DNA of 46,244 nt from an uncultured bacterium (GCA_903908595.1 CAIVSN010000126.1:1-46244), one strand, 5' to 3'; counted from the stretch's first letter, positions 1 through 46,244 are shown. Notes: generated by a model not told the origin, from the sequence alone. Numbers and translations are program-made.

Positions 1-24
1 AACCAGATTCGCTAGGCATATCAT
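1..24. repeat. Right end of a family B-variant repeat, cut by the window edge
   Basis: The first bases (aaccagattcgctaggcat) match the right-hand end of the variant seen at 28889-28968 and 31421-31512, where the sequence reads aaccagatttggttaggca. Only the terminus is present, so this is a partial copy. Confidence 0.45.
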
Positions 25-33
25 CGTATGCTA

Positions 34-60
34 GAAAAAAATCCTCCCGGGGGAGGATTC
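34..60 (-). terminator. Intrinsic terminator of the HU gene
   Basis: On the minus strand AATCCTCC pairs with GGAGGATT around a short C/G loop and is followed by a run of seven T. It lies about 20 bases past the HU stop codon in the right orientation. Confidence 0.85.
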
Positions 61-78
61 GTCTGTACCAAAGAAAAA

Positions 79-351
79 TTATCTAACTGATTCCTTGAGC
101 GTCTTGCCAGCTCGGAAAACTGGAGATTTCATTGCGGGGATAACGATGCTCGCTCCAGTTTTTGGATTGACACCGTTTCGTTTTGCTCGTTCTGAAATCT
201 TGAAAGCTCCAAAACCGGTAACGTTGACTTCGCCGCCATTCTTGAGTTCGGAAGTGATAATGTCGATTACGGCGTTGAGAGCCTTAGTGGCTGCATCTTG
301 ACTGAGTTTTGCCTGTGTGGCAATCTCTTTGATGAAGTCTTGCTTTTTCAT
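79..351 (-). CDS. hup: HU/IHF-family nucleoid DNA-binding protein
   Basis: This 90-residue protein is a typical HU: a small dimeric histone-like protein that bends DNA and organises the nucleoid. It begins MKKQDFIKEIA, carries the family GFGAFKI segment near residues 46-52, and has the arm region with NPKTGASIVIPA. The length matches the family. The ATG at 351 is chosen over longer in-frame starts because the upstream residues do not belong to HU and that DNA holds the promoter. It ends in TAA and is followed by a strong terminator. No in-frame TGA occurs, as in other probably highly expressed genes here. No Shine-Dalgarno sequence is visible before the start. Confidence 0.95.
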   Translation of the reverse strand: MKKQDFIKEIATQAKLSQDAATKALNAVIDIITSELKNGGEVNVTGFGAFKISERAKRNGVNPKTGASIVIPAMKSPVFRAGKTLKESVR

Positions 352-387
352 AATGGTTACAGTTAAGAAAATAAATAACCTGGGGCT

Positions 388-414
388 ATTATATGGCCAA
401 CAAAGGGATTGCAA
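388..414 (-). promoter_or_regulatory. Sigma-70-like promoter for HU
   Basis: On the minus strand a TTGCAA box (409-414) is followed after 15 bases by a perfect TATAAT (388-393), which lies about 37 bases upstream of the HU start codon. The spacer is slightly short of the 17-base optimum. Confidence 0.6.
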
Positions 415-493
415 GTGATTTTTTGCGTTTTTTGCGTTAAACAAGCGGTTTCTTGGGATTTTCCAAAAAAGGAATACCTAAGTTTTGGCTTGT

Positions 494-1999
494 TTAAAGG
501 GAAATCCGCATATAGAGCGGTTCTCCCTTTTCCAGGACGGAAAATCCGGTTTTTCGCTCCAAAGCAGCCCCCATGTTGCCGTTTTTCATTAAGACGACGT
601 CTTTCGGAACCCCGATTCTCGACAGGAGCTCTTCCATCTTGGGGGAAAAGAACGGGTGGAGGAGGATGGCCATGGTCCGGAGCGACTCCGCGACCTGGTA
701 CATGACGTCTTCCAGCTTGGCCGGATCGACGTCCACGAGTTCCCAGGGCCTGACGGTGTCGATGTACTTGTTGAGGGATTCGGCGAACTCGTAGGTCGCG
801 ATGAGCGCCCCGCGGAGATCGAAGGCAGCGAACGCCCGTTCATAGGTCAGGAGCAGCGCTTCTCGGGCCGCTGCGAGGTCCGATTGGTACGGATGCACCG
901 CTATCGTGCCGCCGTTCTTGAGCGTGAGCACGAGGCAGCGGTTGAGGAGGTTGCCGAGCGTGTTCGCGAGGCGGTTGTTGAAGGCGAGCACGGATTCCTT
1001 TTCGCTGAAATCCCCGTCCTGCCCGATGGGAATCGTCGTCAGGAGGTAGTTGACCAGGAGATCCCGGGAATATTTGGCGGCATATTCCACCGGATCGATG
1101 ACGTTGCCGAGGCTCTTGGAGATTTTTTGCCCGTCGATGGTAAAATACCCGGTCGTCACGATGTTGCCCGGAAGCGCGTATCCGGCGGAAAGGAGCATCG
1201 CCGGCCAGAATATCGCGTGGAAGCGGATGATGTCCTTGGCCACCACGTGCACCTGCGCCGGCCAGAACGTGTCCGCTTCGTCCCCGAGCGTGCTAATGTA
1301 ATTGAACAGCGCGTCGTACCAGACGTACGTGACCTGGGATCCGTCGAACGGCAACGGGATCCCGAACTTGTTGGTCTCGCGGGATACGGAGAAATCCTCC
1401 AACCCCTGGTTGACGAACTCCAGGACCTCGTTGAAACGGTTCTGCGGCGTGACGAAATGGGGATTGGCCGCGTAAAAGGCCTGAAGCTGCTCGGTATAGC
1501 GGGAAAGCCGGAAGAAGTAATTCTTCTCCTTGAGGTGCTCGACTTCCTGGGTCGGGTGGTCGGGGCACTTCCCTGCCGGGGTCAGGTCGGTCGCCTTCTT
1601 GAAGCCCTCGCAGCCTCGGCAGTACATTCCCTCGTATACCCCTTCGTAGATATCCCCGTTGTCGAAGGACTTCTGCAGGACGGATTGGACGAACGCCGCG
1701 TGGGACGGGGACGTGGTACGTACGAAGTCCGTATAGCTGATGTCGATGCCGTCCCAGACGCGGCGGTGTTCCACGGCCATTTGGTCGAGGTATTCCATGA
1801 CGGGAAGCCCGAGTTCGGCCGCCTTGTCCACGATTTTTTGGGAATTCTCGTCCACGCCGGTCGAAAACCGCACCGTGTCGCCCTTCTGGCGGTGGTACCG
1901 CGCGAGGACGTCGGCAATGATGCTCGCATAGGCGTTTCCGATATGGGGAACGCCGTTGGGGTAGTAGATCGGGGTAGTGACGAAAAACGCGTTGCTCAT
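494..1999 (-). CDS. metG: Methionyl-tRNA synthetase
   Basis: This 501-residue class I aminoacyl-tRNA synthetase charges tRNA-Met. It shows the HIGN signature at residues 19-22 (after PNGVP), a CxxC zinc knuckle with a further Cys in a CPDH segment around residues 127-145, and the KISKS loop near residue 292. It ends after the helical anticodon-binding region and lacks the C-terminal EMAP/Trbp111-like domain of longer bacterial forms. The ATG at 1999 gives the expected N-terminus (TTPIYYPNG). It ends in TAA. No in-frame TGA is used in 501 codons, consistent with avoidance of the reassigned codon in housekeeping genes. HU follows downstream on the same strand. Confidence 0.97.
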   Translation of the reverse strand: MSNAFFVTTPIYYPNGVPHIGNAYASIIADVLARYHRQKGDTVRFSTGVDENSQKIVDKAAELGLPVMEYLDQMAVEHRRVWDGIDISYTDFVRTTSPSHAAFVQSVLQKSFDNGDIYEGVYEGMYCRGCEGFKKATDLTPAGKCPDHPTQEVEHLKEKNYFFRLSRYTEQLQAFYAANPHFVTPQNRFNEVLEFVNQGLEDFSVSRETNKFGIPLPFDGSQVTYVWYDALFNYISTLGDEADTFWPAQVHVVAKDIIRFHAIFWPAMLLSAGYALPGNIVTTGYFTIDGQKISKSLGNVIDPVEYAAKYSRDLLVNYLLTTIPIGQDGDFSEKESVLAFNNRLANTLGNLLNRCLVLTLKNGGTIAVHPYQSDLAAAREALLLTYERAFAAFDLRGALIATYEFAESLNKYIDTVRPWELVDVDPAKLEDVMYQVAESLRTMAILLHPFFSPKMEELLSRIGVPKDVVLMKNGNMGAALERKTGFSVLEKGEPLYMRISL

Positions 2000-2139
2000 G
2001 GTGGTTTTGGCTTCGGAATAAGACCGCTAGCGTAGCGTGAATACGGTTTTTGTCAATCGGGAGTCGCGGGAAATCGGGCACGGGGGAAAATCGGGCACTG
2101 GGAAGAATGAGCCCACGGGAGGATGCGCCGGCAGGTGGC

Positions 2140-4932
2140 CTAATCGCCCGATCGCAACCGCTTGATGAACAGGAATACTTCCCGGCGGGTTACCGGATCG
2201 TTCGGCCGGAAATTTTCCCCCGCATTCGTGAAAAGCCGATTCTGGACCGCGTACGCGACATATCCGGCGTGGGCCGAATCCTGCGGGAGGTCGCGGAACG
2301 ACCGGGGCGGGTCCTTGACGGGCCGTTTCCCGGAGGATCTGAGGAGCATGGTGATGAACTCCGCCCGGCTCACGGAATCGTTCGGCCGGAACGTCTTGCT
2401 ACTCTTGCTGAGCAGGCCTTTTTCGGCGAGGATTTCGATATACGGGCAAAAGTCTCATCCCTTCACGTCGGAGAATATTTTTCCGCTGCATTTGTCGAAC
2501 CGAAGGTCTTCGCTGAGAAAATCGTTGTACAGTCCCGCCATGAGTTTCGCGGCTTCTCCTCGCGATATAGTGTTACCGAGACGGTAATCGGCGACTTTTT
2601 CCCGTTCCCGAATCAGGCCTTTTTGTACCAGAAACGACGTTATGGAAATATCGTCTTCCCCGGCGAGGGCAACCGCGACTTGGGAAATCCGCCCGCTGCC
2701 GGAATCCGTGGGAATACGTATCGTCCGCCCGGTGCCCGTCACCGAGATTTTCGGAGTCAGATTTTGATCCGGGACATCCAATTCCAAGAGGATGTCGGCA
2801 TTCCGCATGAGCATTTCCTCATGGCGCAGTTTTGCCGCGGATTTCGGGGGCAAATCGGAAGCGTACAGCAATCCGAGGCTCACGTTCGCGTTGCTTCTGG
2901 TTCCGCGGTGGGATTCAAACACGTACCCGTCGGAAAATTCGAACGAATAGACGCTCCACGGTCAAATGTGCCAGGTCCTTTTGCCGAGATACGGCACCCG
3001 TCAGACGACCGTTCCCCCGGCCAGCACGTCGACAATGACGCTGGACCGGATTTTGAAATCGTGGAAATCCATGGCGAACCGCTGCGCCGGACCATAGGCG
3101 CTGTCCATGTAGAGGTAGGCGGAACGGCCGACCCAGTTCGGGGCAAATGCCGGCAGGGGCTGCCAGGCTCCCGCCCGGCGAATCGAAAAGCGGTCGTCGC
3201 ACGCATCCGTGGCGAGATCGATGGGCGTGCAGGCGCCGGAAAGCTGGCTTTTGACCGATCCGGAAATTCCCACGGTCGCATTGAGGGACACTACCCGCAG
3301 GTCGATGATGGGAATCTCTAAGTTTCGGGTCACCAGCGTCATCCGGGAATTGTCGATTTTCGGGGTGAAGTCCTTCGATTCGTCGAGGCTTTCGAGTCCG
3401 ATGAGCCGGAGCAGATCGATATTTTCCCGGTTGACCACGTCGTGCCCGCACACCACGACCTTTACCGTAGCGTTCGCCCAGGCCTTGAGCACGAATTCCT
3501 TTCCGTCATGGACTTTGTCCGCGGGAATTCCCGCCGAGGCATATCCGTCTGCGTCCAGATTCTTGGGCGTCGCCTTGATCTGCACGGTCATTTGCTGGTT
3601 TTCGCTTGCGAGCACTTGCGTATCCGGGGTCTTGACCGTGAATTCGAAGGGCAACCGAACGCCGACGGCGTATCCCAAGCTGATGGAGGCCCGGGCGCGG
3701 AACACCGCCCCGTAGAACGGTACGCGCTTCACTTTTTCCCACCCATGCTGGAAGGAAGCCCCCTTGGTGAAGCCGTTGATGAAATCCCGGCTCACCGTCC
3801 GGGACTGCGTACGGGCGATGGCACGCCCGATATCCAGGCATTCCCCATACATAGGCTCGGTAGTGATATAGGAGGACTGGCACCGCCGTTCGAGCGGCGG
3901 CAGGGCGGCGATCCGGGCATTTTCCCGGGTAATCGCGTCGGCCCGCCTCGCCCGTCGTTCTTCGGCGCTCAGTCGGCGCTCCTGCTCCTCCATTTGCCGG
4001 ATCCTCTGCTGCTCGTAGGCCCGCACGTTCGCGTCCATCTGGCTTCTCGTCTCTTCCAGGGCATCGGGCGCCTGTATCGACATGGGCGGAATCCCGAGAT
4101 CCAGATCGGATTCGATGAGCCGCACCGATACTCCGGGATCCTGCATCGCCTTGAGACGCGCGAAACGGCCCATGATGCTCGCCTTGGAAATCCGGACGTC
4201 GGCCGGATCGAGATCGAGGCGGAACCGATTGTCCGTCCGACCGGTTCCGGTATCTTCCAAATCGAGCGGGATCAGGCTGAAATCGGTGGAATCGATCATT
4301 TCGATTTCCTGCTCCCCTACCATGTCCTTCGCGACCTTGGCGCGTATCTGGGCATCGTTTTTGAGCCCCTTGGAACAAACGGCATCGGCCTTGCATTTCG
4401 GGACGAGGAGGTCGAGCGTTTGTTTTTCCAATTTTTCACGTTCCGGATCCGGGCTCATGTCTTCGAATTTTTGCCGATAGTTCGCGAATTCGGTCGCGTT
4501 TTTGACTTTGAGCGTGAGTTTCTTCTTGATCGTCACCCGGTCGGGGTATTGTAGGAGCTCCAATTCGCCTTCTTCCATTTCGCCCATGGCGATGCCCCGG
4601 CTTTTTTCGAACTCGAAATCCTTCTTGAGTTTCGTCGAGCCGGAGAAGGCCTTCTCGAGCATGGATTCGTCGAGCTTCAAGCTAAATCCCTCCGGCAATA
4701 GGAACTGCTTGACCATGGCGCCGGTACCCTTCCAACTCCCGAGCACCCGTCCGGCATTGCGCTCGTTGATGTCGGCAAAATCCACCGTGACGCTCTCCGC
4801 GTTCCGTATCCGAACGTCCGGAAGGGAGGATTTGCCCGGACCGCCGGGAACGTCGATGGCGTTGAGGGTTCCGCTCAGTCATTCGGCGGACGATAGGATC
4901 AAAATCAAAATTCCCGCGATGTAGCGTTTCAT
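2140..4932 (-). CDS. Large secreted protein with C-terminal S-layer homology (SLH) domains
   Basis: Read with TGA as glycine this is one 930-residue protein ending in TAG; the standard code breaks it into pieces. The N-terminus is a signal peptide (MKRYIAGILILILSS), which decides the start at 4932. A long beta-rich, partly charged body follows, with an Arg/Glu-rich helix around residues 295-340. The last ~130 residues hold SLH-type repeats, with NDSVSRAEF and NDPVTRREV segments. SLH domains normally bind cell-wall polymers non-covalently, so this is likely an S-layer or wall-anchored surface protein. Four in-frame TGAs are used, one just after the signal peptide. No function can be given for the body. 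Confidence 0.85.
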
Positions 4933-5418
4933 AGGACGAAATTTTTAAAAAATACCGAAAGTGCTCCGTAAGTCTCGTGGGACATTATATATGATATTTT
5001 TGTTTTGGGGAATATAAAAAATAGCGTGTAAACGCAAAAAGTCAGATACTCGCCCTATCTGACTTTCTCGCTTATACCCAACGGGAATTGGTTTTCGGTA
5101 TTTTTACGGTTACGGATTCGGAACGGGTTGTATTTTTCTTAGGGAGCTTATCGGCAATAAGTGACTTAAGAAAAAAAGATGTCCGGACAGGTGACAGGAA
5201 AAACCGGGGAACCAATTCCCGCTGGGTATAAACCACTACGCGCTGAAGTGCGAATGTTTACATTCTGACTTTGGTCTCCAAGCAAAAAAACGTACTTGCA
5301 AAGTATGATATACCAAGAATTTCCATTTGGTTTTTCCGCATCCAGCGAATTTTCGCAACATTTTCTTTTTTTTCGCAATCGGTATCGGTATAACTCGTTC
5401 GTCATTTCGTACCAACTT
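4933..5418. other. Intergenic region with a family B repeat, no gene seen
   Basis: This 486-base stretch separates two divergently transcribed genes. It holds a complete family B repeat (5073-5230) and the short recurring word GTCTCCAAGCA near 5273. Short ORFs here overlap the repeat and look like shadows. Promoters for both flanking genes should lie here but no convincing boxes were found. Confidence 0.6.
5073..5230. repeat. Family B MITE-like repeat, copy 1
   Basis: The element starts TATACCCAACGGGAATTGG and ends CCAATTCCCGCTGGGTATA, an imperfect terminal inverted repeat of about 20 bases with TA at both outer edges. The interior matches the copies at 19074-19239 and 42710-42875. No coding capacity is apparent. 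Confidence 0.85.
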
Positions 5419-7731
5419 ATGCTCAACCGCTCCTCCCCCCTCAATAACTTCATCCCGAACCGGCAAATTCCCACCCTTAGGGAAACCGTTCAAAATGAAA
5501 TAACGAAATCCCGAAAACATCTGAGCAGCCCGCTCGGACGGGTGCTCAAATACTGGCAATGAAATCCGAAAACTCGCATCGCCGTCGGGCTCGGCCTGCT
5601 TTCCTGAGGCATGATTGCCACGGCTACCGGGGCATTCGCCGCCGCGGGCATCATCCTCGGGGCGAGGGCGGGCGTAAGCGCCCTCGGGGCATTCATGAGC
5701 GGCAAGGGGATTTACGAGCTCATACGGGGCCGGAAACCGGAGTCGGAAATGGAACGGTTGATGACGGCGGCAAAAAGCGCGGAAAACATGGAGGCGCTGG
5801 AACCGCTGATATCGGATATCGAGCGGAGATTCGGCACCGACGAACTCCGAACCCAATTGGATTTGGATCGGAAGAAACGGCGGGCTTCCGCGATCGTGGG
5901 AAACGTGATAGGGATCACTGCGGCGGGCGTTGCGGGAATACTCGGTCTCCAATGAGGCATAGACGCCCTCGGACACGGTTTGTGACCGGTATCCGAAGCC
6001 CGTGCCGAAACGCTTGCCGTCGCTCCGGTCCGGAACGTTCCCCCGTTCGATTTGGATACCGTCGCGCAAGACATCCGCCACGACCATCCGAAGCAGGGAT
6101 GGATTACCCTGGAACAGATGATCCGCCGCGTAGAGGGACTGAAAGCAGGGATCGGCTTGGATCAGAGCGAACAACTGAACGCCTTGAACGCGAGCGTTTC
6201 CCAGGCGGTGCGCGATCCGAATGGGGCGGTCGCCCAAGCGCTGAAGCTCCGGGGCTATGACTTGGCCCCGGGAGTCGATGCCGTCAGCCGGCGCCTCGGG
6301 GAAAGCGAAATCAAGGAAATCGTTGGCGAATACGTCAAACAAACGGGCCAGGGGAACGCGTTTCCCGAAGCAATGGTTTCGGGAAATAGCAGCCTTGTTT
6401 CCAAGCAAACCGCCATTCCCCTCGAAACGATTGCCCCAAGCGATGGGATGGCCATGAACACCATAGGGGGAGGGATCTTGGCCTGAAGCCTGTGATACGG
6501 GGCATACCGGTTTTGGAAAACGGGAAATAAGGAGACAGGATCGGGAAAAGGCGCTCCGCCAAGAACCGTACCGCTTGCGGTAACGGACGTTTCTCCGAAA
6601 ACGGGTACTCCTCCGGAAATGAAACCGCTTGCGAAACCGGGTATTCCCCCGGAAAAGAGTGCTCCCCCGGTGCCGAAACACGCCACAAACCTTTCGGCTC
6701 CCCTCTTTCGGCTGCCGGAATCAGGAGAAAAGACGAAACGGGATATCCACTCCCACTTTACCGAAAAATACCATTGGGAGCCGGAAGAATCGTCCGACAT
6801 TATCGACGAGAACAAGCGCATAGACGCCTATTCCGGGAAAACGCTCGGGTGAACCTACATCACCTATGTCAAATATTCGGGATCCCACGCCGTCGTGACC
6901 ATCGTTTGGCAAGACCACGGCACGAACCGGAGCCATGTCCAATCGGCCCCCATCCCCTACGGTGCCCCGCCCGATCCGACGGATCCGGAAAAGACCATCG
7001 AAACCCTGCTCGACGAACTCTACTTCGAAATGCTGGTCCGGAGGGAAAAAATCAAATTGGACGATATGAAGGAGATTCACGCGGTGAGAATTCCCAAATC
7101 CCACCTGCGGCTCATGTACGAACACATGGAACAGCCGGGGGTAGTCGAAGCCAATAACGAAGTCCTCGGATACTGGATTGTCAGCGCGTACGATATCCAT
7201 AATGGGACCCTCCCGATGGGACCAATGGACAATCCCCCGCTCTCGGATCAGATTGTCAGGACGATCGATTGCAAGCTAAAAGATACCGCTGTCAATACCA
7301 ACTACCACTATGTTCATCCGAGCGTAGTAATATGCCAGACATTGCCAGAAAAAGAAGCGGAAATGATCATGCGGGAACGAAAACGCGCATTGGATCGCCC
7401 AGGAAAGCCGAGTCTCGTCTTCACCGGTGCGAGCCGTGCACTCAATTGGCACAAGCATCCCGATTGGTTGGCAGTTCCCAGCGGAGGGGATATCACGGAA
7501 GCCATGCGGGATATCGATATCCAGTATCCCGGAGTGGAAACCTACCCGTACACCATCGCCTTACGGATCCGGGAAGACGAAATCGCCCGCCTGTCCCGCG
7601 ACCCAAAAGTATGCGTGCTCCCCAAGGCCACCTACTGATGAAGGTACAGTTACGCGTTTCGGACGTTCAATCTCATCTACGTCCAGAAAAGGAACGAAGG
7701 GGTGCGGCAACTCGATATCCATCTGAAATAG
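5419..7731 (+). CDS. Membrane-associated protein with C-terminal JAMM (deubiquitinase-like) metallopeptidase domain
   Basis: With TGA as glycine this is a single 770-residue frame ending in TAG; nine TGAs are read through, at 5560, 5605, 5953, 5983, 6484, 6493, 6850, 7636 and 7639. Residues ~54-92 and ~157-180 are Gly/Ala-rich hydrophobic segments, probably membrane-embedded. A helical part (~210-355) and a Pro-rich linker (~380-435) follow. The C-terminal domain carries the JAMM pattern HKH (678-680), seven residues, then SGGD (688-691), with Glu581 in NNEVLGYW as the likely catalytic acid. JAMM peptidases of this kind cleave ubiquitin-like proteins from targets or precursors. E2-like and E1-like genes downstream support that role. 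The start is the ATG at 5419, without a clear ribosome site. Confidence 0.8.
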
Positions 7732-7738
7732 CCGGAAG

Positions 7739-7799
7739 GAAGGATACCCAACGGAGAGTGCGAGCGCTACCGCTCTCCGTCGGGTATCCTTCGGATACC
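7739..7799 (+). promoter_or_regulatory. Long intercistronic hairpin with an alternative fold
   Basis: GAAGGATACCC (7739-7749) pairs perfectly with GGGTATCCTTC (7782-7792), and inside it ACGGAGAG pairs with CTCTCCGT. The right arm can instead form GGTATCC-TTC-GGATACC (7783-7799). The two folds exclude each other. The structure sits between the JAMM gene's stop and the next gene's AGGAGG, with no T-run, so it could be an mRNA processing or stability element, an attenuator, or a junction of an inserted block. Confidence 0.6.
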
Positions 7800-7816
7800 T
7801 GTTCATTAACATACTT

Positions 7817-7830
7817 AGGAGGATGCCATG
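7817..7830 (+). promoter_or_regulatory. Perfect Shine-Dalgarno sequence AGGAGG
   Basis: AGGAGG at 7817-7822 lies five bases before the ATG at 7828. Comparable sites precede 8354 (AGGAG), 8648 (GGAG), 9394 (AAGGA) and 9913 (AGGAG). The other starts checked in this window (HU, metG, the JAMM gene, the ABC exporter, glyS) lack such sites. Confidence 0.75.
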
Positions 7831-8337
7831 CATTCATTTTGGACCCTGTTCAAGGCCGAATTCGCGGCCGAAACCCTGATAAGGATACTGTTTGGAGGAA
7901 GATTCCCGCGATTCGTCGCGTTGTTCTTGTTGCTCATGTTCGTGGGCTGGTACGTATTGCGGGGCTTGTTCCGCATAACGTACCGGATCCTGGCATGGGT
8001 TCTGGTAACGGAAAATATGAGCGTGAGAAGCAAACTCAAAAAAGTATTCCGCGTGGGCAAGCCATACGGAGACGAAGCCAAAAAGATCCGTTTCGAAAAC
8101 GGACATTGGACACTCACCCTATCCAATCCCCGATTCCGAATGGAGGTGGTATTCGTAGAATTCCGCGTCGAAAAGAAGACGGGACGGCTGCGGATATTCG
8201 CCCTCCGGGATCAACGGATGCCTTTCGAACTCACGTACGATTGGATCGGGAGGTTCATCCCGTACGACTGTCCCATAACGATGCACGTCGATTATGCGGC
8301 CTATATGTATTCCCAACTTCGCCACAACGTTCTCTGA
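7828..8337 (+). CDS. Membrane protein of the E1/E2/JAMM locus, unknown family
   Basis: This 169-residue protein has a hydrophobic stretch at residues ~32-60, probably one or two membrane passes, followed by a ~100-residue basic, beta-rich soluble domain (NGHWTLTLSNPRF...VVFVEFRVEKK). I do not recognise the family. The start follows a perfect AGGAGG. The frame ends at TGA 8335-8337, just before AGGAG and the next ATG. If that TGA were glycine, the frame would run 256 codons to a TAA at 9106 across the next two genes in the wrong frame, so TGA seems to be the intended stop. The soluble domain is one place to look for a hidden beta-grasp modifier, but nothing visible proves it. Confidence 0.7.
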   Translation: MHSFWTLFKAEFAAETLIRILFGGRFPRFVALFLLLMFVGWYVLRGLFRITYRILAWVLVTENMSVRSKLKKVFRVGKPYGDEAKKIRFENGHWTLTLSNPRFRMEVVFVEFRVEKKTGRLRIFALRDQRMPFELTYDWIGRFIPYDCPITMHVDYAAYMYSQLRHNVL

Positions 8338-8353
8338 ACCAGGAGCCCCCGAC

Positions 8354-8644
8354 ATGAAAATCATCTTGCCACTGCTCGCCTGTCTCGTTGCCGGATGCGC
8401 CTCTACGGGCGGATACGAAACGGATGGGAACGCGTACCGGATCGAAAACGGGCTTTTGCGAGTCCGCCCTTCCGGTTACGAACCGCTCCCGATTCCGATT
8501 CCGCAAACGAATATTTTGCCGGAATCGCCGAACGACACGACGGCCGGAAAACCGGAAGAATATCCGCCCGTTTCGGCCCCGATCAAAAAATCGACGCAGC
8601 CGATCCGGAATCGGATGAAAAAAATCCTCATCCTGACGGAGTGA
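8354..8644 (+). CDS. Small lipoprotein of the E1/E2/JAMM locus
   Basis: The protein starts MKIILPLLACLVAGC, a lipoprotein signal peptide with lipobox LVAGC, so Cys15 should be lipidated and the ~80-residue mature chain tethered to the outer face of the membrane. The mature part is Pro-rich and of no known family. AGGAG lies nine bases before the ATG. The frame ends at TGA 8642, which overlaps the next gene's GGAG site. Reading that TGA as glycine would fuse this gene in frame to the next, placing a second signal peptide in mid-protein, which argues against it. Confidence 0.7.
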   Translation: MKIILPLLACLVAGCASTGGYETDGNAYRIENGLLRVRPSGYEPLPIPIPQTNILPESPNDTTAGKPEEYPPVSAPIKKSTQPIRNRMKKILILTE

Positions 8645-8647
8645 CCC

Positions 8648-9376
8648 ATGAAAACCATACGAGTACCCCGCCATACCGGAACCATGGCCAAACGGGTTCT
8701 CCCGTTTGTGCTCTGCCTCTGCGTGACGGGAACCGCCAACGCGGAAACCATCACGCAGAAAGAAGCGCTCCGCCGGGAGGCAATCCAGGTGGAAGAGCGG
8801 TTCCAAAGGAACGAAATCACGGAAGCCGCTGCAATCGAACAATTGGACGCGATTGAAAAAACCGCGAGGGAATTGAAAAAAAACCCGAATCCGATGCCCA
8901 TGGCTATCCCAAAAGGAAACCCCCGGGAACCGTCGAAAGCCGAACAGGCTATCGGGACGGTGCTGATGCGGCAAGCCGCTTTGCCAAGATTGTCCCTTTG
9001 GGAATACGTAATTCCGTTTTTCCGCCCCTTCGTTTTCGGCCTTATCATATTGGTTCTCTGTGTCATTTGCATCATTGGCTTTTTCGCAGTAGGAACCATT
9101 ATCGATAAGATATCCGATAGACTGAGGAGCAACCGCTCAACCACCACGGCATACCCCGGGAGAAGGACCCCGGCGCCACGGGCCACCATGGTGGCTCAAT
9201 CACCCATGAGACCGATCCCATTGCCACGAGCCTACTCGGAGTTATATCCCGGAAGGCCGACTACGCCACCACCAGCCACTACAAGGAGCATACCAAGAAC
9301 CCCCTACCACCACCCTGTTAACCAATCCCTGACCGGTCTTCTTCCAAGCGGCGAAGTTCCGGACTCTTACACTTGA
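8648..9376 (+). CDS. Secreted or membrane-anchored protein of the E1/E2/JAMM locus
   Basis: This frame of 242 residues has a signal-peptide-like segment ending TGTANA (start at 8648, or at the ATG at 8684), a charged helical region with EALRREAIQVEERF, one or two membrane segments (FVFGLIILVLCVICIIGFF), and a Pro/Arg/Thr-rich tail. The family is not recognised. It ends at TGA 9374; read as glycine, translation would continue 55 codons to TAA 9542, overlapping the E2 gene by about 150 bases. Together with the lipoprotein and the 169-residue protein it suggests that the locus works at the cell envelope. Confidence 0.65.
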   Translation: MKTIRVPRHTGTMAKRVLPFVLCLCVTGTANAETITQKEALRREAIQVEERFQRNEITEAAAIEQLDAIEKTARELKKNPNPMPMAIPKGNPREPSKAEQAIGTVLMRQAALPRLSLWEYVIPFFRPFVFGLIILVLCVICIIGFFAVGTIIDKISDRLRSNRSTTTAYPGRRTPAPRATMVAQSPMRPIPLPRAYSELYPGRPTTPPPATTRSIPRTPYHHPVNQSLTGLLPSGEVPDSYT

Positions 9377-9393
9377 ACCAAAGGAAAAATCAA

Positions 9394-9903
9394 ATGGATC
9401 TCAACGATTACCCAGGCTGGATTCGCCAGAATCCGCATAAATACATCGGGCGTCTCAAACTCGAAGCCCGCGAACTGTATCAAAAATTCCCCCTCATCGG
9501 GATTTACATGGACGGCGACACGATGCGTCTCGAAGGACCGGTAATCACGATGAGCGGAAACCGGTACATCCTGCGGATCGTGTATCCGCTCAGCTATCCC
9601 GCCTTGAAGCCGGATGGCTACGTGCGGGATCCCGACGTGGTCGAGTTCTGCAACCGGAACGAGAACCGCGGTCACCCGTACCACAACTACGGCGTTACCC
9701 AGCCGCACGGGCTCAAACTCTGCGTCATGGATCAGGACGATACCGTCAACAAGGGATGGACGCCAAACCAAACCGGCATCACCATCCTGGAATATTCCAT
9801 CATGTGGCTTCATGCCTACGAGTTCAAACGAGCCCGTGGCAAATGGCCGCTTCCCGAATGACATGGGAATCCTCCCGTGCCATTTTTTATCATTGCCTAT
9901 TAG
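9394..9903 (+). CDS. E2-like ubiquitin-conjugating (UBC-fold) protein
   Basis: The domain order is that of an E2: an N-terminal helix (GRLKLEARELYQKFP), a strand series with LEGPVITMSGNRYILRI, the YPLSYPALKP turn, then HGLKLCVMD with the putative catalytic Cys at residue 110, followed by GWTPNQTGITIL, matching the W-P-TI segment after the E2 active site. E2 enzymes accept a ubiquitin-like protein as thioester from E1. The ATG at 9394 follows AAGGA. The standard-code stop is TGA 9859-9861 (155 residues); reading it as glycine adds 14 residues to a TAG at 9901, which is given here. That TAG overlaps the AGGAG of the next gene, so either end is structurally acceptable. Confidence 0.85.
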
Positions 9904-9912
9904 GAGAAAATC

Positions 9913-10965
9913 ATGAATTTCAAGAAAGAAAAAGAATACCATATCCCCGGTCTCGAGGACGTAGGGACGCCGGGAAACCGGAAACCCGCCAACATCCGGG
10001 GAATGACCGAAGTCATCGACGCGTACAAAAACGGAGAAGGCTCGTACATCAATACCACCGGTACCCTTTTGACCCCGCAAGAAGTAGGACGGTCGGAAAT
10101 CGCGAACCTGTCCCGGTTGGAAAACATAACTACGACCATGGCAACCGACGACGTCAACCCCTATCTCGAACCCAACGCCCGGCGCGACACGCTCATTCCG
10201 AACCTGTCGGAAGCTCATGTTACCATCGTCGGACTCGGGGGCGGCGCCCCCATCCCCGTGGAGCTCGCGAAGTGCGGAATCAAAAGTTTCGCGCTGTTCG
10301 ACTCCGACACGCTCGATGCCGGCAATCTCATTCGGCACCCGTGCGGAGTCGACGGCGTCGGCCTGAAAAAGGTCGATGCCGTGGCGGAATACCTCATGCG
10401 CCAAACCGGCGGGAACCTCTCAATCCGCGCGTACGCCGAAGACGTGTTCACATCCGAAAACGTCAGGGCCGAAATCGCCAAAAGCGATTTGCTCATCGTG
10501 GCGACCGATACGGAATCCTCGCGCTTTTTTCTCAACGAGATCAGCGTTGAGCATTCCGTGCCGACCGTCTTCGTCGGCATGTTCGAGGGCGGTTCGGGAG
10601 GGGAAATCTTCGCGTCCGAACCCGGGCAAGGCTGCTACTGCTGCCTGGCCGAGCATTCCGGACGGAAGAAGTTCATCGAATCCTACGTCAAAGCCACCCG
10701 CAAGGGCGACTGCAGCTCGGTCCGGGACGTTTCGGCCATGCCGGGCCTCGGTATGGATCAGGGGATGCTCTGCCATATCGCGGCCCGGAAATCGCTCGAC
10801 ATCCTCCTCAAAAACAAAAAACACCAGCTGAAGCCCATCGGCAAAAGCTGGATTGCCTTCTCGATTTGCGGTATCAAAAACATACTCGCCGAATCGTTGG
10901 CCTCCCTTCAGGTGGATATCCCGAAACACCCGTCATGCACGGTGTGTTACGGGTATCCGCAATGA
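9913..10965 (+). CDS. E1-like ThiF/MoeB-family adenylyltransferase
   Basis: This 350-residue protein has the E1/ThiF nucleotide-binding fold: VTIVGLGGGAPIPVELAKCG (about residues 97-116), the acidic strand end FDSD, GNLIRHPCG, and a VGLKKVDAV motif. Cysteine pairs GCYCC and CTVC are placed as in the ThiF zinc site. Such enzymes adenylate the C-terminus of a ubiquitin-like protein and pass it to a thiol or an E2; the E2-like gene directly upstream makes a conjugation role likely. All its glycines use GGN. It ends at TGA 10963-10965, 23 bases before an intrinsic terminator. As glycine, the frame would run at least to 11943, antisense through another gene, so TGA is the designed stop. Confidence 0.9.
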   Translation: MNFKKEKEYHIPGLEDVGTPGNRKPANIRGMTEVIDAYKNGEGSYINTTGTLLTPQEVGRSEIANLSRLENITTTMATDDVNPYLEPNARRDTLIPNLSEAHVTIVGLGGGAPIPVELAKCGIKSFALFDSDTLDAGNLIRHPCGVDGVGLKKVDAVAEYLMRQTGGNLSIRAYAEDVFTSENVRAEIAKSDLLIVATDTESSRFFLNEISVEHSVPTVFVGMFEGGSGGEIFASEPGQGCYCCLAEHSGRKKFIESYVKATRKGDCSSVRDVSAMPGLGMDQGMLCHIAARKSLDILLKNKKHQLKPIGKSWIAFSICGIKNILAESLASLQVDIPKHPSCTVCYGYPQ

Positions 10966-10988
10966 ACCGTTCCACAATGGAACTCAAT

Positions 10989-11011
10989 CCCCTCTTTACG
11001 GAGGGTTTTTT
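10989..11011 (+). terminator. Intrinsic terminator of the E1/E2/JAMM locus
   Basis: CCCTC and GAGGG pair around a TTTACG loop and are followed by six T. It sits 23 bases after the E1 TGA and fixes the 3' end of the operon. Confidence 0.8.
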
Positions 11012-11030
11012 GCCGTGTGGGAATCCCGGT

Positions 11031-11130
11031 AAAACGCGAACTCCTTGTCAATTTCTGCGCTCCTCGCTGTACGTACTTGCCAGTACGTTTCGCTACGGTG
11101 CTCGAATTTGACTTCGGATTTCATCGTTTT
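11031..11130. repeat. Family A repeat, copy 1
   Basis: Runs from AAAACGCGAACTCCTTGTC to GACTTCGGATTTCATCGTTTT. The interior can form hairpins (CGTACTTGCCAGTACG). It lies between the E1 terminator and the 3' end of the UPF0489 gene. Confidence 0.8.
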
Positions 11131-11193
11131 CACGGCGTTCCCTTGAACGTTTGACAAGTTATAAAATCAATACGCGCTTCGAATTTCATTATC

Positions 11194-11892
11194 CTACCGG
11201 GTTTCCTCCCAGAAAAGTTTTCTCAAAACCCCAATCGCCCGCTCCCCCGGTATGAAAAACGGGCTGGTGGAAACCGTGATAAGCGATACCTGCTTCGCGA
11301 AATGAAAAATCACCCGCTTCTTCAATTCGAAATCGATATCGTCCAACTCCTCCGCGAAGAAATCCAAATCCAGGTTGAGAATGGAATTCTTCGGCACGAT
11401 CCGGCCGGATTCCCGTATCAGGTCCTGCTCGCCTTCGATGCGGATCATTTCCCCGACCAATCCTTCCGTCATCGCCGGCTTGATATAGTTGCCCACATTG
11501 CAAGAAAAATTCGCGAATTTCCAGACTTTTTCCAAATCCGAAGCATCCTCCGAAGCGAGAATATATTCATTTTCCCACAAATCCGAATGCATGTCGATAT
11601 GTATCAAAGTAGTGCCGTTTTCCAAAAATCCCATCTCCCGAGCCCGATACCAGAAAAACAACGCATGATTGTGATTGTCGAAAATCACGGCCGGCACGCC
11701 TCAGATTTCCGTCTCTATGAAATTCTCCAAACCGTTTCACGCACGAAGCACTCCTTCGTCCAAGCACATGAACGCGATTTCCGAAGCGAGCTTCACATCG
11801 GAAATCGTCCCCCGTACCAACGGGGCTATCCGAAGCCGTTCTCGGGAATTTTCCGGAATGAATGTCCCGTTTCCTCCGTCTTCATATCCCAA
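11194..11892 (-). CDS. UPF0489-family protein (arginase-like fold)
   Basis: The UPF0489 signatures are clear: VIFDNHNHALFFW, LIHIDMHSDLW and LNLDLDFF. In this family the His/Asp clusters resemble the metal site of arginase/deacetylase folds, and some bacterial members act on arginine residues of peptides; the substrate here is unknown. Two in-frame TGAs are read as glycine (VLRAGNG and EIGGVPAVIF), both before the core motifs, so the standard code would give only a 167-residue fragment starting at 11697. The frame ends in TAG. The start is uncertain: no ATG lies near the expected N-terminus, and a TTG at 11892 is used provisionally. The open frame continues upstream into a family A repeat. 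Confidence 0.8.
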
Positions 11893-11922
11893 ATACGTGA
11901 CCGAATCGTAAGAAAAAACAGG

Positions 11923-12044
11923 GAGTCCTTCGCAAAACGATGAAATCCGAAGTCAATTTTGAGCACCGTAGTGAGGCGTACTGGCAAGTACGTCGAACGA
12001 GGCGCGGAAAAATTGACAAGGAGTTCACGTTTTGCGAAGGACTC
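11923..12044. repeat. Family A repeat, copy 2 (perfect ends)
   Basis: GAGTCCTTCGCAAAACG at the left is matched by its exact reverse complement at the right, a 17-base perfect terminal inverted repeat. The inside includes ATGAAATCCGAAGT and the hairpin GTACTGGCAAGTAC. Confidence 0.88.
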
Positions 12045-12051
12045 ATAAATT

Positions 12052-12137
12052 TTGAGCACCGTAGTGAGGCGTACTGGCAAGTACGTCGAACGAGGAGCGG
12101 AAAAATTGACAAGGAGTTCGCGTTTTGCGAAGGTCTC
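12052..12137. repeat. Family A repeat, copy 3 (truncated, tandem to copy 2)
   Basis: From TTTTGAGCACCGTAG to CGTTTTGCGAAGG it is nearly identical to copy 2 but lacks the left terminus. The tandem order suggests duplication or insertion beside copy 2. Confidence 0.85.
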
Positions 12138-12147
12138 TGGATTCCAT

Positions 12148-12714
12148 TTAAAAATTGTGGGAAGTGATGCCATGCTGAGCATCGATAGCGGCAATGGTCT
12201 GACGGAGGACCTCCTCGATTTCCAAACCGGTCGTGTCGATGACGAAATCATAATGGTTCATGTCATAAATATCGAGCCCGTAGTATTCCTGATACCGCAG
12301 GTTTTCGCTCGCGCGACGGGTCCGGATATTTTCGGCGGTATTCTCGATGCTGACGTGGGATTCGACCCCGGCCCGGGATTCGTCATGGTAAATCCGCTTC
12401 GCGGCTTCCTCCGGCGGAACGGTCAGAAAAATCTTGTACGAGTGCGGGATGAAATGGAACGCCAATCTTCCGTCGATGATGAAATCGTCTTCCGTTTCCC
12501 CGAGTTTCATGGATCGCTCGTCCAAGAGCCGGTCGATGATCCCGCCGTCCCGCTCGGCTTCCCGGCCGAGAGACAAGAGGCTTTCCCCTCGTTCCATCGC
12601 GAGTTCCCGCATCAGGCCGCCGATGGAATAGGCGCGGAGGCCGTAGTGCGCGACCAATCATTTCGAAAGCGTTGATTTCCCGGCGCCATGGTGGCCGGCG
12701 AGACTGATGATCAT
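12148..12714 (-). CDS. cmk: Archaeal-type cytidylate kinase-like P-loop kinase
   Basis: This 188-residue protein starts MIISLAGHHGAGKSTLSK, a Walker A loop, with the glycine directly after SK encoded by TGA (12657). It continues with a RELAMERG helix, a DFIIDGRLAFHF strand and the typical end RYQEYYGLDIYDMNHYDFVIDT of archaeal-type CMP kinases, which phosphorylate CMP and dCMP. The standard code would remove the P-loop and leave an inactive fragment starting at 12657. It ends in TAA. A related nucleoside kinase function cannot be excluded. It lies 133 bases downstream of the propeller gene on the same strand. Confidence 0.85.
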
Positions 12715-12847
12715 AGAAAAAATATTGGATACGAAAAACATATTGCACGGTTTGCCATTTTTTGCAAACGGGACTCTTCTGGCTCGTGTGAAATCCTCGA
12801 AAATGGTCTCGTATTCCCATGGGTAACAAAGGAGAGAAGGCCGACGA

Positions 12848-13849
12848 CTACGGGGTTTTCGGCTTCCTTTTCTTCTTGATGGGTGGGTTGACCGGGCATT
12901 GGACGCGCTCCCATTTCTCCCCGTCGAAGCGGGCGATGTCCTTGGGGCCGATGGACCACAGCACCTTGCCCCGGCTGTCGACCACGTTCGCGTCCTGCAG
13001 TTCGGGGACGAGGCCGGTCGTTACTTGGCGGATGCCTTCGGCGGGTTTGCCCGGGTCGTAGGCGAACAGGCCGGCGTCCGATCCCAGGTATATCGTATCC
13101 TGGAACTGGCACGCCGAAAAAAAGAGCTGGGTACCGCCCATGGCGGATACTCTCCCGAACCCGTCCGCGGCGTTGCCCAGGAGCAGCGTGCCGTCCGATC
13201 CGCACATCCAGATCCGGGATTCGGATTCGACGTGGATGCCCGTGATGCGCCCGGTTCCATAGGGCAACCGGACGTCGCTCCAAGCCCGGCCGTCCCAGAA
13301 GCTGGCGCGCGCCGGGTAGCCGGGACCGTTGACGTATCCCGCTGCATAAATCGCATTTTCATGCGGCCCGTTGATGGCTGTTACCGCATATTGCCCGCCG
13401 TTCATGCCCCTCTCTTGAAGGATGCCGTCATCCATGTGTACCCAGCGATCGGGCTCGAGACGCTTGTAAACCTGGCCGGAATAGCCCGCCGCGAACAGGT
13501 GCTCGCCTATTTGTCGGACATCGCTCAGGTATCCCAGGCCTTGCGCCCCCTCGCTGTATACGCCCGCGCCGGGGATTTTCTCGACGGCCGGCTGGTGCGA
13601 GCCGATGAATCTGACGTGCCCCTCTTCCGAAAGGATCACTGCATCAACGAATTTATCCCCAGTCAAGTGAAAGCGAGCAATCGATACTGTGCGCCAATCT
13701 TGGTCATGACGTTGCCAACTGGTTGGGGTGCCTTCCCTGTATGCAAGAACCCGCGTGAACGGCGTGAACTCGTCCAAGTCATCGACTGAGCCAGCCAAAA
13801 AAATTTGTGCATTTATTATTGCGCATCCAGTCGAAAAAGTCAATGACAT
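12848..13849 (-). CDS. Probable beta-propeller protein, unknown function
   Basis: The 333-residue product shows repeated strand-turn units with GEHLFAAGYSGQVYKR, NAIYAAGYVNGPG, SRIWMCGSDGTLLLG, DTIYLGSDAGLFAYD and KVLWSIGPKDIARFDG, typical of a multi-bladed propeller. The Lys-rich C-terminus is KKKRKPKTP. It ends in TAG. About 35 glycines are all GGN and none is TGA, unlike neighbouring non-housekeeping genes, which hints at recent acquisition. The start at 13849 is an ATG; a slightly later start is possible because residues 7-20 look hydrophobic but not like a clean signal peptide. I do not recognise the exact family. Confidence 0.7.
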   Translation of the reverse strand: MSLTFSTGCAIINAQIFLAGSVDDLDEFTPFTRVLAYREGTPTSWQRHDQDWRTVSIARFHLTGDKFVDAVILSEEGHVRFIGSHQPAVEKIPGAGVYSEGAQGLGYLSDVRQIGEHLFAAGYSGQVYKRLEPDRWVHMDDGILQERGMNGGQYAVTAINGPHENAIYAAGYVNGPGYPARASFWDGRAWSDVRLPYGTGRITGIHVESESRIWMCGSDGTLLLGNAADGFGRVSAMGGTQLFFSACQFQDTIYLGSDAGLFAYDPGKPAEGIRQVTTGLVPELQDANVVDSRGKVLWSIGPKDIARFDGEKWERVQCPVNPPIKKKRKPKTP

Positions 13850-13984
13850 AATATAATGTGACTAAGAAATACGGAGTTCTCGGATTCCTCCTCGGGAACC
13901 TTCCGTAATAAATACAGAACGGGAGCATCGTAACAGGTTCTTTGGAAAAAGGCAAGAGGAGGTGGGTGGAGCATTCAGGAGCCC

Positions 13985-14093
13985 CCCCCCGCGAAAGGCG
14001 AATTTCCCGCCCATTTCTCCGCTCTTCGTTCACCGTACCCCGGCATGCTTCGCTCCGGTGCTCGATACGGACTTTCGGATTTCATCTCTTTAC
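13985..14093. repeat. Family A repeat, copy 4 (diverged)
   Basis: It shares CCATTTCTCCGCTC, TTCACCGTACCCCGG, GGTGCTCGA and TCGGATTTCAT with other family A copies, but both ends are degraded. Confidence 0.6.
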
Positions 14094-14173
14094 CGGGCAT
14101 CCCTTCAACAAAATTGCCCTTCCGCGACTTTCCGATACAATCGATCCTACCGCAAACCGACGAAGCGATTCCA

Positions 14174-14293
14174 GAGGACTCCGCAAAACGCAAACTCCTT
14201 GTCGATTTCCCCGCTCCCCGTTCACCATATCCCGATACGATGAGCTGCAGTGTTCGAAATCGACTTCGGATTTCATAATTTTACAGAGTCCTC
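14174..14293. repeat. Family A repeat, copy 5
   Basis: Ends are GAGGACTCCGCAAAACG and TTTTACAGAGTCCTC. It directly precedes the MutY frame, whose only upstream in-frame GTG (14250) lies inside it. Copies 4 and 5 fill most of the gap between 13850 and the MutY core. Confidence 0.85.
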
Positions 14294-15353
14294 TCCGGGG
14301 AGCTTCGGGTGCCCCGTAAAAATAACAAATCTTTTTCTGATCCCTCATTTCGAATACCCCGCCCTCATTTCCTGGCAGGAAAAAAACGGCCGAAACCATC
14401 TCCCCTGGAGGCACCTCGGGGATTTGGACGACGCCGAGAGGGCCTACCGGGTCTGGCTTTCCGAAATTTTCCTCCAGCAGACCCAGGCGGAGCGGGTCAT
14501 CGGATTCTACGATCGGGTACTCGGAAAATTCCCGACGGTACAATCGCTCGCAGCCACCGATTACGATACGTTTTTCCCATTCTACCAAGGACTCGGGTAC
14601 TATTCGCGGGCCCGAAACCTCCTCGCCTGCGCGAAAATCGTCGCGGGCGAATACGGCGGAACCTTCCCGACCGATCCCGGAAAACTCCGAAAACTCCCGG
14701 GGATCGGCCCGTACACCGCGGAAGCCATCCGGGCCTTCGCCTACGACATCCCGACCCTGTCGTTCGATACGAACCTGGAAAAGGTCTTTTCGAGATACTA
14801 TCTCGGATCCCGTTTCCTCAAGCTCGATCCGGCCATGAAATCGGAAATATCCGGCCAGTTCGCGGAGAGCGGATACAGCGCACGTCTCATTAACGGGGCC
14901 ATCATGGATTTCGCGTCGCTCTATTCCAAGAACTCCAAGGCGGGCATCGACCATGCTGCGAGCCCATTCCGGGATTGCCTTTTCAAAGGCACCCTCGGCG
15001 AGCTGGAAATAGCCGCCAAGAAACCGAACGCGTATTTTCCCGTGAAAGATTCCCGGCTCGAAGTCATTCTCCACAAGGACCACGCCGTATATTATTCCAG
15101 TTCCGACGCGGAATACGCGCCATTTTTCCTGCCTCCGACTCAGGACGATATCCGGAAAACCGTCCAAGCCCATTTCCGGGACGCATACGGGCTGGAAGTC
15201 TCCGTTCGGCCCATCCACCGGAAAGAATACCGGGACGACGCGCCGTTCGTGAGCATGTACGCCCAGATCCAGACGGGCATCCCGAAGTTCCAGACCTATT
15301 CTTCGACCGCCGGAGCCTCGGAAATCGGCACGAGCAACCCGCGGATTTTGTAG
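14250..15353 (+). CDS. mutY: A/G-specific adenine glycosylase, lacking the Fe-S cluster
   Basis: MutY removes adenine mispaired with 8-oxoguanine. Seen here are LPWR, the catalytic-Glu segment WLSEIFLQQTQ, the helix-hairpin-helix LPGIGPYTAEAI and the catalytic-Asp region SFDTN. The C-terminal part resembles the NUDT1-like lesion-recognition domain. The four-cysteine iron-sulphur motif expected after the HhH domain is missing; that stretch reads NSKAGIDHAASPFRDC, with one Cys. Cluster-less MutY proteins are known in other bacteria. It ends in TAG and uses no TGA. The start is unresolved: the coordinate is a GTG inside the family A repeat, and the family-like N-terminus (PALISWQEKNG) begins about 35 codons later without an ATG. 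Confidence 0.9.
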   Translation: MFEIDFGFHNFTESSPGSFGCPVKITNLFLIPHFEYPALISWQEKNGRNHLPWRHLGDLDDAERAYRVWLSEIFLQQTQAERVIGFYDRVLGKFPTVQSLAATDYDTFFPFYQGLGYYSRARNLLACAKIVAGEYGGTFPTDPGKLRKLPGIGPYTAEAIRAFAYDIPTLSFDTNLEKVFSRYYLGSRFLKLDPAMKSEISGQFAESGYSARLINGAIMDFASLYSKNSKAGIDHAASPFRDCLFKGTLGELEIAAKKPNAYFPVKDSRLEVILHKDHAVYYSSSDAEYAPFFLPPTQDDIRKTVQAHFRDAYGLEVSVRPIHRKEYRDDAPFVSMYAQIQTGIPKFQTYSSTAGASEIGTSNPRIL

Positions 15354-15536
15354 TAGGAATTATAGATTCCGAAAATCGGCTTCCGCGCCGGCGATACTCC
15401 GCCATCCGAAGAAACCGCTTGACCTTGGGACATTTCCTGTCCCGTATAGAATTGCGTACGCATAGGAAAAAGTTACATACGGACACGATACCGGAACGGC
15501 GTTACGAAAAAAAGAAAAAACCGCGAAAAACCGTTT

Positions 15537-15575
15537 TATACCCAACGGGAATTGGTTTTCGGTATTTTACAGGTA
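15537..15575. repeat. Family B repeat, left end only
   Basis: TATACCCAACGGGAATTGG and TTTTCGGTATTTTAC match the left terminus of full family B copies, then similarity stops. The 3' end of the small membrane-protein gene (stop at 15567) lies within it. Confidence 0.75.
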
Positions 15576-15863
15576 CGGGACAAATATCAGGTTCAGGAAA
15601 AATCAAGCGAAAAAAGCCCCGAAAACCGTGAGGTAGTGCCACCATTCCGCCACGAACCCGTTGACGAACCGGTGCCCATACATCAGGCCGGCCACGTTGA
15701 TCAGCAGGAAAAATCCGAAGAGCGCCAAAATGAAAAGCGATTTGCCGTCGAAAGTTTTCTGTTGGTTCCACGGAACCAACAGGTTCATGAGCCAACTGAA
15801 ACAAACGTAGGCCGCCAGCGTGGCATACGCGATTTCTCAGATAACGAACCATACGGTGGACAT
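15567..15863 (-). CDS. Small three-pass membrane protein, unknown family
   Basis: Using TGA as glycine the frame gives a 98-residue protein, MSTVWFVIGEIAYATL to GFFLNLIFVPYL, ending in TAA. Three hydrophobic segments are visible (about residues 3-25, 44-62 and 78-97). Two glycines are TGA-coded. The last codons fall in the truncated family B repeat, so the C-terminus may have been reshaped by that insertion. It begins 16 bases after the stop of the large peptidoglycan-binding protein on the same strand, so the two are probably co-transcribed. Confidence 0.65.
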
Positions 15864-15879
15864 GGGGTATGCGGACGTA

Positions 15880-18834
15880 TTAATTATTTCCGGAATCCTT
15901 GCTTCTCCAAGCCCTCGTTCCCTTGACAGCGTCGTCGAACGGCTTTCCCAGCGCGATATCCGAGACGAATCCCTTGGGATTCTCCCGAAACAGCAGGACG
16001 TGCTTCAGTGCTTCCATTCTCGATATCGACCCGTTTTTAGCCTTGATTGCCAAAGCTCACAGCACGTCTCTGAGCAGCAATTGTTCGATATATTCTTTGG
16101 AACCCGCCTTCGGAACCGTGGAAGAAAACAACGTCTTAAGCTCTTGATATGCCGATTCGAACGAACTTTTCAATATCGGCAACGCCACGGTGGACTTGGC
16201 AAATCCCGTCGGATCCGACTTGAGCAAATGGATGTTCGATAGGGCTTCCGAAGGACTCATCTGCCCTGAATACATGGATCTCTTCATGCTGCCGAGCACC
16301 TCGCTGTGCAAGAGCTGTTCGGCATATTTCGAAGTGCCAGCCTTAGCGAGCAGCGGGGAAAAGACCGTTTCGAGCTCCTTGAAGGCCACTTCGAACATGT
16401 TGACGACGAATTGTTCGGATGCGCTGAACGAAGGTTCGGATCATGACGGCTTCGATGCGGGACTCGGAGCATCGAAATTCCCCGAGCCCGGCGGCTTCGC
16501 GCCGACTTTTGGATCTTTCAGGAAAGCGAGCGTTTCCGTCTCCGCCACGGCGATTTTTTGTGCATCCCCGGTACGTTTCGCATTTTTCAAAGCGGAGAAA
16601 AATTGATTTCATGCCTTGGACAGTTCATTAGTTCGGAAACGTTCTTCGGCGGTTAATCCGTGGGAATCGGTAAAATCGGAATGGTACAGCTTCCGGAAAT
16701 TTCGTTCGTTCTGAGTCAGGGTAAGCTTCGGATCATAGGTAAAATCTCGAAACGGGGCATCGGCAGCCGGTTTCGCGGCATCCGGGCCCTTGCCCTCGTG
16801 AGCGGCATGCGTTCTCCGAATCCGTTCCGGCTGGGGGGTCGGCTTCGCGGGAGTTGGCTGCGCGGGAGGTTCGGCCGTCGGTTTTGCTTCGGTCACGGGT
16901 TTTGACGTCGGTTCAGTAGGCGACTGGTCGGCAGGTTTCGCGGCAGTTTCCGATTTTGGCGACGCTTTTGCTTCCGGCGTTACGGGAGGGGTTTCGGCAG
17001 CCGGAGATTTTACCGATTTTCCGGCTTTCGAAAGCACCGGCTCCTTTTTTACGAATCCGCCTTGCTTGCGAGAAGAAGTCGCCGGCTTGTCCACAACCGG
17101 AAGTCCCTCCAATTTTTTCTGTGCGTTCAGCAGGTAGGTTTCCTGATTGACCAGCCTTTCAAAATGTACTTGGTCGCCGGACGCGGTGGCGGCGGCTTTC
17201 AATTCCGCATTTTCCTGCAAAGCCTTGGAAATGGCGAGCCGCATGGTATTCGGAGAGGCCTTCTTTGCTTGGATCAGGAGGTAGGCCTTGTTGAACGTGG
17301 ACGTCATAAAATGGCTGACGAACGATTCCGCCGGACCGCTCAGAAGGACCGCACCGGCTTTCATTCCGGTAGCCTTGGCCTGTTCCACGACAGCCTGCGA
17401 AGTCAGTTTCGCGGCCTGAGTCACATTCTTCGCGGCTTCCGCGACATGGGCCGTGGCCTCATGAGTCAATGCGGCGGCCTGTTTCGCGTTCCCGAGATTT
17501 CCCGCAATCGTGGCAGCCTTGTTGGCGGCGACCGCGTTTTCGTTTGCGGCCAAGGCTGCGACCCGTGCTGCTTCGGCCGCGGCTTTCGATGCGGCGCTTT
17601 TCGCGAGGAATGCGTTTCCCATCTTGGCCGCTTTTGCACCGGCTCCCGCGATACCGACCATGCCCAATACGTTTCCGGCGATTTTTCCAATGGCTTCGGA
17701 CTGCTGTTCCGCAGGCAGGTTCATTACCCTTGCCACTTCTTCTTGAAACGAATTGGCGATGAGATTGGTGACGCCACCGGCTTTATCCGATGCTTGGACG
17801 AGCAAATCCCATTGGATTCCCACCGCCTTCTGATGGCTCGGCAACACCATTTTGGCGAGAAAAACCGTAATCGCGAAAATGCCCGTAACGACTTCCACGC
17901 CTCATTTCGCTATCCCAAGGACACCGGATCCCGCGGAAGCCAGGGTATCGGGAACCGCCATAACGGAAGCTTTCGTGGCGGAAACGAGGCCCGCATCCCC
18001 GAGTTCCTCTTTGAGAAGCGCCGCATATGAAGCGCTGAGTTTTGCCAATCTGGATTTTTCCGTTTCGGACCATTCGTTTTTGCCAATCTCGGCCTTGAGT
18101 TCGGCCAAAGCGGTCCGGGTCCGCTCGCGGATGACGTTCATGGAACGCTCATAGGATGCTTTGCCCGTTTCTCCCCCAAATAGTCCAACCGCGCTGTCCG
18201 CGAACATGTTGGCCAATCCCGTGTCGTTATCCCGTCCGGTTCTGAGGGAATCGATATCCGAACGGATTCCTCCCGCCCGTTTTTCGAATCTTTCGATAAC
18301 CCTGGCGACGTCAAGCTCAATAGGCGGCCTGACTTCTGCGACCGGAGGCTTCTCTGCGACCGGAGGCTTCTCTGCGACCAGAGGTTCCGAATAGTTCGGT
18401 AACTCTTTTTCGATTTTGAGGAATTTCACGGTCCGGGGTCCCGCTACCCCGTCAGGAATCAGTTTTGAGCGGCCCTGGAAATCTATCAGCGTCCGGAACG
18501 TCGAAGGTCCGAATATCCCGTCAACCTCGATCGTTTCCTCTGGTTTTCCCTGATCGTTCAGGGCCTTTTGCAAAACCATGACCCCCGCTTTTCCCCCGAG
18601 GGCTTCCTCGTTGGCAGACCGGTAGTCCTGGTTGATGAAATCCAGGATTTCCTCCCTCGTGGCACGGAACAGGTCCTTCCGGCGGTCCAAATAGGCTTTC
18701 CGGATTACCCGGATTTCGTCGTTCGTCAAGTGGTAATCGCGAAAGAGGCGCAGGTCTATGGCTTCCTGGGTTGACGGAACGGCGACGGGTTTCAAAACGG
18801 AAGTTTTGGATGGATTTGGTGATTTTTCGGTCAT
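15880..18834 (-). CDS. Large protein with peptidoglycan-binding domain and membrane segment
   Basis: This is one 984-residue frame across four in-frame TGAs, ending in TAA. Residues ~85-145 form a PG_binding_1 domain (LQKALNDQG, VDGIFGPSTFRTLIDFQ, PDGVAGPRTVKFL). A VAEKPP repeat and a helical region follow. A membrane segment at ~312-332 begins at a TGA glycine (GGVEVVTGIFAITVFLA). Then come an Ala-rich, coiled-coil-like region (~375-500) and a long Pro/Lys/Thr-rich linker (~590-700). The tail contains two related helical repeats (LLHSEVLGSMKRSMYSGQMS and a counterpart). It may couple the wall to the membrane. The function of the tail is unknown. Confidence 0.8.
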
Positions 18835-18983
18835 GGGAATAAGCTATATCGTCAAAAATACCACAAACCTGAATTTTGGGCAAAAAATCGAGCGGGATTA
18901 TCGTCGAAAAAACGTTCTCCCGATATTTTTCATGAACCCAACCCGATTCGACTATCGAAAAACCTGGCAACCCGCGGATGTTC

Positions 18984-19267
18984 GAGAGCTCCGCAAAACG
19001 ATGAAATCCGAAGTTCATTTCGAGCACCGTAGTGAGCCGTACTGGGGTACGGTGAACGAGGAGCGGAGAAATGTATACCCAATAGGAATTGGTTTCCCGG
19101 TTTTTCCAGTCACGTATTCGGACATCTTTTATTTTTTTCTTCGGTCACTTATTCCCGATAAGCTCCCGAAAGAAGAAAAATGAAACCTGTTCCGAATCCG
19201 TAACCGTAAAATTCCGAAAACCAATTCCTATTGGGTATACAAGGAGTTCGCGTTTTGCAGAGTTCTC
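18984..19267. repeat. Family A repeat, copy 6, split by a family B insertion
   Basis: Left end GAGAGCTCCGCAAAACG and right end CGTTTTGCAGAGTTCTC. The element is intact once the family B copy at 19074-19239 and one TA are removed, and it then matches copies 2 and 7 base for base in length across the insertion point. Confidence 0.9.
19074..19239. repeat. Family B repeat, nested in family A copy 6
   Basis: TATACCCAATAGGAATTGG at the left and CCAATTCCTATTGGGTATA at the right are perfect reverse complements. The outer TA is present on both sides, consistent with TA target duplication. The orientation of the interior is opposite to copies 1 and 4. Confidence 0.92.
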
Positions 19268-19273
19268 ATTCCC

Positions 19274-20716
19274 CTATTGCAAAGCTTGTCAGATCGTTAT
19301 GAGCATAGTCTCGGGATCGAGGCTATAATTAAAGGCGCTGCAATTGAATTTCATGATGATATCGGTTCACGTATTGGCTTTGAGCAAATTTTCCATTAGG
19401 CTCAGCGATGATCGGATCTTGCAATTTTTTACCTCCTTGGGAAGGACGATGCCCGGGACGGTGCAATCGCCATACCGAAGCGTAACGCTATCCGCGCATT
19501 GGTTTATGCCGTAGTGGAAAATCAAGTTTCCGATACGTTTCAAGTATCCGAATCCTCGGCAATCCGCGGAATTTCATGACGAACCCACGAAATCCGGACC
19601 CAGGGATAGCTGTTCCGGCTTGAGGCCCGAGGATTTCATCTGATCCAAGTCAATCGGGAATCACAACCCATAGATATACGTGGCATCATTGTCCGAATGT
19701 CATTTCGTCGTGTCGAATCTGAAAAAACGGTGCGGATACAAATCGGTTTCCGGCTGGAAATGAAAAATATATCACGCATCTCATCCGCTCGGAAACCAGG
19801 CTTTTTGGAGCTTGATCGGCAAGGTGCAGTTATATTCGAAAATCAAATCGGTATCGTCACGTTGCATAATTTCGGCAAAGCGTCCGGCATTGGCATAAAA
19901 ATCATTGGTGAAATCGGGACTCCCTATGTCGTTGTCCGATTCGAAATATATCCGCGCTCCGGTATTGGTGGATATGAGGGCCCGATATTTCCCGTCTTTT
20001 TTACTTTTGAAGGGACATGCGACGTTCACGTTTTTCAGGGTCTTCTCGATTTCCACCAACGATGCGAAATCAACGGTTCCCTTCATGCAAGAAAGATACT
20101 TTTTGGGGACGTAGTTTTGCGTTAGGTGCGGGGAGGTCTGATAGATGTTCTGTATTATCGTGATTCCGGTGCTCGCCTCGTTCCGCGGCGTTGACGCCGT
20201 TTCCGGACTCGCGGGATCGGGCAACGCAATCGAGATTCCGGGATCCGATGGTTCCGGCTGCCCAGTCGGGGTTTCCGGATCCGTCGGCAGTGGCCGCGGG
20301 GTGACGATTTCCGGATCCGTCGGCTCCGGCAACGCTATCGTGATTCCGGTATCCGTCACGCCCCGTGGAACTTCCGTCGTGCCAGTATGTACTTCGCCTT
20401 GCTCCACGATGGCAACCCCGGAATTCGTAGGAATCACGGAAATCGCTTTTGGCGAATCGCCATGGTTGCCCTGGAGGAAGTAATTGATTCAGGCGATGCT
20501 GAAAAGGATACTGAAGAGTATGGACAAATGCTGCAAATACTTCAAAGTCGTCGATGTTCCGGGATGATCCATCTCTTCGGGAGTGATGCCCCGGATGGAA
20601 TCCCGATTCGGATCCGAAGGCTTCCCCATGTCATTTTGCGACAAAAAAATGGCGAGCGCTTCGTCTTGGTTGTTTTCGGAAGGAATCAACTTCCCATCCT
20701 GCGATATTTTATCCAT
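19274..20716 (-). CDS. Membrane-anchored extracellular protein with Pro/Thr-rich stalk, unknown function
   Basis: Across eight in-frame TGAs this is a 480-residue frame ending in TAG. A charged cytoplasmic N-terminus (~58 residues) leads to a hydrophobic segment (LQHLSILFSILFSIAG, ~60-76). A stalk rich in Pro/Asp/Thr follows (PEPTDPEIVTPRPLPTD), then a ~280-residue C-terminal domain with about ten cysteines (YLSCMKG, NVACPFKSK, EYNCTLP, NSADCRGFGY, YGDCTVPG, KFNCSAF), suggesting disulphides outside the membrane. The family is not recognised. It starts five bases after the stop of the upstream four-pass membrane protein and is probably co-transcribed with it. Confidence 0.75.
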
Positions 20717-20721
20717 ACGAT

Positions 20722-21972
20722 TTATTTAAGTTTTTCCTCATACCCCTCCAACAGCCTGATCGTGCTTTCAAAATTTTCCAACTGCATCTGGAAACGCTTT
20801 TTTTGAGCCTCGAGCGGTAACTGAAACGCGGGTTCCGGGGTCGTGGCGATCTGGGAATCGAGCGAAACGAGATTCTCCGAAATGATGGAATGATTTTTCC
20901 GGAGAAGCGAAATAATCGATTCGATCGGCTCAAGGATCTGCTTGCTCACCCAATTGCCATATTTCACGAAGTTGAAAATCTCCTTGTATTCGGAAGATTC
21001 CAGTAGGGATCTGAGCTTTCGGGAATCGTCCGTTGCCGACCCCGCGAGCTCGCCGAGGAGCTTGGTGGAGGCATTGATTTTACCGGAGAGGTTGTCTTTC
21101 CATTCGTTTTGGGTCGCCGAATCCAGAAGCCGTACGGCGGACTTCTTCTCGGTTTCGAGGCGTTTCGCGCTCCGGTCGATTTCCCGGAAAAGCGATTGGA
21201 TGACGTGTTCCGTATTGCTGGTCGCGAGCAGGTACCTATGCGCCAGCCAGGCGAATATCCGGCCGAAAATCGAAATGAAGAATATGCCGATGAAATAGAC
21301 GAGCCCCATCATCGCAGCATAGAGGAATCCCGCGATGAGGATTACGATAACCACTCCTTTGGAATCGCGGGACTGCCCGATGTTCCGGATTATTTTTTCT
21401 CATCCCGCCGCAACGAGCTTGAGATTGTCAAAAAGTTGGGTTTTCGCTTTTGCCTTTTTCTCCTTGATCCGGGACTCTCCGAAAAAAGGTTCGTCGAACA
21501 TGTTTTCGAATCGTTCGAAACGTTTTCGGACCGTCGGTTCGTCTGATTTTTCTATGACTTTCCCTCCCAAAACGTAGTGGTTATCCGTAATGACCACGTT
21601 GGCGCCGCGCACATAGACGTATGACCTATGGAAAAATCGAATGGCCAGGACGAGCCCCACGATGCCATAAAAAATCCCGAGGACCAGCAGGATCGCGAGA
21701 ATGCTGCCAATCGGACTCGCGATCAACCCGACGAATGCCGCGATGCCGGTGACGATGGCCAGCGGAATGCTCGCAAACCGGACGATTTGGATGTAATCCC
21801 GTTCGAGCGTCATGCGGAGTTCCTCCGGGGAAATCCATTCGTAGAGCGCGAATCATTTCTCGTTGACGGATTCGAGCGCGGATTCTTTCGGAGAAAGGGC
21901 GGGCGACTCCGCCAAGGGGGATTCGGAAGCGTTTTTTTCGGCTTCTTCGGGAGCGCGGGTACGGGAAAACAT
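20722..21972 (-). CDS. Multi-pass membrane protein with PH-like domain and coiled coil
   Basis: With two TGA glycines this is a 416-residue protein (stop TAA). The acidic N-terminus is followed by two hydrophobic helices (~66-115: PLAIVTGIAAFVGL and LAILLVLGIFYGIVGLVLA). Next is a short beta-rich stretch (YVYVRGANVVITDNHYVLGGKVIEK), like bacterial PH domains that often follow such helix pairs. A second helix pair (~206-245) precedes a long charged helical region (~250-416) with coiled-coil character. ATG 21972 is chosen because it gives a compact N-terminus; a start at 22017 is possible. The function is unknown. Confidence 0.7.
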
Positions 21973-22185
21973 GGGTGGATATGGGAAAATTCCGTGAAGA
22001 AACAGGGTCCGATCCATTATGATTACTTCACTGGAAAAATCCAATCGGGAATGGATTTGGCCAAGAAAACACCCGGTTCGGATAATCCCAACGGGATTCC
22101 GCTGTTTTCCCGGGGATCCGGGGAAATGCTTCGGAGCAACCGTACTTGCTCCCAATCCCCTTTGCACGCTTCGTGATCGTTGCGA

Positions 22186-23712
22186 TTAAAACATCCAAAC
22201 ATGCGCGTTCCGGCAATCCAAGCCTTTGTTCGCGAGCCAGGCTTTGGCGTTCGCTTCGTGGCCAGCCGACCCGTTACACGCCACCGCAGTGCCGAATCTG
22301 GCTTCGTTGTACGTACCAGTATAACCGTAGGGGCATGAATTTTGACCATCATACTTGCAAACGAAATATCTGTTCCGTTGTAAGTCACTTAGCGAGACGC
22401 CGTAATCGAATCCGTCTGGCGTGATATAGTCGAACGTTTTCGTGCCGAGGACCTCCGTTAACATCTTATTCGCCACGGCTTCGGCTTCGTCAAGTTCGCT
22501 TACCCGATCCAGCAGGATATTTTTGTCGAAATCGCTACATCGTATGCCGAGGATATCCCGGTATTTGGCAGCATTTAATCCATCATTGCCGTCAATGGTG
22601 GGGCGATTCCGGTTCTTTTCGAGCGCGACACAGGACAGTGCCGTTCGGACCGTAGCGGCGTCCATGCTGCCGTCCATGAGTTTTTTGATCCAGTAAGCTC
22701 CCCCGTCGTATTTTTTTAAACCGGGACTGTCTTGCACGATCGGCTCTCTGACGAGTACTTTTTGGTACGCGTCCAACACGGCGGCCACGGCGTCCGGACG
22801 GGACATTTTGACATTCGTGGTCGTGGTCGATCCGGTTCCGGCGCCCCCGCAGCTCTTCCCCGTCCTCGAGAGCCAGGCCCTGGCGTTCGTCCCGTCGGTT
22901 CCGGACGCGTCCTTCGCCGCGCATGCCATAGCGAGCGGGAGCGTGCTCGCGGTAAAAGTTCCGTTGTCGATCTGGTCTTTCCAGTACGGCAGGCCCGCGG
23001 CTTCCGGATCCCGGAGGAGGACTTCCCGGTAGGCGGCGTTCACGGCGGTTTCGGAAGCGGAAAGACCCGAACTGCCCGTACCACTGATAACCGGACAAAC
23101 TCCGTCAACCAATTCCGTTGCCATATCATGGGTCGCCATGCATATGTTTCAGTAGGTTTGCCGAACTCCGGGGCATGGGGCCTGGAAACATTGCACGACC
23201 TTTGTAGCACACACGGGATGGTATTCATAAGTACACGATCCTCCCGAGGAACTGCCCGTCCCGCCGGTTCCCGCCAGCCCCGTGAGCTGCGCGATCAGGT
23301 CGTTCGCGGTTCCCGCTCCGGTTCCCCGGAGCTCGTACACCCTCGGGTAGAGGTACTGGAAGATGAACGCGTAGTCCGTCCCGAACTGCGCCCTCGTGGC
23401 GTCGTCGAGCTTGTCCACCTTCGAGAGGTAGCCATCGAGGTAGGCCGCGGAAAGCGCGGGGTTCGCCGGATTGCCGGCCTTGGCTACGGCGTTGGCCTTC
23501 ACCCTGGCGACGAGGCCGTCGAGGACGGCGGCTCACTTGCCCTGGGTGAGGCTTGACAGGAGGGCGTCGGCCGTCGCGTTCCGGTCGGGGTACGGCATGG
23601 ACCGGAGCGTTCCGCCGTCGCCGGAAGAAGCTCAGAACGAGAGGAATGCCGTGGCGGCGAAAACGGCGGACGCGATCAGGGCCTGCCGAAGCGGCAGCAA
23701 TACGGGTTTCAT
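22186..23712 (-). CDS. Secreted modular protein with Kazal-like and DUF4214 domains
   Basis: This 508-residue frame ends in TAA. The N-terminal signal segment (LIASAVFAATAFLSFG) ends with a TGA glycine. A ~100-residue helical module follows (YLDGYLSKVDKLDDATR, FIFQYLYPRVYELR) that is shared with the protein at 29064. A Cys-rich Kazal-type domain comes next (CTYEYHPVCATK ... TYGNICMA), in which the invariant Gly of YGN is TGA-coded. Two DUF4214-like repeats (AYREVLLRDPEAAGLPYW and AYQKVLVREP ... GAYWIKKLMDG) and a Cys-containing tail complete it. Kazal domains usually inhibit serine proteases; DUF4214 occurs in bacterial surface and exported proteins. It is likely surface-displayed. Confidence 0.85.
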
Positions 23713-23826
23713 ATGCGCGGGGATGAGGGGATAGGTACTGGTACAGTGTAGGAGGGTTTTCGGGGAAAAGCAAATCGGATTTATCCCTACTCACAAGAAG
23801 CCCCCGTATACGTATTGCAATTTTTC

Positions 23827-24471
23827 CTACTCCCCCAAAAAATCCAAAATCCGCCTCGCGATTGCTTCGGGAGTCCCGATCGCGTCTATGGATCCCCACT
23901 TCCCGGCGAACATTTCCAGCCGGCTCGCCTTCCCATACCCGATCGCGATTTTTTCAAAAAATTCCTTGCCCATTTTTTCCCACTTGTCTCAGGCTGCGTC
24001 GAACGTGCGGGCAAGCGAGATTTCCACGGGGATGTCCATATAGATGATCCGGTCAGGAATCACGTCCTTGACCGCTTCGGCATTGATCGCGAGCACCTTG
24101 TCGAACCCGAGCCCCTGGGCCTCCCCCTGATAGGCGAGCGAAGATACGAACGAACGGTCCGCGATGACAATCTTGCCGGCGGCGAGCGCGGGCTTCACGA
24201 CGGAATGGAGCAATTGGGCCCGGGCGGAAGCATACAGGTAGGCGTTGCATACCGGGTGCATCGGTTCGTCCCATTCCCGGGCCTGGGCGAGGGTCCGGAT
24301 ATCCTCCGCGATGGGGGTTCCGCCCGGTTCCCGGACGTGGACGACTTCCCGGTCGGGATATTTCGCGCGGAGGTATTCCGCGAGTTTTTTGGACTGGGTG
24401 GACTTGCCGGAGCCGACGATTCCTTCGAAAACGATGTAGAGACCCCTGAAAAACGCGAACTCCTCGTCCAT
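23827..24471 (-). CDS. tmk: Thymidylate kinase
   Basis: Tmk phosphorylates dTMP to dTDP. Visible are the P-loop FEGIVGSGKST, the REPGGTPIAEDIR loop, DRSFVSSLAYQG and the YMDIPVEISL strand. After FDAA a TGA supplies the glycine, and the protein continues DKWEKMGKEFFEKI to end in TAG at 23827, giving 214 residues, the usual size; the standard code would stop at 160. The ATG at 24471 lies inside a family A repeat, so the first ~10 residues (MDEEFAFFRG) come from the repeat in place of the family's short M-x-I-V-F-E-G start. It follows the thyX-like gene on the same strand. Confidence 0.92.
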
Positions 24472-24553
24472 TTCTCCGCTCCTCGTTCACCGTACCCCGG
24501 TACGGCTCGCTACGGTGCTCGAAATGGACTTCGGATTTCATCGTTTTGCAGGG
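24444..24553. repeat. Family A repeat, copy 7, at the tmk start
   Basis: Runs from CCCTGAAAAACGCGAACTCC to ATTTCATCGTTTTGCAGGG, with short inverted ends and an internal perfect palindrome CCGTACCCCGGTACGG. The presumed tmk start codon is inside it. Confidence 0.88.
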
Positions 24554-24602
24554 ATTTCGGTCATAAAACAAAAATAAGTAAATACGCCCGATTCGATACG
24601 CG

Positions 24603-25985
24603 CTACTTCTTGACGATATCGTGGTTTCCCCTCTTTGTGTCAAATCTCCCAAGCGCCCCGTGATCCACGTGGAGCCGAAGCCCCGAATCGCCGAAACGCC
24701 CTTCGAGGATCGTTGCCATTTCGAGGGCCCGCTTCTGGAGCGTGGGATGCACGAACGGCGTGGCGCGCAGCTCGATGAGATAGGCGAACGCAGCGATATC
24801 TCCCGTGAGCGACACGGGAACCGCATACCCCATCGGAACGTAGTACTGGAGGGTTTCCTTGGGAAAATCCTCGGAAAGCCGGTTGAGGGACGATTCGATT
24901 TCTGCCAACAGCGCTTTCGCCTCCAGCCGAACCTCCTCGGGCATGGATTCCAAATACCAAGGCACAAACCCGAACTTGGCCGTCAGGAGCGGCATCCTCT
25001 GGACCACCGCCCGATGGCGCTGCACGTCGCGAAACGAGCCGAAATCGAGCAGGAACTCGAACCGTACGGTTCCGCTGTCCCCGACCAGCTTCGGGAGTTC
25101 CGTTTTGGCCGGCCGGCGCAGGAGCAGATCGCGGTGCTCGCCGAGCCTCGCCCGGTCTATCCCGTCAAATGCGAGGGCCATATCCGGGAACGCATCTTTC
25201 TCCGGGTCGAACAGGTACTCCCCGGTCATCCATTCGCGGTTATACGTTTCCGTGGATTCGTAGGTTTTGTGCCCGAACGAATTGGGGTATTTTCTCCGAA
25301 GCGCCGTTTCGATCGCCACGGCGATATCGCGGATTTCGTGGCATGGATGGTGGCGGAGCAACGCTATCCGGTCGGCCGCCTGCCGCAGGTTGGTGTGCCA
25401 GGCGATGTTCGTCGTGGCGCCCGCCGGCAGCGCGCCCCGGAGGATATCGAAAGACCGCGCGTTGATCGCCTTGTCGTACGTGCCTTGCATTTCGTCGTCC
25501 TTCTTGGGAAATTGCTCCTTCAGATGCGCGACCACCCGCTCGGACGCCCCCACGTAAAAACTGCGGAGCCTGGCCAGGATGGACCGGGAAACGTCGTTTC
25601 CGATAGGGTCGAGAAACGGCTGATTCGAGAAGTCGATATACCGGGTCGAGGCCTCTTGCCCGCTGTAGAGCATGCTGTCCTGGATCGCTTTGGCCGCCAG
25701 CATCGAGATGCCTTCGATAAACAGGGTGATCGTCCCGCAATCCCCGATGGATTTGTGCCCGTATCCCACGTAGAAGCTCTCCATGAATTTTCCGGAACCC
25801 GCTTTCGCGAGTTTTTCCAAGTGGCTCGCCACCCCTTCCGCGCTCCGGGAATGGAGCGCCTGGAGCATGGCTTCGTCTTCCGGGGTAATGATGGCGCCGT
25901 TTTCCAATATCAGGACCATTCCTTGGCCGTTAGGAAGCGGTTCCACGGTGTGTTGAAGGGTTGCGATAGGCGACATGTGAGGCAA
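24603..25985 (-). CDS. thyX: Double-domain flavin-dependent thymidylate synthase-like protein
   Basis: ThyX makes dTMP from dUMP using FAD, NADPH and methylene-tetrahydrofolate. This 460-residue protein is about twice the normal length and looks like two ThyX units. The first half has HKSIGDCGTITLFIEGISM and EASTRYIDF, corresponding to the H-S and S-x-R-Y parts, but QDS stands where RHR is expected. The second half has DFGSFRDVQRHRAVVQR, with RHR but no S-x-R-Y. The signature is thus divided between the halves. It ends in TAG with no in-frame TGA. It lies between dut and tmk, which strongly supports a thymidylate role, though catalytic competence is inferred. Confidence 0.85.
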   Translation of the reverse strand: MPHMSPIATLQHTVEPLPNGQGMVLILENGAIITPEDEAMLQALHSRSAEGVASHLEKLAKAGSGKFMESFYVGYGHKSIGDCGTITLFIEGISMLAAKAIQDSMLYSGQEASTRYIDFSNQPFLDPIGNDVSRSILARLRSFYVGASERVVAHLKEQFPKKDDEMQGTYDKAINARSFDILRGALPAGATTNIAWHTNLRQAADRIALLRHHPCHEIRDIAVAIETALRRKYPNSFGHKTYESTETYNREWMTGEYLFDPEKDAFPDMALAFDGIDRARLGEHRDLLLRRPAKTELPKLVGDSGTVRFEFLLDFGSFRDVQRHRAVVQRMPLLTAKFGFVPWYLESMPEEVRLEAKALLAEIESSLNRLSEDFPKETLQYYVPMGYAVPVSLTGDIAAFAYLIELRATPFVHPTLQKRALEMATILEGRFGDSGLRLHVDHGALGRFDTKRGNHDIVKK

Positions 25986-26012
25986 AGTTATGAAATGAAA
26001 ATCTTGAATTCG

Positions 26013-26441
26013 TTATTTGAGTCCGGTCGTTCCGAATCCTCCGCGATCCGCGGCGCCCATGTCTTCGACCAACTCGAACTCCGGCTTCTCGATTTTGACG
26101 AACATTCCCTGCCCGATGCGCTCCCCCTTGGCAATCGCGACGGATTCTTTCCGCATGTTGACGTATGGGAATTTTACCGTGTCGGTATTCCCGCAGTAGT
26201 CCTGGTCGATGATGCCGACGGAATTGACCTGCATCAGCCCGTAATTCTTGAACGTCCCGGATCTCGGCGCTGTCAGGAGCACGAACCCTACCGGGGTCTG
26301 TACGACGGTCCCGGTATCGACGAGCTTCCATTCGCCGGGAGCGAAAACCACGTCCTCGGAAGCCTGGAAATCGAAGGCGCAAGCGCCGGGGGACTTGTAT
26401 TCCGGGGCGGTGGGATGGACGGTTTTGATGCGGACCTGCAT
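26013..26441 (-). CDS. dut: dUTP diphosphatase (dUTPase)
   Basis: This 142-residue protein hydrolyses dUTP to dUMP, limiting uracil in DNA and feeding ThyX. The five trimeric-dUTPase motifs are present: SPGACAFDFQASEDV, APRSGTF, VNSVGIIDQDYCG (with the conserved Asp and Tyr), GERIGQGMFVKI and the C-terminal RGGFGTTG that closes over the nucleotide. It ends in TAA. It heads the dut-thyX-tmk series on the minus strand, with 27 bases to thyX, so these form a compact dTTP synthesis operon. Confidence 0.95.
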   Translation of the reverse strand: MQVRIKTVHPTAPEYKSPGACAFDFQASEDVVFAPGEWKLVDTGTVVQTPVGFVLLTAPRSGTFKNYGLMQVNSVGIIDQDYCGNTDTVKFPYVNMRKESVAIAKGERIGQGMFVKIEKPEFELVEDMGAADRGGFGTTGLK

Positions 26442-26534
26442 AATGGGAAAATGAAAAAATAGTACTGGGGAAGTATATGGATTTTGAAGAAGAAGGAAAT
26501 GGGAATTTCTTGATGATTCCGGAAGAAAAAATTT

Positions 26535-28616
26535 TTACGGCCCGACGTCAGTGGACGGGAATTGGCGGGAGGTGCCGGGCCAAACGATGCGTACTGCACC
26601 TCCTCTCCCTGAACCACCTGCTGCGGCTGCACCTCCTCCTCCGCCCCCATATGTTCATCAGTTATGTGAAGCATCACCTCATCCTGATCCTCATTTTGCC
26701 ACGGGTCATCCCCCATGGGGAGAACCGGTACCGGGAGTACCCGAAGTCCCCAATCAAAACACCCCAACCCCGCCGCCGCCGCCAGCAAATGTCCAAGTGC
26801 CATTGGTCGAACCTCCTCCGCCACCTCATCAACCGTTACCAGATAATCCAGTACCATTGTCATTGCTGGAACCATTTCCGCCCGAACCGCCATAGCCACC
26901 CGCGCCACCTCCTCCGGATGCGTAAGATTGCTTCGTTCCACCGGATCAACCGCTTCCCCCCATTCAGGCAGATACGGTGCCTCCCGCTCCTGGGCTAACC
27001 CCGGAACCACCCGCGCCTCCGTTCGCTATCGCCAACGATCCGAATGAAGAATTTCCACCAGATACGGCGGCATTTTCAATCGGCGTAGCACCGATTCAAA
27101 CGGTAACCGTATACTGAGCCCCTGGAATAACCGCTATATTATTCACATAGGACAATGCTCATCCTCATCCGCCACAGCCTGACCAATGACCGTTGTATGC
27201 AGTACCAGCCCCACCGCCACCGACCGTTACCACACTCACGTTCGTAATGCCAGCCGGTACGGTCCACATATACGTTCCAGGTGAAGAATACAACTGTTCC
27301 GACCGAGATACTACGCACGCTGCAACGTTTATGCTCCCGACAGGGCTCGATGTTCCTCCGGCACACGTTGTGGGATTCCCGCTCCCCACCGGGCAATAGC
27401 TGTTCGCCGGACACTGGGTTTGCGTGGCGCTCGTGCTCCCTGCTCCGCAATAATATCCCGCGGTACATGCGCCGTTGCAGGTGCTCGCGGTATTCCCGGA
27501 AACAGAACCGAAGTATCCGGCAGTACACACAATCTGCCCCGTCGCACCTACGGAGTTCACATAATATCCCGCGCTCGCCGCCGTCTGAGCCGTAGCCCCG
27601 GCTCCTGCCACATAGCTTCCCGCGCTCGACGCAGTACACGGCGTATTTCCCGTAGCGGAATAGTTCCCTGGAGAACACGCAATCGACGCACCCGTCCCGG
27701 CATTCACCGTAACCGTCACTGGAATCGCCTTCCCCCCGAGCTGCGCCATAACTACGCTCGAACCGAGCGTGAGGAGCGTTCCGGTATCCGCCGCGATGAC
27801 CGCCGCGATGTTCTGGTTGGATTTGATATCGGAACCGGAGTAAGCCTTCTGCAAAGCCGCCATCATGTTCGAAATGTCCGACCCGTTCGAAGGGAGGCTC
27901 GATCCGGAATACACCACCGCATTCGGAAGATACGAACTCGCCCCGTTCAACGCTTTCCCGTTGAAAAGGAGCGAACCGGAAAGCGAATTCACGCTGATTG
28001 CCCCGCCCACCGTCGTGCCGCTGTTCGTAATGATGCTCGGAACGGCGAGGACGTAGACCGTGCCTCCCGTGGTCGTTTTAGCCGTGAGTCCGCCGTAGTT
28101 TCACCGGATAAAAGCAATCGTCGGATTCCCCGCTTCGGCAAAAGCGGTATCAATCAAAGGTTTTACGCCGTCAAAACCCGTGGCGCCTTGGGCCAATTCC
28201 CCTTCGTATTCCGCCTTGATCTGATACGCCTTCCCTTCCGCGAGCGACGAATATACGTACTCAGTATTTTTCAGCGGATCGACGGGCCGTTTGTTGATTC
28301 CGCCCCCGGAGATGGTCCCCTTGAAATACTGCATGACATCGTTCCCAACCGTCCCCTGGTTCCATACCGTACCACCGGAATACGTTACCGCGAATGCATT
28401 ATCGGGGACGGGATAGTTTCACGATGTGGCCATGCCGATGTCCAAAGACTTGGATATTTGGGCCGTATCGCCGATTCTCGCAGAGTCACGGGCCTTGGAA
28501 GAATATCCCCCGATAGCAAGAAACCCTATGGTACCGAGGATGGCGAGTATGGTAATTACCACGATAAGCTCTACAAGGGTAAAACCTTTGAATTTCCGAA
28601 ACTGAGGAGTCTTCAT
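26535..28616 (-). CDS. Type IV pilin-like protein with Cys-rich and glycine-rich C-terminal modules
   Basis: Code 25 gives a 693-residue protein ending in TAA, with about 15 TGAs. The N-terminus has a class III prepilin site, KFKG/FTLVELIVVITILAILG, with Gly -1 and Glu +5, so it should be processed and assembled by a type IV pilus or pseudopilus machine. Residues ~30-270 are nearly the same as in the pilin at 43544. A Cys-rich segment follows (CTAGYYCGAGS, CPANSYCPVGSG), like GCC2/GCC3 or EGF-type repeats, then a ~250-residue Gly-rich tail ending GGAVRIVWPG, as in glycine-rich phage tail-tip domains. In that tail about 13 glycines are TGA. It may act as a tip adhesin. Confidence 0.88.
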
Positions 28617-29063
28617 GACGGTTTTCGTAAAAATCATATAGGAGAATATCAGAAATACTTTGGTAGTTTAGGACAAATTCTACGGGATGCAAAAGAATAT
28701 CGCCCACGTCCAAGGAGTATGATGTGATCGGTACGGATAAAACAGGACACTTGAATCTCTAACAAATTGACCGTATATATGAGATATTATTCTTCGAATA
28801 TCTGAGCATAGCCTTTCGTAGAAACGGTAGGTTAGGATATTTTCGTGTCTACCCTATCGATTCTTTTGGAATTGCACTTCGTTATGTCTAAGTCTCCAAG
28901 CAAAAATAAAAGATATCCAATATGTGACTGGAAAGCCGGGAAACCAGATTTGGTTAGGCATATTGATTATACGACCTTTTCGTCCTACGCCGGAGAAGCG
29001 TTTCGTTTGCATCCCACCTGATTCGTATATACTGTGGGGGTTACCATCTCATCCCAACTCACC
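28617..29063. other. Divergent intergenic region
   Basis: About 450 bases separate the divergent pilin and FISUMP-protein genes. Only a family B-variant fragment (28889-28968) is recognisable. Promoters for both genes are expected, but I could not assign them with confidence. Confidence 0.5.
28889..28968. repeat. Family B-variant repeat, right half
   Basis: The word GTCTCCAAGCA is followed by ATAAAAGATATCCAATATGTG and CCGGGAAACCAGATTTGGTT-AGGCATA, which parallels the right half of family B (ATAAAAGATGTCCGGATATG, CCGGGAAACCAATT, GGGTATA) with a changed terminus. Confidence 0.6.
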
Positions 29064-31325
29064 ATGAAACCCGCAAGCACCGTGCCGGCCGTGTTCCCTT
29101 CGTCCATGAGCAAGCCTCTCTTGGCATTCGGGGCCTTCGTTTTGACGGCGTTCCTTATGTACGGGGCGACGTCGGCCCTTGGAGGAAGCCTCAAATCGAC
29201 CCCGTACCAGAGTCGGGACGCCACGGCGGACCAGACATTGGACCGGCTGACGAACGGCGCGGGCAAGGGGATTCTCGACGGGGTAGTGCTCAAAGTGAAG
29301 CAGAAGGCCGTTCAGGCCGGAGGGAACCCCCTGAACGCGGCAGCGCACGATGCCTACCTGAACGTCTATCTCGACAAGTTAAATGCGCTCGACGACACCA
29401 CGAGGGCAGGAGCCGGACCAGGATACGAATTCATATTCCAATACATATACCCGAGGGTGCACGAATTACGGAAGAATATCGTGACGGCTGTAACGAACAA
29501 TACGGTGGCAGTGGTAACGAACGATGCGAATGCCAGATATCCCGGCTGCAATACAGACAACATATACCTGCCAAACGGACAGGTTTGGGCGGCGTGTAAC
29601 GTCGGAGCCGCTACGTCATGGGACGGGGTGAGCAATGTGAGCGAGTGCGCATTGCGGGATGCGACGCCAACGCGTGATTTAAATACTTCCTGCAGCGATA
29701 AGCTTCCTTGGATAGGAGGATACTATCAATGGGGGAACGATACGATCAGTTTTAGCCCAAGAATAGGAGATACCGGATTGTCGGCGGCACAGGGGGACGT
29801 TCTTACGCGATGGGGATGAGAAAATCATAATGACGTCATAGTTCGAAAATGACCTTGTGCGGAAGGATGGCACGTGCCAACGGAAGCCGAGTGGATAAAG
29901 GCCATGGCAATAATAACCCCATATGGATGAAATGAGCAATCAGGAAATCTTTCAAGGGTTCTTAAGCTCCCTCAGGGAGACTATTGGTCGAGCACCAGAT
30001 CTCGATATACATTTCCGCCAAACGTATGAGCAGGCGCGATTTGGGTACGTAAAAGAGAAGTGCCCGTTAGTTCTCCGCTTGAAGTGCGATGATTCTGATA
30101 TCGTTCGCAGTTTGGGAGTCAACGAATATCACAAATTTCCCCATCAGACCAGAATTCCATTCGTTGTATAAGCAATACTACCGATCTCGATTCGCTCAAA
30201 TGAAGTTGTGAAAAATATAATGGAACCCTAGGGGAAAATGTCGCCACTATGATACGGGGCATCCCTACTTTTCCAAATCAGACATGGACCTATTTCGTAC
30301 CATGACCACTGCCAGATTGGCCAAAAAGAGTCGAGCCAGATCCATGGGCAGAGTCGCCATCGCTTCCCAGCGGCTGTATCGCTTCCTGCAAACCTGGATG
30401 GAAAGGTGAAAAATGTGCCACGAAACAAGATCCTTGCGAGAAAGGCTTTTTAAAGGAAGTCCGTTTTGGAGATATCCCCATTGGATCCTATGATTGAGGA
30501 TACAGTAATTCGCTCGCAAAATATTATACCGTAAAATATTGCGAGAGGGGGAATCTTCAGTGAGCAACGGCAGTAGAAGGTAACGTTGGATATTTTACCC
30601 GAAATACCATTGCGAATGCTTGTCCTGCTTGATTTCATCCGTCGGAAAAGCGAGAATTGGAATACGCTACGTCAGGCGTTCCCGTAATGAATGACATAAA
30701 TGGGACCTATTTTGAAAAAGCATGAAGTGAATGGATCAAAAAAACGAGTTCACCTGCTCAGGATGGACGTGTACTTACGCGATTTTGGCTATTGGATTCG
30801 CTCCTTGAAAAAACAAAGAATGCGATAATGACCCAATATCCAGGCTGATGAGTAACTTTTTCTGAGCTTAATACTTCTGCGGATACCATTGCCCTACCGG
30901 TAATTTGCATTGAAAATCATCCATTGTCTCGCAATAATGTTACTACTGAATTGGAACTTTCCGGATGTAATGAAATAACAAAAATACGAGACGTTTCCGT
31001 GTGTACCAAGCCATCACAACTTCTGAGCGATTATTCCAAGAGTTCATTTGCTTCGGTAAATCTTCGATTGTACGGTGGTGGTATAGGTGTGGTGCCGGAG
31101 CAATTCAGGGATAGGGAGCTTACTCACATAGGCACAGCACCAACAGAATGGGAAATGAAATCATTAGTGCCAATCGTATGACGACCCCCGGCAAATCTTG
31201 TCATCTGCATGGACGGGTATTGATTTGCTGATCCGATAGCAGTATCACTGCTTGGGAATACGCTTTGCGTCAAGAAAGATGCTGCTTACGAAAAACTGAT
31301 AAAAGAATTGAAACCTGGATCCTAA
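29064..31325 (+). CDS. Secreted modular protein with FISUMP-type domain
   Basis: The 753-residue frame ends in TAA. A signal segment (LLAFGAFVLTAFLMYG) is followed by the same ~100-residue helical module as in the Kazal/DUF4214 protein (YLDKLNALDDTTR, FIFQYIYPRVHELR). Then comes a domain resembling the Fibrobacter succinogenes major paralogous (FISUMP) family: NGQVWAACNVGA, GGYYQWGND, CAEGWHVPTEAEW, WSSTRS. A long Cys-containing tail follows (CIASCKPGWKGEKC is EGF-like). The first 251 codons use no TGA; the rest use 16 and the DNA becomes visibly AT-richer, suggesting that the C-terminal part was exchanged or acquired. Probably a surface-exposed binding protein. Confidence 0.8.
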
Positions 31326-31420
31326 ACCGATACTGTTCCCCTCCTTCTTGAAGACTTCCTCCGGGGCAAGGTATCAGAACTATTTCCGTGGCCTTGAATC
31401 TAGCTGTCCGTAAACATTAA

Positions 31421-31512
31421 GTCTCTAAGTCTCCAAGCACTTGACACGTCGCTTTTTGGATTTTTTTGGGGAATTTCAGGAAAATCGGGAAACCAGATTT
31501 GGTTAGGCACAT
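31421..31512. repeat. Family B-variant repeat fragment
   Basis: Contains AGTCTCCAAGCA and, at its right end, CGGGAAACCAGATTTGGTT-AGGCA, as at 28889-28968. A further degenerate terminus (TTTTTATTGGGCATA) ends near 31573. Apart from this, the 280-base gap between 31326 and 31605 shows nothing I can name. Confidence 0.55.
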
Positions 31513-31605
31513 AATCCAGTTAGGGAAATTTTATCCAGGTCGGAAACCGGGAAGCTAATTTTTATTGGGCATAGCCCAAGGATCCTTGGATACGATACTT
31601 CCCCC

Positions 31606-34584
31606 CTACCGATACGTTCCCTTCCCCGCCCCCTTGGCATCGTACATCGCCGAGTCGCTGGTTTTCAGGAGATCGGCAGCGCTGGTCGCGTCCCGCGGAA
31701 AGAGCGAAATTCCGACGCTCGCGCCGATGGATATCTCGTTTTTCTTGATGAAAAACGGAGCCGAGAGCGTCTTGATGACCTTATCCGCAATGTGTTCGGC
31801 ATCCTGTTCGTATTTCAGGCCCGACGAGACAATGACGAATTCGTCTCCTCAGAAACGGGCAACGGTATCCTGAGAACGGATGATGGTTTCTAAGCGCTCA
31901 GCCACCTGACGAAGGAGCATGTCGCCGATCTGATGTCCGTAGGTATCGTTCACGGGCTTGAAGCGATCGAGGTCGACGAAGAGCACGGAACAGATTTCCC
32001 CGGCTCTGGCGGAAATCTGGATCGCCTTTTCGAGGCGATCCATGAGCAGGTGGCGATTCGGCAAGCCGGTCAGGGTATCGTGGGTTGCCAATTTGAGGAT
32101 TTTCTCGGCGGCGAGCTTGCGTTCGGTGATGTCTTCGGTCATGGCAATCAGTCGCACGACCTCGTATTCGCTATTCCTAACGGGAACGAAACACGATTGG
32201 AATACCCTCTCCGAGGTTCCCGAGGTCTTGAATTCAAAATGGTTGGTATCGCCCTTGCAAGCCCTGGCAAACAACGTCACGACGCGATTCATGTCGTCCG
32301 GATGCACCATATCCAGGTACTGCGAACCGGAAACCCCTCATCCGACGATAGTCGACATCGTCTTGACGCTCATCTTGTTCATGGAAGAAATCTTGCCGGA
32401 GAGATCGATCTCCTGGATGCAGATCGGGGCGTTCTCGATGAGCGAACGAAACCGGTCTTCGCTCTCGATCAGGGATTCTTCCAGTTGCTTTCGTACCGTG
32501 ATATCGGTGAACGTGCCGATGTAATGGGTCGTTTTCTGCAAATCGTCCTTCACGGCGGTAATCGCGAGCATTTCCGGAAATACCTCTCCGTTCTTGCGTT
32601 TGTTCCAGATTTCCCCGCTCCAACGGCCGGTCGCACGGATGGATTCCCACATGCTTTGATAAAACGCGGTTTCGTGCAGGCCGGATTTCAGAAGCTTCGG
32701 ATTCTGTCAGACGATTTCGTCCGGCAGGAATCCCGTCACCTCGGTAAAGGCTTTGTTGACCTTGAGAATCACTCATTTGGAATCGGTGATGGTCATTCCT
32801 TCGTGGGATTCGAAGGCGATGGCGGCGATTCGAAGCGTATCCTCGGTATTTTTCCTTTTGGTAATGTCGGCAATCATCATGATGACGTTCTGTACGCTGC
32901 CTTCAGAATCCTTGATGGCCGAAACCGAAATCTCCCCCCAGAAAAACGAGCCGTCTTTCTTCACGAACCGCTTTTCCGCCTTGTATCGTTCTCCGGTTCC
33001 GCCGGAAATTCTCATGAAACGGTCTTGGCTGGCTTCCCGATCGTCGGGATGGGTAACGTCGAGATGGGTAAGGGATTTCAGTTCCTCTTGGGAGTATCAG
33101 AAAAGTTCGGCCATATGCCGATTCGCCATCAGGTATCTGCCTTCGATGCCGGAAATGACGAATGCGACGTTCGCCATATCGAAAATCGCTTGGAGTTTCT
33201 CTTCGCTCTTATGGAGGGCCTTCTCTATCTCCTTTCTCTCCGAAAACCTGCTGAGGCGCTCGGTTATGGAATCGAGCAGGGCTTGTTCTTCGGGAAGAAA
33301 GAACTTTCCGTCCTCGAACGGCCTCCCTTCCCGATAGGAAACATCTATCTTTCCGGCAATCTGGCCGGAGATGAAAATATCGGAGGACTGCGTCCACGGG
33401 GTTTCGCGAAAACCCTCGGATTCGTATCGCGATCCTTCGAAAACCACCCTCACTTTGGCGATTTCCGGATGGAAATACCCTTCCGGTATGACCTTCAGGC
33501 TGTCTCGGATGACAGACTCGATATCGTCTTTCTTCTCTATGAGATCGGCGATGGAATATATGCAGCGGAGCTCCTTGACCCGCTCCCGAAGGGCGGTTTC
33601 CGCGGTTTTCCTTTCGGTAATGTCCACGAAGATCTCCAGGAGGGATTCCGTTCCTTCGAAGTGCATTCCGGTATGGTAGACTTCAAAAGTCTTGCCGCCG
33701 AACACTCCGGTCGATTCTTTCATGAGTATCGCTCCGTCGTCCATTTTCAAATGGAGCGGACAATCCATGCATTGCCTCTTGTCGTCGCGGTAGATATCCC
33801 AGCAATGTGTGCTCGGAGGGATTTCATAGGGGAATTTTTGCTTCATGTGCTCGCTCATGAAAAGCACCCGCCCACGCCGGTCGACGATGCTCATCGGGAA
33901 AGGGAGGGTATGGAGCAGGATATTGTTGAACGCATTGCTCTCTTCGAGTTTTTTCTTCTCGGCTTTGAGATGATTCTCCATCATTTTCCGATCGGTGACG
34001 TCTCGCCGGAGATAGATGAATCTGGGCTCCGGATAATTGCCTTGCTTTTTGGCGACGGAAATCTCAAAATACCGCTCCCCTTGGGGAAGCTGGAGAGAAA
34101 ATTGCCTGCCGTGGGAGAATCCGGTTTCATTGGCCTCATGGAGCGCTTCGCTAATGACCTGGAGAGCCACCGGGCCATACGAGGGAATGTCATTGATGTT
34201 GTGGTTGACGATCTGGTCAGCGGGAACCGGCAGCAGGTCGGTTCTCGGGGAATGGTAGTCATAGCAAAACCCGTCGAGCCCCAGCTCGAAGAGCAGATCC
34301 GGCATGGCGTCGAGCATGGCGTTGAGATGCTGGTTCCTTTCGATGGTTTGCGTGATGAACCGGATGTTGGCTGCGGAATTTTCCCATGGTTCGGCTCATG
34401 CCTCCGTCGGAGACGACGATCCCATAATAGTGGAATACCGGCTATGGATCTCCGACTGGGCCGCGACGATTTCCGTCCGATGCGACCTCAGCAAAACGTC
34501 CCGATCGGCCGGCGAAAGCTTTTCGAGGATTTCCGTTACTTCCTTTGAGGCGAACGTGGGAGTCGAATGATTTGAGGGTATCAT
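31606..34584 (-). CDS. Multi-PAS diguanylate cyclase (GGDEF)
   Basis: This 992-residue frame ends in TAG. It contains about five PAS units (for example LDAMPDLLFELGLDG, LHTLPFPMSIVDRRG, IFDMANVAFVISGIEG, IVGQNPKLLKSG and LIENAPICIQEIDL), each ending in a D-I-T-x-R-K type PAC element, plus a GAF-like region, and a C-terminal GGDEF domain (HDTLTGLPNRHLL, VDLDRFKPVNDTYGHQIGD, RFGGDEF). The first G of GGDEF, the G in IVGQNPK and others are TGA-coded. RSQD five residues before GGDEF is an inhibitory-site RxxD. It should make cyclic di-GMP in response to sensed ligands or redox. No EAL domain or transmembrane segment is seen, so it is probably cytosolic. Confidence 0.92.
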
Positions 34585-34883
34585 TCAGAAAAAGATAATA
34601 TGGCTTCCAATAAGCAACGAGCCGGTACGACGGGATGGAAAAATCGTACGTTTCGATTGATGTTAGATAATTCCCAATAAATGTCAAAAAGGAAGCGTTC
34701 ACGGGTCGATTCCATTTCGGTTCGGCCAACGAATCCGCAACATGCGGGAGATTCGACCAACCCAACCGAAAATGGCGCGAACGGATGGTATCCCCAACGA
34801 AAATTTCCGCAAAGAAATTTGCGCGAAAAAACCCGTAAACGAATTTCTTTGAAAATCCCCGGAATACCGGTAGACTGGTCGGC
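34585..34883. other. Divergent intergenic region
   Basis: About 300 bases between the divergent cyclase and ABC-exporter genes. The DNA is AT-richer than its surroundings and presumably holds both promoters. No repeat or RNA gene was recognised. Confidence 0.5.
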
Positions 34884-35858
34884 ATGACCCCGCCCATCCT
34901 CCGAGCCACGCGCTTATGCAAAACCTTCCGAATCCCCCTCAAGTCCGAGGGATGGCGTGATATTTTCTCGCCGAAGCACGAGTCCTTCGACGCGGTAAAA
35001 AATCTCGATCTCTCCATTCGGCCCGGAGAAAAAGTCGCCTTCCTCGGCCCGAACGGCGCGGGAAAATCCACCGCCATCAAGATGTTCTGCGGCATCCTCG
35101 CTCCCAGCGGCGGGCAATTGGAAGTCTGCGGGCTCGACCCGCTGGGCGATCGGGGCGAGCTCACGTACCTGATCGGAGCGGTATTCGGCCAGGTTTCCAA
35201 ACTCTACTACCACCTCACGCCCATCGACACCTACAAGCTCCTCGGCAAGATGTACGATGTCCCGAACGAACAGCTCCGCAAGCGCCTTGATTATCTCTTC
35301 GAATCGTTCCAGATGCGAGATCTGCTCCATATTCCCGTAAGGAAGCTGTCCCTCGGGCAGCGAATGCGGGCGGAACTCGTCGCGAGCCTCATCCACAGCC
35401 CAAAAATCCTGTTTCTCGACGAACCGACCATCGGGCTCGACATGATTGCCAAAGCCAATCTCCGGGACGTTATCAACACGATCAACCGGACGGAAAACAC
35501 CACGATCCTCCTCACTTCCCACGACATCGGCGACATCGAGGAAATCTGCGACCGGGTCGTCATCATCAACCACGGTTCCGTCGTGTTCGACGGCAGCCTC
35601 CATGATCTCAAGACCGAACACGTCAAGGAAAAATACGTTTCCCTCCGGTTCGACGCGGCGACGGCCTTCAAGCCGAAACCCGATATGACCATCCTCGATT
35701 CCGACCCGTTCCGCGTGACGTTCAGCATTCCCAACCGCAAGGAAATCCTCAAGGAAACGCTCGCGCACGTCATCGAAACCTACGAAATAGAAGACATTTC
35801 CGTAACCGAACCCGATACCGAATCCATCATCAAAGGCTTCTACCAATGAGAAAATACC
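34884..35858 (+). CDS. ABC-2 type exporter ATPase
   Basis: The protein (about 324 residues) has Walker A GPNGAGKS, the Q-loop region IGAVFGQ, signature LSLGQRMRAEL, Walker B ILFLDEPTIGLD and the switch His in LLTSHD, typical of COG4586-type ATPases that energise ABC-2 permeases. With TGA as glycine the end is GFYQGENT and the stop is TAG 35856; the standard code would stop at TGA 35847. The gene overlaps the start of the first permease (ATG 35846), which implies coupled translation. The substrate is unknown. Confidence 0.93.
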
Positions 35859-36643
35859 TAGGGCTCCTGCTCCTCTCGTACCGGAACACCCACGCCTATC
35901 TGGGCGATATCGTCGGGTCGAACATGATCTTCGTATTCCGGATTTTGTTCATCCTCCTGCTGTACCAATACCTGTACGTCCATTTCGGGGCGGAAAATCA
36001 GATATTCGGGGGGTACACGTTCGAAATGATCGCCTGGCCGCTCATTTTTGCCCAATCCGTCGCGGTAGCTCGGCCACGGGGGCTGATCCGCGAAATCCAG
36101 AGCGACCTGCGATCCGGGAAAATCGGCGTGCAATTCCTCTTGCCGATATCGTATCTCCGGCTCAAAAACGTCGAGTACTTTTCGCAATTCCTGATCTCCC
36201 TGTGATATTTCCTGGGCATCGGGAGCGTCGTCGGAATCCTGGTCATCGGCAAAGCCCCGGAACTCTCGGCGGGATTGCTGGGCACCCTCGTGCTGATCCT
36301 TTTCTGAGCGTATCTCGGAATGTGCGGCCTCATATTCATCGCTTCCATCGGATTCTATTTCGAGGACGTGCAGGCTTTTTCCTGGATGTACAGCAAATTC
36401 GATATGATACTCTGAGGCAATATCATGCCCATCGTTTTCATGCCCGTCTGGATGCAAAGCGTCGCGTATTTCAGCCCGTTCATGCACCACGGGTACTCTG
36501 CCGGACTGCTGCTCAAAAATCCGAGCCTGGGGTATTTCGCGGAAATCTTCGGCATCCAGTTGCTCTGGATCGCGATTTTGACCGGGGCAACGGAAATCCT
36601 GTTCCGGGGAGTGCGGAAAAGGATTTCCGTTAACGGCGGCTAA
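35846..36643 (+). CDS. ABC-2 type permease, subunit 1
   Basis: This 265-residue, six-helix membrane protein ends in TAA and belongs with the ATPase it overlaps (COG4587-like). Three in-frame TGAs (36203, 36305, 36413) fall in loops or helices where glycine fits, e.g. DMILGGNIMPI. The standard code would leave a 119-residue stub, so it is not a pseudogene. It is probably half of the heterodimeric channel of the exporter. Confidence 0.88.
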
Positions 36644-36744
36644 AGCTCGGCAAAGCGATCCGTTATGATCTCGAATTTCACGATCGGCCAAGTATCGGGA
36701 AGAAACCATCCAAATATCACGAATTATCATTCAAGGAATCCCCC

Positions 36745-37665
36745 ATGAAAAAAACATCGGCAAAACCCCGACTCCTCGACGTTGGTTCCGTCCCGCCTTC
36801 GCCACGCGAACATCGCGTTCGGAATCGGTCTCGTATGGTATCGTTTTTCCGGGGTTCCGGCGATTTTTCGGCATCGCTCAAACTCGTCCTCACGTTCTGG
36901 AAATACGGGTTCCTGTCGATTTTCGCGTATCGGACGAGCTTTTTCATGCAGGCGGGATTCATGATAGTCAACAATGCATTCACGCTCTTCCTCTTCGTCC
37001 TGATGTTCCAAAAGTTCGGCACCATTGGGGGCATGACCATCGAGGATTACGTACCGATGTTTTCGTTCCACGCGATGTTGTACGGCGTAGTATATACGCT
37101 GTTCATGGGGTACGAGGACATTTCCGGATACATCCGGGAATGACGGCTCGACCATCACCTGATTACCCCGAAACCTCCCCTGCTCAAAATCGTGACCTCA
37201 AAAATGAGCTTTTCCGCCATCGGGGACTTCTTTTCCGGCATCGCGTTCCTTGCCTATTTCACCCCGTGGCTCCTGCTCGACGGAGGCTTCGTCTTGCGGT
37301 ACGGCATCGCGCTCCTTATCGGATCGATCGTGTTCCTCGGCGTGATGATCGCCTACCACTCGCTCGGATTCTACCTCGGTTCATCGGAAAAAATCGCGGA
37401 CGGGGCCTTCAACGGCCTGCTCGGGGGATCCATCTATCCGCCGAGTATCTACGAAGGAACGTTCATGAAACCGATATTGTTGATCGTGTTTCCCACCTAT
37501 TTCGCGGTATTTTACCCGTACCTGTTCGCCGTGTCGAACTGGGATTTGCGGCTTCTTGGGTATTCCCTGTTCGGGGCGATCGTTTTTTGCGGCATCGGGA
37601 TCACGCTTTTCCAGAGGGGGATCAAAAGGTATGAGAGCGGGAATCTCGTGATGACAAACGTGTAA
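36745..37665 (+). CDS. ABC-2 type permease, subunit 2
   Basis: The 306-residue membrane protein (COG3694-like, stop TAA) contains IREGRLDHHLITP, where the glycine is TGA (37141); this matches the conserved G-x-LD-x-x-L-x-x-P loop of the family and is good evidence for recoding. About six hydrophobic segments follow. The first ~30 residues are polar and unlike the family, so translation may start at the ATG at 36838. It completes the ATPase/permease/permease set. Confidence 0.87.
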
Positions 37666-37774
37666 CGTCAATTCGCGAAGGAAATGCGGGTTTCGCTAGA
37701 ATCAATGATTTCTCCATTTTTGTGGTTTTCGAAAGAATGTGACATACTGGCAGCCTATCCATTAGCGCGCCGGA

Positions 37775-40700
37775 ATGCCAAACTCAGCGAAACCAGAATA
37801 TGCCCCGAAAAACCCATTGTTCACCAGCGACAAGATTCGGTCTTTTTCGGACCTTTCTTTCGTGAACGCGGAAAGCCTGATATCGGAAAACGGCTCATCC
37901 GCTTACGCCCGACGTCCCCACGGATTCACCCTGTGACAAAAAGAAGAATTCATACGGGAATACCGCGAATACGAACTCTTTTGCCGGATAGGCAACCGTG
38001 AATTTCTCGCCTCGTACGCCAAGAGATTCCACAAACTTCTCGACGAACATGAAAAAGATCCGGAAAACGTGGATATATTCAAAGCCATCCTCTGTTACGC
38101 CATTTCTTTCCATACGCTCCAATTGATGTATCCGACACTGATATTGAATTTGCTTTCGGAATGCGGAACCGGTTCGACGTTGGCGAAAAACGTCCAATCG
38201 TTTTGCAATCCGGATACGTTCGCACCATTGGAAAAGAGAACTGTCTCATTGAAAATCGCGGAAAAACTCTTTGGGGATTTCTTTGTCGAAGACGGCGAGT
38301 TACGGAATAGGAAATGAGAACTGCTTTGCATGATGGCGCTAAAGGATCGTGACGAACCGTCGATCGAAAGTCTTTTCGAAAAATACGTCGAATCTTGTCC
38401 ATGAGACGACCAAAATAACTGGCGGCTCATCCATACGTACGCGTATTCGTGAAATGACGAATTCTTTCGTCAATTGTCTTCTTCGGACCACCCAGTGGAT
38501 AACCGATTCCTCAAAATTTTCACGTTGCTGATAGAATATTCCGAAGGCAAAAAACCGGACCGGACCTTTTACGAAACTCTTGCGACCAAAATCAAATCAT
38601 CGATGGAAAATGAAAAATCGTGAGAATTCTCGGATGCGTGATTACAAAAATTACTCAACAATTGCCATATAACCCTCCGGGAAATCCATAGACTGAAAAA
38701 TCCGGAAATCGAACTGTTCAAAAAGTATTACCTATTTCAAATTCCGGAAACGGAAAAGATAAAAGAGGACAAACAAAAATCGTATCCGCTCTTTGTCAAA
38801 ACGCTCGCCGACCAAAAAGCGCTCCATTTTATGATTCATTCCCCCGAATCTTTTGTCCATGTGATCCGGGAGAGCCAAACCGGCATAGAACTTTTTGATC
38901 AGTATACGATTTTTGACCTGTTTCTCGGAAAAATGGAAAAAAAGTTCGACCCGTCGCTCTTTTCCCAATTCCTGTATTTCGTTTGAAATTGCATATTCCA
39001 ATCGAATGTGCCTAACGAAGTGGAGAAGCACGGTTTTATGTATGAAAGGATCATGAAACTTCTGGAAAAAAATATCGAAATGTTGGATGACTGACGTTTT
39101 CCGGATCTCATTTCCCGGGCAGTCCCCATTTGATACCTGAACCTATGTGATTTTTCGTCCCAAATCTCTCCCGGGCTTTTGGATTTGTTCAAAGAACGAA
39201 TGGGGAAAATATGCTCCAGGGATCCTTGCTTTTCGGATTTTTACCTCAGCAAGGACGCGAGTAACTGCATCCTGAGCTTTAAAGAGCGGGAATGAATGGA
39301 AGGATACGCTTCCCCGAGAGGTCTCGTATTCCGGTCTTACAATCTCCTTCCAAAAGAGGAAATGGAATTTGGCGAATACCGGAATTTCTTTTTGGAGTTT
39401 TTTTCTAGGAACGAGAAACGCCTTATTCTCGATTACTTCGCGATTTCGCGAAATGGTTTCGACTACCTGCACGCCAAACTCTCAGAAAAAATCATTGCCT
39501 TCCTTACGAAAACCCTCGAAATTCTCTGAACGAATGGGACGATTTCGGAAATGATCATTCTGGCAGAACGACTCGGAACCTACGACGTGTTCGCGAATTT
39601 TTTCATCAACCTGCTGAAAGACGAATTGTCAATCATCGATCGGTGGGATCGCACAACAAGAAAAAACATCATCCGACTGCTCCTAAGGCCTTCGCTTATT
39701 ACTCCGGACCAAGCGAATTTTCCCGAGGATCCGGAAAGCCGAGATCTGATTCTTTCGGCCATTTACCTGAAGAATGGCAATTATGCCCTGGCGAAATATC
39801 ACTTCGACCTCCTTCGGGAAGCAAGAAAACAATCGTTAAAAAACGAGATCGAGCGTCTCGGTTGAAAATTGGAAATTCAAACGAAAGAAATCATTACGGA
39901 TCTCGTCCGAATCCTCTATGTCGACGGATGATTTTCCGACGATGCCACCGAAAAAGAGATGTCGAGGAAGCGCAAGTACTCGAAACGGGAATTCCTCATC
40001 CAAGCGCGATCGTACCTCAACGAAGAACAGAATTCCCTTTCCGACCAACACATCTTGGAGATTGCCGAAGAAGTCTTTCTTCTGGAAGAACAACGGGAAA
40101 GCTGGAAGTTTTGAACCGAAACCATGGTAACCGAGGGCGATTCCGGAGACCATCAGCATAGTACCATGCGGGAAAAACTCTTGAAATGAAAGGCCCTGGA
40201 AAAGCTTGGGGTTTTCGTATTCGACTATTTTCTGCCGAAACAGGATCTGGAGTATCAGCCGGGCCTGTTGACAAGGGAAAATTGATTGGCTTGCATTCCC
40301 GATTTTCGCATTTGAAACCGCTATTGAGACTTCAAGCTGGGGAATTTCACAGACAATATCCGCGAAACCATAGAAAAAATACTCCTGTTTTCACGCCATC
40401 GAATCAATGGGGACGTTTCGAAGCGCGTATGAAAAATTCTCATCGTCCATTTCAACGGAGTGGAACAAATAGCATCCCTGAAAGAAGAATATCGGGAAAC
40501 GGTGCAATTCATTCCATTCGATACCCTGCTTCTGAGGTTGGAAAACTCACATTTGCATGGCCCCCGCAGGAGAGAACTGAGAAGGGAAGAAAACGAAAAA
40601 GAGAAACTGAAGGTGGTGGACCAAAACAAAACGCTTCGAAAGAACGCGAACCTGCTCAAAGAGCGGTCGGTCCTGAAAGAAATCATATGCGACGAAGCAC

Positions 40701-42013
40701 GGCGACTATTGGATGGCGGCATGGACATGGAAAAAATACTGTCGAGTTTTGAAAAAGAAATAAATTCTGGAGAAAATGGAAAAACGAAGAAATGGAACAA
40801 GATAGAATACTCGTTCATGAAATGAGAAGATTTGCGGACCTTCCACGAAAATCGGGATCGGTATCGCTCGGTTTTCCTACAAGCCTGCAAAACCCAATTA
40901 AATTCGGAAAATGGCAGGCAAGAGCTTCCGATAGGCACGGACGATGGGGTAACATATGAAAATCTCAAATCGTGAACCCCCCTGTATGACAAGGTTCGCT
41001 TTTATCGAAACCTGAGAATGCTCTACCGTCGCATATACTCGGAAAAAATGGACATAGAAAAGCTCAGGCATCTCGAAAGCGCCATTTGGTACCTGTACAA
41101 GGACTACGGAACCGTTCACAATGCCGTACTCAAAGAAGCCCTTCGGAAACCATCGTGAAATGGGAAGGCCGTCTTGGTCGCGGATATGTATGAAAAGCTT
41201 GAAAAAATACTTGGGTACGCGGATGGTACGATATCCCTGGATTCGCTTCTGGGATCGGATTCGTTTGCTGAATACCGGAGACTGGCCTGACTCAATTGAG
41301 GATTTTACCCCATCGAAACCGAAGGCAAGTATTTGCGGCAAGACGCGATGTGACACTATGCGTATTCGGATATCCTGAATCAATGAAATTTTTCGAATCC
41401 CTATGAAAAGGCAAGAAGCAGGAAGCGAAAAAATACGAACCATCGCGCAGGCTCTCAAAATCATGCCTGACAAAACCGTTCGCCGTCCGTGGATTTGGAA
41501 AAATACCATCCGGTAAACCATGAGAAAATCATATGATACAACCTGGAACTCGCGCTCAACGAATTGGAACAAAACTCATGAAATCAGACTATTGCTTTCA
41601 GTCTCGATTCCATTGTCTCTGCCTTTCGGGAGCTCTACGTGGCCCAAGAAATTAACCCGACCACGGGAGAGGCCGAAACGGTGATGCAATGGGAAAATTA
41701 CGTGAATCACGTCAAGTCAAGAAACCTCGAAAGAAACAAGCTGACGTATAGCGAAAAGACGAGTTCGTTGCAGATTCTTCGATCATTGTTACGGGATCTT
41801 TTGAGCAAGAGTCCCCGATTTTACAAGTTTTCCCAAAAAAATATGTGGTCAATCGATTACACGGTCTGATGGGCCCAACGAAAATATCGAAGCAAACTGC
41901 TTGATGAAAATATGAAACGAAAGCTTGATTGGAAAACGGAAATCATCGAAAACGACAGGACCAAAAAAAGAAAAGATAACGGAGAGCAAGGGAAATTGGG
42001 TAATTCGATATAA
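37775..42013 (+). CDS. Giant protein with PD-(D/E)XK nuclease-like core, otherwise unknown
   Basis: A continuous 1412-codon frame with about 30 in-frame TGAs and no TAA or TAG until 42011. The product is mostly helical, charged and soluble, without a signal peptide. Around residues 805-870 it reads ALEKLGVFVFDYFLP, then CIPDFRIGNRYGDFKL, the PD...DxK pattern of PD-(D/E)XK nucleases with a preceding Glu-bearing helix; two of the three glycines in that motif are TGA. A coiled-coil-like stretch follows (RRELRREENEKEKLKVVD). I recognise no other domain. It could be a restriction-like or other defence nuclease, or a DNA-processing protein; this is inference. A standard-code annotation would show over a dozen scraps. 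Confidence 0.8.
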
Positions 42014-42100
42014 CATCGGTTCGCAAAAAAACCGGTTTTCCCTACACTATCCCCGTAATCGCCCCTAACCCGGGCAATATCTATCCCTCATTTCCCACTC

Positions 42101-42604
42101 ATGACCCAAGTCCTCGTCACCACCAACCTCGGAGCCTTCACTGTCGATCTCGAAGAAAAGAAAGCCCCCAATACCTGCGCGAATTTTCTCGGATACGTCC
42201 GCGAAGGCTTCTACGACGGGGTGATTTTTCACCGCGTCATCCCGAAGTTCATGATCCAATGTGGCGGGTTCGAGCCGGGAATGACCGAGAAAACCACTCG
42301 GGAAACCATCAAGCACGAAGGGAACGCCGAGCTCAAGAACCTCCGCGGCACGCTCGCCATGGCCCGCACCAACGCGCCGCACTCGGCGAGTTCGCAATTC
42401 TTCGTGAACACCGTGGACAACGGGTTTCTCGACCATACTTCCCCAAGCGGGCACGGCTGGGGGTACGCGGTGTTCGGCAAAGTGACGGAAGGCATGGAAA
42501 CCATCGACGCCATCGAAAAGGTGGATACGGGAAGGAAAGGCGGGCATGACGACGTGCCGGTGACGGACGTGGTGATCGTGTCGATGAGGGTGGTCGGGGA
42601 ATAG
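42101..42604 (+). CDS. ppiB: Cyclophilin-type peptidyl-prolyl isomerase
   Basis: A 167-residue cytosolic cyclophilin that speeds proline cis-trans isomerisation. It shows the active-site FHRVIPKFMIQCGG (Arg and Phe of the catalytic pocket), AMARTNAPHSASSQFFVN and the YAVFGKVTEGMETID end. The ATG at 42101 gives the standard N-terminus (VLVTTNLGAFTVDL). No signal peptide, no in-frame TGA, stop TAG. It is a stand-alone gene. Confidence 0.96.
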   Translation: MTQVLVTTNLGAFTVDLEEKKAPNTCANFLGYVREGFYDGVIFHRVIPKFMIQCGGFEPGMTEKTTRETIKHEGNAELKNLRGTLAMARTNAPHSASSQFFVNTVDNGFLDHTSPSGHGWGYAVFGKVTEGMETIDAIEKVDTGRKGGHDDVPVTDVVIVSMRVVGE

Positions 42605-42709
42605 GCGGATATATCATTGAAACTACGTTCACATTCCTTCAATTAGAAAATATGCACGGTACAGTAATTTCAAAGGGTTTCATTTTTCTCTGAATCATCT
42701 GGTTATTGG

Positions 42710-42875
42710 TATGCCCAACGGGAATTGGTTTTCGGTATTTTACGGTCATAGATTCGGAACAGGTTTTATTTTTCTTCTTTCGGGAGCTTATCGGGAATAA
42801 GTGACCGAAGAAAAAAATAAAAGATGTCCGGATATGTGGCTGGAAAAACCGGGAAACCAATTCCCGTTGGGTATA
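42710..42875. repeat. Family B repeat, copy 4
   Basis: Starts TATGCCCAACGGGAATTGG and ends CCAATTCCCGTTGGGTATA; the interior closely matches copy 1 and the reverse of the nested copy. It lies across the 5' end of the following gene's open frame. Confidence 0.9.
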
Positions 42876-43277
42876 ACCGCATACGCATATTCGTTCGTTC
42901 AACTTCCTGCGGAATTCACGGAATACATTCTGAAAGATAACTTTCCCTTTTGGGAAGTGCTGTTTTTCAACGGAGTATGGCCGATCATTCTCTGAACGAT
43001 TATGTTCGTCGTAACCAAATCCAAAGAATCGATCAAGCAAACCGGACTTCCGGTGGAAGCGAAAATCCACGAAATCCTTCCTTCAAGTCGAACTTCCAAA
43101 ATTCTCGTGGTTTCCTATTTCGACGCTACAAATACAAAAATCCTGTGCCGGCGCACGCTCCATAACTTTGAAGAAACCAAGTATGCATGAAGATTGAATG
43201 TCTGATCTTCCGTTTTCGTATATGTGAAACCTGAAAATCCGAATTCTTATTTCATCGATTTGGAGAGCCTCAAATAA
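42801..43277 (+). CDS. DUF3592-like membrane protein with repeat-derived N-terminus
   Basis: With two TGA glycines the frame ends in TAA at 43275. The core has one hydrophobic segment (FFNGVWPIILGTIMFVV), then GLPVEAKIHEI, KILVVSYFDATN, YAGRLNVGSSVFVYVKPENPNSYF; that is the DUF3592 pattern of a membrane helix followed by a small beta domain, the Y-x-G-x-x-V and NP motifs included. The first ~25 codons from the GTG at 42801 lie in the family B repeat, so the native start and probably an upstream helix were lost or replaced by the insertion. It may be a degraded gene. Confidence 0.65.
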
Positions 43278-43303
43278 AACGGACGGATAATGGAAATTTC
43301 TCT

Positions 43304-43413
43304 AAAATTTTACTTTCGCCCATACATGTAACTATGTTCTCAATGGTCCGAATTTCCCTGCGCTCGTGGAACGTCGCCCCAAAAGTAAATACGAGGACTC
43401 CAAAGAGTCGGAA
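43304..43413. repeat. Leader-like element C, copy 1
   Basis: It shares the order TTTTACTTTC, GGTCC, CGTGGAACG, AATACGAGGACTCCAAAGAG, TCGGAA with the 5' part of the glyS leader (45041-45155). Pairings are kept where bases differ (ATTT/AAAT here, ATTGCCC/GGGCAAT there). It lies upstream of the pilin promoter, not inside its likely mRNA. Confidence 0.6.
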
Positions 43414-43451
43414 AAGATATTTTTATGGCGACACCCCCTCGCCGATTAAAC

Positions 43452-43479
43452 TTGCATTTGATTTTTAGTACGCTACAAT
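43452..43479 (+). promoter_or_regulatory. Sigma-70-like promoter for the second pilin
   Basis: TTGCAT (43452-43457) and TACAAT (43474-43479) are separated by 16 bases and lie about 65 bases before the pilin start codon. Confidence 0.55.
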
Positions 43480-43543
43480 GTCTTATATTTCCCACGATTC
43501 GCGGGAACGATCAATCATTGATCAATCATTTCAGTTTTTCCAT

Positions 43544-45028
43544 ATGGATAATACCAAAAAACCAACCGTTAAAAAGTTCAAAGGTTTTACTCTCGTGGAG
43601 CTTATCGTAGTCATTACCATACTTGCCATTCTCGGCACCATTGGGTTCCTTTCCATCGGCGGATATTCCTCAAGGGCGAGGGATTCCACGAGAATCGGCG
43701 ACATCGCGCAAGTTTCCAAATCCCTGGATCTTTCCATGGTCGTTTCCAGCTCCTATCCGGTCCCGGACAATTCGTTCGCCGTGACGCATTCCTGAGGGAC
43801 GGTATGGAATCAGGGAACGGTCTGAGCGAACGTCATGCAATATTTTAAGGGAACCATCGCGGGAGGGGGGATCAACAAGAAGCCCGTTGATCCCCTCAAG
43901 AATACCGAGTATGCGTATTCTTCGCTTGCGGAAGGCAAAGCCTATCAGATCAAGGCGGAGTACGAGGGCGAATTGAACCAAGCGGCATACGAGGACAATC
44001 CCCTGCTGAATTCCGCTTTCGCCGGCGCATGAGATCCAACCATAGCCTATGTTCGTGGGAATTTTGGGGGACTCACCGCCAAGACCACTACGGGCGGAAT
44101 CGTGTATGTCATAGCCGTTCCAAGTATCATTACTAACAGCGGCACTACGGCCGGAAACACGGTGACGACCGCTTCGCTTTCGGGAACGCTCCTGTTCAAT
44201 GGAAAATCGCTTCGGAACGCAAGCTTCTTCAATCCTTCGACGGTAGTGTATTCCGGTGCGAAAGTTCCGTCGAATCCGAGCGGGCTTCCGGATACCGGCA
44301 CAGGAATTTACAACATGATGGTCGCGCTCAAATCCATCTACGGTGCGAGCGACATTCAGGGCAATCAAAGCATAGCTACGCTCATTAATACCGCTACGGG
44401 AAGCCTAGCGGCTTTTGGGACGAGTATTATCAGCGCGCAGCTCGGGGGAAGCTCGGGTGGAGGGGGTTGAACCCCAACGGTTCTTTCATCTTGATGCAGC
44501 GGAATCGTACAGGAAAGCCATAAGTTCAGCGACAACGTATACGGATGCAGGCTGACATATCGTCCTACGAAAATTTCCGACTTAACGGCCCACTGTGCCG
44601 CTTGAGCCGTATTGTCCCGACCTTGAGCTTGAACCAAAACGCATATCGAAAACGTATGATTGACGACATTTACGAATTTCATATGACTCAATTCAAGAAA
44701 CGTTATTTGGCTTGGATGATTTTCCAGAATGTCATGAACTTGGTCAGACTTGGTACAAGAGGTATTCGTTGGAAACGGTGGAAACTACAATTGGACGAAT
44801 TGATGAATCAATCAAGGAGGATCGAGATGAACCTATCTGCGAGGTTCCTCGGCATGAAGCTGTAATTGAGCGACCAATTGGCAGCAGCATTGGAATGCGA
44901 CAATGAGTTCGTTGCCAAGCGAAAGCGTGACGAATTATAGCGTTGACTGCGATAATTGAATCGAGAATCAAGCAGGAAGCGTAGATTATAGTTTGATGAG
45001 GGTATTCGTCACCTGTGTGAATCCCTAA
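43544..45028 (+). CDS. Type IV pilin-like protein, second copy with a different C-terminal module
   Basis: With about 18 TGAs as glycine this is a 494-residue protein ending in TAA. The prepilin site KFKG/FTLVELIVVITILAILG and the next ~240 residues are near-identical to the pilin at 26535-28616 (for example MQYFKGTI-GGGINK and SSLAEGKAYQIKAEYEGEL). After SAQLGGSSGGGG the two diverge completely: this one has a ~180-residue tail with Trp, Asn, Gly and several Cys (NGGNYNWTNGG, GSCNGATNWQQHW, VDCDNG, FVTCVNP) that looks like a compact binding domain. The tail is AT-richer than the core. ATG 43544 is chosen by analogy with the other pilin. Confidence 0.87.
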
Positions 45029-45040
45029 GATAATATTCCA

Positions 45041-45155
45041 AAATCATTTTACTTTCCCCCATCTTCATATACCATACTCCCAACGGTCCAACCATTGCCC
45101 CGCGCCCGTGGAACGGCGCCCTGCCGGGCAATACGAGGACTCCAAAGAGTCGGAA
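45041..45155 (+). ncRNA. 5' part of the glyS leader (element C, copy 2)
   Basis: Helices that can be drawn: ATTGCCC with GGGCAAT enclosing CGCCCGT-GGA-ACGGCG, and GACTC-CAAA-GAGTC, the last competing with a GGTCC/GGACT pairing. It would form the stem I/specifier side of the T-box RNA, but I cannot assign a specifier codon. It is repeated at 43304-43413. Confidence 0.5.
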
Positions 45156-45244
45156 GCCCTTCGGGGTTTCCCGGAACTCGGGTGGAACCGCTCCGATTCA
45201 TGGAGTCCCGAGGCTTGAGCGATATTTCGCGTAAGCCTCTTTTT
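45152..45244 (+). promoter_or_regulatory. T-box riboswitch (antiterminator/terminator) upstream of glyS
   Basis: A UUCG-capped hairpin (45152-45171) precedes CTCGGG-TGGAACCGC (45177-45191), the T-box sequence that binds the tRNA acceptor end, whose CTCGGG pairs with CCCGAG (45207-45212) to form the antiterminator. The competing terminator pairs GAGGCTT (45210-45216) with AAGCCTC (45233-45239), followed by five T. The two folds share GAG and exclude each other. Uncharged tRNA-Gly should stabilise the antiterminator and switch on glycyl-tRNA synthetase. Confidence 0.75.
45210..45244 (+). terminator. T-box-controlled intrinsic terminator
   Basis: Seven perfect base pairs (GAGGCTT/AAGCCTC) with a 16-base loop and a following T-run, ending 68 bases before the glyS start codon. 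Confidence 0.8.
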
Positions 45245-45311
45245 CGATTGGAAAACCGGCCGCTCACGTATCGCCCAAGCGAGAAATTTTCTATTTTCTT
45301 ACTTTTTTATT

Positions 45312-46244
45312 ATGGAAATGAAACAGCTCGTCGACCTCTCCAAACTCAAGGGGTTCGTCTACCAGGGATCGGAAATCTACGGAGGACTCGCCAACGCCTG
45401 GGACTACGGACCGTACGGTTCGATGCTCAAGGAAAACATCAAGAACGCCTGGATCAAGAATTTCGTCCAGAAGCGGTCCGACATGGTCCTGCTCGACGCG
45501 GCCATCCTCATGAACCCCAATGTCTGGGTGGCGAGCGGCCACGTGTCCAGCTTTTCCGACCCGCTCATGGAGTGCCGGGATTGCCACACCCGGCACCGCG
45601 CGGACAAACTGGTGGAAGAAGCCATCGAAAAGGACGCCCGATTCCCCGTCCCGGCCAATTGGGCGGGCGACAAGACCCCGAACGAAGACTTCAACGCGTA
45701 CGTTCAGGCGGGGCACATCCCGTGCCCGAACTGCGGCAAGAAGAACTGGACGGACATCCAGCGGTTCAACCTCATGCTCTCCACCCACCAGGGAGTGACG
45801 GAAGACTCGACTTCCCTCGTGTACCTCCGGCCGGAAACGGCGCAGGGAATATTCGTGAACTTCGCCAACGTGGCGCGGTCGAGCCGCAAGAAGGTACCTT
45901 TCGGCATCGCCCAATGCGGAAAAGCCTTCCGTAACGAAATCACCCCGAAGAACTTCATTTTCCGGACCCGGGAATTCGAGCAGATCGAGATCGAGTATTT
46001 CTGCGAGCCCGGAACGGACGAGAGATTCTTCCAGGAATGGCACGACGAGGAATCCAAGTTCTTCACGGAAACGCTCGGGCTCAAAAAGGACCATGTGCGA
46101 TTCGTGGAAATCCCCAAGGAAGGACTCCCCCACTACTCCAAGCGGGCCGGGGACTTCGAATACCTCTTCCCGTTCGGATGGGGGGAAATCTCGACCCTGG
46201 CCAACCGGACCGATTTCGATCTCAAGGCCCACATGGGACTTTCC
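45312..46244 (+). CDS. glyS: Glycyl-tRNA synthetase (dimeric type), 5' part
   Basis: The first 311 codons of a class II glycyl-tRNA synthetase, open to the window end. It starts VDLSKLKGFVYQGSEIYGG, has zinc-binding pairs CRDCHTRH and CPNCGKKNW, LRPETAQGIFVNF, and class II motif 2 with AFRNEITPKNFIFRTREFEQ. This is the single-chain alpha2 type, not the alpha2beta2 GlyQ/GlyS. In a UGA-recoding cell it would also have to charge the glycine tRNA that reads UGA. No in-frame TGA is used. The ATG at 45312 has a second ATG two codons on (45318). No Shine-Dalgarno sequence is visible; expression seems controlled by the T-box leader. Confidence 0.96.
   Translation, partial: MEMKQLVDLSKLKGFVYQGSEIYGGLANAWDYGPYGSMLKENIKNAWIKNFVQKRSDMVLLDAAILMNPNVWVASGHVSSFSDPLMECRDCHTRHRADKLVEEAIEKDARFPVPANWAGDKTPNEDFNAYVQAGHIPCPNCGKKNWTDIQRFNLMLSTHQGVTEDSTSLVYLRPETAQGIFVNFANVARSSRKKVPFGIAQCGKAFRNEITPKNFIFRTREFEQIEIEYFCEPGTDERFFQEWHDEESKFFTETLGLKKDHVRFVEIPKEGLPHYSKRAGDFEYLFPFGWGEISTLANRTDFDLKAHMGLS

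Follow-up and report, generated by a model that had tools for sequence, protein, structure and literature searches.

Introduction

In the Bil operon (BilABCD), an E1, an E2 and a JAMM protease are encoded in one gene set, and BilC trims the tail of the ubiquitin-like protein BilA to a glycine (PMC11354881). Type II CBASS combines E1/E2 chemistry (Cap2) with a JAB protease (Cap3) and has no beta-grasp modifier; conjugation takes place through a C-terminal Gly or Ala, without a ubiquitin fold (PMC10097602). Sets made up of an E2, a ThiF-type E1 and a JAB, with no obvious ubiquitin gene adjacent, are also found in Chloroflexi (L163, and L161 with an E1-JAB arrangement) and in Synergistaceae (L162, with a JAB-E1 fusion).

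The locus analysed here lies on a contig of 46,244 nucleotides (CAIVSN010000126.1 of assembly GCA_903908595.1; contig C126 of genome G000), the whole of which was studied and is referred to as the window. Relatives in which this locus is found bear the name Ca. Gracilibacteria; the data are metagenome assemblies throughout, with only six or seven genomes having the cassette. The locus shares an E1, an E2 and a JAMM protein with the Bil operon but differs from it in that no BilA-type ubiquitin-like protein was found and envelope genes are in place. With type II CBASS it has in common the enzyme chemistry, the JAB-type protease, the lack of a recognisable beta-grasp modifier and, probably, the conjugation of a non-ubiquitin C-terminus; unlike in CBASS, E1 and E2 are separate, the JAMM protein is membrane-anchored and the partners are envelope proteins. 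The locus does not qualify as type II CBASS, since none of its six proteins matched a CD-NTase in profile searches; no PRTRC model was among the NCBIfam matches. The Chloroflexi and Synergistaceae sets differ in that their JAB is small and soluble or fused to E1, no such envelope genes were seen and the standard code is used throughout; E1 relatives outside the family are only 27-35% identical. We regard the enzyme set as a previously undescribed form of bacterial ubiquitin-like system, known so far from one family.

A conjugation gene set with envelope proteins

The original prediction, made from the sequence of the window, placed a JAMM, an E2-like and an E1-like protein in one gene set on one strand. 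The set proved real (Table 1), but a split in its coding had been missed: the JAMM gene follows genetic code 25, whereas the E1, E2 and envelope genes follow the standard code.

Table 1. Features of the conjugation locus in the window (positions counted from the first nucleotide of the contig).
Feature	Position	Strand	Remarks
JAMM metalloprotease-like membrane protein	5419..7731	+	770 aa in code 25; TGA (=Gly) in frame at 9 codons; ends in TAG; without Shine-Dalgarno
JAMM active-site motif HKHP..PSGGD, residues 678-691	7450..7491	+	columns invariant in alignment
Strong hairpin 5' of cassette	7738..7795	+	G001 has one too
boxA-like site GTTCATTAACA	7801..7811	+	5 nt 5' of Shine-Dalgarno site
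Shine-Dalgarno AGGAGG of mem1	7817..7822	+	
mem1, membrane protein with C-terminal beta-rich domain	7828..8337	+	TGA stop; no internal TGA
Lipoprotein, lipobox VAGC	8354..8644	+	Shine-Dalgarno AGGAG; TGA stop
mem2, signal peptide, helical region, TM, Pro-rich tail ending SGEVPDSYT	8648..9376	+	TGA stop
E2-like (UBC) protein, Cys110 codon 9721-9723	9394..9861	+	TGA stop; G001 has TAA at same position
E1-like (ThiF) protein, Cys267 codon 10711-10713	9913..10965	+	TGA stop
Intrinsic-terminator-like hairpin and T run, 3' of E1 TGA	10989..11011	+	

The JAMM residues named in the prediction (Glu581, HKH678-680, S688 and D691) are all present at those places. They satisfy the motif E...HxHx7Sx2D, and all seven aligned homologues agree fully in the Glu, HxHP, PS and D columns. 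The membrane segments ascribed to this protein correspond to hydrophobic stretches at residues 64-82 and 156-181. Its best PDB profile matches were to known JAMM proteins (one Mov34/MPN protein, two entries of the BRCC36 family), but with weak scores (E 0.3-0.4). The predicted UBC-fold protein matched the PADLOC E2 profile (E=5e-11) and a solved bacterial E2 in the PDB (E=8e-5), and the catalytic cysteine (Cys110) is retained in 8/8 main E2s of the alignment; as judged by these matches, the E2 appears to be a genuine UBC-fold protein with a catalytic Cys. Two additional UEV-like paralogues lack this residue. The ThiF-type E1 matched PF00899 (E=1e-22); its nucleotide-binding motif (GxGGG) and Cys267 are invariant in 7/7 sequences, and Cys267 is, from its position, presumably the catalytic Cys. 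Pfam searches returned no match for the JAMM, E2 and envelope proteins. Motif, profile and alignment thus bear out all three hallmarks of a ubiquitin-like system.

The lipoprotein and two membrane proteins announced by the prediction were also found: a protein with an N-terminal TM (mem1), a lipoprotein and a signal-peptide/TM protein (mem2) lie between JAMM and E2. The prediction would have fallen had these three genes not been conserved beside E1 and E2 elsewhere; they do recur there. The same gene set was found at eight loci in seven genomes of a single Gracilibacteria family, all of which were examined in detail. Among 147 relatives, seven have a homologue of the E2, and these all belong to this family; of 380 genomes sampled across the phylum, only G000 itself has one. 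The usual order is mem1, lipoprotein, mem2, E2, a small protein of 71-84 aa, and E1. G000 and G001 carry the small protein as an N-terminal part of E1; the N-terminal ~80 residues of the G000 E1 thus match what is a free-standing protein in other genera. The second E2 without catalytic Cys sits between mem2 and E2 in G006 and G010; in G010, mem1 is the last gene of the cassette. The JAMM gene adjoins the cassette in all six loci whose flank could be examined and, in G011, sits between the small gene and E1. The surroundings of the locus differ between genera; G000 and G001 have neighbours in common, a cytidylate-kinase-like and a MutY-like gene (both assigned by eye).

Search for a modifier

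No recognisable beta-grasp modifier was found, in agreement with the prediction, and no cassette gene could be recognised as a BilA-type beta-grasp gene. Profile searches with mem1, the lipoprotein and mem2 gave no family match. A ubiquitin fold in mem1 was considered and rejected: the AF2 model is usable (pLDDT 83), yet no significant PDB match was obtained. The small protein, whose C-terminus is conserved (..SF), was also considered as a ubiquitin-like modifier and set aside; its model is poor (pLDDT 61), and the protein is fused to E1 in two genomes. As no beta-grasp candidate emerged, a non-ubiquitin tail is the probable modifier, by analogy with the CD-NTase of type II CBASS. The best candidate, though a doubtful one, is the C-terminal tail of mem2, in which a terminal G-x-[VI]-P segment is conserved in most homologues. 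A JAMM protease could cut a tail of this kind back to Gly, much as BilC processes BilA.

The cassette is written in another code than its carrier

Several features indicate that the carrier uses code 25, in which UGA specifies glycine. A tRNA with a UCA anticodon (labelled SeC by ARAGORN) adjoins a tRNA-Gly. Each of six genomes has a single gene of the RF-1 family, which in G000 bears the RF1-type PxT motif, and no RF2 was found in the genomes. In native genes of G000, sampled over about 0.4 Mb, TGA codons aligned with Gly 103 times versus 10 for the next residue; in G011, which was read whole, TGA accounts for 76% of Gly codons genome-wide. The native genes checked in the window stop at TAA or TAG, with the sole exception of an ABC ATPase at 34884, which code 25 extends by 4 codons.

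The JAMM gene follows this host code: its frame is open only if the nine TGAs are read as Gly. From mem1 to E1, all five G000 genes stop at TGA and none has one inside. Internal TGA is absent from 43/43 cassette genes in the eight loci, which together contain 522 Gly codons. For the six loci in which a JAMM gene adjoins the cassette, the joint log10 P of this absence is -77 (P about 1e-77); this binomial value uses that gene's own TGA share as the expected rate, assumes independent Gly sites and genomes and serves as a guide figure only. Fourteen of the 43 genes stop at TGA and 26 at TAA, which is valid in both codes; under code 25, reading through the TGA stops would lengthen the proteins by 2 to 361 residues and in most cases run into the gene that follows. 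Genes free of TGA are rare in G011: of the 859 called genes that contain 8 or more Gly, 7 have none. Some native genes of G000 also lack internal TGA.

Comparison of G000 and G001 gave a similar picture. At conserved Gly positions, TGA was involved in 0/47 cases in the cassette versus 12/38 in JAMM. Third codon positions of the orthologues differ by 59-74% and second positions by 16-45%; the excess at third positions indicates that the cassette proteins are under purifying selection, weakly in the case of the lipoprotein and mem2. Codon and stop usage thus mark the E1, E2 and envelope genes as standard-code genes in which TGA is a stop. As far as could be found, such a split is undescribed: the literature on Gracilibacteria with Shine-Dalgarno or chemotaxis, covered through open-licence papers, contains no such gene class. 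We propose, as a proposition of about even probability, that the cassette belongs to a class of "standard-code" genes that an episymbiont retains so that a partner cell using the standard code can translate them.

Translation signals and other genes of the class

Each of the 43 cassette genes is preceded by a Shine-Dalgarno (SD)-like site, mostly GGAG or longer and in a few cases only AAGGA. Neither AGGAG nor GGAGG was found in the 64 homology-checked native genes of G000, and native genes of G011 gave 0/635 and 1/635, respectively. The leading genes of the cassettes also have a boxA-like site on their 5' side, which is only approximate in G006 and in some G010 copies; native G011 genes show it in 2/749 cases, a descriptive count as the pattern was partly derived from these same sites. 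In E. coli, suhB is repressed by a boxA located 6 nt 5' of its SD (PMC5725501). A strong hairpin lies 5' of the boxA-like site in G000 and G001. The 16S rRNA of nine genomes of the family ends in GGACTATCTC(C), versus the canonical GGATCACCTCC. Pairing with most cassette SDs is still possible for this tail, so the SD by itself does not point to foreign ribosomes; pairing energy was discarded as proof of such ribosomes, since in most genomes the family's own tail does about equally well.

The class extends beyond the cassette. Roughly twenty more TGA-free, SD-led ORFs, several with a TGA stop, were found in G011; they include two MCPs (chemoreceptors), a CheW, a transglycosylase, a phosphoribosyltransferase-family protein and small secreted proteins. 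MCP domains scored above the curated cut-off in 18 of 147 relatives, mostly in TGA-free frames, and several of the TGA-free MCP genes stop at a TGA followed by a hairpin. CheA was found in one of the 147, and nearly all MCP-bearing genomes are without it. A CheA-like match was seen in G092 (L154). Chemoreceptors without CheA would make little sense in the symbiont and would fit a motile host.

These genes bear on the chief rival to translation in a foreign cell, an in-cell mode of initiation and termination. A subpopulation of the symbiont's ribosomes would read the SDs, and TGA would be avoided because this mode reads it poorly or because some factor terminates there. The pairing of the family's own 16S tail is compatible with this idea, and a bS21-like ORF of G011, assigned by eye (Pfam gave no match), bears an SD and leaves room for SD reading inside the cell; in Flavobacterium (Bacteroidia), ribosomes without bS21 are known to be specific for SDs (PMC9976891). 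We consider such a mode rather unlikely, as it leaves unexplained both the TGA stops of 14 cassette genes in genomes with one RF-1-family gene each and the chemoreceptor genes of the same class in genomes without CheA.

Age and origin of the cassette

Distances between E1 sequences correlate with those between JAMM sequences across six genomes (r=0.92, p=0.006). This co-divergence, together with the richness of JAMM in TGA, indicates that the unit has lived in code-25 cells. The GC3 of the cassette follows each carrier genome, and corresponding gene ends have TAA in one of G000 and G001 and TGA in the other. Searches of viral, phage and plasmid collections returned no cassette homologue, and a phage or plasmid origin was rejected on this ground.

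These data weigh against a code-neutral mobile cassette that would shuttle between code-25 and standard-code bacteria and be selected mainly in the latter, in the manner of the code-11-compatible phages of Gracilibacteria and Absconditabacteria. Such phages shun in-frame TGA (PMC10746230), so that they too present TGA-free genes amid a host in which TGA is Gly, and the genus-dependent surroundings of the locus would suit a mobile element. However, the described phages depend on stops other than TGA, whereas the cassette uses TGA as a stop, is chromosomal and conserved across genera, and is accompanied by a TGA-filled JAMM gene that has co-diverged with E1; the neighbours common to G000 and G001 and the empty searches add to the case, and we hold mobility of this kind to be quite improbable. 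Recent horizontal transfer from standard-code donors, with adaptation to code 25 still pending, is very improbable. Imported genes would indeed be TGA-free, SD-led and TGA-terminated, and some further TGA-free genes of G011 (MCP, CheW) may be such cases; for the cassette, recent transfer was judged unlikely from its co-divergence with JAMM, and the third-position differences between G000 and G001, their alternating TAA and TGA ends, the matching GC3 and the low identity of outside E1s speak against it as well. Finally, an ordinary in-cell E1/E2/JAMM system (serving, for example, anti-phage defence or envelope stress) whose TGA bias stems from chance or expression level is likewise very improbable: Chloroflexi and Synergistaceae do have E2-E1-JAB sets, and TGA-free native genes exist in G000, but the joint P for 43/43 excludes chance, native genes of G011 are rich in TGA and the SD motif is absent from the 64 native genes checked in G000.

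Discussion

The reading we favour is translation of the cassette in a standard-code partner cell. A chromosomal cassette comprising E1, E2, a small partner protein and two to three envelope proteins would be written for a standard-code, SD-using cell. Another cell, most likely the symbiont's bacterial host, would provide the ribosomes and release factors for its translation. In that cell, E1 would activate a C-terminus and E2 would attach it to a membrane or envelope target; the enzymes themselves suggest conjugation of a C-terminus onto an envelope-linked target. JAMM is the only one of these proteins encoded in the symbiont's code and may therefore work on the side of the symbiont, where it would trim or reverse the modification or protect the symbiont. 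The prediction had placed modification at or near the envelope, which is still plausible, except that the envelope is perhaps that of an organism other than the carrier. Related Absconditabacteria (Vampirococcus) live on and consume gammaproteobacteria that use the standard code (PMC8080830), which makes a standard-code partner cell realistic. Matches to T4SS coupling-type ATPases, present in 10/10 genomes, are weak and unspecific and were not taken as evidence of a transfer route.

A broader hypothesis, to which we assign slightly less than an even chance, is that host-dependent Gracilibacteria keep a set of host-code genes (the conjugation system with its envelope proteins, and chemoreceptors and CheW without CheA) that are delivered to the host and expressed there, remodelling its envelope and behaviour. 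This would be a bacterium-to-bacterium analogue of T-DNA, one that can be recognised by the difference between the code of these genes and that of the symbiont. Agrobacterium carries in its T-DNA genes built for expression in the plant host, and their transfer is proven. The cassette resembles these genes in having the code and signals of a presumed host, in the form of a standard-code signature; it differs in that its transfer is postulated and that the signature is the genetic code itself.

If the code split does reflect foreign translation, it would mean that one bacterium, as a parasite or predator, is able to have genes of its own run in the cell of another. Such genes could then be listed genome-wide from sequence only, with TGA use marking the cell that reads them. 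Even without foreign translation, a long-inherited operon with TGA stops, in a genome where TGA is Gly and RF2 is lacking, contradicts the simple view of one genome, one code.

Coding Style and Initiation Signals

In nine genomes of the family (L181-L189), the 16S 3′ tail departs from the usual GGATCACCTCC, reading GGACTATCTCC.. or ..CTCTTT. Shine-Dalgarno (SD) sites are missing from normal genes. About 20 further ORFs that are both TGA-free and SD-led were found dispersed across one genome, G011 (L044, L050-L116). They include genes for CheW, an SLT transglycosylase, a phosphoribosyltransferase-family protein with a boxA-like site, and MORN-like and small zinc-type proteins.

Near the cassette, a protein resembling the metallo-beta-lactamase fold (assigned by eye) occurs in two coding styles. 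The G008 copy is in standard-code style, with an SD site and a TGA stop, whereas the G001 copy is in native style, with in-frame TGA and no SD site; the two proteins are 32% identical. Chemoreceptor (MCP) genes of the code-25 genomes G000, G008, G010 and G011 (L130-L133, L136-L138) contain no internal TGA and often use TGA as stop. CheA (PF02895) was not found in these four genomes.

Hairpins, Repeats and Assembly

The segment upstream of mem1, the gene for a cassette membrane protein, can form two overlapping hairpins, which are possibly alternative structures; G000 and G001 differ on both sides of the stem. Similar intergenic sequence, which when translated gives ..RELLVNFSAPRSTYLPVRL.. or the reverse of this, recurs several times in the window, with another copy close to the RF1 gene (L002); it is a dispersed repeat. 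The G000 assembly comprises 186 contigs and, at 2.4 Mb, is roughly twice as large as its relatives. Its estimated contamination is 5%, and it may contain more than one strain.

Locations of the features described
Feature	Location
Hairpins upstream of mem1	window 7738-7828; L043 8609-8712
Intergenic repeat	window ~11030-11130, 11830-12100, 18900-19000, 24500-24600
Metallo-beta-lactamase-fold-like protein	L045:5661-7367 (G008); L043:11233-13122 (G001)
Second E2-like paralogues	L048:9445-9927; L049:7699-8145
mem2	window 8648-9376

Cassette Proteins

The C-terminal tails of mem2, a signal peptide/TM protein, and its homologues share a G-x-[VI]-P ending (e.g., SGEVPDSYT, DGRVPVDLL, SGDVPDSFH). Second E2-like paralogues lack the catalytic Cys; together with the E2, such a paralogue resembles a UEV-E2 pair.
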